From Rummeliibacillus pycnus (lineage in GTDB: Bacteria; Bacillota; Bacilli; Bacillales_A; Planococcaceae), in NCBI RefSeq assembly GCF_002884495.1, contig NZ_KZ614145.1, forward strand, positions 1,440,423-1,504,422: a stretch of DNA of 64,000 nucleotides, written 5' to 3'. Below, in pieces: positions 1 through 64,000 of this stretch. A program made the position numbers and the translations under genes. Each line of letters opens with the position of its first letter. Within the stretch, counting starts at the first letter, position 1. The notes under the pieces were generated by a model. The model was not told the DNA's origin and searched no databases. It worked only from the letters and a program-made list of their open reading frames with translations.

Positions 1-344
1 CCTTCATAAGATTCTGTTCTAAATGTTTCTCCAGAAATGAGAACACAACTTGGTAGATCACATTTCGGACAAAGTGCAATTCGATAATCAGGTACAAATT
101 CATATAAACACTTTAGACATCTTGATTTTGCTTCTTCTCGTATAATATGTAGTTGTGATTTTTCATCAAGAAGACCCATCTTTTCTTTACGAAGATAGAA
201 AAAAGCTAACTCTAAAGCATCTGGTAACACATTGGAAAGGTCCCCTACAATTACATCGATTTTCTTTACTTTCGTAAAACCTCTAACCGCAGCATCCTCT
301 GAGACAAGATGAATAATTTCAAACATTAATGACATCTCATGCAT
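1..344 (-). CDS. hypA: Hydrogenase/urease nickel metallochaperone HypA (3' end cut by window edge)
   Basis: Translation from 344 begins MHEMSLM, the invariant HypA start whose His2 and Glu3 help bind nickel. Around residues 70-95 there are two zinc-ligand pairs, CLKC and CPKC, arranged as in the HypA zinc domain. HypA delivers Ni(II) to the large subunit of [NiFe] hydrogenase with HypB (family knowledge). About 114 codons are visible; HypA proteins are typically 113-120 aa, so only the last few residues lie outside the window. The start has a GAAAGGTG ribosome binding site 8 bases upstream. It implies that hydrogenase or other nickel-enzyme genes follow to the left. Confidence 0.9.
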   Translation of the reverse strand, partial: MHEMSLMFEIIHLVSEDAAVRGFTKVKKIDVIVGDLSNVLPDALELAFFYLRKEKMGLLDEKSQLHIIREEAKSRCLKCLYEFVPDYRIALCPKCDLPSCVLISGETFRTESYE

Positions 345-535
345 TAGAAAAGCACCTTTCTCATTTCTCTTCATAAATTTTATGTATATTTTTACAAAAA
401 AGAACTTGCTATCGTTAAGTTTAAGTAAGGAATATTTTCTCTACAAAAAATATTTTTGGGCTTTATTTTCTATGATTAAAATAACATTTCAAAGCCATAT
501 TAAGAATGAGCCAAATGGAAAGGAGCGTTCATCTG

Positions 536-703
536 ATGGGAAGAGACAATAAACAAGGCAAAAGCAAAAATAAAAACTCATTACCTCAAACACCAAAAAA
601 CGAAAAAATAGCACCACAAGCTGCGAAAGAAGAAACTGCTCAAGAGTTAGTTGAGCTCGAAAACTTAGTTGCTAAAAATAAACAAAAGAAAAAACAAAAA
701 TAG
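536..703 (+). CDS. Small basic YfhD-like protein
   Basis: A 55-aa lysine/asparagine-rich protein opening MGRDNKQGKSKNKNSLPQTP. The 'MGR...K..LPQTPK' opening resembles the small YfhD proteins of Bacillus, whose role is unknown. I chose the ATG at 536 because AAGGAG lies at 520-525, 10 bases upstream; an upstream in-frame ATG at 506 has no ribosome binding site. It has no membrane segment and ends in a run of Lys/Gln. It is followed after 12 bases by sspH, so the two are probably cotranscribed, perhaps in sporulation. The family assignment rests on the N-terminal motif only. Confidence 0.55.
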   Translation: MGRDNKQGKSKNKNSLPQTPKNEKIAPQAAKEETAQELVELENLVAKNKQKKKQK

Positions 704-715
704 GAGGGCTCTCTT

Positions 716-904
716 ATGGAATATCAACGAGCACAAGAAATTGTTGCTTCACCGAAAGAATTTGAAGTTAGCTATAACGGTGTTTCTGTTTGGATTGATA
801 AGTTACTTAACGAAAGAACTGCAACCGTTCATTTAAGACATTCTCTTGAAGAAAGATCTGAAGTGGATATCTCCGAATTAAAAGAGGAATATCTCATACA
901 TTAA
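716..904 (+). CDS. sspH: H-type small acid-soluble spore protein
   Basis: A 62-aa protein starting MEYQRAQEIVASPKEFEVSY, which matches the SspH family signature (M..QRAQEI..SPK...V.YNG). These proteins accumulate in the forespore under sigma-G control (family knowledge). The length is normal for the family. AGGAGG is 8 bases before the ATG and a terminator follows immediately. The gene shows that the organism is an endospore former. Confidence 0.9.
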   Translation: MEYQRAQEIVASPKEFEVSYNGVSVWIDKLLNERTATVHLRHSLEERSEVDISELKEEYLIH

Positions 905-911
905 AACTAGG

Positions 912-944
912 TCCCATTGGAAATTTCCAGTGGGATTCATTTTT
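912..944 (+). terminator. Terminator after sspH
   Basis: Inverted repeat TCCCATTGGAAA / TTTCCAGTGGGA followed by a T-rich run. Confidence 0.8.
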
Positions 945-1029
945 GTATGCTTTAGTTATATTTTTCTTGCCTTTTTAAAGACATAAGTTTATTATAAGTA
1001 TTGATTGATAATTTTATTACATAATTTAT

Positions 1030-1103
1030 GCCCTTATAGCTCAGCTGGATAGAGCAAGAGTTTCCTAAACTCTGTGTCGCAGGTTCGAGTCCTGTTAAGG
1101 GCA
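1030..1103 (+). tRNA. tRNA-Arg (anticodon CCU)
   Basis: A complete cloverleaf can be folded by hand: acceptor GCCCTTA/TAAGGGC, D arm GCTC...GAGC, anticodon stem AGAGT/ACTCT with loop TTCCTAA (anticodon CCT), T arm GCAGG-TTCGAGT-CCTGT. The discriminator base is A at 1103 and no CCA is encoded. A T run follows directly and may act in termination. It decodes AGG, a rare Arg codon. Confidence 0.95.
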
Positions 1104-1277
1104 TTTTTTTAATTGGATCTACCCTAAAAAAATTCAGGACATTAAATTAACTAAATATCATAAATTAAAATATTAAAAATAATCAGAATATTTTGCATTT
1201 TATATTTTTTTCTGTTACTATATGATAAAGTTACTTCCATCACAACTATGGTTTTCATTTAAAAGGAGATGAATATT

Positions 1278-1442
1278 ATGACAAAGGTAGTTTTAGTAAA
1301 TGGACAATACTTAGCAATCATTAATGAATCACATATGGTAGAAACAAGAGAATTACCAGAAGGCATCCAACTCGGAGCGATGAGTGAAGTTGAATACGAC
1401 CATACAACAGGTCAAATTATTGTAGATGGACAGATTCTTTAA
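1278..1442 (+). CDS. Unrecognised 54-aa microprotein, copy A
   Basis: The ORF starts at ATG 1278 with AAAAGGAG at 1261-1268. The product opens MTKVVLVNGQYLAIINES and ends DGQIL. It is 54 aa, the same length as a second copy at 47128-47292, with 40 of 54 identical residues by hand alignment. Substitutions between the copies are mostly conservative (V/I, E/D, R/K), which indicates selection on the protein. There is no signal peptide, membrane segment or Cys; the mix of beta-branched residues and a VEYDH..TGQII segment suggests a small beta fold. The last codons also form the 5' arm of a terminator, as in copy B. I do not recognise the family. It lies downstream of tRNA-Arg. Confidence 0.85.
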   Translation: MTKVVLVNGQYLAIINESHMVETRELPEGIQLGAMSEVEYDHTTGQIIVDGQIL

Positions 1443-1460
1443 TCTGAATCCATCTTTTTT
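1425..1460 (+). terminator. Terminator overlapping the 3' end of microprotein A
   Basis: GATGGACAGATT (last codons, 1425-1436) pairs with AATCTGAATCCATC (1441-1454), followed by a T run. The stop codon is in the loop. Confidence 0.75.
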
Positions 1461-1818
1461 AATGTTCCTGGAGTCACCGTCATTTGTTCCATTAGTTTGT
1501 ATTTTACATTTAGCTAAGAATTACAAAATTAGTCCACTTTCCTCTTTTTTAAAATTTTTCTACTCACACCATAAAATAGATTTACAATGTGTTAATTTCT
1601 ACTCCTTCTTTTTTACCTTCATATCTTTTCCACCAACAATACTATGCTGAAAGCTAATAATACTCTGCAAAATTATCTAGAAGAATTTTTACTTTTTATT
1701 CAACTACTCTACTTCTTCCCCTCACTTTATTATGATCTAAATCACTCGATCCAGATCCTTATCAAGCATTTTTTTAAATTCTTCATAAATAACGATGAAA
1801 TTTATTAAAAAAACACTA
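1461..1818. other. AT-rich intergenic stretch
   Basis: No gene or RNA that I can support lies between the microprotein terminator and the promoter region of the transporter. Open frames here are low-complexity Phe/Ser/Leu-rich translations of AT-rich DNA. Confidence 0.5.
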
Positions 1819-1847
1819 TTGTATAAAAATCATAGATTATGTATAAT
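1819..1847 (+). promoter_or_regulatory. Probable sigma-A promoter of the YfcC-family gene
   Basis: TTGTAT at 1819-1824 and a perfect TATAAT at 1842-1847 are separated by 17 bases. The A-rich TGTATAAAAATCAT inside it loosely resembles an ArgR (ARG) box; that part is weak inference. Confidence 0.5.
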
Positions 1848-1941
1848 AACAACCTGTCGAGAAACAATTTAAGTCATTTCGTAAATTTCTATAGAATTCG
1901 ATATATTTCAGATTATTTTGGCATCAGTAAGGAGCAAGGCT

Positions 1942-3342
1942 ATGTTTAAGAAAAAGAAAGTAGATCAAGGAAATAAGGGTGTTAATGCATATGTATTAAT
2001 CTTTGCTTTAATCGTCATTTCTGCTATTTTAACGTATATCGTACCAGCTGGACATTATGATACAAAACAAGTAGATGGTCGAAGTGTGATTAAACCAGAG
2101 ACTTTTACGTTTGTAAATAATCATCCAATTGGTCTTTTAGATTTATTTAGTGATATTCATCAAGGTATGGTGAACGGTGCGGGTACAATTTTCTTCGTAT
2201 TAATCATTGGTGGCGTATTTGGAATTATTAATGCCACAGGTGCACTGGACTCATTTATCGTGACATTTGCACGTAAAATGAAAAACCGTGAGAAATTAGT
2301 CGTTCCCATTTTAATGTTATTCTTTGGTATTTGTGGTGCAACAATGGGGATGTCAGATGAAGTAGCTGTTTATGTAGCACTTCTTGTACCCCTAACCATC
2401 GCATTAGGATTTGATGCTGTTACAGGCTTTGCGATTGTAGTAGTTGGTGCCTCAATGGGTTTCACAGCGGGCTTTTTAAACCCATTCTCTGTTGGGGTTG
2501 CACAAGGAATCGCTGAACTCCCAACATTCTCAGGAATCGGTTATCGTCTAATTGTATTCGTTGTGTTCTACACAACAGCAGCCATCTTTGTTTATCGTCA
2601 TGCGATGAAGGTTAAGAAAAATCCGGATATAGGGATTTACGGTAAATTCGAAAAGTTAAGTCCACATACCAAAGAAGATCTGTCCGTTACCTTCACATTA
2701 CGGCATAAATTAGTCTTAACTGCTTTTTTAACGAACTTTGTGATTTTAATCATTGGTGTGATGAAATATGGCTGGTATATTCCAGAGATCGCAGGACTAT
2801 TCTTAATGTTTGGTATTATTATGGGAATTGTTGGAGGCCTTGGAGCATCTGAAATTGCCGATAGTTTTGTAAAAGGAGCATCTGACCTAATCGGTGGCGC
2901 CTTAATCATCGGGTTAGCACAAGCGGTGCTAGTCATCTTTAAATCAGGTGGGTTGATGGATACTATCTTACATTTTGCCTCTGCTTTATTAAATGATCTC
3001 CCATCAACATTCACAGCTGTTGGTATGATGATTTTACAAATGATGATCAACTTCCTAGTCCCATCCCAAAGTGGACAAGCAGCACTGACAATGCCAATCA
3101 TGGCACCATTAGCTGATCTAGTAGGTGTCACACGCCAAACAGCTGTACTTGCCTTCCAATTAGGTGATGGAATTGCTGCAAGTATGTTCCCTACAAACGG
3201 TGCACTGATCGCGGCACTTGCAGTCGCAGGTATCCCATGGAACAAATGGGTAAAATGGTATTTCAAATTCTTTATCATTATCTTCATACTTTCAGTGATT
3301 CTGTTAGTAATTGCCGAAAAGATGAATTATGGACCGTTTTAA
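1942..3342 (+). CDS. YfcC/DcuC-family membrane transporter
   Basis: A 466-aa integral membrane protein with about 12 hydrophobic segments, of the YfcC family in the DcuC/IT superfamily. Members are annotated as C4-dicarboxylate or basic amino-acid carriers; the real substrate is unproven. Family-like features are the N-terminal VPAGHYD motif, the MGMSDEVAVY re-entrant-like stretch, and the C-terminal VPSQSGQAALTMPIMAPLAD region followed by QLGDGI. I prefer the ATG at 1942 (product MFKKKKVD) because AAGGAG sits 7 bases upstream; a longer frame from 1918 runs through that site. It is monocistronic, with a sigma-A-like promoter upstream and a strong terminator downstream. Confidence 0.85.
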   Translation: MFKKKKVDQGNKGVNAYVLIFALIVISAILTYIVPAGHYDTKQVDGRSVIKPETFTFVNNHPIGLLDLFSDIHQGMVNGAGTIFFVLIIGGVFGIINATGALDSFIVTFARKMKNREKLVVPILMLFFGICGATMGMSDEVAVYVALLVPLTIALGFDAVTGFAIVVVGASMGFTAGFLNPFSVGVAQGIAELPTFSGIGYRLIVFVVFYTTAAIFVYRHAMKVKKNPDIGIYGKFEKLSPHTKEDLSVTFTLRHKLVLTAFLTNFVILIIGVMKYGWYIPEIAGLFLMFGIIMGIVGGLGASEIADSFVKGASDLIGGALIIGLAQAVLVIFKSGGLMDTILHFASALLNDLPSTFTAVGMMILQMMINFLVPSQSGQAALTMPIMAPLADLVGVTRQTAVLAFQLGDGIAASMFPTNGALIAALAVAGIPWNKWVKWYFKFFIIIFILSVILLVIAEKMNYGPF

Positions 3343-3422
3343 AGCTATATGTACCTACATTATAAATAGTTTAAAGGGGCTTATCCACTTGGTAAAGCGT
3401 TCCCTTTTGAATCAAAAAATGC

Positions 3423-3479
3423 AAGAAAAAGCATGCATGACCATTCACATATGGAATAGGTCATGCATGCTTTTTCTTA
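3423..3479. terminator. Strong bidirectional terminator
   Basis: Long perfect stem AAGAAAAAGCATGCATGACC / GGTCATGCATGCTTTTTCTT. It can serve the transporter on + and the racemase gene on -. Confidence 0.9.
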
Positions 3480-3584
3480 TTTCGACTTTGTTAAATTTAA
3501 TAACGCAACTCAATAACTTTTGAGCAAAAGCTCCTATTTATTTAATAAGATTTCCTAATAGTTATTGAATGTTGTCTATACCCC

Positions 3585-4277
3585 TTAATATTCTAATGCT
3601 TTATTGACGGATTCAATTGCATGTATTTCTGTTGTATCGAATATAGGAATTTCTGAATCCTCTTGTTTGACTAATAATCCAATTTCCGTACACCCTAATA
3701 TGATTCCCTCAGCACCATTTTCAACTAAGTTTTTGATAACTTCCTTGTAATAATCTCTTGATGTTTGTTTAATGTTACCTAAACATAATTCTTCATATAT
3801 AACCTTGTTAATCATTTCTCTTTCAGTATCATTTGGAACTAAAACACTAATCTCGTTAGATTCTATTCTGGATTTATAAAAATCTTGCTCCATCGTGTAC
3901 TTAGTGCCTAATAACCCCACCTTTGTCAAATTTGATTTTTTTATTTGATTGGCAGTTGCATCAGCTATGTGTAAAACAGGAATTGTTATCCTTGCTTCTA
4001 TATAATCTATTACTTTATGCATCGTATTTGTACAAATTACTATAAATTCTGCACCTGCATTTTCTAAAGATGATGCAACATCTCCTAATGTTTTACCTGC
4101 ACTTTCCCAATCACCTTCCACTTGATAGCGTTCAATCTCTTCAAAGTCAACGCTATATAAAAGACATTTTGCAGAATGTAATCCACCTAATCTGTTTTTT
4201 ACCTCTTCATTAATGATTCGATAATATTCAACCGAAGATTCCCAACTCATTCCACCAATTAGTCCTATTGTTCTCAT
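3585..4277 (-). CDS. Aspartate/glutamate racemase family protein
   Basis: A 230-aa cytosolic protein with the two catalytic Cys motifs of PLP-independent Asp/Glu racemases: CTNTMH with Cys82, and GCTEIG with Cys196. The N-terminal GLIGGMSWESS is typical of the YgeA/RacX type. These enzymes interconvert D- and L-amino acids through a two-base thiol mechanism (family knowledge). Broad-specificity amino-acid racemase is more likely than the essential MurI glutamate racemase, because of the CTNTMH form and short length. It is monocistronic, between two terminators. Confidence 0.88.
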   Translation of the reverse strand: MRTIGLIGGMSWESSVEYYRIINEEVKNRLGGLHSAKCLLYSVDFEEIERYQVEGDWESAGKTLGDVASSLENAGAEFIVICTNTMHKVIDYIEARITIPVLHIADATANQIKKSNLTKVGLLGTKYTMEQDFYKSRIESNEISVLVPNDTEREMINKVIYEELCLGNIKQTSRDYYKEVIKNLVENGAEGIILGCTEIGLLVKQEDSEIPIFDTTEIHAIESVNKALEY

Positions 4278-4515
4278 AAAGTTCCCCCATATCCACTTTG
4301 TAATATATACCTAATTATACAATTTTTTTAAAGTATCAATTCTTTTAAAAAAACCTTTCCCACATTGCACAATACTTTGTGTCTTTGACTAAAAATTAAT
4401 TGTTAAATTGGGCTTGAAAATAAATGCTAAAATTGTATATTATTAGTATACCTAATTTATTGGAATTATCTGGAATTAAAAAAGAGTTTTAATAGACTAT
4501 TGGAGGGATCACAAA

Positions 4516-4638
4516 ATGGATTATTTAATAGAAACATGCAATCTAACCAAGCTTTTTGGTCAACAAAAAGTGGTTAATAATCTTTCTTTACATATCAAAA
4601 AAGGAGAAATATATGGTTTTAGGCATTATTTTATGTAG
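4516..4638 (+). pseudogene. Stub of an ABC transporter ATP-binding gene
   Basis: A good ribosome binding site (TGGAGG) precedes ATG 4516. The product opens MDYLIETCNLTKLFGQQKVV, the standard start of an ABC ATPase, and runs to KKGEIYGF, exactly where the family continues into Walker A (LGPNGAGKTT). Instead it reads RHYFM and stops after 40 aa. No Walker A, signature or Walker B is found downstream. It is therefore a 3'-deleted remnant, with a terminator about 100 bases on. Confidence 0.8.
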
Positions 4639-4738
4639 ATATGAATTCTATAAAAATAAGGTTAAGTAGCTATGCAAAATGTTAAAGTATTTAAATATCA
4701 CAAGTTCGAATCATTTTAGTAATGTTTCTAAGAAGTAC

Positions 4739-4783
4739 AAAATAGATAGCTCCTATTTTTCAATGGGTGCTATCTATTTTGTT
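4739..4783. terminator. Terminator-like hairpin
   Basis: AAAATAGATAGC / GCTATCTATTTT with a 17-base loop, then TGTTT. Confidence 0.7.
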
Positions 4784-4907
4784 TATCAATGTAAAAAAAT
4801 CAAATCACATTATGACATTTAGACGTTTGTGCAACTTTCAGTAAAGTTGAATGATTAACATAGTGGATCCTACATTCAACTAACTCAAAAATGATTTAGC
4901 AACCTTC

Positions 4908-6437
4908 TTATGCTGATATGTCATTGCGATCGTCATTTTGTACATTTTTCGGTATGGCATCATTATATGGCATATTACTATGTCCATAGCTACGATGAAT
5001 CATCATATATACTAAACCAATAACAATTACTACAACTCCTGAAACAATTACGATGTAATTATCATACCAAGCTACATCTGGTGTTCTTGGCCAACACATG
5101 TTGATCATTGCGATTATTCCGTAAAGGAGTGCACCAATATTGATAGGTAGCCCCCACTTGCCTAATTGATACTTACCACTTGGTTTCCACCCTTTTAGTC
5201 TAGCTCGAAGTGCAGCAAGAACAACCATTTGGAATCCAAGATAAATGCCAAATGATGCAAAACTAACTACCTTTGTAAGCGCATCTGTAGACACTTTTGA
5301 TCCCAACACAATGATTGCTGGAACAATAGCTGCAAGAAGTAACGCATAAGGTGGAATGTGACGGGCAACCGAAAATTTCTTTAACAATTGGCTTCCTATT
5401 ATCATATCGTCACGTCCATACGAATAAGCAAGTCTACTTGCAGCCGCTTGTAAACTAATTGCACATGAAAGGAAAGAAATCAACACAATACACAGTACAA
5501 TCTTCGCGCCAACCGTACCGAATGCCTTGTTTAGTAGTGTATCAACTGGTGCTACGTCCTTTCCAGAAATAACTGCCGGAATATCAGCAACAGAAAGTAC
5601 TAAAGAAAGGCAAACAAAAGTTGCTGCAGCTCCACCAATGTAAATTGTTCGTCGCATTGCCTTTGGGATCAAAACGCCTGGATTGGGTACCTCTTCAGCA
5701 ACATCGCCACAAGCTTCGAACCCATAATATAAAAATGCACCAATTAATCCAGCTGCTGCAAATGCATAAAAGAAACTATGACTACCTTGAGCACCAAAAG
5801 AATCAAAGAACACACCAAGATTATGATGTCGTTCTGTAATAATTAACCAAAATCCTACTACAAGTGCACCAATAATCTCTGCTGCAAAACCAATTACTGC
5901 TGCAGCTGCAAGAACCTTTGTGCCAAGAAAATTGATAATTGTTGATACTACAAGCAAGCCTATTGCACAAAGGATCGTCGAATTCACCGATGATTCAAAA
6001 CCCAAAACCTGCGCTATAAAAGGTCCAGCTCCGTATACAACGCTGGCAATCGTCACTAGCAAAGCCATTAAGTAGACCCAACCAGTCATCCATGCCCACT
6101 TACGTCCCCATAATCTTCGGGCCCAAGGATAGACTCCTCCTGCTACGGGGAATTGCGCAACAATTTCACTAAAGACAAGTGCCACTAGGAGTTGTCCGAA
6201 TCCACAGATGACAAGACTCCAAATCATCGGTGGGCCACCTTGCGCAAGCGCGTAAGCAAATAGTGTGTACACCCCTACTACCGGTGAGAGGTATGTGAAC
6301 CCCAGCGAAAAGTTTGCCCATGGGCTCATGTCGCGTCGAAATTCAGATTCATATCCAAGTGCAGCCAGTTGTGCAGCATCACTATCATGATGGTCCGATC
6401 TAGATTCACCGACATTTTTGTTCAGATTTTCTTGCAT
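4908..6437 (-). CDS. APC-superfamily amino-acid/choline permease
   Basis: A 509-aa protein with about 12 membrane segments and hydrophilic ends. The PVVGVY, PVAGGVYPWARRLWG and EEVPNPGVLIPKAM motifs place it in the APC superfamily, in the amino-acid/choline transporter (ACT) group close to GABA permeases. It would take up an amino acid, GABA or a related amine by proton or sodium coupling; the substrate is not determinable here. AAAGGAGG is 9 bases before the ATG. It is monocistronic with about 730 bases of empty DNA upstream. Confidence 0.88.
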   Translation of the reverse strand: MQENLNKNVGESRSDHHDSDAAQLAALGYESEFRRDMSPWANFSLGFTYLSPVVGVYTLFAYALAQGGPPMIWSLVICGFGQLLVALVFSEIVAQFPVAGGVYPWARRLWGRKWAWMTGWVYLMALLVTIASVVYGAGPFIAQVLGFESSVNSTILCAIGLLVVSTIINFLGTKVLAAAAVIGFAAEIIGALVVGFWLIITERHHNLGVFFDSFGAQGSHSFFYAFAAAGLIGAFLYYGFEACGDVAEEVPNPGVLIPKAMRRTIYIGGAAATFVCLSLVLSVADIPAVISGKDVAPVDTLLNKAFGTVGAKIVLCIVLISFLSCAISLQAAASRLAYSYGRDDMIIGSQLLKKFSVARHIPPYALLLAAIVPAIIVLGSKVSTDALTKVVSFASFGIYLGFQMVVLAALRARLKGWKPSGKYQLGKWGLPINIGALLYGIIAMINMCWPRTPDVAWYDNYIVIVSGVVVIVIGLVYMMIHRSYGHSNMPYNDAIPKNVQNDDRNDISA

Positions 6438-7169
6438 GTTTTGAACCTCCTTTAATTTGTAGATATATTTTTCATTGCAATTCTCATGCCAATAAACAGA
6501 ATTATATGAACATTCAGTGAACTATGGGCGAAAAGGTATTTTTTTTATAATCAAATTCAATTTTGAAAGATTGTATTCAATAGTGAATAAACTATTTGAA
6601 TGAATCAATCTTCATAATGCATAATTCTTATCAAATAAACGACTCGCATTTTCGAGGGCTCTACGCTAATTCCACTTCAACTTCAACTTCAACTAAGATA
6701 GCAACATTAGATTTTCATCATAAAAATCTAGATTTTTTTCTTTATCAGTGGCCTCGGACGACTTGACGAGGAGATTGTAGCCAAGCCCGTGGAAAGCGAC
6801 ATCAGTAGTTAAATATCCAATTATTTATAGTAATAAGTGAATATGTTGAAATGTTCAATTTAAAAATTGAAATGAATTTATGAAATTGTTTCGAATACAA
6901 TCATCTGCAATAAATTACATTTACATTATTCCCCCTTCAAGATAGAGTTGCATATAAGCCCTTTTTCCTATGAAATTTAGAATAAATTATGCAGGTTTGC
7001 CTTAACATCACCTAACTCACAGACAAGCAAATCTTATGCTTCCTCTCTTCAAACCCTCATCTAGGAGACTCTCAATAAATCTGACCTCTATTAAATATAG
7101 GGCATGTAAAAATTGGACAGAGTATGATATGGTATATTCTCTACAACTATTGATTTGAAGGTGAAGACC
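6438..7169. other. Long intergenic region with degenerate repeats
   Basis: No supportable ORF. It holds three tandem TTCAAC units near 6676-6695 and a locally GC-richer stretch around 6750-6810 (GACTTGACGAGGAG, CCGTGGAAAGCGACATC) unlike its AT-rich surroundings. This resembles the degenerate interspersed repeats common in Bacillales intergenic DNA; it may be a remnant. Confidence 0.4.
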
Positions 7170-8174
7170 ATGCTAGAAGTAAGTGAAAGTAAATTAGCAC
7201 AGTATATGGTACATCATATAAGTGATGTGCTTATTTTGGGAGAGGAGGCATTCTCTCAGCCAGAGGTCATGCTCGAAGCAGCCTTTACACAACTTGCATT
7301 TAACAAAATCGATTGGGATCAACAATAAGAATTTTTTCACGAAACAGACATTGGATTAAACGAAGTGTACACATATGTAAAATCTATTTTTGATGATGAA
7401 AGTAGTTTCCTAGAACAATCGAAGCATATCGCTACACATCTACAAAGCGTATCCCAGCATCCTAATATTAAAGACGGCGAATTGTTTATTGGTATATTCC
7501 AAAATTGCCTTTGGAATACAGAGCCGAAAAAGGCAATTGCCATTGTAAAAATTGATGAAAGAGAAATATTTTTGGATGTAAAAAACGAACAAAATAAAAT
7601 GATTGTCCATGGCATTGACGGTATTAATGTAAAGAAAGTTAATAATATGGCCGTTATCGTAGATATGGGGGCTGACGAAGCACCTGCTGTCTTTATCAAA
7701 ACAAAAAAGAAAGAAGATGTCATCTATTGGCAAGAGCGCTTTTTAAAGATTAAGGTAGCAGATGAGAATTTTCATAAAACGAAACTAGCATTAACAGAAT
7801 GTAAAAAATACATTCTAAAAGAAGATAGTTTTACGAATACCGAGAAGTTGGGTTTTCTAAACAAAACGCTCGATTATTTTAGAAACGAAGAAGAATTCGA
7901 AGTCAGTGACTATATTGACTCGGTTTTCGAAAATGCCGAGCCCGTACAAAAAGATATCATCGTCAATACAGTAAAACCCTACGAAACAGTCATTTCTGAG
8001 AGTGCAATTGAAAAGGCCGAAAAAAGTTATAAGCGTAAAATAAAACTCGATTCGAATATTGAAATTCAGGTAAACGTACGCGATATCGATCAAGTGGATG
8101 AACTAATCGAAGTCGGTTATGACGAAACAACTAATCGTAAGTTTTATAAAATTTATTTCCAAGAAGAAATATAA
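7170..8174 (+). pseudogene. 37-kDa nucleoid-associated protein family gene with an in-frame TAA
   Basis: Reading from ATG 7170 gives MLEVSESKLAQYMVHHISDV, typical of the N-terminus of nucleoid-associated (NdpA/YejK-type) proteins. After 52 codons there is TAA at 7326-7328, and the same frame continues at once as EFFHETDIGLNEVYTYVKSI and stays open to 8174. The two parts add up to about 335 codons, the family's normal length, so this is one gene with a single nonsense codon and no frameshift. A start at GTG 7365 would make a 269-aa fragment but has no good ribosome binding site. It is a pseudogene, a sequence error or, less likely, a read-through product. Confidence 0.8.
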
Positions 8175-8194
8175 TCGCATATCTCCCTCCAACC

Positions 8195-8233
8195 AATGGA
8201 GTTGACTCTTAATTAGAATCAACTCCATTTATA
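8195..8233 (+). terminator. Terminator-like hairpin
   Basis: AATGGAGTTGA / TCAACTCCATT inverted repeat just after the nucleoid-protein gene; the following T run is weak. Confidence 0.6.
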
Positions 8234-8390
8234 ATTCCGTTTAAAAAAACTCTCGTTTCTTTTCATTCGCTACCTACCCTTTACTTTTAAAAACAACTTG
8301 ATTTTCACATCTCACAATATACAAAATTATCAAATTATTATAAAATTTACTATGGTAATTACTTAATACTTGAATCAAGGAGGCGGTAAC

Positions 8391-9779
8391 ATGATTAAAC
8401 AATCCATCATTGAAAATGTGTTGGAAGTCGCTCTTTCTACAGGTGGGGATTTTTCAGAAGTATTTATTGAAGATAAATATTCGAATGCACTCGGCCTAGT
8501 TAGTAACAAAATCGAAAATAGTATTTCGGGACGTGATTTTGGAATTGGTATTCGCATTTTTTCAGGTCTTCAAAGTATTTACACCTATACAAATGATTTT
8601 TCTGTAGAAGGATTACTTTTAGCAGCCAAAAAAGCAGCCCTTGCAATACAAGGTGGCGGTACAGGAACCATTCACCCACTAAAAAAAGAATCATTCCACC
8701 CCCTTCACCAAATTAAACAGATGCCACAAACGGTTGAACATAGTAGAAGAGCTGCAATTATGAGAAAGGCAAATGACATTGCTCGAAACTATGATCCACG
8801 TATAAGTCAAGTAAGAGTCCGTTATTTGGACGAAGAACAAAATATCCTGATTGCAAATTCAGAAGGCAAATGTATTGAAGATACACGCGTTCTTAGCCGA
8901 TTAGCGATTCAAACAACTGCAACCGAAGGAAAAGAATTGCAAACTGGATTCTATGGTCCTGGTGCGCATGCTGGATTTGAGTATATTGAAAATTTAGATT
9001 TGAATCACTATGCTGGAGAAGCTGCACGTATAGCGATCAATATGCTTCATGCAGATGAATGTCCAAGTGGAAAATTCCCAGTTATTATCGACAATGAATT
9101 TGGTGGGGTTATTTTCCATGAAGCTTGTGGACACGGTCTTGAAGCAACAGCTGTTGCAAAGAACAATTCTGTATTTGCCAATCGAATTGGCGAAAAAGTT
9201 GCATCAGAAATCGTGACATACATTGATGACGGAACTCTTCCGAACGAATGGGGTTCTCTCAATATCGATGATGAAGGTGAAAAAACACGTAAAAATGTCT
9301 TAATCGAAAATGGTATTTTAAAAGGTTATTTAATTGATAAATTTAATGCACGTCGTATGAATGCTGAACCAACTGGCTCTTCACGCCGACAATCTTATCG
9401 CTTCAGCCCTACTTCACGGATGACGAATACCTATATTGCACCGGGTACCTCTACACCTGAGGAAATTATAGCTGCAACTGAATATGGCCTTTACGCAAAA
9501 TATATGGGCGGCGGGCAAGTCAATCCTGCGACAGGAGATTATAACTTTGCGGTTGCTGAAGCCTATATTGTCAAAAACGGCAAAATAGAACGACCTGTTC
9601 GTGGGGCAACATTGATTGGAAATGGTGCAAAAACATTGCAACTTGTGGACCGTGTTGGTAATAATCTTGCGCATGGCGCTGGCATGTGCGGAGCCCAAAG
9701 TGGCAGTATTCCCGTCAATGTTGGTCAGCCTATGATTCGCGTTAGTGAAATTACAGTTGGTGGGACAAAGGGGGAATAA
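8391..9779 (+). CDS. tldD: Metalloprotease TldD
   Basis: A 462-aa protein of the TldD/PmbA family with the zinc-binding motif HEACGH at residues 243-248, the mark of the catalytic TldD subunit. TldD and TldE/PmbA form a heterodimer that degrades unfolded peptides, as shown for microcin B17 processing and CcdA turnover (family knowledge). I choose ATG 8391 because AAGGAGG is 8 bases upstream; an in-frame start at 8370 lies before that site. The partner gene follows with 3 bases between stop and start, consistent with cotranslation. Confidence 0.92.
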   Translation: MIKQSIIENVLEVALSTGGDFSEVFIEDKYSNALGLVSNKIENSISGRDFGIGIRIFSGLQSIYTYTNDFSVEGLLLAAKKAALAIQGGGTGTIHPLKKESFHPLHQIKQMPQTVEHSRRAAIMRKANDIARNYDPRISQVRVRYLDEEQNILIANSEGKCIEDTRVLSRLAIQTTATEGKELQTGFYGPGAHAGFEYIENLDLNHYAGEAARIAINMLHADECPSGKFPVIIDNEFGGVIFHEACGHGLEATAVAKNNSVFANRIGEKVASEIVTYIDDGTLPNEWGSLNIDDEGEKTRKNVLIENGILKGYLIDKFNARRMNAEPTGSSRRQSYRFSPTSRMTNTYIAPGTSTPEEIIAATEYGLYAKYMGGGQVNPATGDYNFAVAEAYIVKNGKIERPVRGATLIGNGAKTLQLVDRVGNNLAHGAGMCGAQSGSIPVNVGQPMIRVSEITVGGTKGE

Positions 9780-9782
9780 TGA

Positions 9783-11126
9783 ATGAAACGAAAAGAATTC
9801 CAACAACAATTATTGCAGGATGCACTCCATGCTGGTTTCTCAGAAGTTGAACTGTATTATGAACAAAAAGAATCCTTCCAATGTAAGATTTTCGATGGTG
9901 AACTTGATAGCTACGAAACGTCTGAAGATGGAGGTCTTGGATTAAGAGGACTTTATGATGGGAAGATGGGCTATTCTTATACAGAAAAAATGGATGAAGA
10001 TTCCATTTCATTTCTAATTGAAAGTGCAAAAGCAAACGCTGCAATCCTAGATGAAGATGATGATTCGAATATTTTTAAAGGTAGTAAAGATTACCAAAAG
10101 CATTGTTTCTATAGCGAAGAATTAGCAAAAGTTCAAATTCCGGAAAAAATTGAATTACTTCGCTCCATCGAAGAAAAAGTACGTTCCTATGATGAGCGGA
10201 TTGTTACGCTTGATGATTGTATTCTTTATGACTTTTCGACAGAACGCTCACTTGCAAACAGTAAAGGACTTTTTTTATCAGAAAAAAAGAATGGCCTATT
10301 AATCTATATCTCTACTGTAGTAAAAATTGGGGATGAACTGAAAACTGGCAGTTTTATGAAATCTACACGTGACTTTCATTCGTTAAATGCCGATGAAATT
10401 GCCAAAGAAGCTGCAGAAGAAGCATTATCCTATCTAGGAGAAAAATCAATTCCTGCTAGAAAATATCCAATTATTTTAAGACATGATGCTGCAGCATCAT
10501 TACTTGCAACATTTTCTCCTATTTTCTCAGCCGAAAATGCTCAAAAAAACCAATCATTATTAAAAGGAAAAGTGGGCGAAAAAGTTGCAGCAGATCCCTT
10601 CACTTTATTGGACGCCCCATTCCATCCAGATGCTTTAGGAGGGTCCAATTTTGATGGAGAAGGTGTGGCAACAAAAAAACAGGAAATTATTAAAAACGGA
10701 ACACTTGCTACGCTTCTTCATAACCGAAAAACAGCAAAAATTGAAGGCTGCGAATCTACAGGCAATGCATCAAAAACATCATACAAAGGTATACTTACAG
10801 TTGCACCTCAAAATATGTACATTTCTCCAGGAAAAGAGACAAAAGAAGATCTCATTGCTACATTAACAGAAGGAATCTTTGTTACCGAGCTTTCTGGTCT
10901 TCACTCCGGTACAAATACAGTTTCTGGTGATTTCTCAGTTGCAGCCTCAGGATTTCATATAGAAAATGGCAAAATTACATCACCGATCAATCAAATTACA
11001 ATTGCTGGAAACTTCTATGAAGTATTAAATAAAATTGAACGAATCGGCTCAGACCTTCAATTTCGCCAAGGAGGAATTGGTTCCCCCTCTCTTTTGGTAA
11101 AAGAACTTTATGTAACAGTTGACTAA
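9783..11126 (+). CDS. pmbA: TldE/PmbA, non-catalytic partner of TldD
   Basis: A 447-aa TldD/PmbA family protein without the HExxxH motif, as expected for the TldE subunit. Family-like stretches are ARKYPIILRHDAAASLLATF and the C-terminal SGDFSVAASGF..ENG region. It starts 3 bases after the tldD stop; its ribosome binding site (AAGGGGGAAT) lies in the end of tldD. Together the pair forms a peptide-degrading protease; any dedicated substrate peptide is not apparent nearby. A terminator follows. Confidence 0.9.
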   Translation: MKRKEFQQQLLQDALHAGFSEVELYYEQKESFQCKIFDGELDSYETSEDGGLGLRGLYDGKMGYSYTEKMDEDSISFLIESAKANAAILDEDDDSNIFKGSKDYQKHCFYSEELAKVQIPEKIELLRSIEEKVRSYDERIVTLDDCILYDFSTERSLANSKGLFLSEKKNGLLIYISTVVKIGDELKTGSFMKSTRDFHSLNADEIAKEAAEEALSYLGEKSIPARKYPIILRHDAAASLLATFSPIFSAENAQKNQSLLKGKVGEKVAADPFTLLDAPFHPDALGGSNFDGEGVATKKQEIIKNGTLATLLHNRKTAKIEGCESTGNASKTSYKGILTVAPQNMYISPGKETKEDLIATLTEGIFVTELSGLHSGTNTVSGDFSVAASGFHIENGKITSPINQITIAGNFYEVLNKIERIGSDLQFRQGGIGSPSLLVKELYVTVD

Positions 11127-11140
11127 GTAAAATTTATAAA

Positions 11141-11184
11141 ACAAGAGTTGAATCAGCGAATGACTTGATTCAACTCTTGTTTAG
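11141..11184. terminator. Terminator after tldD-pmbA
   Basis: Perfect 15-bp stem ACAAGAGTTGAATCA / TGATTCAACTCTTGT followed by TT. Confidence 0.85.
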
Positions 11185-11204
11185 AGGTTAACTATTCTAA
11201 TCTA

Positions 11205-11549
11205 TTAAAAATAGATGAAAAATACAATACATGCTAAAATACCCATTATTAAAATCATGGATGATTCTCTAATAGAGTCCTTTACTCGCCAATGCGTAAT
11301 CATTCCACCTATAGCCGTAATCCCAAGCACAAATGCTCCGATCATTGCGTAATTAGGGGCCCAATAACCAATGAGTAATAATGCTGCACCAACTATTTCC
11401 ACAATTCCTGTAAACACTCTAAACCATTGAGGTAATCGCCATTTTTCAAAACTTTCAACATGCATTTTAGAACAACCTACCTTACCAATTCCCGCCATTG
11501 CAAAGATGAGTATGAGCATTGCTTGAAAAACATATGCTACGGTTTCCAT
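11205..11549 (-). CDS. DoxX-family membrane protein, copy 1
   Basis: A 114-aa protein with four predicted membrane segments, of the DoxX/DoxX-like family (AGIGKV, LPQWFRVFTGIVEIVGAALLLIGYW). The start is the ATG at 11549, preceded by GAGGAG; an upstream in-frame ATG overlaps that site. A paralogue of exactly the same length is at 56698-57042 and shares the LPQWFRV.TG.VE block. DoxX-like proteins are quinone- or thiol-linked membrane proteins of mostly unknown function. Monocistronic. Confidence 0.82.
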   Translation of the reverse strand: METVAYVFQAMLILIFAMAGIGKVGCSKMHVESFEKWRLPQWFRVFTGIVEIVGAALLLIGYWAPNYAMIGAFVLGITAIGGMITHWRVKDSIRESSMILIMGILACIVFFIYF

Positions 11550-11716
11550 GATTCTCCTCATCCCTTTTTAGATTGATGAATTAAATGGTTTCTACATTCT
11601 ATTCATTGGATTGTTTTTTAATTAACCAATCATACTCAAAAAATTTAATTAGCATTAATTCATTCAGGTAATTTCAATAGAATTCACACAGTGGTACTTA
11701 GTAAAAGTCTTCAGTT

Positions 11717-11992
11717 CTATTTAGTTTTCCCATTCTTAAAAATGCCTAGAAAGATCAATACAATACCAACTATAAATATAATAATAAATCCATAGACCAT
11801 AACTCCAAGCCCTGCAAATCCATCTCCAACGCTTATTCCAACCAGAATTCCAACTAGCCATGATAATAAAGGAGCAATAATCAATATAGTAGTGATTCCC
11901 CAAATTAAATACTTCTTTTTAGTTGATTTGTTAAGGCTTAAGGAAACAGATAATATAATTGCAATCATTAAAACCCCTATTGCAAATGCCAC
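11717..11992 (-). CDS. Small hydrophobic membrane protein
   Basis: A 91-aa protein with three hydrophobic segments and a basic C-terminus (FKNGKTK). The start is GTG at 11990-11992 with GGGAG 9 bases before it. I do not recognise the family. It stands alone between the DoxX gene and the GGDEF-EAL gene on the same strand. Coding status is supported by the length of the open frame, the ribosome binding site and regular spacing of the membrane segments. Confidence 0.6.
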   Translation of the reverse strand: MAFAIGVLMIAIILSVSLSLNKSTKKKYLIWGITTILIIAPLLSWLVGILVGISVGDGFAGLGVMVYGFIIIFIVGIVLIFLGIFKNGKTK

Positions 11993-12143
11993 TTTCTAAC
12001 ACTCCCTTCAAATATGTCCTTCAAACTATTTTTATATATTCACTCTCTAACATCTATAGTATTCTTAAAAATGTATTTTTTCTTAAATGTATCCAACTTC
12101 ATTTTTTAATCCTGCCCGCATGTTGAATAATTTTGAAATACAA

Positions 12144-12187
12144 AAAAACGCACAGTCAATTTCAGTGTGAAATCCCGTGCGTTTTCA
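12144..12187. terminator. Terminator of the GGDEF-EAL gene
   Basis: AAAACGCAC / GTGCGTTTT with a 24-base loop, just downstream of the minus-strand gene. Confidence 0.7.
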
Positions 12188-12230
12188 TTGCAACACTTAT
12201 CCAATTGGTGAAACTTTAAAGAACTTTAAT

Positions 12231-14579
12231 TTATATAATTTTCCTTCTATTTTGAGATGCCATTAACTTTTCAAAATCCTCTACACTTAATGGGCGGCTC
12301 ATCAAATAGCCTTGTAGTTCATCACATTCAATTTCTTGGAGGAATAATTTTTGTGCTTCGGTCTCCACACCTTCTGCGATTACTTTGAAATTTAAGCCTT
12401 TTGCCATCATAACTATCAATTTAACGATTGCTGCATCTTTCTCACTTTTTTCCAATGCATTGATAAATGAACGGTCAATTTTTAGATGATCAATTTGAAA
12501 TTCACTTAAGTATTGTAAGGATGAATAACCCGTTCCAAAGTCATCAATGGCTATTTGGAAGCCCATTTTTTTTAATGTTGAAAGTTGTGCAAGATTCTTA
12601 TCTATTGGCCCCATAGCGATGCTTTCAGTAATTTCTAATTCAATATCATTTGGATTGGCTTTCGTTTCTTCGATAATTTTCGAAACCATCTGTATAAAGT
12701 CATTATGTTTAAATTGTAAGCAAGAAATATTCACAGCAATTCTAAGCTTAGTAAATCCTCTTTCCCTCCAATATACAGATTGTTTACATGCTTCGCGTAA
12801 AACCCGTTCTCCAATTTCCCAAATCAATCCATTCTCTTCAGCCAAAGGGATAAACTTGGAAGGGGGTATTAACTCACCTCCTGCTCTTTCCCAACGCACT
12901 AAAGCTTCTGCACCAATAATCTCATTATTGGTGAGTGAAATTTGGGGTTGGTAATGCAAAATATACTCATTCCGTTCGAGTCCTTTTCTCATAGCATTTT
13001 CTAGTTCCATAATAGGTTCCATACTCATTGCACAAGAATAAATCCTATAATTATTTTTTCCGTTTTCCTTTACCTCGTACATTGCTGTATCTGCTTTTTT
13101 TAAAAGTGTATCCCAATCGTCGCCATTATCAGGGAAAAAGGAAATACCAATACTAGGTGTGATGTGCAGTTCAACTCCGTTAATGTTAAAAGTTTCTCTT
13201 AGCGTTTTTAATAATTTGTCTGCAATTTTTTCCGCATTCTGTAAGTTCGTATTTTCAATTAATAGTGCATATTCGTCTCCACCGAGACGACTCACAACCT
13301 CATTTGGCACACAATTAACCAATCTTTTCCCTACTTGTTCTAAAAGTAAATCTCCATAAGTATGACCAAGACTATCATTAATTTGCTTAAATCGATCTAA
13401 GTCGAGTAAAATAAAAGCTATTCGTTTCTGATCTTCATCATTCGCATCAATTGCCTGTGAAAGTCTTTTCTGAATATATCTACGATTTGGCAAACCTGTT
13501 ACCACGTCATGATACGCTAAATACTCCATTGAATTCACTGTTTCTACTAATTTATCCGTTCTTTCTTTTACTTTTAGTTCAAGTCCTTCATTTAAATTAT
13601 TCAAATCTTTTACTAACTGATCATTCTCTAGTAGCGTAAATATTTGTCTTAAAATCACCAACAATATACAAATTACTAATCCAATAATAACTGTATTGAT
13701 TTTGTACATAGTGATAATAAAATACAATGAAAGTAATAAAACACTCATATAAGGTGTAAAATATTTTGCAAATAAGTTTTCACTATTTTTACCATGTTTT
13801 ACTCTTGGTGCTTTTGCTGAAATTTGAACATGATAAATCCCTGATAATCCAATTAAAAAAATGGATAAAATCCAGAAAGGCTCATTAATACTCCCTACCG
13901 TGTATGAATTCATCACTTTAAGATAATTAAAAATACTATCAGCGATAATTTGACTGGAAAGTCCTGAAATAAGAAGAAAAGTAGTCTTTTTCGAAAAGAT
14001 GGTATTTGATGCATAAGAAAGAATTAAAATACCGACTAAAACACCCAAATCCAATATTGGATAAAGTAATTCAATCATATTAAACTTGATGTACAAATGT
14101 TGCCTTAGCAATGGTTCGATGATGAAAATCCAGCTAAGTGTTATAGCAGCAGACATGGCAATTAACATATCCAGGATGAATTTAACTGTAAATAAATTAC
14201 TTTTTAATTCATTTATTACCACAAGAAGTGCTAAAAAATATAACCCATTCTGCACAATAAAAAACTTTTCTGCAATATTATCGAACTCACCGCTCCGATT
14301 TAGTATAAATTCGTTATAACTCCATATTACAATTCCAATCAGATAGCTTAATACGCCTAATCCAAGAAATAACCAAAAACTTTTAGCAGCGCCTTTATGT
14401 TTTAAAAACGTAGAAATGAGCCATCCAATCGATGCGCAACAAGTAATAATTTGAAAAGTTACTGCTCCCCAATCTAAAAAATTTTGGTTATGTCGGAAAA
14501 TAATATTCCATAGGATGTTCGTTAAAATAAAAATTACTATAAAAGAATATGCAAACCTTTTAGTTCTAAGACTATACAT
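12231..14579 (-). CDS. Membrane GGDEF-EAL protein (cyclic-di-GMP turnover)
   Basis: A 782-aa protein with about ten N-terminal membrane segments (residues 10-330), a short coiled linker, a GGDEF domain (about 350-510) and an EAL domain (about 520-775). The GGDEF signature is GGDEY near residue 431, and no RxxD inhibitory site stands before it. The EAL domain looks intact: EALVRW near 556, ITESIAM, DDFGTGYSSL, KIDRSFI and EGVET. A c-di-GMP phosphodiesterase is thus the safer prediction; the cyclase may be active or a GTP-sensing regulator. The N-terminal membrane array probably senses a signal. A Pel-type operon, a process usually controlled by c-di-GMP, lies 44 kb away. GGAG precedes the ATG. 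Confidence 0.9.
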   Translation of the reverse strand: MYSLRTKRFAYSFIVIFILTNILWNIIFRHNQNFLDWGAVTFQIITCCASIGWLISTFLKHKGAAKSFWLFLGLGVLSYLIGIVIWSYNEFILNRSGEFDNIAEKFFIVQNGLYFLALLVVINELKSNLFTVKFILDMLIAMSAAITLSWIFIIEPLLRQHLYIKFNMIELLYPILDLGVLVGILILSYASNTIFSKKTTFLLISGLSSQIIADSIFNYLKVMNSYTVGSINEPFWILSIFLIGLSGIYHVQISAKAPRVKHGKNSENLFAKYFTPYMSVLLLSLYFIITMYKINTVIIGLVICILLVILRQIFTLLENDQLVKDLNNLNEGLELKVKERTDKLVETVNSMEYLAYHDVVTGLPNRRYIQKRLSQAIDANDEDQKRIAFILLDLDRFKQINDSLGHTYGDLLLEQVGKRLVNCVPNEVVSRLGGDEYALLIENTNLQNAEKIADKLLKTLRETFNINGVELHITPSIGISFFPDNGDDWDTLLKKADTAMYEVKENGKNNYRIYSCAMSMEPIMELENAMRKGLERNEYILHYQPQISLTNNEIIGAEALVRWERAGGELIPPSKFIPLAEENGLIWEIGERVLREACKQSVYWRERGFTKLRIAVNISCLQFKHNDFIQMVSKIIEETKANPNDIELEITESIAMGPIDKNLAQLSTLKKMGFQIAIDDFGTGYSSLQYLSEFQIDHLKIDRSFINALEKSEKDAAIVKLIVMMAKGLNFKVIAEGVETEAQKLFLQEIECDELQGYLMSRPLSVEDFEKLMASQNRRKII

Positions 14580-14630
14580 GATGTTACTCCTATTAATTTA
14601 TTTATATATGTATGTATTTTTAGTCTTGAC

Positions 14631-15161
14631 TTAATCTAATAACCAACTATACTTTTCCCTATTTTGATAGACTTCTCTCGGGTTTACAATTGTAGGAATG
14701 ACATAGTCTCCCTTATAATATATTTTTTCACCAACAGCCTTTATTGGTATTTTATAAACATTCTTTAATGCTTTGTAGAATACTCTTTCAAGTAAAGCTA
14801 CACAATAATTAATGTTATGAGATTCTGCATAATTAATAAACACTGTTAATAATCTTTCCAGATTTTTGCCTCTATATTGTTTTAATATAGCTACCTTATC
14901 AACTTCTACAACTGAGTTTGGGTTATTTTTTAGTGATTCTATTTTGTAAAAAGGATATACCTTATTAATGTTATTAGTTATATCTAGACTATATGGCTTA
15001 AATTCAATGGATCCCACTTTGTGATTTTGTGTATCAGTAATGATATATCGATCTGCTGGAATTTTGTCATTTTCCAACCCATAGCCTTTCTCAAGCCAAC
15101 ATTCCATCCATATTTGATTATAATCATTTAGCAATGCCACAGAATCTACCTTTATGTACAT
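14631..15161 (-). CDS. GNAT-fold acyltransferase-like protein
   Basis: A 176-aa soluble protein with GNAT features: EVDKVAILKQYRGKNLERLL matches the beta4-loop-alpha3 acyl-CoA site (here QYRGKNLE). The C-terminal GDYVIPTIVNPREV resembles the N-acyl amino-acid synthase / autoinducer-synthase-like branch more than ordinary acetyltransferases; that is inference from pattern only. AGGAGG is 8 bases before the ATG. It is downstream of nothing obvious and stands alone, 52 bases upstream of the GGDEF-EAL start on the same strand, so cotranscription is possible. Substrate unknown. Confidence 0.6.
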   Translation of the reverse strand: MYIKVDSVALLNDYNQIWMECWLEKGYGLENDKIPADRYIITDTQNHKVGSIEFKPYSLDITNNINKVYPFYKIESLKNNPNSVVEVDKVAILKQYRGKNLERLLTVFINYAESHNINYCVALLERVFYKALKNVYKIPIKAVGEKIYYKGDYVIPTIVNPREVYQNREKYSWLLD

Positions 15162-15189
15162 AATGTGCTCCTCCTATAAAGTGAAACTT

Positions 15190-15326
15190 TAATCAGTGGG
15201 TTTTTCTTCATCCCCCACTGATTATTAGTTGAACCAATCGGGATTTTATGGACAGATTATCTCCTACCTCACTTCTATGCTTTCGCTGAATTTTGAGGTG
15301 GGAGTATTACTGCCCGTTAATGCGGG
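15190..15326. repeat. Three-hairpin element, possible mobile-element remnant or structured RNA
   Basis: Three successive inverted repeats: TAATCAGTGGG/CCCACTGATTA (15190-15223), CTCCTACCTCA/TGAGGTGGGAG (15261-15304) and CCCG/CGGG (15313-15326) in the phrase GCCCGTTAATGCGGGATAAA. No ORF of a transposase is attached. Subterminal hairpins of this sort occur at ends of IS200/IS605-type elements; the link is inference. The AT-rich DNA from 15327 to 15610 contains no gene I can support. Confidence 0.45.
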
Positions 15327-15610
15327 ATAAAGTAAAAAATCATATTTATACTCTTGTGTTGATATGCACAAAGACTAGTATACCTATAAATCACAATGAA
15401 ATAAAAGTATCATTGATGAAAAAAACGTACATATTTTTTACTGTTTTTTTATTTATTTTCTTATTCATAGCTTGTTTTATTATTATAAATAGGTATTTTG
15501 GATTAAATTTAAACTATTACTTTTTTATCAAAAACTTTTATTGGTAAACGTTCCATAATATCCGAGAGGTTTGATAAAACGATCATCTTTCTTTATCAAC
15601 TATTATTTTT

Positions 15611-15715
15611 ATCCGCGGTATGTGCTGTTCAATCCGCGTTTTCAGGCTATTTATCCACGATTTCCACTCCTCTATCCGCGATATTTTGAATTGTATCGGC
15701 GGTTCATACATTTTA
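15611..15715. repeat. Five-unit array with exact 21-bp period
   Basis: The core ATCCGCG starts at 15611, 15632 and 15674, with one-base variants ATCCACG at 15653 and ATCGGCG at 15695. All five are exactly 21 bases apart while the sequence between cores differs. A further degenerate unit may follow near 15717. Confidence 0.8.
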
Positions 15716-15805
15716 TATCCTAGTTTCCTTCAAATGATGTTCGTTTTTATTGTTTAAATCAAGATATGAAAAAACTGCTACCCATAATGGATAGCAGCTT
15801 TACCC

Positions 15806-18800
15806 TTAATAATAAATTTTCGTATACCAAGCGGGATGACCTTTTGTTGATTGACTTCCATTACTGATATAACGGAAGGACACATTACATGCTTCTAGTT
15901 TTTCCATAAACGGTTGGATTTCTTCGTTTGCAACTACCCAAAGGCTTCCGTCTTGTAATCGATAATCTATGGTTTCAAAACCTAAATCATTTAAGAACTT
16001 GACAATGGAAATTTTGCCATTAATTAATACATTTTGAATTAGTTCTGGTGGGATTTCATTGATCTTCGATACAGAGACTTTTCTCAATTCACTTTTATTT
16101 TGATTGGTATAAATTATTGTTGGATTTTTGGGGATTTCCTTGTTGAGCTTCTTTAAAGCATTTTGATATTCTTCTATAAATTCTATAGTCGTCTTATCTG
16201 TTGTAAATTGATCACTCAGTTTGTTTTCATGAGTAGTTTTAGTAGGTATTTTTTTATTTTGAATTTGAAATTGTATTTTTGGTACTTGCTCATTTTCCAC
16301 ATTCACACTAAAATCGTGAAGTACTTTTGATGTTTCTTCAGTGTCTACAGGTAAAATATTCAAATCCGTTAACTTAGACCATAGTCCTTCCATCGTTTTT
16401 TCTTGATTCCCATAAAAGTCTTTAGCACGAATATGCCAGAATTTCCAACCTGCTAACTCAAGGTTTTCTAAACGTTGTTGATTCTCTTCATATGCTGTTA
16501 GTCCTTGCCACTTTTCTCCGTCGCATTCAACAGCCAAGCGGTCATGAACCCCCTCGATGACAAGGTCAATTGTGTAACCACCTACTTTTACTTTTGGTAT
16601 TACTCGATAATTCTTCGCTAAAATGGCCTTTAACACATCCGCTTCATAAGCTGTTTCACATAAAGTTTCTAAGTTCTCCTTTTGATCTGCTTCCTGCTGT
16701 TGTTGCATTTCAAGTTGTGTAAGATGATCTATAACAACATCATCAAGTTCTACTAATGGCACATGCTGCTGGACAATTTCGTAAAATGAAATGTCACCAT
16801 CGAATAAGGATCTATTTGGAACGTCTTGAATATATCGGTGCATTAATTCAGCGACTGCTTCACGATTGAACCCAATCTTGTCATACTTCGGTTGTTCAGA
16901 ATCCCCTACTACAATTACTTTTTCTCCTCTTAACAAAGTATTGATGGAGAATACATCACAATGATTACTACCGTCCACAATAATGACGTCAAATCTTTCA
17001 CTTGTGACTGAAACGTTTTGTAGCACTTGTTCTATCGGCATCATCCAAACTGGAATAATTGTTTGTGCATTTTGTATCACCTTTTTCTTCGCACGGATGA
17101 ATTTCGGAGCATTCATTCCATTGTTAGTCTTCCATGTAGAGATTACTGATTTTTGTTCTTCTTTTATTCGAGCAAGTTGTGAAGCCCAAGCTGCGTCTCT
17201 TACAATTTCTCTACTATATTTCTTTTGTATACTCAATTCATTAAGAAGCTGTTCTTTCATCATATTACAATCTATATCAGCATTTTCGTTTAACCAAGTT
17301 TCCATTTTCTTCAACACAAATGCTTCTAAATATTGTTCTTTTTCTATTTTTATTTCACCAAAATGACGAGTGAGTTTCTCAACAGTAAGTGGTAGTTTTT
17401 GTTCTAATTGATCTACATATTTTCTCCATTTTTTAATCTTTTGGAACACTTTGTGTAAGTCCCTTAGTTCATTTATTAAAATTTTCCATGCCTCTTCATC
17501 CTTTTCTTGCATTGCGTAGAGGAATTGTTTTGCAATGATATGCATATTTTCTCTATTCGTCACTTCAACTAGTCGATCGATTTCATCTTCATATTTTTCT
17601 TGCCATTTTTCTAATTTCATGTAGTTCAACGTATGCTCTATTTCCATTTTTAATTTATCATAAAATACTAGATCGAAAATTTCCCCATTATCAAGTTGTT
17701 CTTTTTGGAGCTTTAATGATAATTCCTGATATTGTTCTACAAGATCAATAATTTGTATCAAAACATCAATTCTTGCATCTAATAATTGCGGGAAATTTTG
17801 CCATGTAATATCAATTCCCGGAATTCCTATTTCATACATCGTTCCATTATATAATCTCGCTAATTTTGTGATTAAGTTCCTATACTCTAAGTGCTTTTGA
17901 ATAATCACCACATGTTCCAGTTTACTCAGAGGTTTCCCGTTTAAGACAGCTGATTGGAATAAGTATTTGGTTGTTTTACCTTTTCCAACAAAGAATAATT
18001 GACTTGGCTTTTTCCCTGATAATAATCGCTCTCTTGCAATCATCAAATCTAACTGAATCTCACTATTTAGTTTTTTAGGCAAAGTAATTTTGTGTTGAAT
18101 TAAATCATCATATAAAGCTAATGCTTTTTCATTATTTTGCTTTAACTCATCAAGTAGTTGAATCCAGCCCTCTTTTCGTTTCTCATTTGATAGTAGGTCT
18201 TCAATAAATTTAGTAAACGTTTCATCCTCAATCAGATGATGTTTTTCAGCTATTTCTTCTATTAATGCTTTCATAATAAGTAGTGAAGATTTTTTTTCAG
18301 GTATGCGATTAATTGGTAATATATACTGCACGTCGATTTCATCATGTAATTTTCTCTCTTCTTCAAGAAGGGCCTTAAAGGTGGATTCATGTACAATATC
18401 TTCATTCAGTTTAGGTAGTGTTGCATTTATGATCGCAGCATCTTCTTTTTGGAAAGAATTTTGTAAAGTACAGAATTCTAGCCACTCCTCATCTGTTAGA
18501 GGAAATTTCATAATTAACGGAAGCTCATCTTCAATCCAATGATAATTGACGTTGGTTTCTGCTAGTCGCTTAGCTACATCGAATTTGAAGAGTCGCTGAT
18601 TTTCATACGAGATTGGTGTACCTTCTGATTGGGCATACTGTTGCAAATGATTTCTATAGCTTTCTTCACTATTTAAACTTTGCTTGAGTAATTGCTGATT
18701 CTGTTCAATATTTGCTTGTAATTGTTGAACATCTACCGAATCTAACTTGTCACGAATCGCATGGATACTTTTCTCTAGTTCACGAACTGTCTTCGTATCA

Positions 18801-20083
18801 TCACTAAGTACAGGAACGCATAATTCTCGGATTTCTTGAGGAATCTTATTCTTGATTTCTTTATAATCATGATCTTCTTGAGAAATTATAAGGATTCTTT
18901 TCCCTTCAGCTAAAAAATGAGAGACAAGATTAGAAATTGCGAATGTTTTCGCTTTTTTTGACTGCACATGAACTGATACCCCTACATCTTGTTCAATACG
19001 CTTAATAATTTCTTTTTGCTGATCATTTGTTGCTAACGGGAAGTATTGTTGGTTAGGTAGTAATTTTGGTAGGAAATTCTCTTTCTTAGCACTATTAAAA
19101 TGACGGTTTTTAGGATCAGTTCCTAAGATCACATGAACCGAATCTGGAAGTTCGAGCTTGTTTTGATCAATGGCTGTTATAATCTGTTGCAAATCATCTC
19201 TAATAATGGTTGAGCTTTTGGTACGTATGATTAACAGTGACTGATTGATAATAACAGGACCATTCGTTTCAATTGGTTCACTGTCATTTTCAATAAGCCT
19301 TCCGTTTGGATCTAGTAAATGAACAAATCGGTTTAGTTCACTTGACAAGTTATCTGTAATGCTTCTATTTTTAATATTGTGAAGGAATAACTCGATCTGC
19401 TCACGATTTGGTAAAGTTTTTAGTAAAAACAATTCTTGTTCAAACGTTAATTCTTTAGCTTTCTCTTTCATCGTGATTAAACCCGATTCCGTATGAAGAG
19501 ACAACTTAACAGTTGTCGTAAAGATCGGTAGCTCAATTGTTTCCTCTTTAGCTGTCCCTGGCCATTTTAATAATCCTTTTGCTAATACTAATTCGAGTGA
19601 ATCATTTTCCACTTCTAATTTTTTGTTCCATTCTAGAAGTTCATCATAGAGACTGAGTGCACGGTTCAATCTATTTTTTCTCTCTAACCATTCTTTCCAT
19701 TCTGATAGCTGTTTTGTGTCTATTTTAATGTGTACTTTGCTATTACCCTCTTGAAAAATCGATTCATCTATTTTCAATGCATGTTTGTACATTGGTGTAT
19801 TGGACTCTTTTTTAAAATTAGTAGCCATCCATCTGTCTAGCTCTGGGAATGGATTTTGACTTAAGTGTATAGCGTGTTCGAGACTCGGCTTATGTAATTC
19901 TAGTAGGTTTGTTGGTCGATCACACTTATTTCCCGTCTTGCATCCTTCAACTTCGCCTAGTTCAACCCAATTCCATGTTTTTTCATAGTCACGATATGAT
20001 CGAACCGGTTTCCCATTTAATGATGAGAGTGCTAATAAGTATTCAAAAAAACGTTTGGCTTTTTCATTCAATTGCTCTTTCAT
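15806..20083 (-). CDS. Giant helicase-like protein with dead ATPase motifs and a C-terminal Vsr/DUF559-like nuclease
   Basis: About 1425 aa. The N-terminal 340 residues resemble the leader domain of large SF1 helicase-nuclease proteins (LELVLAKGLLKW; GPVIINQSLLIIRTKS). The P-loop region near residue 376 should read GPPGTGKSHTIANL but here is SKKAKTFAISNL, followed by a well-kept SHFLAEGKRILIISQ. The Walker B/DEAD-equivalent near 1038 is VIIVDGSNHCDV instead of VIVDEASQ; GDSEQP near 1063 is retained. The second RecA domain is absent: the chain passes directly to a PD-(D/E)XK domain of the MTES_1575/Vsr type (YTIDLV near 1169, AVECDGEKWQG near 1184, WHIRAKDFY). The C-terminus (LGFETIDYRLQDGSLWVV...HPAWYTK) is a small domain often seen on such proteins. 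The middle is long coiled coil. ATG 20083 is preferred over GTG 20092 from the AGGGGTG site. Possible defence or DNA-repair role; inference. Confidence 0.8.
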   Translation of the reverse strand: MKEQLNEKAKRFFEYLLALSSLNGKPVRSYRDYEKTWNWVELGEVEGCKTGNKCDRPTNLLELHKPSLEHAIHLSQNPFPELDRWMATNFKKESNTPMYKHALKIDESIFQEGNSKVHIKIDTKQLSEWKEWLERKNRLNRALSLYDELLEWNKKLEVENDSLELVLAKGLLKWPGTAKEETIELPIFTTTVKLSLHTESGLITMKEKAKELTFEQELFLLKTLPNREQIELFLHNIKNRSITDNLSSELNRFVHLLDPNGRLIENDSEPIETNGPVIINQSLLIIRTKSSTIIRDDLQQIITAIDQNKLELPDSVHVILGTDPKNRHFNSAKKENFLPKLLPNQQYFPLATNDQQKEIIKRIEQDVGVSVHVQSKKAKTFAISNLVSHFLAEGKRILIISQEDHDYKEIKNKIPQEIRELCVPVLSDDTKTVRELEKSIHAIRDKLDSVDVQQLQANIEQNQQLLKQSLNSEESYRNHLQQYAQSEGTPISYENQRLFKFDVAKRLAETNVNYHWIEDELPLIMKFPLTDEEWLEFCTLQNSFQKEDAAIINATLPKLNEDIVHESTFKALLEEERKLHDEIDVQYILPINRIPEKKSSLLIMKALIEEIAEKHHLIEDETFTKFIEDLLSNEKRKEGWIQLLDELKQNNEKALALYDDLIQHKITLPKKLNSEIQLDLMIARERLLSGKKPSQLFFVGKGKTTKYLFQSAVLNGKPLSKLEHVVIIQKHLEYRNLITKLARLYNGTMYEIGIPGIDITWQNFPQLLDARIDVLIQIIDLVEQYQELSLKLQKEQLDNGEIFDLVFYDKLKMEIEHTLNYMKLEKWQEKYEDEIDRLVEVTNRENMHIIAKQFLYAMQEKDEEAWKILINELRDLHKVFQKIKKWRKYVDQLEQKLPLTVEKLTRHFGEIKIEKEQYLEAFVLKKMETWLNENADIDCNMMKEQLLNELSIQKKYSREIVRDAAWASQLARIKEEQKSVISTWKTNNGMNAPKFIRAKKKVIQNAQTIIPVWMMPIEQVLQNVSVTSERFDVIIVDGSNHCDVFSINTLLRGEKVIVVGDSEQPKYDKIGFNREAVAELMHRYIQDVPNRSLFDGDISFYEIVQQHVPLVELDDVVIDHLTQLEMQQQQEADQKENLETLCETAYEADVLKAILAKNYRVIPKVKVGGYTIDLVIEGVHDRLAVECDGEKWQGLTAYEENQQRLENLELAGWKFWHIRAKDFYGNQEKTMEGLWSKLTDLNILPVDTEETSKVLHDFSVNVENEQVPKIQFQIQNKKIPTKTTHENKLSDQFTTDKTTIEFIEEYQNALKKLNKEIPKNPTIIYTNQNKSELRKVSVSKINEIPPELIQNVLINGKISIVKFLNDLGFETIDYRLQDGSLWVVANEEIQPFMEKLEACNVSFRYISNGSQSTKGHPAWYTKIYY

Positions 20084-20306
20084 AATCGACACCCCTATCT
20101 TTTATACATTTTTCAGTAGGCTTTGTTTTACTTTACGGTTGTTTTTTATAGAAGTGTATATAAAAACTCCCTTAACTCTTAATATATATGCTTCAAGAAA
20201 TAGACTATTCCCTATTTTCATTTTGTATTTAATTTCTCACAATATATTTCAAATTTCGTCTGCATGAATCATTTTTATTACCGCCTGATTTAAAAAAATC
20301 CAAAAC

Positions 20307-20343
20307 AAAAATAGCCAAACGCGATTCATGTTTGACTATTTTC
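20307..20343. terminator. Terminator of the PfkB-family gene
   Basis: AAAATAGCCAAAC / GTTTGACTATTTT inverted repeat with flanking A/T runs. Confidence 0.8.
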
Positions 20344-20364
20344 ATCAATCATATAATTTCTTTC

Positions 20365-21303
20365 TTATAAGAATTCTTGAATTTCTTCTATAGTCGGCAA
20401 TCCTTGCATGGCGCCTTTTCTGGTTGTTGATAGTCCCCCAGAGATACTTGCAAAGCGAATCATCTTAGTAATTTCAGATTCTGAGAGGTCTGTTAATGTT
20501 TTCGCTGATTGATTTAATAAATAAAGAATTCCAGACATAAAGGCATCTCCTGCCCCAGTCGTATCAACCGGCTGACATCGTAAAGCTGGAATTGTCCTGA
20601 TTTGGCCATTAAATTGATACATACATCCTTCTGAACCTAATGTAACCAATATGAGCGATATATTGGACAGCTTGCTGATACCTTCTTCAATATTGTTACT
20701 ATCTGTTAAAAAGAAAAGCTCTTCATCTGAAACCTTTAAGACATCGATGAATGGAATTGTTGCAAGTATCGTTTCTTTAGCCTGTTCTTCCGAATCCCAA
20801 AGACTTGGTCGAAAATTTGGATCATAAGATAGTAACATCCCTGATTTTCTTGCCTTCTTCATTGCTTCCAAGGTAGCGGATTTGGAAGGCTCATAGATTT
20901 GTGAAATTGATCCAAAGTGAAAAATCTTATATTGTTTAAACAATGATTCATCTATTTCTTCCGTACGCAAAAATTGATCAGCACTTGGGTTTATGTAAAA
21001 ACTAAAATGACGTTCTCCTGAAGCCTCCAGTGAAACAAACGTTAGGCCCGTTCGTGCTTCTTCTGTAAAGATCATTGAATCTGTTTTTACACCGTACCCT
21101 TCAAGAGTTTGCTTCAAAAAATGTCCAAGTACATCGTCCCCAACTTTCCCAAGAAACATTGATTTTCCTCCAAGCTTGGCAACACCAACAGCAACATTTG
21201 CAGGTGCACCACCTGGAGACTTCTGATACGTCATATTCTCTGTGTCAAGAGGTATAAAATCAATGAGAGCCTCTCCCAAACATAAAACACCATTCATGTA
21301 CAT
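20365..21303 (-). CDS. PfkB-family sugar kinase, probable fructokinase
   Basis: A 312-aa ribokinase-fold enzyme. It has the N-terminal GEALIDFIP and SPGGAPANVAVGVAKLGG motifs and the C-terminal DTTGAGDAFMSG anion-hole and catalytic Asp motif. The GEALIDF/PGGAPANVA combination is typical of bacterial fructokinases (ScrK-like), which phosphorylate D-fructose to fructose-6-phosphate. ATG 21303 is 4 bases from AGGAGG and ATG 21297 is 10 bases away; the second may be the true start. No sugar transporter is adjacent, so the physiological substrate is unconfirmed. Confidence 0.85.
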   Translation of the reverse strand: MYMNGVLCLGEALIDFIPLDTENMTYQKSPGGAPANVAVGVAKLGGKSMFLGKVGDDVLGHFLKQTLEGYGVKTDSMIFTEEARTGLTFVSLEASGERHFSFYINPSADQFLRTEEIDESLFKQYKIFHFGSISQIYEPSKSATLEAMKKARKSGMLLSYDPNFRPSLWDSEEQAKETILATIPFIDVLKVSDEELFFLTDSNNIEEGISKLSNISLILVTLGSEGCMYQFNGQIRTIPALRCQPVDTTGAGDAFMSGILYLLNQSAKTLTDLSESEITKMIRFASISGGLSTTRKGAMQGLPTIEEIQEFL

Positions 21304-21457
21304 AGCACCTCCTCATATAAGGTAAATTACCCTCAACAATACTTAATGTCAATTGCACTTATTTTTCCATTATTCTTTGAAATTGTTTCATCATGGATAA
21401 AAACTATATAAAATCACCAGTTTCCTCTCTTTCCGTATGCACTTTTAACATCATAAA

Positions 21458-21492
21458 TAAAAACAGCCTAATCATACAAATTAGACTGTTAC
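21458..21492. terminator. Terminator of phaP
   Basis: AACAGCCTAA / TTAGACTGTT with A/T runs, 25 bases after the phaP stop on the minus strand. Confidence 0.75.
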
Positions 21493-21515
21493 CTTTCGAA
21501 AAAGATATTTAGCTG

Positions 21516-22004
21516 TTAAACTGCAAATAATCCTTTTTGTGCTTCTTTCAATTTCTTCGTTAACTCTTCAATTTTGGTAATTACTTCAAGCCGTTGTTGT
21601 TTTTGTTCCTGTAGTGCGTTTTTCACAGTAGCCTCTAAATGGTTATTTGTTTGTACGACAATATCTAAAATCGAATGATTTGGAATATTAACTAACTCTT
21701 GTGATTTATCCGTTATTTCTTGAACATTCTTGATCCATTTAGAAAATTGCTCGAATTGGTCATTACTTATAACTTCTTTTACACTACTTTGTACATTCTC
21801 TACTATTTCTTTTGACGCTTTTTTCGATTCTTCCTCAATTGTATTAATAGTTGTTATAGTAGATTCAATAAAATCCTTTTGATAGTTGAATGCTTGTAAT
21901 GTTTTATCTCCTACTTCTGTTTGAATTTGTTGCCATGTTTTTAAACTGTTTAACAATCCATCCCATATAATATCCACACTTTTTTCTACTTGTTCGTTTG
22001 CCAT
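21516..22004 (-). CDS. phaP: Phasin PhaP (PHA granule-associated protein)
   Basis: A 162-aa amphipathic, Gln/Glu/Lys-rich helical protein without membrane segments. It resembles Bacillus PhaP, which coats polyhydroxyalkanoate granules. Assignment leans on its position: first gene of a minus-strand phaP-phaQ pair divergent from phaR-phaB-phaC, the order known from Bacillus megaterium. GGGAGG lies before the ATG. Long heptad stretches (residues 60-160) agree with a granule-surface coiled coil. Confidence 0.82.
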   Translation of the reverse strand: MANEQVEKSVDIIWDGLLNSLKTWQQIQTEVGDKTLQAFNYQKDFIESTITTINTIEEESKKASKEIVENVQSSVKEVISNDQFEQFSKWIKNVQEITDKSQELVNIPNHSILDIVVQTNNHLEATVKNALQEQKQQRLEVITKIEELTKKLKEAQKGLFAV

Positions 22005-22067
22005 TACTTATTCCTCCCTTGTTTTCGTTCATTTATAATGAATGCAATCTATTGCATATCATCCAGA

Positions 22068-22478
22068 TTATGCTTCCTTTTCCCCTTTTTCTGTTGAAGC
22101 CTGATTAAGGGGAAAGAAAGGATTATATACTTGAAAGAAGTTATTCAACAAAGTTTGATACTGGCTTAATGACCCTGCCCACATATCCAAATATCGTTCT
22201 CCCTCCTCAGTTATTGAATAAATCCTTTTAGCAGGTCCTTTGGTCGTTGTATCCCAAACCGATGACACTAATGAGTCTTTTTCAAGTTTTCGAAGAAGAC
22301 GGTAAAAATTCCCCTGATCAATAGAATCTACACCAAATTGCGTAATCTTCTCGATCAATTCATAACCATGCGAATTCCAATTGCGTAAGTGTAACAACAT
22401 AAGCGGGATTAAGAAATTTTGAGGTGCACCCAGATTTGAACTACCTTTTTTATTCGGTCCTTTCCCTAATTCCATCAT
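22068..22478 (-). CDS. phaQ: PhaQ, PadR-like regulator of PHA genes
   Basis: A 136-aa protein with a winged-helix region (LRNWNSHGYELIEKI..FGVDSIDQGNFYRLLRKLEKDSLV) of the PadR type. In B. megaterium PhaQ represses the phaRBC and phaP-phaQ promoters and is released by PHB (family knowledge). The ATG pair at 22478/22475 is 5 bases after GGGAGG; an upstream in-frame start at 22493 overlaps that site. It lies upstream of phaP and divergent from phaR, so it can act on the shared 160-base spacer. Confidence 0.87.
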   Translation of the reverse strand: MMELGKGPNKKGSSNLGAPQNFLIPLMLLHLRNWNSHGYELIEKITQFGVDSIDQGNFYRLLRKLEKDSLVSSVWDTTTKGPAKRIYSITEEGERYLDMWAGSLSQYQTLLNNFFQVYNPFFPLNQASTEKGEKEA

Positions 22479-22641
22479 GTTCACCTCCCTCATTCATCAC
22501 TACACATAAATGTAATTTACACCTATGTCTCTATAAGTATGTTGACCGCTTAAAATAAATTACTATTCTTTTTTAATTCATATTTTTAGTAACAAGACCA
22601 TATGTTAGTTTTATGAATGGTTGAAAAGGAGATGAATTCTA

Positions 22642-23025
22642 TTGACTGCAACACTTGATCCTTTTAAATTTTGGAAGGAAATGTATGAAAAAACAGAAAG
22701 TACATGGAGAAGTTCCATCCAAAATACACTTGGAACAGAACAATTTGCTCAAAGTTTAGGGCAAATTCAAAATCAATATGTACAATATCAAGAATTGATC
22801 AAAACATTGACTGAATCTTATTTGAAAGAAGCAAATATTCCTAGTCGTGAAGAAGTAGCAAAAGTAGCATCCCTAATCATTAACGTTGATACAAAAGTTG
22901 ATGACTTAGAAGACCTAATCTATGAGCAAAAAGAAACAACATCCAATGAAATTGATCAACTAAAAAAAGATGTCAGCAATCTAGAACAAAAATTAGATCA
23001 AGTTCTCGAATTACTAAAAAAATGA
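22642..23025 (+). CDS. phaR: PHA synthase subunit PhaR (class IV)
   Basis: A 127-aa helical protein (TATLDPFKFWKEMYEKTEST) ending in a long coiled coil (DEIDQLKKDVSNLEQKLDQV-like). It matches PhaR, the small partner required by class IV PhaC of Bacillus. The start is TTG 22642 with AAAAGGAG 11 bases upstream; no ATG start is available. First gene of phaR-phaB-phaC. Confidence 0.9.
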   Translation: MTATLDPFKFWKEMYEKTESTWRSSIQNTLGTEQFAQSLGQIQNQYVQYQELIKTLTESYLKEANIPSREEVAKVASLIINVDTKVDDLEDLIYEQKETTSNEIDQLKKDVSNLEQKLDQVLELLKK

Positions 23026-23111
23026 AGCAATAACCACAATATCTATCAATCATAAATATTCTATTAACTATTAATTTCAAATAAAAATGATAAATTAAGG
23101 AGTGATTTTTT

Positions 23112-23894
23112 ATGTCAGCAACAGAACTAAAAGAAGTAAGACAAACTACCCTTTTTAAACCACTAGCAAATCAAGTAGCAATCGTTACAGGTGCGTCACG
23201 TGGAATTGGTGCAGAAATAGCAAAAGTATTAGCAGATAAAGGTGCAACAGTTGTTGCCACTTATAGCTCATCTGAAGAAAAAATGCAAAAAGTGATCCAT
23301 GAAATTACAGAAAAAGGCGGTCATGCAATTGCATTAAGAGCGAATGTTAGTGAAGCAGAAGATTCAAAACACCTAATAGAAGAAGTATTAAAACAGTTTT
23401 CTAAAGTAGATATTCTTATTAATAATGCTGGCATTACAAAAGATCGCTCATTCCGTAAAATGTCAAAAGACGAATGGGATCAAGTGATTAATGTCAATTT
23501 AAACGGGATTTTCCATACAACATCTGCAATTATTAATCACATGATTGAAAGAAAGTATGGAAGAATCATTAATATTAGTTCTATTATCGGCCAAGCTGGT
23601 GGCTTTGGTCAGACAAATTATGCGGCATCTAAAGCTGGCATACTAGGGTTTACGAAATCTCTTGCTTTAGAGACAGCTAAAAATGGGATTACCGTAAATG
23701 CCGTTTGCCCTGGGTTTATTGAAACAGAGATGGTTGCAGCCATGCCTGAAAATGTCAAAGAAAACATTGTTTCCAAAGTACCTATGCAACGATTAGGTAC
23801 AACAAGTGAAATAGCGGAAGCTGTTCTTTATCTCATTCAAGCGAGCTTCGTGACTGGACAGGAGATCAATGTAAATGGTGGATTATACATGTAA
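23112..23894 (+). CDS. phaB: Acetoacetyl-CoA reductase PhaB
   Basis: A 260-aa short-chain dehydrogenase with the cofactor motif TGASRGIG, NNAG and the catalytic NYAASK (Tyr-x-x-x-Lys). Its place between phaR and phaC points to NADPH-dependent reduction of acetoacetyl-CoA to (R)-3-hydroxybutyryl-CoA, the PHA monomer. A FabG-like 3-oxoacyl-ACP reductase would look similar; context decides. AAGGAG precedes the ATG. Confidence 0.9.
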   Translation: MSATELKEVRQTTLFKPLANQVAIVTGASRGIGAEIAKVLADKGATVVATYSSSEEKMQKVIHEITEKGGHAIALRANVSEAEDSKHLIEEVLKQFSKVDILINNAGITKDRSFRKMSKDEWDQVINVNLNGIFHTTSAIINHMIERKYGRIINISSIIGQAGGFGQTNYAASKAGILGFTKSLALETAKNGITVNAVCPGFIETEMVAAMPENVKENIVSKVPMQRLGTTSEIAEAVLYLIQASFVTGQEINVNGGLYM

Positions 23895-23930
23895 CGAATT
23901 AATACAAATTAAAAATGTAGGAGGTATCAT

Positions 23931-24989
23931 ATGCTTGCTTCAGATTTAAAGTCTCCAGCTGATGAAAGCTTGAAAAAGGTAAAAAGACTAACAGAAGTTT
24001 TCGTTATGGAGCCGGAGCCCCAAGTTGGTCAAACGCCAAAAGAAGTAATTTGGACAAAAAACAAAGCAAAATTATACCGCTATCAACCCGCAGTAAAAAA
24101 GACGAATAAAGTACCCATTTTGATGATTTATGCACTTATTAATAAGCCCTATATATTAGATCTGTATCCTGGCAATAGCTTAATCGAGCATTTATCAAAT
24201 AAGGGTCATGATGTCTATCTTTTGGACTGGGGGGTACCAGGCTATGAAGATCGCCATATGAAATTAGACGATTATATCGTTGACTATATTCCGCATGCGA
24301 TCAAAAAAGTGTTAAGAAAGTCAAAAGCAAAAGAAATAACCTTACTTGGGTACTGCATTGGTGGAACCATGTCAACAATTTTTACTGCACTGAATCCTCA
24401 TCTTCCTATACGTAATCTTGTTTTATTGACGAGTCCAATTGATTTTACGGATGCCGGGCTCTTTACAAAATGGTTGGATAAACGATACTTCCAACTCGAC
24501 AAGTTGGTAGATACATTAGGCAATATTCCATTTGAAATGATTGATTTTGGAAATAAATTGCTAAGTCCTATTTCAACTACGTATGGTCCTTATGTTTCGA
24601 TAGTGGATCGTGTAGAAGATGATAACTTTGTTTTAAACTGGAAACTGATGCAAAAATGGCTCAACGATGGTGTTCCATTCCCTGGTGAAGCTTATAGACA
24701 GTGGATTCGAGAATTCTACCAAGAAAATAAGCTCATTAATGATGAATTAGAAATTCGTGGAGAAAGAGTGAGATTAGCCAATATTAAGGCAAATCTTCTG
24801 AACATTTCTGCTACGCGCGATAACATTGCTCTACCAAATCAAGTTGCGCCGTTAAATGATAAAGTGTCCAGTCAAAATAAAACACTTCATAGCGTCGAAA
24901 CGGGTCATATATCAGTTGTCACCGGACGCAAAGCCATCAAAGAAATTCATCCTTATATTGAAAATTGGATCAATGAAAATTCAAAATAA
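23931..24989 (+). CDS. phaC: Class IV polyhydroxyalkanoate synthase PhaC
   Basis: A 352-aa alpha/beta-hydrolase with the PHA-synthase box GYCIGG carrying the catalytic Cys142. His in GHISVVTG near residue 325 and an Asp around 295 (SATRDNI) complete the triad by family position. The length (about 350-360 aa) and phaR neighbour are diagnostic of class IV synthases. It polymerises (R)-3-hydroxyacyl-CoA on the granule surface. AGGAGG lies 7 bases before the ATG and a terminator follows. Confidence 0.94.
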   Translation: MLASDLKSPADESLKKVKRLTEVFVMEPEPQVGQTPKEVIWTKNKAKLYRYQPAVKKTNKVPILMIYALINKPYILDLYPGNSLIEHLSNKGHDVYLLDWGVPGYEDRHMKLDDYIVDYIPHAIKKVLRKSKAKEITLLGYCIGGTMSTIFTALNPHLPIRNLVLLTSPIDFTDAGLFTKWLDKRYFQLDKLVDTLGNIPFEMIDFGNKLLSPISTTYGPYVSIVDRVEDDNFVLNWKLMQKWLNDGVPFPGEAYRQWIREFYQENKLINDELEIRGERVRLANIKANLLNISATRDNIALPNQVAPLNDKVSSQNKTLHSVETGHISVVTGRKAIKEIHPYIENWINENSK

Positions 24990-24997
24990 TTCCCAAA

Positions 24998-25035
24998 AAA
25001 GAAGCAACGGATTTACCCCGTCGCTTCTTTTCTTT
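24998..25035. terminator. Terminator after phaC
   Basis: AAAAGAAGCAACGG / CCGTCGCTTCTTTT stem followed by CTTTT; also usable by the converging Nudix gene. Confidence 0.85.
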
Positions 25036-25067
25036 TATTAGTATTTCCTTCAAGTTTAAACCATCTC

Positions 25068-25685
25068 TTATTTTATAGAGTCTATAAAGTGTTTTAATAT
25101 TCTAGCTGTTAATCCCCAAATTGTATACTTCTCATAATCATAAAACCATTCTTCCATTGAACGAGCTCTCCATTGATACTGAGTACCCTTCATAATTTTT
25201 TCAAAAGGAAAATCGGGCGAAGGTACTGGTTGAACCGATACTAAATGCATATATGGTTTATAATTTAATAACCATTTAATAGGTACCGTAAATACCTCTT
25301 CAACCTCTTCTTTGTTGTAGGAATGAATAATTTGATCATAATCAATGGTTGCAACAAATGGATAGACGACAAATGAAGGAGAAGCAATATAAGGACTTAA
25401 TGATCCTAAACTATTAACAGTGTTTGGGTCAATTCCTAATTCCTCATTTGTTTCTCGCAAAGCTGCAGAAAATGGCGACGGATCTGTTGGATCGATTCGA
25501 CCACCAGGAAAACTAATATCCCCTGGCTGTTTTCTCATTGTGTATGATCGTACCTCGAAAAGGATATGCCATTCTCCATGTACTTTCACTAATGGAATCA
25601 AAACAGCTGAACGAAAAGCGGTCTCTTCTCCTATGAATAGCGGTTGATTTTGTTTTAATTGTTGCTTCAGTTTGTCTAGGAACAT
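25068..25685 (-). CDS. Nudix hydrolase, probable CoA pyrophosphatase
   Basis: A 205-aa protein with a complete Nudix box starting GGRIDPTD and running through RETNEELGI (about residues 61-83). The preceding MRKQPGDISFPGG matches the UPF0035 signature of NUDT7/YeaB-type CoA pyrophosphatases, which hydrolyse CoA and its derivatives to 4'-phosphopantetheine and 3',5'-ADP. It converges on phaC; a link to acyl-CoA turnover is plausible but unproven. Start ATG 25685 has GAGGTGAG upstream. Confidence 0.85.
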   Translation of the reverse strand: MFLDKLKQQLKQNQPLFIGEETAFRSAVLIPLVKVHGEWHILFEVRSYTMRKQPGDISFPGGRIDPTDPSPFSAALRETNEELGIDPNTVNSLGSLSPYIASPSFVVYPFVATIDYDQIIHSYNKEEVEEVFTVPIKWLLNYKPYMHLVSVQPVPSPDFPFEKIMKGTQYQWRARSMEEWFYDYEKYTIWGLTARILKHFIDSIK

Positions 25686-25999
25686 GAATTTTCGCTCACC
25701 TCAAAATTTATGTTGTACTTATCGTATCATAAAAGTTTAATGGATAAATAGTTTAAGCTAATAATAAAAGTATGTCACCATCTGCAAAATATACTGGACA
25801 GCCTTAGTCCATTTATTTATACAAATATCACTTACTAGTAGTCTATTAGTAACAATTAAGAGTGTAATAATTTGAATAAATATAAACTATAGTTAGGTAA
25901 TTTAATGCATTATTTATGATGTACAGATTATTGGTTCAGTAATTATATTGAATCGCATAAACTATTTCGATACATGACAAATTATAAGGAGGAAATTAA
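25686..25999. other. Intergenic region upstream of the subtilase
   Basis: AT-rich; presumably contains promoters for the divergent Nudix and protease genes, but I see no clear -35/-10 pair or operator that I could defend. Confidence 0.4.
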
Positions 26000-27466
26000 A
26001 TGAAAAAGAAATTAGCAATGTTTTCAATCTGCTCTGCTCTATCATTGTCACTACTAGCTGGTGTTCCAACGATGAAAACAAAGGCTGCACAGGAGCAGGA
26101 ACATTATGTAATAGCGTACAAAGGGAAGCTACCTGATAAACTCTCAGAGTCTATATCAAAGGCGGGAGGTTCGGTAGAAAGGGTGATTCCTGAAATTGGT
26201 ATTGTAGAAGCTACATCCTCTGACACCACTTTTCTTTCAACTATAAAACAAAATACAAATGTTCAATCAGCTGGAAAAGAACTTCAAGCATACTTAGAAA
26301 CTGATCCGGATGATACTATTAATTTTACTCCTGGAACTCCAAATGGTCAGAAGGTTACATTGGACCCTAATGCAGAAAACTATTGGGACAAACAATGGGA
26401 CATGCAACGTTTAACTCATGATGGTGATTCATATAAGTTAAATAAAGGTAATCATGATACTGTTGTAGCCGTCATCGATACAGGAATCGATTTTAGCCAT
26501 CCTGATTTAAAAAATAATGCCGATTTGGCGGGATCAAAAACCTTTGTACCAGGTACAAAAGATGCTTGGGACCAAAATGGTCACGGAACACATGTTGCTG
26601 GATCGATTGCAGCAAATGGAAAGGTTAAAGGTGTAGGCCCTGATTTAACGGTCAGAGCATACCGTGTTTTTGGAGCAACTGGAGGAGCACAACAGTCATG
26701 GATTACCGATGCTATTGTAGCAGCAGCAAACGATGGAGTAGCAGTCATTAATATGTCCATTGGTGGATGGCGATGGATGGCTCATAACTTAGATGAAAAA
26801 GGTGATTCTGCTTCAATGGTAGCCTATCACCGTGCCGTTCAATACGCGATTCAAAAAGGAGTTACTGTTGTAGTGTCTGCTGGCAATGACTCAAAAAACT
26901 TGAATGATTTACATGATATGCAGGCGTATTGGAAAGATAACTACGGATTAGATATAAAAGGTCCTTCGCGTGTAGCACCAGCACAAATTCCTGGCGTTAT
27001 TACAGTATCGTCATCTAATGAATGGTCAAATAATAATATTGCATTTTACTCTAATTACGGCAGTACCATTGATGTAGCAGGTCCTGGAGGAGATAACGGT
27101 CCATTATATGATAGTTTATATCGTCAGAACCCAGCTGGAAACTATTTAGATAGACGTGATTTCACTTATCGTACATTGTCAACTTACCCTACTTATCCAG
27201 TAGGCGAGAATGCAACTACGAAATTCAGTGACGGGAAATGGCATGGCTACTCTTATTTACATGGAACTTCCATGGCAGCACCGAAAGTCGCTGGAGTTGC
27301 TGGAGTCATTAAAGCTGCTCACCCTGAGTATAATCCTGCGCAAGTAGCAGCTGCCATCAGAAAAAGTGCTATTGATTTAGGTAAAGTTGGAGAAGATCCA
27401 CTTTATGGATCAGGTGAAGTGAATATTTATAATTTCTTATCGAATGATAAATCTAAGGGTAAGTAG
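26000..27466 (+). CDS. Secreted S8 subtilisin-like serine protease
   Basis: A 488-aa preproprotein. Residues 1-29 are a Sec signal peptide ending TKA-A; residues 32-95 form an I9-like propeptide (HYVIAYKGKLP...). The catalytic triad is Asp160 in VIDTGID, His195 in NGHGTHVAGSIA and Ser424 in HGTSMAAPKVAG. An insertion of about 40 residues around 260-330 (WRWMAHNLDEKGDS...) and the Tyr/Arg-rich segment before Ser424 place it nearer to the lantibiotic-leader/intermediate subtilases than to classical subtilisin. It would act outside the cell after autoprocessing. AAGGAGG is 8 bases before the ATG. Monocistronic. Confidence 0.92.
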   Translation: MKKKLAMFSICSALSLSLLAGVPTMKTKAAQEQEHYVIAYKGKLPDKLSESISKAGGSVERVIPEIGIVEATSSDTTFLSTIKQNTNVQSAGKELQAYLETDPDDTINFTPGTPNGQKVTLDPNAENYWDKQWDMQRLTHDGDSYKLNKGNHDTVVAVIDTGIDFSHPDLKNNADLAGSKTFVPGTKDAWDQNGHGTHVAGSIAANGKVKGVGPDLTVRAYRVFGATGGAQQSWITDAIVAAANDGVAVINMSIGGWRWMAHNLDEKGDSASMVAYHRAVQYAIQKGVTVVVSAGNDSKNLNDLHDMQAYWKDNYGLDIKGPSRVAPAQIPGVITVSSSNEWSNNNIAFYSNYGSTIDVAGPGGDNGPLYDSLYRQNPAGNYLDRRDFTYRTLSTYPTYPVGENATTKFSDGKWHGYSYLHGTSMAAPKVAGVAGVIKAAHPEYNPAQVAAAIRKSAIDLGKVGEDPLYGSGEVNIYNFLSNDKSKGK

Positions 27467-27472
27467 AAACTA

Positions 27473-27508
27473 AGAAAACCGCTGAGAACAATCTTAGCGG
27501 TTTTTATT
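27473..27508 (+). terminator. Terminator after the subtilase
   Basis: AAAACCGCTgAGA / TCTTAGCGGTTTT stem with T run. Confidence 0.85.
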
Positions 27509-27569
27509 TTATATGAAGCTTTTTGTTTTAAGATTAGTAATGGGTCCACCCTATAACTACACATTACAA

Positions 27570-27620
27570 AAAGAAAGAACCTTCAATCCAAAGGTGAATT
27601 GAAGGTTCCTTATTTTTAAT
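27570..27620. terminator. Terminator downstream of mqo
   Basis: GAACCTTCAATcca / GAATTGAAGGTTC stem flanked by A and T runs, 50 bases beyond the mqo stop. Confidence 0.75.
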
Positions 27621-27671
27621 TAATTCCTTTTCATTCAAGGATGTTTGTCCATGAATGAAAAATATCTTAAC

Positions 27672-29150
27672 TTATTTGCTTAGACGAAGAGCTTTTGCTG
27701 TTGAAGCATGAAGTTCTTTGAATAATTCTGGGTTTTCGATTAGTTTTAAACCATAAGAAGGAATCATTTCTTTGATTTTTGGTTCCCATTCTTTCATACG
27801 TTGTGGGAAACATTTTTTGATGACATTAAGCATAACTGGAACTGCAGTAGAAGCACCAGGAGATGCACCTAGTAATGCAGCTACTGAACCATCTGCACCT
27901 GTGATCACTTCTGTACCGAATTGAAGTGTACCTTTTCCGCCAGCTTCAGTATCTTTAATAACTTGTACACGTTGACCAGCTACGACAATATCCCAATCTT
28001 CGCTTTTAGCGTTTGGAACGAATTCACGTAACTCTTCAATGCGTTGTTCTTTCGATAACATAAGTTGTTGAATTAAGTACTTCGTTAAATCCATGTTTTT
28101 GGCACCAGCCGCTAACATAGTGAAGACATTGTTTGGTTTTACAGAACCAATTAAGTCCATATTTGAACCAGTTTTTAAGAACTTAGGCGAGAAGCCTGCA
28201 AATGGGCCAAATAGTAATGATTTTTTGTTATCAATATAGCGTGTATCAAGGTGTGGTACAGACATTGGTGGTGCACCAACTGCTGCTTTACCATATACTT
28301 TTGCATGATGTTGTTCAACAACTTTAGGGTTTTTACATACTAGGAATAAACCGCTTACTGGGAAACCACCAACGTGTTTACTTTCAGGAATACCTGTTTT
28401 TTGAAGGATTGGTAGACTTCCACCACCAGCACCGATAAAGACAAATTTCGCACTATGGCGTTCAACTTGACCGTTAGCGTTGATTACTTTTACTCCCCAT
28501 GAACCATCGCTATTACGTTTCATATCTTTAACTTGATGTTTATAGTTAATTTCGACATTTTGATTTTTTAAGTTATCAAATAACATACGAGTTAAAGCAC
28601 CGAAGTTAACGTCCGTACCAGAATCAATTTTTGTTGCTGCAATCGGTTCGTTAGATGTACGTCCATCCATAATAAGCGGAATCCATTCTTTCAGTTTTTT
28701 TGGATCATCAGAGAATTCCATACCTTCGAATAGATGATTTTTTGAAAGCGCTTCAAAACGTTTTTTCAAGAATTCTACATTATTCGCCCCTTGCACTAAA
28801 CTCATATGAGGAAGCGGCATAATAAAGTCTTGTGGATTGGTGATTTTTTTGTTGTTAACAAGATATGACCAAAATTGTCTTGAAACTTGGAATTGTTCGT
28901 TAACGTTTACTGCTTTAGTTGTTTCGATTACACCATTTTTTTCAGGAGTGTAGTTAAGCTCACATAATGCAGAGTGCCCTGTTCCTGCATTGTTCCATTC
29001 ATTAGAGCTTTCTTCACCTGGTTTATCAAGTTTCTCAAATACTTTAATATTCCATTCCGGTACTAATTCTTTCAGGAGTGTTCCTAAAGTAGCACTCATG
29101 ATTCCGGCACCAATTAAGATAACATCTGTTTTATTTTGTCCGTTACTCAT
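27672..29150 (-). CDS. mqo: Malate:quinone oxidoreductase
   Basis: A 492-aa flavoprotein with the N-terminal FAD motif [13 protein letters not shown]-like (residues 10-25), [21 protein letters not shown] and the C-terminal [16 protein letters not shown] typical of Mqo. It oxidises malate to oxaloacetate and passes electrons to the membrane quinone pool, as a peripheral membrane enzyme. Length matches the family (about 490-500 aa). AAGGAAGG lies before the ATG. Monocistronic with its own terminator. Confidence 0.94.
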
Positions 29151-29744
29151 TTTTACCTTCCTTATACCCTAATATTTGCAGAAAGGATGTAGGTGCGCCT
29201 GTCTAGGAATCAGCAATTAGGCGCAACCTAATCACACACCTTTTCTGTATCAATAATAACCTTATCTTAGTGTATCACAATTATTTATAAATTAAAATAT
29301 CCACTATTATATTACAGTTATAAGTTAATTAAAAGATGGTAAAAGTGAGAATTTCGTCCACAAGACCTAAGAAACTTATAAAATCCATGGTCATGCTACA
29401 ACTTTAGAATTTAGTTGCATGTTACCAGTCAAACGCTTGTGCTTTTAGCTTCATTAAACTGGATTTTTTTAGTAACCATCCTCTGCACTTAGGTTTTGAA
29501 TCTCTTATCCCTAAACTTCATAACCAATATAATCCACATAATCCGTTATATAACAGACTATAAAATAGTATGATATTTCCTTAGCCGCTTAAAAACTCCA
29601 AAGGTTGTTTAACCTAACAATTTTTAAGTGAATTTGTCACAAGTGTGCATGGTTCTGTGTCCTTAAAATTCAATAACATTCTTCAACTAAAAAATAGCCT
29701 TACACATTTCATTTTGTGCAAAGCTACATTATTTATAATCACAA
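29151..29744. other. Intergenic region upstream of mqo
   Basis: No supportable gene. A short inverted repeat AGGTGCGCCT...AGGCGCAACCT flanks 29190-29230 just upstream of mqo and could be an operator. The rest is AT-rich with no clear structure. Confidence 0.4.
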
Positions 29745-29915
29745 TTATGCGTTTAATTCTTTTTTCATCTCTTCAAGTTCTTCAATTTGCTCTTTTGTTA
29801 GCTCTATTAATTCAGCTGTTGTTGGATCAATCTCTTCAGCAAACTGTAATTGCTCTAATGTTTCTTTTGCATCTGCTAGCATTAATTCAATATTTTCTAA
29901 TTTTAATATGCCCAT
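29745..29915 (-). CDS. Acidic coiled-coil microprotein, 56 aa
   Basis: Minus-strand ORF from ATG 29915 to TAA 29745, with CGAGGAG 9 bases before the start. The product opens MGILKLENIELMLADAKETL and is rich in Glu/Leu with heptad spacing, ending EEMKKELNA. It has no Cys, signal or membrane segment. I do not recognise the family. The good ribosome binding site and codon pattern argue it is real. It stands alone between mqo and a small membrane-protein gene. Confidence 0.65.
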   Translation of the reverse strand: MGILKLENIELMLADAKETLEQLQFAEEIDPTTAELIELTKEQIEELEEMKKELNA

Positions 29916-30257
29916 ATATAACTCCTCGAACGTTTCATTTTTTTACATTTATATTATAGCTTATTTCCTCAAAGTGTCGCATGGAAAACATCATTGGATA
30001 TTTTTAGTAACAAAAAGGAAACTATACATTATAATAATGGATAAAGGATTTTTTCTAATGGGATTTTCCATATTTTTGTTTTAAACTCCAAGCATTACTT
30101 CATCTATTCCTATTTTGATGTTCAGTTACAGAAGAAGCTTTTATGGAGACTATATCTACAGTTTGCATTATCAAAATTAGCAATATGTAAATATTATTGT
30201 TTATTAGATTTTTGTATTATGAAATTGAATTAATGATAAGGAAAGAAGTGATACATT

Positions 30258-30458
30258 TTGAAAACAATTTTAGCGCCATTATTAGCCTATTTGCTTGTAT
30301 GTCTTCTCGCTATCGTAGCACCTGCTTCTGACAGTTATGATACGATAAGCTGGAAATTACTTGTAGGACAGCTATACGCTATTCCAGTTTTAATTGTTGT
30401 ATTATTCATAACATATTTTGTGAAGAAAAAACGTTTAAACAAAGTAATTAAAGGATAG
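30258..30458 (+). CDS. Small two-helix membrane protein, 66 aa
   Basis: Starts at TTG 30258 with AAGGAAAGAAG about 9 bases upstream. Two hydrophobic segments (residues 4-22 and 33-56) are joined by an acidic turn (APASDSYDT) and followed by a basic tail (KKKRLNKVIKG), so both ends should face the cytoplasm. Family not recognised. A terminator follows about 90 bases downstream. The 340 bases upstream (29916-30257) show no further gene. Confidence 0.65.
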   Translation: MKTILAPLLAYLLVCLLAIVAPASDSYDTISWKLLVGQLYAIPVLIVVLFITYFVKKKRLNKVIKG

Positions 30459-30547
30459 CAATTTTGTGTATAAATTGAACAAAAATTAAATGATCTATTA
30501 TATCTTATCTATCGCAGTTCTATATTCGATATCGAATTTATATTCAG

Positions 30548-30584
30548 ACAAAAACGCATTAGTTTACAATGCGTTTTTGTTTCC
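30548..30584. terminator. Bidirectional terminator
   Basis: ACAAAAACGCATT / AATGCGTTTTTGT; serves the small membrane gene on + and the acyl-CoA cluster on -. Confidence 0.85.
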
Positions 30585-30587
30585 AAC

Positions 30588-30985
30588 TTATAAAAAATGA
30601 AGTGTTAATAGAATTACACCCGAAAAATGCCCTTTTAAGACTTCTTGATCATTCTGATTTCCACATGAAAAAGACGCGTAAATAGCAGTTCGAATTTTAT
30701 CTTCTTGCCATTCGTATTTTTCTATTTTCACTTCACAAATAATTGTACCTCCCGTAAACACAGGTTTTATAAATTCAAAATTCATATTACGAGCAAGTAC
30801 ATTATTATCTCCCACTACTTTTGTTGGTAGAGTTGCTGTCAATAGTCCTTGAACAACAAATCGCCCCTGCTCATCTAGAGTTCTATGATGAAACCCACTG
30901 AGATTTCAGTGAATATTTCAACATCTCTTAATGTAAAAGTCCTTTCAAATGAAATAATGTCTCCTACTTTTAAGGACATATACAT
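30588..30985 (-). pseudogene. MaoC-like hot-dog dehydratase gene with a frameshift
   Basis: From ATG 30985 (GGGAGG upstream) the frame reads MYMSLKVGDIISFERTFTLR and DVEIFTEIS, a MaoC-like start. After the TCTCAGTGGG near 30890-30900 it runs into a stop. Shifting frame restores FHHRTLDEQGRFVVQGLL, then TATLPTKVVGDNNVLARNMN to the stop at 30588. The expected EISG-FHHRT junction is recovered by removing two bases (TC), so a 2-base insertion, real or artefactual, breaks the gene. An intact product would be a 132-aa single hot-dog protein hydrating enoyl-CoA or acting on a related thioester. It is the last gene of the acyl-CoA cluster. Confidence 0.8.
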
Positions 30986-31062
30986 TCTTCCTCCCTTAAA
31001 GCTGATATGTTATTGGAAATCTAACTATTTTATTTATCGCAAACATTTTCATCTTCATTTTT

Positions 31063-32583
31063 TTATACTTTAAATTTTTGTCTAAGTTGATACTTCATTA
31101 GCTTTCCAGATGCGTTTCTCGGTAGCCTATCCTCGAAGATTACTTTTTTCGGGCATTTGTAACCTGCTAAATTTTGTTTTGTAAATGCAATAATTTCTTC
31201 CTCCGTTAATGAATGGCCATCCTTTTGAACGATGATAGCAGTTACAACCTCTCCCCAGTTAGGGTCAGGAGTTCCGATAATCGCTACTTCTGCAACCCCT
31301 TTATACGTTGCAATAGTATTTTCTACTTCTATAGAGTAGATGTTTTCTCCACCAGAAATAATCATATCCTTACTTCTGTCAACTAATAGAATATAGCCCT
31401 CTTCATTTCTAACTGCTAAATCCCCTGAATATAACCAACCATTTCGAATTGTCTGACTTGTTGCCTCTGGATTTTTATAATACCCTTTCATAATGGATGG
31501 CGCCTTGAAAATAAGCTCCCCTATCTGCCCTATTTTCGCTGATTCGCCAGTTGAAGTTACTATATCCACTAAGGTGTTCAACATCGCGTATTTTCCTGAC
31601 ATTCCCGCATGTTCGTCGTGATCCTCTGGATATAAAATAATAGCAGCAGGTCCAGTTTCTGTTTGACCACATAGACTATAAAAATTACTTGACCCAAAAT
31701 AAGCAATACTTTTTGTTACAACTTCTTTGGACATTGGGGCAGCACCATAAAGAAACTTTTGCATGGATGAAAAATCAAAATGGTTTTTTTTCGGAATTTG
31801 TAAAAAAGCTATATACATTGTTGGAACTGCTAACATATTGGTAATTTTATATTTTCCAATATCACTCAATATAGTCGTTGGAATAAATTCGCTATAAATA
31901 ACACCAAAACCACCAAGATATAATTGCGGAAGCAGACAAAGGTGTAGCTGTGCGCAATGGAAAAGTGGCGCAAAATGTAGCCATCTTTCTTTTGGGTGAT
32001 AACCAAGGGACAAACTAGTTTGTAAAATTACGTTTTTAATACGTTCGTGATCGAATACGGCACCTTTAGGGAAACCTGTTGTACCTGATGTATACATAAT
32101 TGTTAAATCATCTGTGTTTGAGATATCTATTGAAGGATTAGATTCATTCCTTGAAAAGCATTGATGGTATGATTTAAAAGATTGGTTATTTGCATTTGGA
32201 ACAGAAATTCTATTTTCAATGATGATATCGTTTCCAATTGCTTTTACCATTTCTTCTTCAAATTCAGTATCTGTAATAATATGCTTTGACTCCGAATGAT
32301 GAATAATGTACGCAAGTTCTTTGTATAGCAATCTAAAATTCAACGGAACAATGACTGCACCGATTTTTGCAAGCGCAAAATAAGAAATGATAAAGTAGTC
32401 TGAGTTTTTCATCATAAGTGCTACTTTATCACCTTTTTTCACACCATTTTCAATTAATCCATGTGCAAATTGATTGACGGTTTTATTAAATTCCTCATAA
32501 GTATAGTGTTGATCTTGATAGAGTAAGGCTTCCTTTAATGGATGTCTTACTGCATTACACTCCAATGCTTGAACGATATTCAT
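31063..32583 (-). CDS. AMP-forming acyl-CoA synthetase
   Basis: A 506-aa ANL-superfamily enzyme. P-loop-like motif TIMYTSGTTGFPKGAVF (about residues 170-187), the hinge region YSGDLAVRNEEGYILLVDRSKDMI and the catalytic Lys in RNASGKLMKYQLR near the C-terminus are all present. It would activate a fatty or aromatic acid to its CoA thioester with ATP. Substrate is undetermined; the neighbours (acyl-CoA dehydrogenase, thiolase, hydratase) indicate a beta-oxidation-like route. It lies in the minus-strand cluster 71 bases after the thiolase gene. Confidence 0.92.
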   Translation of the reverse strand: MNIVQALECNAVRHPLKEALLYQDQHYTYEEFNKTVNQFAHGLIENGVKKGDKVALMMKNSDYFIISYFALAKIGAVIVPLNFRLLYKELAYIIHHSESKHIITDTEFEEEMVKAIGNDIIIENRISVPNANNQSFKSYHQCFSRNESNPSIDISNTDDLTIMYTSGTTGFPKGAVFDHERIKNVILQTSLSLGYHPKERWLHFAPLFHCAQLHLCLLPQLYLGGFGVIYSEFIPTTILSDIGKYKITNMLAVPTMYIAFLQIPKKNHFDFSSMQKFLYGAAPMSKEVVTKSIAYFGSSNFYSLCGQTETGPAAIILYPEDHDEHAGMSGKYAMLNTLVDIVTSTGESAKIGQIGELIFKAPSIMKGYYKNPEATSQTIRNGWLYSGDLAVRNEEGYILLVDRSKDMIISGGENIYSIEVENTIATYKGVAEVAIIGTPDPNWGEVVTAIIVQKDGHSLTEEEIIAFTKQNLAGYKCPKKVIFEDRLPRNASGKLMKYQLRQKFKV

Positions 32584-32653
32584 AAGTAATTCGCCCCTTT
32601 TTTAAAAATTAGAATGTTTACTCGTGCCAATCTATTTGAATATGAAAAACGTA

Positions 32654-33832
32654 TTACCCTTTTTCATATAAAGTTACAACACAAGCACCACCGAGCCCTA
32701 AGTTATGTTGTAATGCAAATTTTGCTCCTTCTACTTGTCGATTTCCTGCATCTCCACGCAATTGCCATACTAACTCCGTACATTGTGCCAAACCTGTTGC
32801 GCCAAGAGGATGACCTTTTGACATTAAGCCACCAGACGGATTGATGACATATTTTCCACCGTACGTATTGTCCCCATCATTGATCAATTTCGTTGCTTCT
32901 CCTTCACCGCAAAGTCCTAATGCTTCATAAGTGATTACTTCATTTGGTGTAAAGCAGTCATGAAGTTCAACTACATCTATATCAGATGGTTCCACACCTG
33001 CCTTTTCAAATACTGCTTGCGCTGCACGAGCAGACATATTGCTACCTACTAAATGTATACTATCCGAAATACTATCAGGCATATCCGTTGTCATAGATTG
33101 AGCAACAATTTTCACTGCTTTATGGATATTATGTTTTTGGGCAAACTGATCGCTACAAACAATTACTGCGGCTGCTCCGCATGTTGGTGGACAGGCCATA
33201 TATCTCGTGAGTCCCGGATAGATAACTGGAGCATTCATGACCTCATCTAATTGTAATTCTTGTGTAAATAAGGAATATGGGTTGTTGACAGCATGTTTTC
33301 GTGATTTTATAGCCACTTTTCCGAATATATCCAAATTTGCATCATATTTTTTTAGATATTCTAAACCTGCAGCACCAAAAACTTTTAATGCAACTGGACC
33401 ATCAGGTAATTCAGGATTTAGTTCCTCAAAACTGTTGGAAAGCCATTGGAAAGGTGAAGTTCGATCTGTCCAATTATCACCTATTACGCCTGGCTTCATC
33501 TCTTCAAAGCCAAATGCTAGTACACAATTAGCTACTCCTGATTCAACTGCTTGTCTTGCCATATATAGAGCTGTTGAACCCGATGAGCAATTATTATTGA
33601 CATTAATAATCGGAATACCTGTCATTCCCACTCGGTACAACGCTGTTTGACCACAGGTACTGTCACCATAAACATAGCTAGCATACGCTTGATTCACATC
33701 TGATAAATCAATACCTGCATCAGCAAGAGCTCCTCGAATTGCTTTGGTTGCCATGATTTCATAAGGCTCGTTTCTTCCTGGCTTCTCAAACTTCACCATA
33801 CTTACTCCAATTACATTCGCTTGGCTTCCCAT
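32654..33832 (-). CDS. SCP-x/lipid-transfer type thiolase
   Basis: A 392-aa thiolase-fold protein with the nucleophile Cys82 in NVNNNCSSGST and the C-terminal GGLMSKGHPLGATG with the catalytic His. The set HDCFTPNEVITYEALGLC is typical of SCP2-thiolase-like acetyl-CoA acetyltransferases. It would cleave a 3-ketoacyl-CoA in the last step of the pathway. The start is ATG 33832, 6 bases after AGGAGG; a longer in-frame extension to 33916 precedes this site. Confidence 0.9.
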   Translation of the reverse strand: MGSQANVIGVSMVKFEKPGRNEPYEIMATKAIRGALADAGIDLSDVNQAYASYVYGDSTCGQTALYRVGMTGIPIINVNNNCSSGSTALYMARQAVESGVANCVLAFGFEEMKPGVIGDNWTDRTSPFQWLSNSFEELNPELPDGPVALKVFGAAGLEYLKKYDANLDIFGKVAIKSRKHAVNNPYSLFTQELQLDEVMNAPVIYPGLTRYMACPPTCGAAAVIVCSDQFAQKHNIHKAVKIVAQSMTTDMPDSISDSIHLVGSNMSARAAQAVFEKAGVEPSDIDVVELHDCFTPNEVITYEALGLCGEGEATKLINDGDNTYGGKYVINPSGGLMSKGHPLGATGLAQCTELVWQLRGDAGNRQVEGAKFALQHNLGLGGACVVTLYEKG

Positions 33833-33887
33833 AAAAGTCCTCCTATTTTTCGTATTCATACATCTATTCTTATTAAATTGATCTCTT

Positions 33888-34653
33888 TTATCGAGGTGAC
33901 ATTCGAATACCACCATCTAAACGAATGACTTCACCATTCAGATATTCATGTTCCATGATAAAAGTAGCCAACTCCGCATACTCATAGGGTCTACCTAATC
34001 GTTTTGGAAACTCCACACTTTCTGATAACTTCTGAATTACCTTCTCAGATAAACCTGCTGCCATTGGTGTCATAAATAAGCCTGGTGCAATTGTATTCAC
34101 ACGAATGCCATACTGAGATAAATCGCGAGATATTGGTAATGTCATCCCCGCTACTCCAGCTTTACTTGCTCCATATGCCGCTTGCCCCATTTGTCCATCA
34201 AAAGCGGCGACAGAAGCCGTATTGACAATTACCCCTCGTTCTCCTGAGTCAGTAAGTGGTTCATTATTCTTCATTTGCGGCTAATCTTAATACATTAAAT
34301 GTGCCAGTTAGATTCACAGCGATTACTTTATTGAAATCTTCTAAAGGTAATACGCCATTTCTCCCAATTGTTTTCCCGGGTGTGCCAACACCTGCACAGT
34401 TGACACATATGTGAATCGCTCCAAATGAGTTTATCACCTGATTGATTCCATTTTGGACGGATTCCTCATTTGAAACATTGACCAGTGCAAATTGAACATT
34501 TTCTCCAAATTGTGCCACTGCTTCTTTTGCTTTCTCTGCATTTACATCAAAAATGATGACCTTTGCACCTTTTTCAATTAATCTGGTTACAGTAGCAAGC
34601 CCTAAACCTGAAGCTCCTCCTGTAACTACTGCTACCTTATCTTGTAAATTCAA
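33888..34653 (-). pseudogene. Short-chain dehydrogenase (HSD10-like) gene with a frameshift
   Basis: From TTG 34653 (AAAGGAG upstream) the frame gives VAVVTGGASGLGLATVTRL with a Rossmann TGGASGLG motif, NCAGVG and [13 protein letters not shown], then ends prematurely near 34264. The next frame continues immediately as [20 protein letters not shown], with the catalytic YGASK, and [15 protein letters not shown] to 33888. Together they form a 255-aa 3-hydroxyacyl-CoA dehydrogenase of the type II (HSD17B10) kind. The junction needs one base removed or two added. The downstream part has no ribosome binding site. True pseudogene or a sequence error; the latter is possible because both halves are otherwise intact. 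Confidence 0.85.
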
Positions 34654-34692
34654 TTTTGAACATCTCCTTTTTTTCGTTTACTTGCTCGATCT

Positions 34693-35862
34693 CTACTGAT
34701 TCGTAAGTCTATTAATGGTTTCTGAATCAAACCCCAATTCTTTTAAAATTTCTACTGTATGAGTCCCTGTTTGTACACCCGTAAATCGGTACTCAGCGGG
34801 TTGTGTCGAAAACTTAATCGGAAAGGCAATCTGTTGTTGTGTCCCTCCAACTAGTTTAGGTACTTCGACTACTAAACCTCTTGTCTCTATTTGTGGATGT
34901 GCGACAGATTCAGAGAATTGCAAAACAGGTTCGATACAGCCGTCAAAATCATCTCCGAGAATTTTGAGCCATTCTTCAAATGTCTTCTTTTTAAATGTTT
35001 CCGTTAGAATCTTTTTAAATGCTTGTTGACTCTCCGAATTGTCACTACTACTTAACTCAAGTAAATTTAGATCTCCTATTAATTCACAGAGCCGTAATTG
35101 AAATTGTGGTTCCAAACTGCCAACAGAAAAATAGCGTTGATCCTTTGTTTCGTAGAAATCGTAGAACCCTCCACCATTTAATAGGAATGATTCAGCTTCG
35201 GGTTCTATTCCTCCAACTAAATAGCCGGAACCATACATAGCATTTAATGCAAAAACTGCATCCGTTATACTTAAATCGATTGATTGACCTTCCCCTGTTT
35301 TTTCTCTATGGTATACGGCTGCTAAAATACCAACTACAGCTGGAAGCGATCCACCCGCAAGATCTGCAACTTGAATTCCAGACGGAACAGGACTTTGATT
35401 TTTTCTAAAGGAATAACTTGCAACACCTGCTAAAGACAAATAATTAATATCATGACCTGCACGATTACGAAGAGGGCCAGTTTGACCGTATCCTGTAATG
35501 GAGCAATAAATAATTTTTGGATTAATTTCTTTCAATTTTTCATAGCCAATGCCCAATCGATCCATAACGCCTGGTCTAAATTGCTCAACAACAATGTCAT
35601 AATCTTTTACTAATTGATAGATCACTTCTTTTGCTTCTTCTTTTTTCAAATCCAATGCTAAAGATCGTTTCGATCGATTAAGATGTCCGAATACCGCTGA
35701 AACTTCACCATCTATCGGGCCCAAAACTTTTGTAAGATCTACACGTTCTGGTGACTCTATTTTTAATACATCAGCACCCATATCTGCTAGCATCATCGTT
35801 GCAAATGGACCTGGCAAAAGGGTTGTGAAATCTAAAATTTTCAAACCGGATAAAATCCCCAT
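34693..35862 (-). CDS. CaiB/BaiF family (class III) CoA-transferase
   Basis: A 389-aa protein with the family start LKILDFTTLLPGPFATMMLADMGADVLKIE, the DLKKEEAKEVIYQL segment and GYGQTGP. The catalytic Asp is expected in GIQVADLAGG near residue 168. These enzymes move CoA between carboxylic acids, allowing substrate activation without ATP. In this cluster it may exchange CoA between product and substrate or replace the ligase. AGGAGG is 8 bases from the ATG. Confidence 0.92.
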   Translation of the reverse strand: MGILSGLKILDFTTLLPGPFATMMLADMGADVLKIESPERVDLTKVLGPIDGEVSAVFGHLNRSKRSLALDLKKEEAKEVIYQLVKDYDIVVEQFRPGVMDRLGIGYEKLKEINPKIIYCSITGYGQTGPLRNRAGHDINYLSLAGVASYSFRKNQSPVPSGIQVADLAGGSLPAVVGILAAVYHREKTGEGQSIDLSITDAVFALNAMYGSGYLVGGIEPEAESFLLNGGGFYDFYETKDQRYFSVGSLEPQFQLRLCELIGDLNLLELSSSDNSESQQAFKKILTETFKKKTFEEWLKILGDDFDGCIEPVLQFSESVAHPQIETRGLVVEVPKLVGGTQQQIAFPIKFSTQPAEYRFTGVQTGTHTVEILKELGFDSETINRLTNQ

Positions 35863-35921
35863 ATTTCGCCCTCCTTGTGAAACTCTATTATATGATTGAT
35901 ATTATGAATTATTAGGAACCC

Positions 35922-37079
35922 TTACTTTCCTAGAACATCCTTACTAATAATTTCCTTCATAATTTCAGATGTTCCTCCATAAATGCGCTGTACTCTTGCA
36001 TCTGTAAATGCTCTTGAAATTGGATATTCCTCCATATAACCATATCCTCCAAATAACTGTAAGCACCCATCAACAACTCGACCTTGTGCTTCTGTTGAAG
36101 AGAGCTTTGCAATACTAGCAGCTGCAGTAGTTAACTGATTATTTTGTAATAGGTCTATGCATTGATTGACATAAGCGCGATTGACTTTGGCTTCGGTAGT
36201 CATTTCAGCAATTTTATGTCGAACTGTTTGAAGTTTACTAAGAGGTGCACCAAATGCTTCTCTTTCATGAAGGTATTTCACTGTAATTTCCAAAGCTCCT
36301 TCCATAGCACCACATGCACCAACAGCAAGTATCGTTCTTTCTCTTGGTAATTCATGCATTAATGTGATGAAGCCACGATCGACTTCTCCTAAAACTTGGC
36401 TTGGCTTTACAACAATATCTTCAAAAAATAATTCAGAAGTATCAGCTGAATGTTGACCGATTTTCTTTAGTTTCTTTCCTTTTATAAGCCCTTTACTATT
36501 AGCATCCACTATAAAGAGGGTCGTTCCTTTGGATGCAGGGACACGTTGATTTGTTTTGGTTACAACGATGGCAAAATCAAAATGTTGACCATTCGAGATA
36601 AATGTCTTGGATCCGTTAATGTGATAATTACCTGTTACTTCATTTTTGACTGCAGTTGTTTTGATTCCTTGCAGATCACTTCCAGCAGCTGGTTCACTCA
36701 TAGCAATTGCTCCAACAAATTCACCCGTTACCATCTTTGGTAAATAGTATGCTTTTTGTTCTTCTGTACCTGAGTTAAGAATGTAATGTGCTACTATATT
36801 CGAATGAACAGCCAAGTTTCCTGAAATAGAATTAAATCCTAGTCTACTGAATTCATCAATAATACTTGCGGAAAAGTGGAATGGTGCTCCTAATCCTCCA
36901 TACTGCTGAGGAATATCAACACAAAGCAATCCTTCATCTCCGAACCTTCTCCATAGCTCTTTTGGAATAATGCCATCTTCTTCCCATTTATTGTAATGAT
37001 CTTCAATTTCTTTTTTAGCAAACGCCTGAATTGTTCTTTTAAACAATGTAATTTCTTCTTCGATCGCCATTGATTTCAT
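35922..37079 (-). CDS. Acyl-CoA dehydrogenase
   Basis: A 385-aa flavoprotein with the FAD/substrate motifs GAIAMSEPAAGSDLQGIKTTA, TFISNGQ and the C-terminal CLQLFGGYGYMEEYPISRAFTDARVQRIYGGTSEIM. The last contains the position of the catalytic Glu (IYGGTSEI). It catalyses the first oxidation step of acyl-CoA breakdown. It is the first gene of the minus-strand cluster and has a sigma-54 promoter about 45 bases upstream of its start, so the cluster is expected to depend on the divergent activator. GGGGAGG precedes the ATG. Confidence 0.93.
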   Translation of the reverse strand: MKSMAIEEEITLFKRTIQAFAKKEIEDHYNKWEEDGIIPKELWRRFGDEGLLCVDIPQQYGGLGAPFHFSASIIDEFSRLGFNSISGNLAVHSNIVAHYILNSGTEEQKAYYLPKMVTGEFVGAIAMSEPAAGSDLQGIKTTAVKNEVTGNYHINGSKTFISNGQHFDFAIVVTKTNQRVPASKGTTLFIVDANSKGLIKGKKLKKIGQHSADTSELFFEDIVVKPSQVLGEVDRGFITLMHELPRERTILAVGACGAMEGALEITVKYLHEREAFGAPLSKLQTVRHKIAEMTTEAKVNRAYVNQCIDLLQNNQLTTAAASIAKLSSTEAQGRVVDGCLQLFGGYGYMEEYPISRAFTDARVQRIYGGTSEIMKEIISKDVLGK

Positions 37080-37121
37080 GTTGTATCCTCCCCGCTTTGA
37101 TAGTCTTTTAAACTACTTAGT

Positions 37122-37138
37122 TTGCAATTTTCATGCCA
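37122..37138 (-). promoter_or_regulatory. Sigma-54 (-24/-12) promoter of the acyl-CoA cluster
   Basis: On the minus strand: TGGCAT-N5-TTGCAA, against the consensus TGGCAC-N5-TTGC. The predicted transcription start is about 37112, leaving a leader of about 33 bases before ATG 37079. The adjacent gene encodes a sigma-54 activator. Confidence 0.85.
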
Positions 37139-37248
37139 TTTTTTATTTGTCAATTTTATAACTCCATTTGAGTTAGATACGAATGTTACAACACATTAAC
37201 CTTTTACTATTAGACTTGGATGTTCCACTACAGACTGCGCTTTCCAAC

Positions 37249-37367
37249 AGGACATTGTATAAGCTTCATTGAATTAACATCGCACGAAGAAAATACAAAT
37301 GCATTTTTGAGAATTCTCCATCTTTCGATTCACAATGAACAAAATTGATTATCATTAAATGCTCCTA
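37249..37367 (+). repeat. Dispersed repeat, copy A
   Basis: Shares ordered blocks with 54535-54643: AGGACATTG, CACGAAGAAAATAC.AAT and CATTAAATG.TC. It separates the sigma-54 promoter from the activator gene. Confidence 0.5.
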
Positions 37368-37436
37368 TTTTTTTATATGAATTTTATAAACAAAAGCTTT
37401 TTATGTACTTATGTTGTAAACTATAATTAACAGAAT

Positions 37437-37474
37437 ATTGTAAATTGTTAATAAAATAGTAAAGATTTATTAAC
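37437..37474. promoter_or_regulatory. Candidate upstream activator sites
   Basis: ATTGTAAATTGTTAAT (37437-37452) recurs with one change at 39844-39859. GTTAATAAA / TTTATTAAC form an inverted repeat at 37447-37474, and ATTAACA...TGTTAAT another just before it. These lie about 300 bases upstream of the sigma-54 promoter, a normal enhancer distance. Confidence 0.6.
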
Positions 37475-37504
37475 GGTTATTTCTATCACCTTCGAAAGGA
37501 TTTG

Positions 37505-39226
37505 ATGACTGTGCTCATTTCTGATCTTATGAAAACAAATTTTAAATCCTGCATCAAAGAACAAACCATTAGAGAAATACTTCCACTGTTTACAGAAACG
37601 CAATCTAATATTCTTCCAGTAGTAAATCATCACGGTAAATTAATAGGGATTATTACGAAAAATAAAATTTTCCAACTATTAGCTACCCAGACTTCCTTAG
37701 ATTTAACAGTTGAACATTATTATAATGATCGCCCTATATACATTCGCCCAACTGAAGATATTGAAGAAATTAGACCTTTGCTGTTGAAACATAATGTAGG
37801 CCATGCACCTGTTGTGAACGATGAAATGATTCCTATTGGCCTTATATCAACCGAGCAACTTCTTTGGTCTTACAATGTTGTATACTGTCAATTATCCTCT
37901 GTCCTAGAGTTTGCTTATGATGCCATTATTGTTGTTAATCAAAGATCTGAAATTACTAAGGTGAATAAAGGTTTCACGGATTTATTTGGATTAAAAAGTA
38001 AAGAAGTTTTTGGAAAGTCTACTACAGAATTATTTCCGGAATTAGCGATTGAAAATGTCATCAAAAGTGGGATTAGCATTCACAATACACCGCAGATTAT
38101 CGAGGGACAACAATCTCTGATTACGATATTGCCGATTAAAGAAAATGGCAAAACAATTAGCGCAATCTGTAAAGTAACTTATCGTGGATTAACACATTTA
38201 CACGAAGCCTTGACAAAGGTGAAAAAGTTAGAAAAACAGTTATCTGATTATCAAAATGAAATAAGTGAGATGAAAGGTACAAAGTATACATTTTTTGATA
38301 TCGCGGGTGAATCGGAAGCAATTCGCAAAGTAAAGCACGAAGCTACATTAGCATCTAACAGTATATCTACTGTTTTAATCATTGGAGAAAGTGGTACAGG
38401 AAAAGAGTTATTTGCACAGGGAATTCATGCTGCCTCGAAACAACGGGGAACCTTTGTCCAAGTCAACTGTGCGGCTGTCCCCCCTGAATTACTTGAATCA
38501 GAATTTTTCGGTTATGCAGATGGTGCCTTTACAGGGGCTAAAAAAGGGGGCAAGAAAGGGAAATTTGAACTGGCGCAAAATGGTACTATCTTTTTAGATG
38601 AAATTGGTGATATGTCATTAAGCTTACAGACGAAAATTCTTCGTGTTCTTCAAGAAAAAGAATTTCAACCAATTGGTAGTTCAAAAACGATTCATCTAAA
38701 TACGAAAATCATCGCTGCCACCAATCAGAATATCGAAAAACTCGTAGCAGATGGAAAATTCAGAGAAGATCTCTATTACAGGCTCAATATTATGCGTTTA
38801 AATATTCCACCTTTACGAGAAAGAATGGAAGATTTACCGGATATCATTCAAGCAATCATTAATCGTTTAAACAAGAGTGGGTTTTACATACGTGGTGTCA
38901 CACACTCTGCTTTAACAAAACTTATGCAACATTCATGGCCCGGCAATATACGAGAATTACACAATGCTCTAGAAAGAGCCGCCAATTTAAAAATCGGCGA
39001 CTATATCGATGCAGAAAATATCGCTGATTTCAACACAACCACAGAAAAAGATATTCCAAACTACAAGACAACCTCTTCCTATCAAGATAGGTTAAACACA
39101 ACCGAAAAAGATCTGATCATCTTGGCTTTAAAAGAAGCAAAAGGAAATAAAACAAAAGCAAGTCAACTACTGGGTATCAGCAGACCATGGCTCTACGCAA
39201 AAATGAAGAAATATCAAATAGAATAG
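37505..39226 (+). CDS. Sigma-54-dependent activator with CBS, PAS, AAA+ and Fis-type HTH domains
   Basis: A 573-aa regulator. Two CBS motifs occupy residues 1-120 (SDLMKTNFKSC; PTEDIEEIRPLLLKHNVGHA), a PAS domain about 130-230 and a short coiled linker follows. The AAA+ domain (about 260-490) has Walker A GESGTGKE near 294, the sigma-54 contact loop GAFTGAKKG near 340 and Walker B FLDEIGD. The C-terminus (NKTKASQLLGISRPWLYAKM) is a Fis-type helix-turn-helix. It binds upstream sites and remodels sigma-54 polymerase using ATP. CBS pairs often sense adenine nucleotides. It is divergent from the acyl-CoA cluster and convergent with a MaoC-like gene, both with sigma-54 promoters. The AAAGGA site favours ATG 37505 over TTG 37502. 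Confidence 0.94.
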   Translation: MTVLISDLMKTNFKSCIKEQTIREILPLFTETQSNILPVVNHHGKLIGIITKNKIFQLLATQTSLDLTVEHYYNDRPIYIRPTEDIEEIRPLLLKHNVGHAPVVNDEMIPIGLISTEQLLWSYNVVYCQLSSVLEFAYDAIIVVNQRSEITKVNKGFTDLFGLKSKEVFGKSTTELFPELAIENVIKSGISIHNTPQIIEGQQSLITILPIKENGKTISAICKVTYRGLTHLHEALTKVKKLEKQLSDYQNEISEMKGTKYTFFDIAGESEAIRKVKHEATLASNSISTVLIIGESGTGKELFAQGIHAASKQRGTFVQVNCAAVPPELLESEFFGYADGAFTGAKKGGKKGKFELAQNGTIFLDEIGDMSLSLQTKILRVLQEKEFQPIGSSKTIHLNTKIIAATNQNIEKLVADGKFREDLYYRLNIMRLNIPPLRERMEDLPDIIQAIINRLNKSGFYIRGVTHSALTKLMQHSWPGNIRELHNALERAANLKIGDYIDAENIADFNTTTEKDIPNYKTTSSYQDRLNTTEKDLIILALKEAKGNKTKASQLLGISRPWLYAKMKKYQIE

Positions 39227-39246
39227 AACTAAGAACAATATGAAAT

Positions 39247-39280
39247 GAAAAAAGTCGTATACACTAGACGACTTTTTTCT
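39247..39280. terminator. Bidirectional terminator
   Basis: AAAAAGTCGT / ACGACTTTTT between the convergent activator and MaoC-like genes. Confidence 0.85.
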
Positions 39281-39313
39281 CTATTACTTATTAATAATTT
39301 ACCGAGTAATTTA

Positions 39314-39721
39314 TTATTTCGAGACTAATGCTGAAATATGTGCTTTTAACACCAATTCCCTATCATTTTTAAAGGATAATAATTGCAAAATGACTTCCCC
39401 ATCTTCCCTTCTCTCTTGCTTATCAATAACCTCAGTCATGATATAAAGAAGAACATCAGGAAAAACAGGTCGTACAAACTTTAATTGATCAATTCCTGTA
39501 CCAGCAATAAGATCGTCTCCTAATACATTTAAATCGGTCCATAGTTTAAAGGAAACACAAATTGTATGTAGCCCTTCCTTTAAATCTACTAAGTTGCACC
39601 TTCTCTTCATCGACATGCAAATATTGTGGATCAAACTGTAAAATGATATTATTTCATCTTTGTCCATTTTATAAAATTCTTTCTCAAACCTTTGCCCAAT
39701 GGTGATGTCATTAAATTTCAA
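39314..39721 (-). CDS. MaoC-like hot-dog protein under a sigma-54 promoter
   Basis: A 135-aa single hot-dog domain protein (FNDITIGQRFEKEFYKM at the start; DDLIAGTGIDQLKFVRPVFP in the middle). The DLNVLGD..AGTGIDQLKFVRPV stretch corresponds to the MaoC-like core, but the usual catalytic Asp-x5-His loop is replaced by YSLIHNICMSMK, so it may be a non-enzymatic or differently acting thioester-binding protein. I choose TTG 39721: GAGG at 39730-39733 is 8 bases upstream and the predicted sigma-54 transcript begins near 39735, leaving no ribosome binding site for earlier starts. Confidence 0.7.
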   Translation of the reverse strand: MKFNDITIGQRFEKEFYKMDKDEIISFYSLIHNICMSMKRRCNLVDLKEGLHTICVSFKLWTDLNVLGDDLIAGTGIDQLKFVRPVFPDVLLYIMTEVIDKQERREDGEVILQLLSFKNDRELVLKAHISALVSK

Positions 39722-39744
39722 TTTCATCACCTCAATCCATACCC

Positions 39745-39761
39745 TTGCAATTACTATGCCA
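39745..39761 (-). promoter_or_regulatory. Sigma-54 (-24/-12) promoter of the MaoC-like gene
   Basis: TGGCAT-N5-TTGCAA on the minus strand, identical in both conserved blocks to the promoter at 37122-37138. Predicted start near 39735. Confidence 0.85.
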
Positions 39762-39843
39762 AATAATACTCTCTATTCTCGTGGCTTATACAAAAACAAT
39801 CTGTAAGACTTTCTTAACGACTGATGTTTAGAATGCTTTACAG

Positions 39844-39859
39844 ATTGTAAATTGTTTAT
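39844..39859. promoter_or_regulatory. Candidate activator site upstream of the MaoC-like gene
   Basis: ATTGTAAATTGTTTAT matches 15 of 16 bases of the motif at 37437-37452 and lies about 90 bases upstream of the sigma-54 promoter. Confidence 0.55.
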
Positions 39860-39987
39860 TATTCATTTCCATAAACTTAAAATTATAATATTAATTTACA
39901 TTGTCAAGAATCTATTTGCTAAAATATAATTTAGAAAATAATACAAATTAACAGTTTATTTAGTAGGCTATTAGGAGTGATGAAAAG

Positions 39988-41655
39988 TTGGGGAATTTAG
40001 TTCTTTTACTTATTATTGTTGCAGTTGTTTTTGGAGGCTATCATTTATTGACGAAAAATAAAAAAAAGCTAAAAAAATTTCGGGATGAATGGGAATCAGG
40101 AGAGTTTTTAGCACATAGTGAAAATGATCAATCCATATCAATGTACTGGAAAAATAAAAAAAATCATAATCCCAATTATGACGGTGTTGACCAGTTGACG
40201 TGGGATGATTTAGATATGCACACGGTTTTCCAAAAAATCAATTACACACAGACTTCGGTCGGATCAGAATACTTATTTAATCAACTTCGAGATATTGATC
40301 CAACTCTTGAAAACATACAAGATGAAGAAGAACTGTATACATTACTTGGAAACAATCAGTCATTAAGAGAAGAGATTCTATTAATACTATCTGGGCTTGG
40401 AAAAAAGGATTATACCAACTCATCTTCTTTTTTCTATGAAGAGTTCAGTAAAATTAAATATGCGGGTATTTATGTACTTCTTGCATTATTACCAATTGCT
40501 TCAATTTTTCTGATGTTTTATAACCTAAAATACGGAATTCTGAGTTTAATGGGATCTTTTCTAATGAACGCTACAATATACTATAAAAACAAACCAAGAT
40601 TAGAAAATAGTTTGTATTCCATATCTTATATAGCATCCATCATTCATACTGGAAAACGCTTTGCTTCTGTTAAACACCCACAATTTACAAACTTAGCAAA
40701 TGAGTTTAACAAAAATGTGGAACCCATCAAAAAGGTTTTATTTTTGGACAGATTAGCTTCAATTGGTAAAGGCGAAGGAGATATCGATGCTTTTTTTGAG
40801 TATATTCGAATAATATTTTTATTGGACTTTATTTCATATAACAATATCATTAAAACGATTTCAAATAATAAAGTAGAATTCCATGAATTATGGGAACTGA
40901 TTGGACAATTGGATGCAGCAATAGCTGTCGCATTTTACCGTAAATCACATCATGCATATTGTACTCCTACTTTTGTGGAGGAAGAAGAACTTTCGTTCAA
41001 AAATATGGTTCATCCACTAATTAAAAATCCAGTGACAAATTCATCGATATTAGGAAAGAGTACACTCATTACCGGGTCAAACGCATCCGGAAAATCAACG
41101 TATATTAAGGCAATTGCGATTAATGCGATTTTGGCTCAAACCATTAATACAGTTTTGGCAGAAAGCTGGACAATGAAACCAAGTTATATCGTATCTTCAA
41201 TGGCCATTCAGGATAATGTATTAGATGGCGACAGTTACTTTATAGCCGAGATCAAATCACTGAAAAGGATTATTCAATTGTGTGAACAAGGTAAACCGTG
41301 TATCTCTTTTATTGATGAAATACTAAAAGGAACAAACACAATTGAAAGAATAGCAGCATCCGCTTCAATTATGGAATGGCTTTCTTTAAACAAAGGCATG
41401 AATATTATCGCTTCTCATGATATTGAATTAACAGTAATAGCTAGTAAAGTATATGAAAATTATCACTTTCGTGAATCAATTGAAAATGGTAATGTCTATT
41501 TTGATTATACAATCCATCCTGGACCATCGAAAACGAGAAATGCGATTAAGCTTCTAGAAATACTGGATTATCCAGAAAACATCACAAACAAAGCGGCTAA
41601 ATTAGCCGCGTGTTTTACTGAATGTCATGAATGGGAAGAAATGAGAGAACAGTAA
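39988..41655 (+). CDS. Membrane-anchored MutS-like ATPase
   Basis: A 555-aa protein with an N-terminal membrane anchor (residues 1-20) and two further hydrophobic segments near 150-195. Residues 340-540 form a MutS-type ATPase: Walker A TGSNASGKSTYIKAI near 363, FIAEIKSLKRI, Walker B CISFIDEILKGTNTIERIAAS and a SHDIEL motif. The mismatch-recognition and clamp domains of MutS are missing. It belongs to the poorly studied membrane MutS-related family; it is not a mismatch repair protein in the usual sense. Start TTG 39988 has TAGGAG 12 bases upstream. Monocistronic. Confidence 0.88.
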   Translation: MGNLVLLLIIVAVVFGGYHLLTKNKKKLKKFRDEWESGEFLAHSENDQSISMYWKNKKNHNPNYDGVDQLTWDDLDMHTVFQKINYTQTSVGSEYLFNQLRDIDPTLENIQDEEELYTLLGNNQSLREEILLILSGLGKKDYTNSSSFFYEEFSKIKYAGIYVLLALLPIASIFLMFYNLKYGILSLMGSFLMNATIYYKNKPRLENSLYSISYIASIIHTGKRFASVKHPQFTNLANEFNKNVEPIKKVLFLDRLASIGKGEGDIDAFFEYIRIIFLLDFISYNNIIKTISNNKVEFHELWELIGQLDAAIAVAFYRKSHHAYCTPTFVEEEELSFKNMVHPLIKNPVTNSSILGKSTLITGSNASGKSTYIKAIAINAILAQTINTVLAESWTMKPSYIVSSMAIQDNVLDGDSYFIAEIKSLKRIIQLCEQGKPCISFIDEILKGTNTIERIAASASIMEWLSLNKGMNIIASHDIELTVIASKVYENYHFRESIENGNVYFDYTIHPGPSKTRNAIKLLEILDYPENITNKAAKLAACFTECHEWEEMREQ

Positions 41656-41925
41656 CACATTCCTAAATAACAACAATCGAAATCTTTTATTCTTCCATCT
41701 ATATTTTAGGAAAAAGGCTGTATAGAAACTCGTATTTTTTCAAGTTACTATACAGTCTGAATGGAGAGGATAATATCTCAGTTCACTTCCATATTAGCAA
41801 TTCTATTAGTGAAAATTTTTCCATATAAAAAATCATTTAGATAAATTTACTCACCAAGAAAAGGAAAAATTTCTTAACAAAAACAGTAGCTAATTGAATT
41901 AATTTCTACACACTAAGTTCAACAA

Positions 41926-42459
41926 TCAATACTTTCCATGAATCTTACGTGGCAAATTCCAATTATAATATACTGATAGTATTCTAAGTACAACCATTCC
42001 AACTAATAGAGAAAATGTAGAAAATGGTCCTTGAGCCCAATTTAACCCAATCACAAGTCCGGCCAATGCTGCCCATAAAGCATATATTTCAGAATGAAAA
42101 ATAAGCGGTTTTCTGCCTACAAATACATCCCGAATCATTCCACCACCTGCTCCTGTCATCGTAGAAGCGATGATAACAGAAATCAAAGGGGCGTGAATTG
42201 AAACTGCCCAGTTTGCACCTTGTATAGAAAAAGCAGCTAATCCAATAGCATCAAAAAATATGACCCACTTCTTCCACTGGTAGATCCACTTATTCGGAAG
42301 TATAAATGCAATGAAAATAATGATAATGGCTACCTTAAATAAATCCTCTTGCTGCCAAATATTTTCAACTGGTATTCCTACAATTAAATTACGAACCAAT
42401 CCACCTCCAAATGCAGTCTTTCTGAATAGTAAAGATCTGTTCTGGTTAACAACTGACAT
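41926..42459 (-). pseudogene. TRIC-type (UPF0126) cation channel gene lacking its first membrane helix
   Basis: From TAFGGGLVRNLIVGIPV to the end (177 aa) it matches the UPF0126/TRIC family: a second repeat with TGAGGGMIRDVFVGRKP is complete. The family normally has about 30 residues forming the first helix before TAFGGG; here MSVVNQNRSLLFRK stands in their place, is not hydrophobic, and no helix is found in other frames upstream. There is no ribosome binding site before ATG 42459. It is most likely a 5'-truncated remnant. Confidence 0.65.
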
Positions 42460-43310
42460 TAAATTTTGAGATCATCGAGTTACTAGCCATCGCCCTAACA
42501 AGGAATTAGATATAATACCTCTGGTTTATGGTAGCGAAGTCATTTAAATGAAGTTTCTTTTTTCAAAAATGATAGAAAATATCAAACCCACAATTATGAT
42601 AACAAGAAGTGTATTTGTAATAAAACATGTCCACTATAAGTTTGACCCAAAGTTAATGTAAGCATTCTAAGCAACCATCGACTTTTCCCTCTCACAAAGC
42701 TCTTGCTGGAATACTTTTATCCCTTCCATTCAATTAGTAACTTCTTTCACATTCATTATAATGAGCTTACTACTTATTTCTGAGTCAATATTTGAGCAAA
42801 TCCTCAAAAAGAAGAGTAAAAAATTTAACACTTATAGATTTACAACAAAAAAAGAGGGTTAGTTTTTTACCTATTGAACGAAAAACTATTGAAGCAATTT
42901 ATTCGTATTTCAAAACTAAAAAGAAGATTGTTGAAATTGATTAATAAAAAAGTCATTGAAGCCTTTTGGCAATAATGATTATATCTTGTTCTTTTAATGC
43001 AATAAAACGGCTATCGGTTTCAATTGTTAGTTCTCCTTCTATAACATAAAGAAGTTGCAACCCTTGGTTTATCCTTTGCGATAAATATTGTATGTTCCTT
43101 AAAGAAATTTGAAAATCCGTGAATTGTTTTGTTCCATCAAAATCATTCCTTATTTATTCTTGGTTGTGACATAATGAATTTTTTTACCCATCGTTCTGAA
43201 AAAAGAAAACTAACGCAACTTTATTGAAAACTCCACCAAAAAAAGAGGGTGAAACGATTTGATCGCTCCATCCCGTTACACATCTTTAATTTAAAAAAAT
43301 TCTATATAGA
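42460..43310. other. Decayed intergenic region
   Basis: About 850 bases without an intact gene. It contains a cupin-like remnant (listed separately) and short degenerate frames. The truncated channel gene at one end and the remnant in the middle suggest a past deletion or rearrangement here. No insertion sequence is recognisable. Confidence 0.5.
42953..43150 (-). pseudogene. Fragment of a cupin-domain (AraC-type N-terminal) regulator
   Basis: An open minus-strand frame ending at 42953 reads QGLQLLYVIEGELTIETDSR then FIALKEQDIIII. This is the beta-strand pattern of the cupin sensor found at the start of AraC-family regulators. It has no start codon with a ribosome binding site and ends in AKRLQ without the helix-turn-helix part. 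Confidence 0.45.
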
Positions 43311-44981
43311 TCACCGATTTCGAGTTTCCCATTCAGTACTTGTAAACTCAGGCGTGATGTTTTTTTGATCCGTTTTAACTTGAGGCTTTAACACATACCA
43401 TCCTCTTTCATTTACAGTGCTGTCAGTAATATATTGGAAGCGTATAAACTTCGTACCCGCTGGTAATTGGTAAGATTTTTCTTGCCATTGATCACTAGTT
43501 CCTGTAAATAAACCAAGCTCATTCCACGTTGTTCCATCTAGAGAAATTTCAACTTTCCCGATATCTGCATCTTTTTCCATTCGGTACCACGTTAGAAAAT
43601 GAAGAACAGATGGTTTATGAATATTCACTTCAGCTTGTAATATGGCATTCTTTTTGTCACCGTATCCAGCAAACCATGCTTTTTTATTTCCTGGAATGGC
43701 AACAGGAATGGCATCTGCAGCCTGTCTTGCCACAAGCCTTCTCGTTTGATTTATTGATAGGGTATTTCGCGTCGGATGTACACGATTGGTTAGTAAGATA
43801 ACGATGGTCTTATTTTTGGGACTAATCACTAAAGAAGCTCCTGTAAAACCCGTATGCCCTATTGTATTCACATCCGTTAATCCATCCATATACCATCCTT
43901 GATTTACATCAAAACCAAGACCATGGTCGTTACCAGGAAACGCTTGATTCATATTTTGCTCCATTAATTTAACCGTTGAAGGTTTTAAAATGTGCGCTTG
44001 ATCATATGTTCCATCTTTTAATAACATCTGCCCTAAAACTGTCAAATCGTGCGCAGTTGAAAACACACCTGCGTGGCCAGCTACACCACCTAAAGCCCAT
44101 GCATTTTCATCGTGAACTTGCCCCCATACTATACCTCTTTCAGTCCAAGGCTGATATTCTGTCGCAGCAATTCTTGGTTGTAAAGAGGCTGGGGGATTAT
44201 ACATTGTATCTTTCATACCTAATGGAATTATAATATGTTGTTTTACATATTCATCCAGTCTTTTCCCTGTCAATCTTTCAACAAGAACTCCTAGTGTAAT
44301 CATATTTAAATCACTATACGTATACTTTGAATTAGGTGGATTCGATAGACTATGTTTTAAAACGATTTCTAAACGTTCTTCTCTAGATGCTGCCTTCTTA
44401 TATAAATCGATTCCTTGGTCAAATCCTGATGTGTGGGTCATCAATTGCCGAATAGTAACGTTCTTCTTTCCATTTTCCGCAAATTCAGGTATATACTTCG
44501 CTACTGGTTCATCGAGTTGAAATTTGCCTTTTTCGTATAATTGCATTGCTGCAATAGTAGTAAAAACTTTACTAATTGAAGCAATATCAAAAATCGTATT
44601 GGGTTGCATTAAAATAGGTTCATCTGATTCGGTATATTGGTCATCCAAGTATCGATAGGCATATCCATATGCTTGTTCTTTTACTGTAGTTCCTTTTCTT
44701 GTTATAGAAACAACTGCACCAGGCATCACTTTTTGGTTGATTGCATTTTGGATAATTTGATCGATTTTGTTCAAAGGTTCCTCCACCATTCCAGCATCCT
44801 TTGGTTGACCATCATGCAACAATTGTGATGAAGAACCTGGATGATCCCATGAAAACTGATCATACTGATAGTTCACCTCTATCTTTTTAAGTTTTGATGC
44901 ATAACTAAAGTCTAGAATGACTAATGAAAACATTGCTATTATCATGCCAATTGAACATATTTTCCATAACCGCTTTTTCAA
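43311..44981 (-). CDS. amiE: AmiE-like muropeptide amidase/serine hydrolase (beta-lactamase fold)
   Basis: A 556-aa exported serine hydrolase. A signal anchor covers residues 7-28. The catalytic motifs are S135-x-x-K138 (FDIASISKVF), YSDLN near residue 217 and HTG (GHTGFTG) near 370. The C-terminal 120 residues form an extra beta domain (TWYRMEKDADIGKVEISLDG) like a discoidin/galactose-binding fold. With the adjacent nagZ it matches the nagZ-amiE pair of Bacillus subtilis, in which AmiE removes the peptide from MurNAc after NagZ cuts GlcNAc from peptidoglycan fragments. It starts 11 bases after nagZ. The murQ/murR/murP genes of that pathway are not in this window. Confidence 0.87.
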   Translation of the reverse strand: MKKRLWKICSIGMIIAMFSLVILDFSYASKLKKIEVNYQYDQFSWDHPGSSSQLLHDGQPKDAGMVEEPLNKIDQIIQNAINQKVMPGAVVSITRKGTTVKEQAYGYAYRYLDDQYTESDEPILMQPNTIFDIASISKVFTTIAAMQLYEKGKFQLDEPVAKYIPEFAENGKKNVTIRQLMTHTSGFDQGIDLYKKAASREERLEIVLKHSLSNPPNSKYTYSDLNMITLGVLVERLTGKRLDEYVKQHIIIPLGMKDTMYNPPASLQPRIAATEYQPWTERGIVWGQVHDENAWALGGVAGHAGVFSTAHDLTVLGQMLLKDGTYDQAHILKPSTVKLMEQNMNQAFPGNDHGLGFDVNQGWYMDGLTDVNTIGHTGFTGASLVISPKNKTIVILLTNRVHPTRNTLSINQTRRLVARQAADAIPVAIPGNKKAWFAGYGDKKNAILQAEVNIHKPSVLHFLTWYRMEKDADIGKVEISLDGTTWNELGLFTGTSDQWQEKSYQLPAGTKFIRFQYITDSTVNERGWYVLKPQVKTDQKNITPEFTSTEWETRNR

Positions 44982-44992
44982 AATAACCCCTC

Positions 44993-46762
44993 CTATTTTA
45001 ACTGAAGACCAAATCCAAAATCATATAGTTTAGGTATTGTTACAGGTAACTTTCCATTTGGTTGGATTTCCCCTGCTAATACTTTAGTTAATGCTTGTGT
45101 TGAGATATCACGATTACCATATGTTAAGATATTGGCATCTACTTCTGGAAAGGCCATAATATCATAAGGGTTTCTCATAGATGCTACAACAACAGGTTTT
45201 CCTGTTTGTTTCAAAGCTCTAACAAGTGCCTGTTGAGCATTATTCGTGTTAGCATTATAAGTTGTCACAATAATGACATCTACATTTTGCGCACATGTTA
45301 CAGCCGTTAGAATTTGATCTGTTGTTGGGGATGTGCCAGTACTAGAAATGATGGAATCCATGCCTTTTTCGATAAGAAGGTTAGCCAATCTTTCTGAATT
45401 CGCTATTGAAGGGCCTGTTACTAATAGTTTTTTCCCCTTCTGTAGCGGTAAGATTTTGTGTTCATTTTTAATTAAAGTAATGCTAGCTTCCGTCAATTGA
45501 TCTGCAAATTTTAAATGTTCAGCCCCTCCAATAAGATGAATTGCATCTTTGTTTACATAAGGCTGTAGAATAATTCCCCGTTTATATTTTGCTAGCAATA
45601 TTCTTGAGACAGACTGATCCAATCGTTGTTTACTTATTTCTTTTGTCTTCACAGCTTTTAGCATGGCATTATATGCAACTTCTACATCTGGTGGATTCAG
45701 TAGAATATCTGCCCCCGCTTGAAATGCTGCTACAGGTACTTCAGCCATTGGCAAAACATTTGCCCCTGACATATCTAAACTATCCGTAATAATCAACCCG
45801 TCATATCCTAATTTTTCACGAAGCATACCTGTCATAATTGGTTTTGATAATGTCGCAGGAAGACCTGAGTCATCGAGTGCTGGAACTACTATATGTGCAG
45901 TCATAATTGCATCAATCCCATTCTGAATAGCTTGTATAAATGGTTTTAAATCCACATTTTTCAATGTTTGCAGGTTATGATTCACTATTGGTAACCCATA
46001 ATGGGAATCTACATTTGTATCGCCATGGCCAGGAAAATGCTTTCCAGTCGCAATGACATTTTGGCTTTGAAGTCCCTTGACCTGTCGAATTCCTAGTGAA
46101 GCAACTAGATCTGGATTTTCTGAATAGGATCTCACTCCGATTACTGGGTTTTCAGGATTCATATTGACATCTAAATCAGGAGCAAAGTCCATATTAACGC
46201 CTAAACTTTTCAATTCTATTCCCATGATTTTAGCTGATTTTTTAGCCAAATCCGCAGATCTTGTTGCACCAAGTGCCATATTACCGGGAAATACAGTTGC
46301 AGGTTCTGCTATTCGGGCAACAACTCCTCCCTCTTGATCCGTTGAGATGAATAAAGGGATTTTTGACTTTTGCTTCAACGCAATTTCTTGTAAACCATTT
46401 GATAACGATTGCACTTGATTGAAATCAACCGGGCTTCCAATATTATGAGACCAATTAAAGTAAATAACGCCTCCAATATGATATTTCTCAATGATTTCTT
46501 TAAAATTTGCACCTCCACGATTCTTCTCTCTATTAGTTGCAGCAAACTCTGGATCAATTGTTGTTTTTCCGTAAGCATGTACGATAAAAAGTTGTCCTAC
46601 TTTTTCTTCAATTGACATGTTCTTTACTTGTTCTTTCACCCACTTTTTTGCCATTCGATCCTCATTTCCATTTGTTTTAATCTTCGCTTCCGACATAGGA
46701 ACATTAGAAAACGTAAAAAGAAGCACTAATGTCAAAAAAGAAATAACAACCCGTTTCCCCAT
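44993..46762 (-). CDS. nagZ: Exported beta-N-acetylglucosaminidase NagZ (GH3)
   Basis: A 589-aa protein with a signal peptide (residues 1-26) and a GH3 domain. Diagnostic motifs are STDQEGG, KHFPGHGDTNVDSHYGLP, which carries the Asp-His catalytic pair of NagZ enzymes, and LIITDSLDM with the nucleophile Asp. A C-terminal GH3-C-like domain follows. It removes non-reducing GlcNAc from peptidoglycan fragments outside the cell. Upstream of amiE on the same strand, forming a two-gene muropeptide recovery operon. Confidence 0.92.
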   Translation of the reverse strand: MGKRVVISFLTLVLLFTFSNVPMSEAKIKTNGNEDRMAKKWVKEQVKNMSIEEKVGQLFIVHAYGKTTIDPEFAATNREKNRGGANFKEIIEKYHIGGVIYFNWSHNIGSPVDFNQVQSLSNGLQEIALKQKSKIPLFISTDQEGGVVARIAEPATVFPGNMALGATRSADLAKKSAKIMGIELKSLGVNMDFAPDLDVNMNPENPVIGVRSYSENPDLVASLGIRQVKGLQSQNVIATGKHFPGHGDTNVDSHYGLPIVNHNLQTLKNVDLKPFIQAIQNGIDAIMTAHIVVPALDDSGLPATLSKPIMTGMLREKLGYDGLIITDSLDMSGANVLPMAEVPVAAFQAGADILLNPPDVEVAYNAMLKAVKTKEISKQRLDQSVSRILLAKYKRGIILQPYVNKDAIHLIGGAEHLKFADQLTEASITLIKNEHKILPLQKGKKLLVTGPSIANSERLANLLIEKGMDSIISSTGTSPTTDQILTAVTCAQNVDVIIVTTYNANTNNAQQALVRALKQTGKPVVVASMRNPYDIMAFPEVDANILTYGNRDISTQALTKVLAGEIQPNGKLPVTIPKLYDFGFGLQLK

Positions 46763-47127
46763 TCACTTTCCCCCTTTGCCCCAATTTTTAGTACTTTTCA
46801 TATTCAATTCAAAACGCTTCAGCTATATTGTTCTATACTTACTATTTCATATCCTTTTTATCAGAAAACCTCAATATAACGATCTGTATTCTTTATAAGA
46901 AGAATTGTAACTAGGTGAAGGTGACTAAGCGAACTGATCCTGTTAAGCAAATTATTCACAATAGATCTAAAAAATAACCTCATTCGTATGACGAATATAG
47001 ACAATTGCGTATGCTCCCTTAAAAATACAGCATAAATTATTATCAAGTTAGTAGTTATATTTTAACTAAATCGGTACATATTATTTAAAATATAATTTTT
47101 GACGAAATGAAAAGGAGGTATAAACCA
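46763..47127. other. Intergenic region between nagZ and microprotein B
   Basis: AT-rich, no supportable ORF. TATAAT at 47091-47096 could be the -10 element of the microprotein gene, but no matching -35 is evident. Confidence 0.4.
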
Positions 47128-47292
47128 ATGACAAAAGTTGTTTTAATCAACGGTAAATATTTAGCTATTTTAAATGATCGTCAGGTTATTGAAACAAAAG
47201 AATTACCCGAAGGTATCGATCTTGGTGCAATGGGAGAAGTTGAATACGATCACCAAACTGGTCAAATTATTATTGATGGACAGATTATTTAA
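47128..47292 (+). CDS. Unrecognised 54-aa microprotein, copy B
   Basis: ATG 47128 is 9 bases after AAAGGAGG (47111-47118); an earlier in-frame ATG lies inside that site and is rejected. The product opens MTKVVLINGKYLAILNDRQV and ends DGQII, 74% identical to copy A at 1278-1442 and of identical length. Conserved core: KELPEGI-x-LGAM-x-EVEYDH-x-TGQII. There is no signal or membrane segment. As in copy A, the last codons form one arm of a terminator. Function unknown; the pair is 46 kb apart in unrelated surroundings. Confidence 0.87.
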   Translation: MTKVVLINGKYLAILNDRQVIETKELPEGIDLGAMGEVEYDHQTGQIIIDGQII

Positions 47293-47310
47293 TCTGATTC
47301 CATCTTTTTT
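47275..47310 (+). terminator. Terminator overlapping the 3' end of microprotein B
   Basis: GATGGACAGATT (coding) pairs with AATCTGATTCCATC (47291-47304), then seven T. Same arrangement as at 1425-1460. Confidence 0.8.
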
Positions 47311-47431
47311 TATAATTGAAACTATTCATAAAAAATAAAAAGTCCCTAATCCAAAGATAGATCAAGGACTTGTATTGTTGTTCAATTCGTTTCAATACTT
47401 ATTAGCAAATTCCGCATACATAGATATTTTT

Positions 47432-47833
47432 TTATTTTTCACACTCACATTGATGGGCAATTTCTAAATCATTTCCATATAACTGCTTAATACGATTGGT
47501 TCCCCACTCATACATCATTTGGACAATCGGTAAAAGGGTAACCCCAACTTCAGTCATAAAATAGGTAACTTTTGGAGGTGTATCTTGAGAAACATAGCGA
47601 TCAATTATCCCATCTTCTTGTAGTTCTTTTAGTTGTTTGGATAACACTCGATGAGAAATTTTTGGGAACAGCTTTTGCAGTTCAAAAAATCGATGTGGAC
47701 CTTCTACACCTAGATGCCATAAAATAACAACTTTATATTTACCACTGATGATAGACAATGTTAATTCTTTTGCGCAGTTAAATTCTCCATTCATTAGTTT
47801 TTCTTTTACATCTTTTCTTAGTTGTTCTGTCAA
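47432..47833 (-). CDS. HxlR-family transcriptional regulator
   Basis: A 133-aa winged-helix protein with the HxlR core (ELTLSIISGKYKVVILWHLG, FFELQKLFPKISHRVLSKQL). A short C-terminal HQCECEK adds two Cys, and one more Cys (NCAKEL) sits in the position used for redox or aldehyde sensing in HxlR/YodB types. The start is TTG 47833 with AAAGGAG 8 bases upstream. It is divergent from the DJ-1/PfpI gene, with about 120 bases between, so it probably controls that gene in response to electrophile or thiol stress (inference). Confidence 0.88.
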   Translation of the reverse strand: MTEQLRKDVKEKLMNGEFNCAKELTLSIISGKYKVVILWHLGVEGPHRFFELQKLFPKISHRVLSKQLKELQEDGIIDRYVSQDTPPKVTYFMTEVGVTLLPIVQMMYEWGTNRIKQLYGNDLEIAHQCECEK

Positions 47834-47955
47834 AGTAAAGTCTCCTTTCAAGTTATAGTTACTTTTTTGTTACCATGTAATAAAAAAGTGCGTTCTTCCA
47901 TTGAAAAGGCAAAATCATTATGATAATACATGTAAAAAGAATGGAGGTTTTAAAA

Positions 47956-48477
47956 ATGGCTAAAAAAGTTTTATTGATTATCCCGCCAGAACGTTTTAAT
48001 GAAGATGAATTATTCCAACCTAAATCTGCATTAGAAAATGCGAACATGGAAGTAACTGTAGCAAGTACAACTACAGGAACTATTGTTGGAGATAATAATG
48101 GTACAATTCATATTGATGTTACCCTAAATGATCTTGACTTAAAATCTTTCGATGCAGTATCTGTAATCGGTGGATCAGGTACAAACGATTTTCTTTGGAA
48201 TAACGAATCTGTACAAGAATTGCTAAAAGAAGCGTACTCTCAAAAGCGTCTTATTGCAGGGATTTGTGCAGGGGCTGTTACGGTTGCAGAAACCGGATTA
48301 TTGCAAGGGCGTAATGCTACATGCTATCCTGTTGATGTCCAAAAAGAGAAACTTAAAGAATTCGGTGTTACTTATATAGGCGAACATGTCATAGCTCATG
48401 AAGACATTATTACAGGTGACGGTCCAGACGGTGCAAAAGCATTTGGCGAAGCACTCGTAGCAAATTTAACGAAATAA
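47956..48477 (+). CDS. DJ-1/PfpI family protein
   Basis: A 173-aa class I glutamine-amidotransferase-like protein. It has the nucleophile elbow AGICAGAV (Cys near 103) and VIGGSGTNDFLW, plus the C-terminal ITGDGPDGAKAFGEAL. Members are proteases, glyoxalase/deglycase-like enzymes or chaperones. ATG 47956 follows TGGAGG by 9 bases; a longer in-frame ORF from 47920 has no site. The divergent HxlR gene suggests induction by reactive carbonyls or thiol stress. Confidence 0.88.
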   Translation: MAKKVLLIIPPERFNEDELFQPKSALENANMEVTVASTTTGTIVGDNNGTIHIDVTLNDLDLKSFDAVSVIGGSGTNDFLWNNESVQELLKEAYSQKRLIAGICAGAVTVAETGLLQGRNATCYPVDVQKEKLKEFGVTYIGEHVIAHEDIITGDGPDGAKAFGEALVANLTK

Positions 48478-48600
48478 TCTGTCTAAATGTCGTTTTAAAT
48501 AACTCCAAATGAAATTTAATCAATAAGACAAACTATATCATATTTCATTGGAATTGTTTATGGAAATATATTAGATTCACATTATAAATATAACAAATAT

Positions 48601-48639
48601 AAAACAGCTACCTTCTATTATAGAAAGTAGCTGTTTTGT
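48601..48639. terminator. Bidirectional terminator
   Basis: AAACAGCTACCTTCT / GAAAGTAGCTGTTTT between the PfpI and nupC genes. Confidence 0.85.
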
Positions 48640-48709
48640 ATTCATAACACTGTTGATTTGTCTATTTATACTCTCAACTCATACATTTCCATTAAGCTAA
48701 GAATTACAT

Positions 48710-49903
48710 TTACCAAACAAATAACCCAACAAGCATTGCACTCAGTAGTGAAACAGCAATACCACTGACAAGAAGCTTCCACATGTTTTTACCGATAATC
48801 GCTGATTTCTTTTCATCTAAAAGTGAGCTAAATGCACCGTAAATCATACCAACTGTACTGAAGTTTGCGAATGATGTTAAGAATGTTGATGCAACTGCTA
48901 CAGTATGAGGAGCCATGGAATGAATATGTTTGGTTAAATCTAGCATAGCAACAAACTCATTGGTTGCTAATTTCATCCCCATAAGTTCTGCAACATACAT
49001 AGCATCCTTTGTTGGTAAACCAAGTAAATAAGCAAATGGGCTAAAAATGTAAGAAAAGATCTTTTGAATCGTTAAGCCGTGTGCAAACAAACCTAAAATT
49101 CCATTAACTGCAGCTGTTAAAGCAACATAACCAATTAACATAGCAGCAATAACGATTACCATGTTCATACCGACTAACATACTGTTAGAAATCGTTGAGA
49201 AGAAGTCCTTCTTCTCTTCTTTTGATGGTTTATAAACAATGTCTTCTTCTTTCGAAACATCAACTGGATGTAGCATATTTACAACAAGTAATGCATTTAA
49301 ACAGTTTAAAGGAATCGCACAGAAAACATAAGCTGCAGGAACCATTGATAAGTAAGCCCCTACAATCGATCCACTAATACAACTCATGCTCATAATACCG
49401 AATGTTAGTAAGCGATTCACACTCAAGTTATCTAATTGATGGCGAATAACAGCTAATGCTTCCGTATTTCCTAAAAACATCATTTGAATTGAATAGAAAC
49501 TTTCTAATTTTGGCAATCCAGATACCTTTGAAATTAACCAACCTACTTTATCAATAATCCAAGTCAAAATACCGAAATAAGATAAAATATCAAAGAATGT
49601 TACGATGAAGATAATTGGAACCAACGCGCTAAAGAAAAAGTCCACATTTTGATGTGCTAAAGCACTTGGCCATACAAATGAAATCCCTTCATTTGCACAC
49701 TTAATTAACCAAGTAAAGAAGGCCGCAATCTTATTGATAATCCAGCCACCAATTGTCGTTTTTAACATAAACCACGTGATCAATACTTCAGCTATAAGAA
49801 GTGTAACAATCGCACGCCATTTAATTTCTTTCTTTCGAGGCGAACATAGGAATACTATTCCCATCACTATAAAAACGCCCAAAATATTCAATAGAAAATA
49901 CAT
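48710..49903 (-). CDS. nupC: NupC-type concentrative nucleoside transporter
   Basis: A 397-aa membrane protein of the CNT family: N-terminal three-helix domain, then FFSALVPIIFIVTFFDILSY, FYSIQMMFLGNTEALAVIRHQ, TKDAMYVAELMGMKLATNEFVAM and the Asn/Glu motifs that bind nucleoside and cation. It imports nucleosides with H+ or Na+. Length is normal. A terminator-like hairpin lies in its 5' leader, suggesting attenuation. Monocistronic. Confidence 0.93.
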   Translation of the reverse strand: MYFLLNILGVFIVMGIVFLCSPRKKEIKWRAIVTLLIAEVLITWFMLKTTIGGWIINKIAAFFTWLIKCANEGISFVWPSALAHQNVDFFFSALVPIIFIVTFFDILSYFGILTWIIDKVGWLISKVSGLPKLESFYSIQMMFLGNTEALAVIRHQLDNLSVNRLLTFGIMSMSCISGSIVGAYLSMVPAAYVFCAIPLNCLNALLVVNMLHPVDVSKEEDIVYKPSKEEKKDFFSTISNSMLVGMNMVIVIAAMLIGYVALTAAVNGILGLFAHGLTIQKIFSYIFSPFAYLLGLPTKDAMYVAELMGMKLATNEFVAMLDLTKHIHSMAPHTVAVASTFLTSFANFSTVGMIYGAFSSLLDEKKSAIIGKNMWKLLVSGIAVSLLSAMLVGLFVW

Positions 49904-49934
49904 ATTAGCAACCCCTGGCTTTAAAAATGAGAAA

Positions 49935-49982
49935 CAAAAAAGCCCTTACATTTTTCAAAATTGAAAGAATGAAAAGTAAGTG
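49935..49982 (-). terminator. Terminator-like hairpin in the nupC leader
   Basis: Read on the minus strand: CTTACTTTTC... pairs imperfectly with GAAAAATGTAAG, then GGGCTTTTTTG, about 30 bases before the nupC start. It may be a conditional terminator. No known riboswitch core (e.g. purine aptamer) is recognisable upstream. Confidence 0.4.
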
Positions 49983-50429
49983 CGTCAGAGTAAAAATAGT
50001 TTATTCACTTGAAAAACTAATTTTATTCGAACTTTCCTGTGGTTTTGTAATGACTGTTCAATCTTCCATCATTTCAAACAAGGAATATCTTTTGTTTAAT
50101 TGATAAAAATATTACGCTCCTCAATATAAATTATCAATATACTATCATTTAGTCGAAATAATAAAATTAACTTGAATATTTTCAAAGGTCAGACGACTAA
50201 CTTATAGAATGTATAAAATATTCTTTGTTATACATATTAGTCTCCCTTTAACACATTTCCTAATCCCTTTAATTTAAGGAAAAGCAATAACAATTTGCAT
50301 ATTTGTCCTATAAAAATAGCTACCGTTCACATTATAAAAAGTAATCACTATTGGTAATAATAGGTGAAGTATTAAAAATACTATTTGGAGATATAACTGT
50401 ATACAGGGATAATCGATTGGGGAGTATAT
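49983..50429. other. Intergenic region between divergent nupC and yitT-like genes
   Basis: AT-rich. It must hold both promoters and the nupC leader. I cannot assign any specific element besides the hairpin listed separately. Confidence 0.4.
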
Positions 50430-51245
50430 ATGCGCAATATTATTTTGATTATAATTGGCTCTATTTTATTAGGGTTTTCTTATAATTTCTTTCTGATACC
50501 TCATAAAATTTTAAGTGGTGGGTTAAGCGGTATTGCGATGATGCTTGGCATTATCACTCCGCTCAATACAGGATTGATTAATTTTTTATTAAATTTACCT
50601 TTACTGATTATCGGATTTATAAAATTAGGAAAACGCTTTATTTCCTATACGATTTTGTCCGTAATCGTCGCTTCCATCAGTTTATTTGTCATACCTGTTC
50701 GTGAAATAACAAATGAACCCATATTATCCTCTCTTTTTGGCGGTGTTTTAACAGGGGTTGGGATTGGCATCATTTTCCGATCTTCAGGATCTTCTGGAGG
50801 CTTCGATATTATTGCGATGCTGTTAACTAAAAAGAGAGATTTTCCACTTGGTTCACTAATATCTACTATGAATGGCATTGTTGTAATGATTTCAGGCTTT
50901 GTTTTTAGCTGGGATGCAGCTTTACTGACGTTGGTATCCATATTTGCAACTGGCAAAACAATTGATATGATTCATACAAGTAATTTAAAACTAACTCTCA
51001 TGATTATTACTTCTAAAGGTGATGATATGAAAGACAAGTTACTAAAAAATCTCTATCGTGGTATTACAATGTTAGATGGAAAAGGTGCATATTCTGGTGA
51101 AAAAAGAACAGTTCTTTTTACGGTCATTACGCGTTATCAACTATTAGAAGTCAAAAAAATTATTCATGAAGTTGATTCACATGCATTTGTAGATGTAACA
51201 GAAACAATTGAGGTAATTGGTATGTTTGATCGCGGTCAAAAGTGA
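50430..51245 (+). CDS. YitT family membrane protein
   Basis: A 271-aa protein with five to six membrane segments (DUF161-type, with GGLSGIAMML and GSSGGFDIIAMLLTKKR) and a soluble C-terminal DUF2179 domain (residues 190-270, KKIIHEVDSHAFVDVTETIE). Family function is unknown; transport or signalling is assumed. The start context is GGGGAGTATAT-ATG. Monocistronic, with a strong terminator downstream. Confidence 0.88.
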   Translation: MRNIILIIIGSILLGFSYNFFLIPHKILSGGLSGIAMMLGIITPLNTGLINFLLNLPLLIIGFIKLGKRFISYTILSVIVASISLFVIPVREITNEPILSSLFGGVLTGVGIGIIFRSSGSSGGFDIIAMLLTKKRDFPLGSLISTMNGIVVMISGFVFSWDAALLTLVSIFATGKTIDMIHTSNLKLTLMIITSKGDDMKDKLLKNLYRGITMLDGKGAYSGEKRTVLFTVITRYQLLEVKKIIHEVDSHAFVDVTETIEVIGMFDRGQK

Positions 51246-51342
51246 TTCAATTTTCAATAAGGCATTTAAATGTTGTTGAACAAGTTTTTTTAATAATTCA
51301 ATTTTATAAATGTACCTTTTTATACTATCCAATTATTTGATG

Positions 51343-51382
51343 CAAAAAAGAGTTAACGAAAATAAATTCGTTAACTCTTTTC
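51343..51382. terminator. Bidirectional terminator
   Basis: AAAAGAGTTAACGAA / TTCGTTAACTCTTTT between yitT and nspC. Confidence 0.88.
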
Positions 51383-51390
51383 TATTTGGG

Positions 51391-52518
51391 TTATGAAAGT
51401 CTTCCTTTGAAATCTTGATAATTAAATTGATGAAGAATTCGACAATCGCCGTTCTTATCTTTTATCACAAGATTCGGTAGCGCCATTCCATTAAACGTAT
51501 TTGTTTTTACCATGGTGTAAATTGCCATGTCGCCGAATACAAGTCGATCACCATTTTTTAAAGGTTGATCAAAGGAATAATCTCCAATGATATCCCCTGT
51601 TAGACATGTTGGCCCACCAAGGCGATACGTATATGGCTTTTCTCCTTTTTCCCCTGAACCAAATAGTGGTGGACGATAAGGCATTTCTAGTACATCCGGC
51701 ATATGACAGCATGCAGAAGTATCAAGAATTGCAATATCAATATCATTTTTCAATGTATCGAGTACTGTTGTAACGAGAACACCTGCATTCAGTGCAATCG
51801 CCTCACCAGGTTCAAGATACACTTCTACATCATATTTTTTCTGAATTCTTGTAATACATTCTTCCAGTAAAGAGATATCATAATCTTCCCTCGTAATATG
51901 ATGGCCACCGCCAAAGTTAATCCATTCCATTTGAGAAAGCCATGGCCCGAACTTTTCTTCAATCGCATCAAGGGTTGTTGCTAAATCATCGGAATTTTGC
52001 TCGCAAAGAGTATGGAAATGAAATCCAGATATACCTTCAAGTAATTCAGGTTGGAATTGGCTTAACGTTACACCAAATCGAGAACCAATCGCACATGGAT
52101 CATATATTTCATGTCCTACTTGTGTTGAGCATTCAGGATTGATACGTATACCAATACTTTTTCCAGCACTTAACACTTTGTCTCGATACTTTTCTACTTG
52201 TGAAAAGGAATTGAAAACAATATGATCACATAATTCGATAATCTCATCGATTTCATCTTCACGATAAGCTGGTGAAAAGACATGGTTTTCTTTACCCATT
52301 TCTTCATATCCAAGTTTTGCTTCGTATAAGCCACTTCCTGCAGTACCGCTCAAATACTTTCCAATCATTGGATACATTTCATACATAGAAAATGCCTTTT
52401 GAGCGAGTAAAATCTTACATCCTGTACGATCCATGACGCCTTTTAAAATTTGAAGATTCTTCTCTAGTAGCATTTCATCTACTACAAAACTAGGAGTTGG
52501 TATTTCATTAAATTTCAT
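51391..52518 (-). CDS. nspC: Carboxynorspermidine/carboxyspermidine decarboxylase
   Basis: A 375-aa fold-III PLP enzyme of the alanine racemase/ornithine decarboxylase group. The PLP Lys is Lys41 in LLAQKAFSMY. NFGGGHHITREDYD, YLEPGEAIA and the C-terminal CLTGDIIGDYSFD are typical of NspC. It decarboxylates carboxy(nor)spermidine to (nor)spermidine. Its ATG follows the stop of the upstream dehydrogenase by one base, so the two are translationally coupled and act in sequence in polyamine synthesis. Confidence 0.93.
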   Translation of the reverse strand: MKFNEIPTPSFVVDEMLLEKNLQILKGVMDRTGCKILLAQKAFSMYEMYPMIGKYLSGTAGSGLYEAKLGYEEMGKENHVFSPAYREDEIDEIIELCDHIVFNSFSQVEKYRDKVLSAGKSIGIRINPECSTQVGHEIYDPCAIGSRFGVTLSQFQPELLEGISGFHFHTLCEQNSDDLATTLDAIEEKFGPWLSQMEWINFGGGHHITREDYDISLLEECITRIQKKYDVEVYLEPGEAIALNAGVLVTTVLDTLKNDIDIAILDTSACCHMPDVLEMPYRPPLFGSGEKGEKPYTYRLGGPTCLTGDIIGDYSFDQPLKNGDRLVFGDMAIYTMVKTNTFNGMALPNLVIKDKNGDCRILHQFNYQDFKGRLS

Positions 52519-52519
52519 C

Positions 52520-53722
52520 TTAGTCTACTAACTCCGGATCAAAGCTTTCTTTCCAAGGAAGTCCCCATTTGTTTAATGCATCCATGAATGGATCTGGATC
52601 GAATTCTTCAATATTGTAAACGCCTTTTTTATCCCAAGTTCCTGTCATTAACATCATCGCACCAATCATGGCAGGTACACCTGTAGTGTAAGAAACGGCT
52701 TGTGAGCCAACTTCTTTATAACATTCTTCATGGTCACAAACATTGTATAAATAATAAGTTTTATCTTTTCCGTCTTTTTTACCACGGAAGATACAACCGA
52801 TATTTGTTTTACCTTTTGTACGTGGGCCTAGTGAAGCAGGATCTGGTAGTACAGCTTTTAAGAATTGAAGTGGAACAATTTGTTTTCCTTCAAATTCAAT
52901 TGGTTCAATAGAAGTCATACCAACATTTTCAAGGCATTTTAAGTGAGTTAGGTAGCTTTCACCAAATGTCATGAAGAAACGAATACGTTTAATCCCAGGA
53001 ATATTTAGAGCAAGTGATTCAATTTCTTCATGGTGTAGTAAGTACATATCTTTTTCTCCTACTTCTGGGAAGTTATAGACACGTTTGATTTCCATTGGTT
53101 CAGTTTCTACCCATTCGCCATTTTCCCAATAACTTCCTTTTGCAGATACTTCGCGGATATTGATTTCTGGATTGAAGTTTGTAGCAAATGGATAGCCATG
53201 ATCACCTGCATTGCAGTCAAGAATATCAATATATTCAATCTCATCAAATTCATGTTTAAGAGCATAAGCAGAAAATACACTTGTTACGCCTGGGTCAAAA
53301 CCGCTACCTAAAAGTGCTGTAATTCCAGCCTCTTCAAATTTTTGGCGATAAGCCCATTGCCAGCTATATTCAAATTTTGCAGTATCTTCTGGTTCATAGT
53401 TTGCAGTATCTAAATAGTTTGTTTTAGTAGCTAGACAAGCATCCATAATTGTTAAATCTTGATATGGTAAAGCCAAGTTCATCACGATATCTGGTTTTAC
53501 TTCTTCAATTAACGCGATTAATTCATCAACGTTATCTGCATCAACTTGTGCTGTCGTAATTTTTGTGCCTTGTCCATCTAATTTTTCTTTTAATGCATCA
53601 CATTTAGATTTTGTACGGCTTGCAATACAGATTTCTTCAAAAACTTCACTGTTTTGAACAGCTTTATGAATGGCAACAGAAGCCACTCCTCCACAACCAA
53701 TAATAAGTGCTTTTCCCATCAT
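52520..53722 (-). CDS. Carboxynorspermidine synthase (saccharopine dehydrogenase family)
   Basis: A 400-aa enzyme with an N-terminal Rossmann motif (IIGCGGVASVAIHKA), NLALPYQDLTIMDACL, GSGFDPGVTSVFSAY and a C-terminal GVPAMIGAMM stretch. It reductively condenses aspartate semialdehyde with a diamine (putrescine or diaminopropane) using NADPH. The family also contains true saccharopine dehydrogenases; coupling to nspC decides for carboxy(nor)spermidine. TTAGGAG lies 5 bases before ATG 53722; the next codon is also ATG. Confidence 0.92.
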   Translation of the reverse strand: MMGKALIIGCGGVASVAIHKAVQNSEVFEEICIASRTKSKCDALKEKLDGQGTKITTAQVDADNVDELIALIEEVKPDIVMNLALPYQDLTIMDACLATKTNYLDTANYEPEDTAKFEYSWQWAYRQKFEEAGITALLGSGFDPGVTSVFSAYALKHEFDEIEYIDILDCNAGDHGYPFATNFNPEINIREVSAKGSYWENGEWVETEPMEIKRVYNFPEVGEKDMYLLHHEEIESLALNIPGIKRIRFFMTFGESYLTHLKCLENVGMTSIEPIEFEGKQIVPLQFLKAVLPDPASLGPRTKGKTNIGCIFRGKKDGKDKTYYLYNVCDHEECYKEVGSQAVSYTTGVPAMIGAMMLMTGTWDKKGVYNIEEFDPDPFMDALNKWGLPWKESFDPELVD

Positions 53723-53925
53723 TATCGCTCCTAACAAATATATATTTTACAAAGCATTTCCTGACATCTTACCAACAAAATTGAAAAGAATTTCAAGAAA
53801 ACATTCATTGACATAACGCCAAAAACTCAAATTAAATCAGTAAGTTAAGCCAGTTACTCGAACAACAACCATTTCAACCAAAAAATTTTTGAAAACAATT
53901 TATCACGTTCTGCACCAAAATAAAA

Positions 53926-53967
53926 AAGCAAGTGCAAAACGCAGCATGGCGCATCACTTGCTTTTGA
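53926..53967. terminator. Terminator-like hairpin
   Basis: AAAAGCAAGTG / CACTTGCTTTT with a 20-base loop; no adjacent gene ends here. Confidence 0.6.
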
Positions 53968-54534
53968 TATCATGAAAAAAATAGTGAAAAGCGTATTGTG
54001 TAATAACTACTACGTCTACATACGTCTGCCATAAAAAAGCAAATTTTTATGATAGAATCGCTTTCCATTATTCAAATAGATCTTTATAGGTTCAGAGTCT
54101 ATATAGCAAACAATTACTTTTACCACTCTTATTGACCGTTTCACAAGTTGATGTGCTATGCACTGGTTGTAAAGTAACCAACTTATAAAATTTGAGTTTT
54201 TCTCAATCAATAAGGCAACGAAAAAGTTGCCAATCGGCATTTGACCCGGCACACCGTTGCCTTAACTTTTCTATAAGAAAATGGTCAAAATTATCTGCTT
54301 GGAAAGACCCTGATAGTTAAATATCTGCTTTCCAAAATCATAACTTCTTCATAATATCAACATACACCAAATTTAGCAATAGGGAATATTGAAATAATTC
54401 GATCATACCTTAAGTAAAAAGATCAAAACGCTTACGGGCTTGGCTCAATTTCTTCTTTAAAGTCTGCATCGCGCAGCTCACTTCGCTTATTGGCATACTA
54501 TTCTTGTGGGGCTTTCAACTCAAGCTTTTCCCTT

Positions 54535-54643
54535 AGGACATTGAATACTCTTCTTAGAATTCGTACCACACGAAGAAAATACGAATACAAATTCGGAGTC
54601 TCGCCGTCGAAAACACAAAATTACATTTCATTAAATGTTCGTA
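54535..54643 (+). repeat. Dispersed repeat, copy B
   Basis: Same ordered blocks as 37249-37367: AGGACATTG, CACGAAGAAAATAC.AAT, CATTAAATG.TC. Similar length (109 against 119 bases) and same orientation. Confidence 0.5.
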
Positions 54644-54728
54644 TACCTTCCATCAATTTTCGCATAAAAAAATTGATTTGTTTGTTTATAATTTCCCTCA
54701 AAAGCAAACTACTTAAAATCAAAAAACG

Positions 54729-54758
54729 AGCCATTTCTCAAGTAAGAAATGGCTCTTT
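54729..54758. terminator. Terminator of the 55-aa membrane protein gene
   Basis: GAGCCATTTCTTAC / AAGAAATGGCTC-type stem, flanked by a T run on the minus strand. Confidence 0.8.
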
Positions 54759-54764
54759 GCTTAA

Positions 54765-54932
54765 TTAATATTCTGCTCGCATAGTTTTTATGTTAAATAT
54801 TTTGTGGTAAATAACGAAATATAAAACTGGAAGTGCAATCAACATTACCATTGAATATTGTATTGGTAGTGTAGTATTAATCAAATTACCTAATGCGATA
54901 AATATTATTGTAGCAGCTAAAAATTTGAACAT
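54765..54932 (-). CDS. Small membrane protein, 55 aa
   Basis: Minus-strand ORF from ATG 54932 to TAA 54765, product opening MFKFLAATIIFIALGNLINT. Two hydrophobic segments (residues 4-20 and 28-43) end in a basic tail (HKIFNIKTMRAEY). GGAAAGGA lies 11 bases upstream and a good terminator follows 7 bases after the stop, which supports a real gene. Family not recognised; no neighbour in the same operon. Confidence 0.65.
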   Translation of the reverse strand: MFKFLAATIIFIALGNLINTTLPIQYSMVMLIALPVLYFVIYHKIFNIKTMRAEY

Positions 54933-55286
54933 TTCTCACAACATCCTTTCCATTTTTCGATTTTTTTACAAAAAATATATTTTTAAAATTCATCATCTTT
55001 GAAAACAAAAATCACATTTATTAGTTTTATTTTACACCTTTTTGTCTGATTTGTGAACAAAATGTTTAGATTTTTTTAGAAATTAGTAAATTTAATAGTC
55101 AGGTTAACTTTGTTGTAACAATTTATGTTAAACAACTCTAATCTATACAATCTTTTGTAACAATTTTAAAAGGCTCCCGTATGAGAGCCTTTTCCCTTTC
55201 AATACATTAACTTTTCTAAATTTAGATTTAACTTTTCCACTAATGAACATTTTCGAGGCCTATGTCTTTTTCTTCACAAACAACAA
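54933..55286. other. Intergenic region with a terminator
   Basis: AT-rich; the only clear feature is the hairpin AAAAGGCTC / GAGCCTTTT at 55168-55193, probably the terminator of the dsdA-like gene read on the minus strand. Confidence 0.55.
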
Positions 55287-56525
55287 TTAAATACCTAAAA
55301 TGTATTTTTTCTGTTCCTCTTTCGGCACCATACTTCCCCCTGTTGCCCATACTATATGAGTTGCATTTTCATGACGAACTGCTTTTGGGAGTTGTTTGAA
55401 TCCGATAAATCCTGCAGTTGCAGATGGCTCTACGATAATTTGTTCAGTTTCATATAATTCACGCACAAAACTTGATAATTGTTCATCTGAAATTGTCATG
55501 ATGCCATCTAATAATGGCTCCATTTGTTTCCCTACAAATGAGGATGGACGACCTACAGCCAGCCCGTCAGCAATTGTACGATTGGTTAATCCAATATCTT
55601 TTACTGCGATATGATCGTGGTATCCAGTTGCCATTCCTAAGAGCATACAAGGGGATTCTATTGGTTCTGCAAAATAGCAATGCACATTTTCACCAAAGCT
55701 TTCCTTCAAACCATAGGTAACCCCACCTGGACCTCCCCCAACACCACATGGAATATACACATAAAGGGGATGATCTGCATCTATTGTAATGTCCTCTGCT
55801 TCAAGTTGTTGTTTCAATCTTCTTCCTGCGACCGCATAACCAGCGAATAGTTGTTTCGAATTCTCATCATCAATGAAATAGCTATTTGGATCTGCAAGTG
55901 CCTCTCTTCTTCCATTATCTACTGCTAAGCTAAAATCGCCACTATGTTCAATAACTTTAGCACCAATTTTTCTTAGTAACTGCTTCTTCCACTCTTTCGC
56001 ATCATGAGACATATGAACATGAACCTTAAATCCAAGTGTTGCACTCATAATCCCAATACTTAATCCCAAATTACCTGTGGAACCCACCACAATTGTATAG
56101 TTACTCAATAATTCTTGAATAGGTTCTGTAGTAAAAATGGTGTAATCTGTATCTTTAGTTATAAGCTGATGCTCTAGCGCAATTTTTTCGGCAGCATATA
56201 GCACCTCATGAATTCCACCTCGCGCTTTGATTGATCCACTTATTGGTAACGCATCATCTCTTTTCAAGAAAAGCTTACCCATTACCCCTAGTTTTTGTTG
56301 CATGTGTGGAATATGCTGTAATTGTGATTCGATTCTTCCACTATGTAATTTTGTTTGTGGGAAAGCCTTTTGAAAATATGGTGCAAAACGATTCATTCTT
56401 GCTTCTGAATCATCGATAAGATTTGAATCTATTTGATATTTGTTTGATTTCTTAGGATTTTGCCAAAGTATTGCTTGTCTAGCCTGTAAACTGTCAATAA
56501 TTTCTTTAAAAGGTGATAAATCCAT
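55287..56525 (-). CDS. dsdA: D-serine ammonia-lyase (dehydratase)
   Basis: A 412-aa fold-II PLP enzyme with the PLP Lys in LPISGSIKARGG, the phosphate-binding CGVGGGPGGVTYGLKE and the family segment GLAVGRPSSFVGK. It converts D-serine to pyruvate and ammonia, detoxifying D-serine. Length is slightly below E. coli DsdA. I start at ATG 56525; a TTG two codons upstream is possible. No DsdX/DsdC neighbours. Confidence 0.9.
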   Translation of the reverse strand: MDLSPFKEIIDSLQARQAILWQNPKKSNKYQIDSNLIDDSEARMNRFAPYFQKAFPQTKLHSGRIESQLQHIPHMQQKLGVMGKLFLKRDDALPISGSIKARGGIHEVLYAAEKIALEHQLITKDTDYTIFTTEPIQELLSNYTIVVGSTGNLGLSIGIMSATLGFKVHVHMSHDAKEWKKQLLRKIGAKVIEHSGDFSLAVDNGRREALADPNSYFIDDENSKQLFAGYAVAGRRLKQQLEAEDITIDADHPLYVYIPCGVGGGPGGVTYGLKESFGENVHCYFAEPIESPCMLLGMATGYHDHIAVKDIGLTNRTIADGLAVGRPSSFVGKQMEPLLDGIMTISDEQLSSFVRELYETEQIIVEPSATAGFIGFKQLPKAVRHENATHIVWATGGSMVPKEEQKKYILGI

Positions 56526-56697
56526 ACCCAACCCACTTTCTTTGAATTCTATTCATTCTACTCCATAAAAAATATAAAAAGATCCAGCAGTTCTTCTCAA
56601 ATATGAGGAAATGCTGGAATCATTTTAAATTATACTTATTAGCTAACCATTAATCTATTATTAAATCATAAATGCATCAAAAGAAAATAAATTCATA

Positions 56698-57042
56698 CTA
56701 GAACGAGATACTTGCCAAAACTAAACCTAACAATCCTAATATTGCAATCGCTGCAAAAGCTTTTCCTGAATCATTAACTCGCATATGAGAAATTGCTCCA
56801 CCAATTCCAACTGCAGTAACTAATATTGCACCCCAAAAGACATATTCTCCATACCAATAACCTACTATTAAAAGTACAGCTGCTACAGTCTCCACTAGTC
56901 CAGTAATAACTCTAAACCATTGTGGCAGTTTCAAATGAGTGAAAGTTTCTTTATGCATTTGTGAACCAAATATTTTACCGAGACCAGCATATACAAAGAC
57001 TACAGCTAAAAACCCCTGTAAAATCCACATAAAACTATCCAT
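56698..57042 (-). CDS. DoxX-family membrane protein, copy 2
   Basis: A 114-aa four-helix DoxX-like protein (YAGLGKIFGSQMHKETF, LPQWFRVITGLVETVAAVLL). Same length and clearly paralogous to 11205-11549. ATG 57042 is 8 bases after GGGAGG; a GTG start at 57051 lies in that site. Function unknown, monocistronic. Confidence 0.83.
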   Translation of the reverse strand: MDSFMWILQGFLAVVFVYAGLGKIFGSQMHKETFTHLKLPQWFRVITGLVETVAAVLLIVGYWYGEYVFWGAILVTAVGIGGAISHMRVNDSGKAFAAIAILGLLGLVLASISF

Positions 57043-57501
57043 TATTTTCACCTCCCAGCATCATTAAAATAGCTATTTCACTTATCTATACAACTTCTTC
57101 TGTTATTGAACAGCCACTATTCCTAGTATCATTGCTACCTATCTACAGCATATTCAAACTTTTCGAAAGCGGTTACTTGAAAACCAATAGGAAGATTTTC
57201 AAAATACCTAAAAATTGATAGCTGGGCGACCATCATTCTTTTCATAAACTTACAGTTCTCTCTGCTGGTTAACATTAAATAAATAAGTTCATCTAATTTG
57301 GAGAAATAAATAAGAAAAACAGCCGTTTCTTTATTGAAATAGCTGTTTTTTAAACTTTGCTGAAAAATTAATCCGTTTGGTTAGGTTCTCTTATTGTTTT
57401 TTGCTTCACTCGGCTGTCCTTTTGCTTCACTCACACAATTTTTTGTTTGGATTTTTTGTTACGTTTTCAATCTATTCATTAAATTTAAATCTATTAACCC
57501 A
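57043..57501. other. Intergenic region
   Basis: No gene seen. A hairpin AAAAACAGC / GCTGTTTTT at 57314-57352 looks like a terminator without an adjacent gene end; the direct CTTTTTGCTTCACTC-like repetition near 57400-57430 is low complexity. Confidence 0.5.
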
Positions 57502-58014
57502 TTATCCCCACTCTTCTTCTAAAATAGCATAATAGTACTCATCCCACCATTCATCTCCATTTGGAATACACTTTTTAAAATAGCCTTCTCTTCTCATGCC
57601 AATCTTCTCCATTACTCGATAGGATGGTATATTCTGAGGTTGGCAAGTAGCAATAATTCTATGTAGCTTCATCTTTGTAAAACCATAATCTAAGATAGCT
57701 TGCGCAGCTTCTGATGCATAGCCATTATTATAATACTTAGGATTAAACACCCATCCAATTTCATAAGTATGATTACCAAAATACTTAAAAAATGCAATGT
57801 GCCCAATAACAATTTGTTCATCTTTCAATACTACAGCAAACTTTTCTGCTTTTTCATCACTATTTTCATAAACAAACTTCTTGGCGTCCTCTTCAGTAAA
57901 AACACCTTCTGGAATATATTCCATCACCTCAGGATTTGATGTATATTCATAGACATCTCGCCAATCTTCGGAATTGAATTTTCGTAGTACTAACCTATTT
58001 GTTTTAATATCCAT
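57502..58014 (-). CDS. GNAT acetyltransferase (RimJ/RimL type)
   Basis: A 170-aa protein with the RimJ/RimL pattern: TNRLVLRKFNSEDWRDVYEY at the start, EIGWVFNPKYYNNGYASEAA with the acetyl-CoA loop and CQPQNIPSYRVMEKIGMRREG at the end. It acetylates a protein N-terminus or a small amine. ATG 58014 has GGAGGG 9 bases upstream; an upstream extension to 58155 includes that site and a hydrophobic non-family stretch. A terminator separates it from the Pel cluster. Confidence 0.9.
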   Translation of the reverse strand: MDIKTNRLVLRKFNSEDWRDVYEYTSNPEVMEYIPEGVFTEEDAKKFVYENSDEKAEKFAVVLKDEQIVIGHIAFFKYFGNHTYEIGWVFNPKYYNNGYASEAAQAILDYGFTKMKLHRIIATCQPQNIPSYRVMEKIGMRREGYFKKCIPNGDEWWDEYYYAILEEEWG

Positions 58015-58071
58015 CTCGTTCTCTCCCTCCGCTATAACCACAACCATTATTATACAAAAATTCCATAAAAT

Positions 58072-58108
58072 AAAACAGCTACCTCCATTTTCTATTAGTA
58101 GCTGTTCC
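58072..58108. terminator. Terminator of the Pel-type operon
   Basis: AACAGCTAC / GTAGCTGTT stem downstream of the DUF4956 gene, with A/T runs. Confidence 0.8.
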
Positions 58109-58144
58109 TTAAAGCATATATAGTAATAAACAATTTCCTTTAAA

Positions 58145-58825
58145 TTATTGAGCATAATCTCCAGTGTAATTTACTAAAGAGCATGACTGTACACCTTTAA
58201 TATTATTTATTGTCTGTAAAAAGGCTGTATTATCGTCTACTATATTAATCTCAACTGTAACCTCTATAAAACCATTTCTAATTGATTTTGATTTTAATTT
58301 TGTATTGAGTTTTCTAAGTAAAACACGTAGCTCATCTGTTGCTTCATCCGTATGATGTATAATTAGTATATAGGCTTCATGCTTGGTTTTCTTTTTGGAT
58401 AACCATGCAAGTGCAAGCCCGAATGCAAGTGATCCGATAATCGATAATGGGTACATTTTAGCGCCTGTTGCAATACCAGCCGCTATCGCCCAAAACATAT
58501 AAACTATATCCAAAGGATCTTTTACGGCTGTTCTAAATCGTACAATACTTAATGCACCAACCATTCCCAGTGAAAGAATAATATTTGTACTAATTGTCAT
58601 AATGATTAATGTGGTAATCATTGTCATTAATACAAAAGAAACATTGTAATTGTAACTATAAACAACTCCACGAAAATATCTTTTGTAAATCCAATAGATA
58701 AACATCCCAATTCCAAAAGAACAAGCAAGACCTAGAAAGATATCAATATAAGATACCGTCCCAAATGATTCGAGATGGAGTACGCTTTTTTTTATTATAT
58801 CTTGAAAACCTAATGTATCATTCAT
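58145..58825 (-). CDS. DUF4956 membrane protein
   Basis: A 226-aa protein with about four membrane segments and a cytosolic C-terminal domain. The signature is SLGMVGALSIVRFRTAVKDP followed by DIVYMFWAIAAGIATGA, typical of DUF4956 proteins. Family function is unknown, but these genes commonly sit next to VTC-domain and CotH genes, as here. ATG 58825 follows GAGGAG by 7 bases; an in-frame upstream start lies before that site. It starts 27 bases after the VTC gene and ends the operon. Confidence 0.88.
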   Translation of the reverse strand: MNDTLGFQDIIKKSVLHLESFGTVSYIDIFLGLACSFGIGMFIYWIYKRYFRGVVYSYNYNVSFVLMTMITTLIIMTISTNIILSLGMVGALSIVRFRTAVKDPLDIVYMFWAIAAGIATGAKMYPLSIIGSLAFGLALAWLSKKKTKHEAYILIIHHTDEATDELRVLLRKLNTKLKSKSIRNGFIEVTVEINIVDDNTAFLQTINNIKGVQSCSLVNYTGDYAQ

Positions 58826-58852
58826 ATAAACTCTCCTCACGTGATACAATTC

Positions 58853-59566
58853 TTACTTAAAATTTTTAATCGTTAATTCTCTGCATAAAACATATTTTGA
58901 AATTGCCGAACGTACCAATCTTTCTGGTTGTACTATTTTACGAATCATATCAGGTAAAAAGTGATCAAATTTCACTTCTAATATAACTTGTTCAGGAAGC
59001 AATACTTCTTGTGAGATAATATTTTCATCAAATAGGTCAATCGTATTAAGACCAGCGGTGAGTTGTTTATCAAATGTAATACGCACATTTCCTGGCTCGT
59101 ACACATATGCTTCTCGAATATAATCAACAATGACAACTGGTCGAAAGTTTCTATAGCATAGCCCAGTTTTAAAATCCGTCAGTAATTTTTCTTCTTTATC
59201 TGCTAAAACATGGATATCACCATTTAATATTGAATCATATTCTGTTCTAGTAATAGAAGCTGATTCTTTGCATATAAAGTCCCCATGTTTACTTTTTCTC
59301 TCTAAAGTAATTTTCTTGTCACTTCCATTATAAATACGAATGCGATACTTTTCTCTATGAAAAATACCGTTATTTTTGTCATAAATAGAATGATTATGCA
59401 TACCATCAAAATATAAACTTGAGATATGATATCCTTCCTCATTCACTGAATTTTTATCAAGAGTTAACATTTCTGAAACTTTTTTTCTTAATGCGATATA
59501 TTCAATTTTATTTAGATAATATTTTAATTCATGTCTGAAAGTCTTCTGTTCCAAGTTCATATTCAT
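58853..59566 (-). CDS. VTC-domain protein (polyphosphate polymerase-like)
   Basis: A 237-aa tunnel-fold (TTM) protein of the VTC family: RHELKYYLNKIEYIALRKKV, REKYRIRIYNGSDKKITLERKSK with basic pairs that bind triphosphate, and VLEVKFD-like ILEVKFDHFLPDMIRKI. In yeast Vtc4 this domain makes polyphosphate from ATP; bacterial roles are not established. It overlaps the upstream gene's end within one base and so is cotranslated with pelG-cotH. Confidence 0.9.
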   Translation of the reverse strand: MNMNLEQKTFRHELKYYLNKIEYIALRKKVSEMLTLDKNSVNEEGYHISSLYFDGMHNHSIYDKNNGIFHREKYRIRIYNGSDKKITLERKSKHGDFICKESASITRTEYDSILNGDIHVLADKEEKLLTDFKTGLCYRNFRPVVIVDYIREAYVYEPGNVRITFDKQLTAGLNTIDLFDENIISQEVLLPEQVILEVKFDHFLPDMIRKIVQPERLVRSAISKYVLCRELTIKNFK

Positions 59567-59567
59567 A

Positions 59568-62500
59568 TTAGTCTACCTCGAAATCTCTTATTCCATTAAA
59601 TTCATTTCCCTCTTCATCTGCATACATATCAAATGAAGATTGTTCATGTCCTTTACTATCTCTAACCGTAACCTTCCAGAAATATTGACCACTTGAGGGT
59701 TTTTTCATCGAAAATTTGTTTTCACGAATATTTTTTTGGGTTGCTAAGACTTGTTTCATGTAGGGATCTTTTGCAACAGTTACGGTATAATACAAATCAT
59801 CCGCTTGTAAATCGAATGATACATCCCATGTGAATAGAAGCTTATTACCAGATTGTTCTACGTTGCTCATATAAAAAGGCTTAGGTTTTTGAAGGTCTTC
59901 ATAGTATCTTTTTTTCGCTCTTTCAGGAGTATCTTTTATTAGCTGTAATTCATTTTCATATTCAGAATTTACGATTGAAAGATAGTTCTTATCAGGACTT
60001 TTTAATATAAAAGGTTTGACTACATCATGATATTGATTCAGTTGAGTCGTAACTGTCTTTGCATTAATCTGCTTAGAAAGTTTTTCGATTTTATCCGTCA
60101 ATTTCTGAACATTTTCCTTAGAACGGAAATATCGATTTAACAGTATATTATTCCAAAAGTTACTAATTCCTGCTTGATAAGATCGTATGCTTTTTAGTTT
60201 TCTCTGTAACTCCCAACCTCCATCATAATCCCAAGGTAAGATAAACCATTTTTCTGAGTTTAATGGAGAATATAAGTAGAAGTTATTTGCATCAGTATCC
60301 ATATTGTCCATCAAAATATTCATAGCGGTCCATGTAAGCAAATTATCAATATCGAAGTGCTTCTCAATAACCTCTTCAATAGGAATTTTATAGTTATTTA
60401 CATCATCTAACATAGTAATTAACTTATCGTGTTCTTCTTTACCTTTTATCTCCAAAATTGATTCAAACTTCTTTTTACTATATTTTGGATCCGAATTTAT
60501 TCTAATTTGATCTGGATAACGTCCAAATTCAAAAAATGTTACTTTATATAAGTAACCATTTGGATCTAACAAATGAGTTCTTAAGAATTTTTTATTTGGC
60601 TGTTCAATTTGTGTATATAATCCATAATCTTCATACTTCTTTTGATTGCCATCCGTTAAATCTTTCACATATAAATGAACAAATTGGGTACGAAGGCTCG
60701 TTATGTTAGGGATCGTTTCCATTAAATCAAAACTTAATTTATTTCTTAGACGACTAGGATCATCAATATGCTTATTTAAATTAATCGTACGTTGATCCTG
60801 CCATAAGCCGGCACTATCGAATAATTTTATTTTGTATGACTTTTGTGCAGCATAACGTGATGAATTTCCTCGAATACTAATCTTCGCATTTGCCTCTTCG
60901 GCATTGTACCCAAATTTCCCATTCTTTGGTCCTGTGCCATCTTCAGTACCCTCTGCGAAAATAATATCTAACTTTGCTTTACTGTTACGATCTGTAATGC
61001 GATTAAGTCCATACCAATCTACTTTACTTGACTTATTTGGAACAATGGTAATATAAAGAGACTTTAGAGAGCTATCATCGTCACGCTCATATAATCTCTT
61101 ATCATCAACTAGCTTATCATTGTCAATTGTTTCTTCTACTACCTGTTTACTTGTTTCTTGTTGGTACTCTTTTTTCTTTTGATTTTCTGTTTTTTCACTT
61201 TCCCCGCATGCAGCTAAAATTAGAGTTGATATAGCAAGAATAGAAATCATTGTAATTGACTTTGAAAATGTAAATTTTCGTCTTTTCTTTTGACTCATGG
61301 TTGTTATAGGCTGCGAACAGAATGTGTAATAATCAATATTCTTAAGAACATATAATAATCGAGTAACAGAAATAATCAGCATTATAAATGACGAAAAAAA
61401 CATTCCTGTTCCATCAAAATTATTATTTATCGTACAAAAAGTTAATATAGCATTAAAAAAAACAAATCCTGCACTAATAGATAAAACGCCCTTTTGATCA
61501 TCAAAATACATAAGGACATGTAAAACAACAAACATAATAATAAAGAAAAAGTAAGCTAAACATAATAAGATAAACAAATCTAGCTGCTCCATTGTAAAGC
61601 CGATTTTTGGTAGATAAATGATACCTATTGCTATTGATAAAGCTGTAAATAGTAACTGTACTTCAACGAGAAAATCAATTTGCTGTAATAATACTTTTGT
61701 CATCTTCTGTTTTGCACTCTTCATACTTTCATAAGTGCCACCATTTATTACATTTTGATAGTAATTCAAAAATTTCTCATAAAATTTCGTTTCTACAATT
61801 ACTACAAACATAACAAGTGAGGGTAATACAGAAATATAAGCATAAAAGACAGGTACATCATAAAAAGGCATGAGCAAAAAATGATTATCTATTCTAAAAT
61901 GTCGATCAGAGAATAACCAATAGACTAAATTGTGAATATAGACACCAGAATAGACAAATACACCACTAAAAAATATAGATGGATATTTCTTTAAATAAAC
62001 TAAAAATGCAAAGTAATTTCTCTTTTCATCTCTTGGGAATACACTTTCAAAATGATACATGGACAGACCTACAATTACTCCAAATCCTACATCTATTCCT
62101 GCTAAAGCTATAATCGTTGCATTGATAGATAGAAACTGAAATAACACAAAACTTACGACTAAAGCCACCAATACACCAATAGCAAAACCTCGTACAATAC
62201 GTTTATAATCTTTTAATGCGGATAATAAAACGTTTTGAAGCCAAATAATGATTAACTCTATGAAAAACAGATACGAAACTAATTTATACCAAATACTTTC
62301 TTGGATATCGTATAAAAACAACACTGCAAGTAGTCCGCCAATTGGAAGAACAATTATAAGAACGCCATAAAAAGAGGAAATAATCTGTTCATATTTTTTT
62401 TGGAAAATTAAATCTGCTATAAATCTCGTAACAATCATTGAAAATCCAGATGTTAATATAATTGAAAAAACAAAGCAATAGACCATCGTCCCAACAAATA

Positions 62501-62681
62501 ATTCATTATCCAAATAGGAACTATTTTTTGCCTTCAACATCATTTGTTCACCAAACAGTAAAATAAGACATAAAATCATCGGTCCAATTGTCGTCATTGA
62601 AGAATAGACATATGCTTTGACATTTTGAACTATTCCATCTTCACGATATAACTTACGAAGTTCAAAACCTATTCCTGCCAT
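59568..62681 (-). CDS. pelG: PelG-CotH fusion protein
   Basis: A 1037-aa protein. Residues 1-455 are PelG (MAGIGFELRKLYREDG; about 12 membrane segments; DRHFRIDNHFLLMPFYDVPVF), the Wzx-like inner-membrane exporter of Pel. Residues 462-492 look like a lipoprotein signal: basic MSQKKRRKFTFSKS, hydrophobic core and lipobox LAAC with Cys492. From about 530 to 900 is a CotH-type kinase domain (AKISIRGNSSRYAAQKSYKI; DNMDTDANNFYLY; PWDYDGGW), and a beta domain follows (SGQYFWKVTVRDSKGHE). No ribosome binding site precedes Met462, so one continuous chain is expected. The CotH part would be extracytoplasmic. AGGAGG lies in the end of pelF, 8 bases before the ATG. Confidence 0.92.
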   Translation of the reverse strand: MAGIGFELRKLYREDGIVQNVKAYVYSSMTTIGPMILCLILLFGEQMMLKAKNSSYLDNELFVGTMVYCFVFSIILTSGFSMIVTRFIADLIFQKKYEQIISSFYGVLIIVLPIGGLLAVLFLYDIQESIWYKLVSYLFFIELIIIWLQNVLLSALKDYKRIVRGFAIGVLVALVVSFVLFQFLSINATIIALAGIDVGFGVIVGLSMYHFESVFPRDEKRNYFAFLVYLKKYPSIFFSGVFVYSGVYIHNLVYWLFSDRHFRIDNHFLLMPFYDVPVFYAYISVLPSLVMFVVIVETKFYEKFLNYYQNVINGGTYESMKSAKQKMTKVLLQQIDFLVEVQLLFTALSIAIGIIYLPKIGFTMEQLDLFILLCLAYFFFIIMFVVLHVLMYFDDQKGVLSISAGFVFFNAILTFCTINNNFDGTGMFFSSFIMLIISVTRLLYVLKNIDYYTFCSQPITTMSQKKRRKFTFSKSITMISILAISTLILAACGESEKTENQKKKEYQQETSKQVVEETIDNDKLVDDKRLYERDDDSSLKSLYITIVPNKSSKVDWYGLNRITDRNSKAKLDIIFAEGTEDGTGPKNGKFGYNAEEANAKISIRGNSSRYAAQKSYKIKLFDSAGLWQDQRTINLNKHIDDPSRLRNKLSFDLMETIPNITSLRTQFVHLYVKDLTDGNQKKYEDYGLYTQIEQPNKKFLRTHLLDPNGYLYKVTFFEFGRYPDQIRINSDPKYSKKKFESILEIKGKEEHDKLITMLDDVNNYKIPIEEVIEKHFDIDNLLTWTAMNILMDNMDTDANNFYLYSPLNSEKWFILPWDYDGGWELQRKLKSIRSYQAGISNFWNNILLNRYFRSKENVQKLTDKIEKLSKQINAKTVTTQLNQYHDVVKPFILKSPDKNYLSIVNSEYENELQLIKDTPERAKKRYYEDLQKPKPFYMSNVEQSGNKLLFTWDVSFDLQADDLYYTVTVAKDPYMKQVLATQKNIRENKFSMKKPSSGQYFWKVTVRDSKGHEQSSFDMYADEEGNEFNGIRDFEVD

Positions 62682-62683
62682 TC

Positions 62684-64000
62684 TTACTCACCTCCTAACA
62701 ATTGATACAATTGACGATAGCTTGAAATAAATTCATTCCGCTTATAATTAACTTTTACTCTTTCAAAACCACTTTGACCAAATTGTTCTCTCAGTTTTTG
62801 ATCTTTACAAAGCTTGAGGATATTATTTGCTATTTCTTCATAGTGCATAACAGGAGTGATAAAACCTGCTTGACCATACCGATCATCTGGTCCCCCCATA
62901 AGAAGCTCTTTACATCCGCCAACATTTGTACAAACAAATGGCTTTGCGCAAGCTAAACCTTCCAATATCGCTAATGGTTGTCCTTCACTAATACTTGTTA
63001 AAAGGAAAAAATCTATTCTACCTAAATAATCTTTTATTTGAACCATGCCTGTAAAAATAATATGCTTGATACCCATTTCATCTACCATTCTCAAACATTC
63101 GTTATAATATGTAGGATCTTCTTCAACGGGCCCCATTATATAGAGTTCAACATTTGGAATCTCTTTTTCTACTAATGCAAAACTTTGAATCATTGTTTTA
63201 ATATCTTTAATCGGTACAACACGTACAATAGCACCAATTCGAATAACTCCATCATCAGGTATTGACTTAAGATCTTGATAATCAGTAATTTCTACACCAT
63301 TCGGAATAATTCGAATCTTTTCCTCAGGGCATCCTAATTCCACCTCTATCTCCTTATTTCGATTGAATAATGTGATAACTTGATCAGCTGCAGTATAAAT
63401 AGAGCCAGAAAGTGTATAAAAATAATTGATCCATAAATCTTTAAAATAACCCTTTACCCAATCCGCTTTAATAATTTCCTCTTCTCTCTCTCGAGAATAA
63501 ATACCGTGTTCGGTTAACAATAGCGGCTTATTATGCAAATGTTTTGCTAATGCTCCAATCACACCAGCATACCCTGTAGAAACAGCGTGATATATGTCTG
63601 CTTGCGGTATTTCATGCCGGATCGTCGACAACAGTGGTAATAACATGGAACTGATTGTCCAAAATAGCTCTGTAAACGGTACTTGTGAGTATTCATTTTT
63701 CCCCAAATGCTCTACTAGATCAAAGTAATCCTTGCTGGTTAAAAATTCTCCAACACTTGTAAACTCCTTACTTCGAATCAAGTCAAATAAATCATTCCAA
63801 TTGACAATGTGATTACTACTTAATAGTGATATTAAACTTTCTTTTTGTTGTGAAGAAAGATTGTACCTCTTTCCCCACTTCTTTTTTTCAAACAGATATT
63901 CATCTAAAAATATCTCTTTAATTTCTACTAAATTAGATGGTAAATCATATTTAAATTTTCCTTTTTGTTTTGTCTCCGCTCCTATGGCATAAATAATAAA
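62684..64000 (-). CDS. pelF: Pel polysaccharide glycosyltransferase PelF (5' end outside window)
   Basis: The minus-strand frame is open from the window edge: FIIYAIGAETKQKGKFKYDL, then continues through MIRSKEFTSVGEF to the stop at 62684 (438 codons visible). It is a GT-B/GT4 enzyme: HAVSTGYAGVIGALAKH, LLTEHGIYSREREEEI, IIPNGVEI, and the nucleotide-sugar motif SEGQPLAILEGLACAKPFV. PelF uses UDP-GalNAc/GlcNAc to build Pel (family knowledge). An internal start at 63781 is not the real one. pelG follows directly. Confidence 0.92.
   Translation of the reverse strand, partial: FIIYAIGAETKQKGKFKYDLPSNLVEIKEIFLDEYLFEKKKWGKRYNLSSQQKESLISLLSSNHIVNWNDLFDLIRSKEFTSVGEFLTSKDYFDLVEHLGKNEYSQVPFTELFWTISSMLLPLLSTIRHEIPQADIYHAVSTGYAGVIGALAKHLHNKPLLLTEHGIYSREREEEIIKADWVKGYFKDLWINYFYTLSGSIYTAADQVITLFNRNKEIEVELGCPEEKIRIIPNGVEITDYQDLKSIPDDGVIRIGAIVRVVPIKDIKTMIQSFALVEKEIPNVELYIMGPVEEDPTYYNECLRMVDEMGIKHIIFTGMVQIKDYLGRIDFFLLTSISEGQPLAILEGLACAKPFVCTNVGGCKELLMGGPDDRYGQAGFITPVMHYEEIANNILKLCKDQKLREQFGQSGFERVKVNYKRNEFISSYRQLYQLLGGE

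Follow-up and report, generated by a model that had tools for sequence, protein, structure and literature searches.

Pel operons with CotH, VTC and DUF4956 genes

Gram-positive pelDEADAFG operons in which cotH, a polyphosphate polymerase gene and a DUF4956 gene are contiguous with the pel genes have been described from streptococci as well as clostridia, and in a variant form from bifidobacteria (Whitfield et al. 2020, PMC7112168). For Streptococcus intermedius, which carries the accessory genes as SIR_1592-1594, PMC12345266 records less Pel in a cotH mutant and more Pel in a DUF4956 mutant, and does not report an effect for the polyphosphate-polymerase mutant. The initial annotation of the locus studied here had held that classical Pel operons do not include these three genes, which overlooks PMC7112168; their presence with Gram-positive pel operons has been in print since 2020. 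A fusion of cotH to pelG was not found reported in our literature search, which covered sources other than supplementary figures such as those of PMC7112168, where a drawing of it may exist.

The window analyzed here, a stretch of 64,000 nucleotides from Rummeliibacillus pycnus, is part of a single 3.85-Mb contig and contains four genes of a pel operon (Table 1). As initially annotated, pelF, pelG-cotH, the VTC-domain gene and the DUF4956 gene are closely packed; the gaps are 2, 1 and 27 bases, and Pfam searches bore out the assigned domain identities (PF16933, PF08757, PF09359 and, for DUF4956, PF16316, all above cut-offs). The full pelF gene (L004:9107-10570) extends beyond the window, where the operon is completed upstream by a deacetylase-type pelA (L004:10524-12371; PF09960 and PF10096 above cut-offs, PF01522 below cut-off only), a 305-aa gene at the pelE position that gave zero matches in Pfam and NCBIfam searches, and an epimerase-type pelD (epimerase PF01370 at 3-225, GAF-domain PF13492 at 489-613). 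Judged by their domains, PelF, PelG, PelA and PelD all conform to the predicted Gram-positive Pel type. With the 305-aa gene as candidate pelE, the operon shares its gene set, epimerase-type PelD and deacetylase-type PelA with the published pelDEADAFG operons. In the consulted portions of the literature, however, cotH is treated as a gene of its own, whereas PelG and CotH of the window form one chain with an internal lipobox, and the frame after the DUF4956 gene encodes a GNAT acetyltransferase instead of the DUF4832 protein of the published system.

Table 1 Features of the operon within the window
Feature	Position	Strand	Basis
pelF (GT4 glycosyltransferase), in-window part	62684..64000	-	NCBIfam NF038011 PelF above cut-off; start outside window
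pelG-cotH, one open frame, 1037 aa	59568..62681 (stop included)	-	ATG, Shine-Dalgarno AGGAGG
PelG part, residues 1-454	61320..62681	-	Pfam PF16933 (E 2.4e-124), above cut-off
Predicted internal lipoprotein signal, residues 462-491	61209..61298	-	K/R-rich n-region, 17-residue uncharged stretch ending LAA
Cys492 codon, lipobox cysteine, predicted lipidation/cleavage site	61206..61208	-	Invariant in 35/35 fused proteins
CotH kinase-like domain, residues 601-917	59931..60881	-	PF08757 (E 7.6e-66), above cut-off
C-terminal beta domain, ~residues 935-1037	59571..59879	-	Strands in AlphaFold2 model
VTC-domain gene (putative polyphosphate polymerase), 237 aa	58853..59566	-	PF09359 (1.7e-37), above cut-off
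DUF4956 gene, 226 aa, counted from its ATG (the ORF list runs the frame further, to TTG at 58849)	58145..58825	-	PF16316 (1.2e-12), above cut-off

PelG and CotH in a single open frame

The 1037-aa PelG-CotH chain proposed initially was upheld as one frame. Because the same single frame is kept in 18/261 genomes of the family, an assembly error or chance frame was rejected. In the AlphaFold2 model, the PelG part comprises, by our count, 12 transmembrane helices in a MOP/MATE-like fold, for which Foldseek returned MATE, MurJ and WzxE structures, while residues 451-520 are not resolved (pLDDT <50). The CotH domain matches B. cereus CotH (5jd9) by sequence and, in Foldseek, by fold. Its residues E693, D795, N800 and D818 are invariant across all 35 fused proteins, which rules out that catalytic residues are missing throughout the family, a case that the initial annotation had named as refuting its reading, and suggests an intact active site. 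By spacing and alignment to 5jd9, D795/D818 correspond to D228/D251, the catalytic Asp pair given for B. subtilis CotH in PMC7821199. The CotH spore-coat kinases of B. subtilis and B. cereus (5jd9/5jda) thus share the fold and the 23-residue Asp spacing; unlike them, the CotH of the window is predicted to be exported, is preceded by PelG and a signal part, carries a C-terminal beta domain and sits in a polysaccharide operon. This beta domain is probably FN3-like, and the streptococcal homologue has been described with FN3 (PMC12345266).

Altogether, 35 distinct fused PelG-CotH proteins were collected, with named carriers among Paenibacillus, Psychrobacillus, Solibacillus, Rummeliibacillus and Brevibacillus records. 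Duplicate rows were dropped (L046, L047, L048, L049 and L051, repeating L006, L009, L010, L016 and L008), and the tree leaves out L112 with its truncated CotH. In the PelG tree, the 34 Bacilli fusions form one clade (100/100) and the Lachnospiraceae fusion L067 stands alone; fusion of CotH to PelG needs two origins, one for each. A phylum sample, scored with two candidates per genome (three in the family scan), contained PelG by profile in 12/398 genomes and the fusion in the window's own genome only. PelG occurred without detectable CotH at 19 of the listed loci. Of 551 stretches confirmed in the contig-wide scan, the best 80 were taken, and the counts from it are not frequencies.

According to the initial annotation, a stop codon or ribosome-binding site between the two parts in relatives would point to an assembly error; such split relatives do exist, but they are located on other branches. 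One of them, L125, combines an in-frame stop, AGGAGG and a CotH with a lipoprotein signal, an arrangement that likely represents the earlier state before fusion. In Fusobacteriota, four PelGs carry a repeat region unrelated to CotH, placed behind an internal lipobox, and these chains represent a third, separate origin. Three of the Fusobacteriota fusions gave zero NCBIfam matches.

A conserved lipobox at the junction

The lipobox LAAC with Cys492 is present at the PelG/CotH junction, as first noted. Within the 34-row Bacilli clade, Cys492 shows zero changes and is the sole unchanged column of the 67-residue linker (459-525), the other 66 columns averaging 16.5 changes each with none at 0; position -1 is limited to A/G/S and position -3 to L/M/I/T. 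A relaxed lipobox is found in 35/35 fused proteins and the pattern [LVI][ASTVI][GAS]C in 29/35. All 35 have a positive n-region, and the uncharged stretch before the Cys has a median length of 17 residues (range 11-22). NCBIfam lipoprotein models produced four weak matches within residues 473-523 (E 1.2e-4 to 0.015, all sub-cut-off), and Lgt and Lsp genes are both present in the genome. The chain has the positive n-region, hydrophobic stretch and lipobox Cys of a lipoprotein, but its signal is internal, behind the PelG domain, rather than at the N-terminus, and for this reason we liken it to a lipoprotein precursor and do not class it as one.

The strictly kept lipobox predicts an Lgt/Lsp cut at the junction. 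From the sequence, we consider it fairly probable that PelG-CotH is a membrane polyprotein, processed by Lgt and Lsp into PelG and a membrane-anchored CotH, and that CotH there acts as a kinase. In this proposal, of which cleavage, localization, kinase activity and substrate are all predictions, the ribosome would make one chain out of a Pel exporter with 12 helices and a CotH destined for the surface, and the hydrophobic segment after PelG (~residues 475-491) would insert into the membrane in the manner of a lipoprotein signal. Lgt would lipidate Cys492 and Lsp would cut just before it, so that the spent signal stays on PelG as an extra helix and CotH is left as a lipoprotein on the outer face beside the exporter, delivered 1:1. 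Its substrate there would most likely be a surface protein or the glycan as it emerges, and their phosphorylation would tune Pel output or aggregation. The initial annotation correctly called CotH to the exported side but regarded the fusion as tying the kinase to the exporter; the kept lipobox instead predicts a CotH that is lipid-anchored beside PelG.

A junction that remains uncut, with CotH hung permanently from PelG by a 13th transmembrane helix, lipidated or plain, and working at the exporter exit only, would agree with a single chain that in most members has no independent start, and with the 11-22 uncharged residues at the junction. Many Cys-less split CotHs also appear to be plain signal-anchored, so that membrane tethering alone would be enough in many species. 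A plain helix, however, would not need an invariant Cys or the restricted residues at -1 and -3 amid freely varying columns. Together with the presence of Lgt and Lsp and with second CotH copies that are separate frames, each with its own lipobox (G160 and G162), this makes such a tether unlikely.

Among split cotH genes, 20/43 show the lipobox pattern, a count obtained with position limits on the pattern, while L072, L077 and L115 are also lipobox-like by eye. As the nearest split cotH genes have one, the lipobox of the fusion probably came down from a lipoprotein CotH. With two CotH fusion events only, the link between fusion and lipobox (35/35 versus 20/43) has no significance when shared descent is taken into account; Fisher tests on these counts and on ribosome sites ignore ancestry and were set aside as evidence.

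Returning to the predicted Lgt/Lsp cut, a shallow literature search yielded no precedent for Lsp cleavage after a polytopic domain or for an internal-lipobox polyprotein. To our knowledge, few bacterial translation products combine a membrane protein with a surface protein. In Bradyrhizobium, the cytochrome b/c1 precursor FbcH unites an exported protein with a polytopic membrane protein in one chain with an internal signal; FbcH is a signal-peptidase-I case, whereas the signal of PelG-CotH is of the lipoprotein (Lsp) type. Should signal peptidase II cut the junction, PelG-CotH would be a polyprotein that arises naturally within the lipoprotein pathway, and would offer a means of fixing in what ratio, and where, an exporter is accompanied by its surface partner. 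The fusion also marks CotH as a PelG partner, making an extracellular role of CotH in Pel biofilms directly testable. More broadly, we lean slightly toward PelG being a recurrent platform for self-delivering lipoproteins, acquired at least three times (Bacilli, Lachnospiraceae and Fusobacteriota) with two unrelated cargos, in which an Lsp-cut lipobox would place a surface protein beside each exporter.

Translation starts in the linker

A free CotH lipoprotein could also arise if ribosomes entered anew within the linker, the fusion then being run-through only. Candidate sites exist in three of the 35 fused genes (L015, L067 and L076), where an in-frame start pairs at -5 kcal/mol or better, and a possible internal ribosome site was seen in Fusobacteriota L163, one of four repeat-type fusions. 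The remaining 32/35 have no linker site of this strength: 14 are without an in-frame ATG, GTG or TTG at least 12 aa before the Cys, and 18 have an in-frame start codon with weak ribosome-site pairing only. Moreover, the three strong sites are within chance given a background of 119/918 codons inside the CotH body, and in L015 and L076 the start would lie 14 aa before the Cys, so that a charged n-region would be absent. Split cotH genes had a site of that strength in 43/43, an upper figure because the best of all in-frame starts before the domain was taken, which favors split genes; it leaves out L114, whose cotH start is not clear, and for L075 and L086 the site taken falls behind the signal segment. 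At the sequence level, most fused members have lost an independent start for CotH, and internal initiation is very improbable as its source.

VTC and DUF4956 as a putative phosphate module

The VTC tunnel residues, including those taken to be catalytic in VTC4, are invariant in 40/40 rows. A profile search of solved structures matched five sequences, all of them VTC4, while a single-sequence search gave zero matches. By domain and tunnel residues, the gene fits a putative VTC polyphosphate polymerase. It shares the tunnel domain with its conserved basic residues with yeast VTC4 (3g3q and others) but, unlike the latter, encodes a stand-alone 237-aa protein, for which the neighboring DUF4956 protein would provide the membrane part. 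For DUF4956, zero solved structures were found by sequence search. An AlphaFold2 model of moderate quality (pLDDT 74.5) comprises membrane helices and a C-terminal ACT-like domain; Foldseek ranked NikR first with poor rmsd, followed at ranks 2-4 by the ACT domain 3ibw/2ko1, and fold matches outside the ACT-like half were not used because the model is only moderate.

Across the phylum sample, the 64/398 genomes that have VTC are also the ones that have DUF4956, mostly without PelG, and 72/74 DUF4956 matches have VTC no more than 1.5 kb away. The co-occurrence suggests a bacterial VTC system made of two parts; a literature search for the two as a pair found none. CotH lies within 4 kb of 40/72 VTC-DUF4956 pairs, in line with the initial view that the three genes group elsewhere.

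These co-occurrences and the invariant tunnel argue for a putative phosphate module recruited to Pel, in which polyphosphate made by VTC would cross the membrane through DUF4956 and, at the surface, either act as the donor for CotH or itself bind cationic Pel. We also counted in its favor that ATP is scarce in the extracellular space. The initial annotation had likewise suggested a phosphate-based modification of Pel, or phosphorylation of an exported protein or glycan fed by polyphosphate, as candidate roles. The S. intermedius mutants, with Pel lowered in cotH, raised in DUF4956 and no change reported for the polymerase deletion in PMC12345266, are unlike the prediction of a polyphosphate-fed CotH, and we hold this reading as tentative and rather doubtful. 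It is compatible with either a cut or an uncut PelG-CotH junction. The order CotH-VTC-DUF4956 on one strand is found in 73/79 collected PelG+CotH loci.

Organization of the pel operon

The operon at 58145-64000 (minus strand) consists of pelF, one open frame of 1037 codons, a VTC gene for a putative polyphosphate polymerase and a gene for the membrane protein DUF4956, with gaps of 2, 1 and 27 bases. This agrees with the initial annotation, which had described tightly packed genes and a single 1037-aa PelG-CotH chain. In the domain search that it had proposed, Pfam recovered PelG and CotH in the long frame, with the VTC and DUF4956 products likewise above cut-offs. A single 3.85-Mb contig contains the whole window. 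The remainder of the operon lies beyond the edge: the start of pelF, pelA of the deacetylase type, a gene at the place of pelE, and pelD, encoding N-terminal epimerase and GAF domains. The first frame after DUF4956 encodes a GNAT acetyltransferase. Inspected by eye, PelD (L004:13259-15442, on the stretch covering the upstream part) has an epimerase YxxxK motif that looks intact, and RETD as a possible c-di-GMP site. Two more CotH genes elsewhere in this genome (G000:C1:604233-607091) are probably of the spore-coat type.

Pfam domains of the PelG-CotH protein
Feature	Position	Strand	Source
PelG	residues 1-454 of 1037-codon frame	minus	Pfam
CotH	residues 601-917 of 1037-codon frame	minus	Pfam

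The initial annotation had held that Pel operons do not include CotH, VTC and DUF4956. Their association with Pel is not new, because PMC7112168 and PMC12345266 describe these genes. As far as the available text of PMC7112168 states, cotH, polyphosphate polymerase, DUF4956 and DUF4832 genes directly adjoin pelDEADAFG in both streptococci and clostridia, occur as a variant set in bifidobacteria and correlate with epimerase-type PelD. According to the corresponding parts of PMC12345266, Streptococcus intermedius deletion mutants of these accessory genes still make Pel, with less in the cotH mutant and more in the DUF4956 mutant; both show lower aggregation in sputum medium, and no effect was reported for the polymerase mutant. 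The available portions of both papers contain no mention of a PelG-CotH fusion, which, as far as literature searches reach, is new. Judged by the genes listed in the accessible part of PMC11677781 (CotH, polyphosphate polymerases, glycosyltransferase, polysaccharide deacetylase), Clostridium perfringens NELoc-2 looks like a pel-type locus.

Distribution and origins of the fusion

The PelG-CotH fusion is real and old. Surveying relatives, another step suggested initially, we found it as one open frame in 18 of 261 genomes of the window's family (five genera, 54-100% identity); five further genomes (G013, G014, G015, G245 and G251) carry adjacent separate pelG and cotH genes, and one (G109) has PelG with no detected CotH. 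A wider scan of 84,980 species genomes, from which the best 80 of 551 confirmed stretches (79 loci) were taken, added at least 17 distinct fused proteins after five repeats were dropped. Among the matches listed, these came from Brevibacillus invocatus, Paenibacillus species, a Paenibacillaceae MAG and one Lachnospiraceae MAG. Profiles detected PelG in 12 of 398 evenly sampled phylum genomes, and only the window's own genome carries it fused. After removal of repeats, 73 of 79 PelG+CotH loci have CotH, VTC and DUF4956 in this order on one strand; VTC and/or DUF4956 were not found in the examined DNA of L013, L014, L053, L089, L112 and L114.

A PelG tree of 78 rows required two changes of fused state, with the Lachnospiraceae fusion placed apart from the Bacilli, among split relatives. 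Relatives with a stop codon or ribosome site between the two parts had been named initially as a sign of assembly error. Such split relatives exist, for example L125, where AGGAGG and an ATG in frame with pelG follow the pelG stop and open a gene for a lipoprotein CotH, but the 34 Bacilli fusions, each in one frame, form their own clade (100/100). The L125 arrangement likely represents an earlier state of the fusion.

In the split-gene ribosome-site test, which included 43 of 44 split loci, the in-frame start with the best pairing upstream of the cotH domain reaches -5 kcal/mol or better in 43/43 (an upper figure). Of the 35 fused genes, 14 lack any in-frame start-type codon 12 or more residues ahead of the Cys, 18 have only weaker ribosome sites in the linker and three (L015, L067 and L076) have a stronger internal site. 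Within the CotH body, the background is 119 stronger sites among 918 start-type codons. Judging from these sequences, CotH in fused genes appears mostly to be no longer translated independently. In two genomes (G160 and G162; loci L035 and L037), the fused gene is followed by another CotH frame that has a lipobox of its own; in G160, part of the fused linker is still recognizable in this second frame. Second CotH genes beside the Pel-associated one also occur in L080, L081, L094, L098 and G365.

A predicted lipoprotein signal at the junction

The PelG-CotH junction is a predicted lipoprotein signal, as first proposed from its lipobox at Cys492. The cysteine is present in all 35 aligned fused proteins, where no other position between Y451 and Y543 is invariant. 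In the 34-row clade it underwent 0 changes along the tree, while the other 66 columns of 459-525 averaged 16.5 changes, none being unchanged. Within this clade, position -1 is restricted to A, G or S and position -3 to L, M, I or T. A relaxed lipobox is found in 35/35 fused proteins and a stricter one in 29/35; all have an uncharged stretch (11-22 residues, median 17), with a net charge of +2 to +9 in the 15 residues preceding the hydrophobic stretch. Four NCBIfam lipoprotein models match the junction weakly, below their cut-offs, and the window's genome encodes both Lsp and Lgt.

In a structure model, PelG has twelve long helices (manual count) and resembles MATE, MurJ and WzxE transporters; linker 451-520 is not resolved. 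Since the helix number is even, the K/R-rich linker would lie on the inner side, and the next hydrophobic segment would therefore export CotH. The conserved lipobox predicts lipidation and cleavage by Lgt and Lsp at the junction. Alternatively, the segment might stay as a permanent 13th helix, which leaves the conserved Cys unexplained. The conserved internal lipobox, favoring processing, is the most valuable point, making a curious fusion a testable polyprotein model.

Loss of CotH catalytic residues throughout the family, which would have spoken against the initial reading, was not seen: E693, D795, N800 and D818 are kept in 35/35 fused proteins. A glycan, as a possible acceptor for the putative kinase activity of CotH, has a precedent in the Fam20 kinases (Fam20B), distantly related to CotH. 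By spacing and alignment to 5jd9, D795/D818 match D228/D251, given in the available text of PMC7821199 as the catalytic pair of Bacillus subtilis CotH.

VTC and DUF4956 as a module

The window's VTC matches the VTC4 catalytic domain, and R11, K15, R75, R77, K91, R151, E197, K199 and K224, which we take to correspond to VTC4's catalytic residues, are kept in 40/40 rows. Of 398 phylum genomes, the same 64 contain both VTC and DUF4956 (two DUF4956 genomes only below the Pfam cut-off), with 72 of 74 DUF4956 and 72 of 78 VTC matches at most 1.5 kb apart; the two likely form an obligate two-gene module. CotH lies within 4 kb of 40 of the 72 pairs, bearing out the initial statement that the three cluster in bacteria. 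Three pairs have PelG at most 6 kb away; 34 genomes with no PelG above cut-off hold 36 triads with CotH.

We inspected 20 of the 72 neighborhoods, mostly selected for nearby CotH. A neighbor belongs to the CotH similarity cluster in 18 (five Pfam-confirmed); in two loci of the window's class (L160 and L161, family code f2) another lipoprotein replaces CotH, identified in L160, the one scanned, as a Cthe_2159 carbohydrate-binding protein. A histidine kinase cluster is present in 11 of the 20 and a response regulator cluster in 12 (Pfam-confirmed in two cases each). The available text of PMC12345266 states that the CotH/VTC/DUF4956 arrangement does not occur elsewhere than at the Pel locus. This may hold for gene order, not for grouping, because the 18 loci run VTC-DUF4956-CotH (for L154, from profile-match positions), unlike the CotH-VTC-DUF4956 of pel operons.

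A parallel in Fusobacteriota

In Propionigenium maris (L109), two Cetobacterium somerae records and Fusobacterium vincentii, PelG extends past an internal lipobox, LSGC or LGGC, into a region of GFN/GYN repeats that is unrelated to CotH. L109 follows pelF in a pel-like operon, and its tail gave no Pfam match. The four PelGs group in a single clade (SH-aLRT 100), and a quick tree of 109 rows needed three changes of fused state. By sequence and tree, the repeat-type fusion is an apparent independent parallel to PelG-CotH. An internal lipobox is present in 39/39 fused PelGs collected; a possible internal start was seen in one of the four Fusobacteriota fusions (L163). The repeat region varies in length among L109, L162, L163 and L164, and the Cetobacterium fusion is annotated simply as PelG. 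PelG of Ca. Mcinerneyibacterium (L102) ends in a tail of 89 residues that contains one more hydrophobic segment but not the lipobox Cys.
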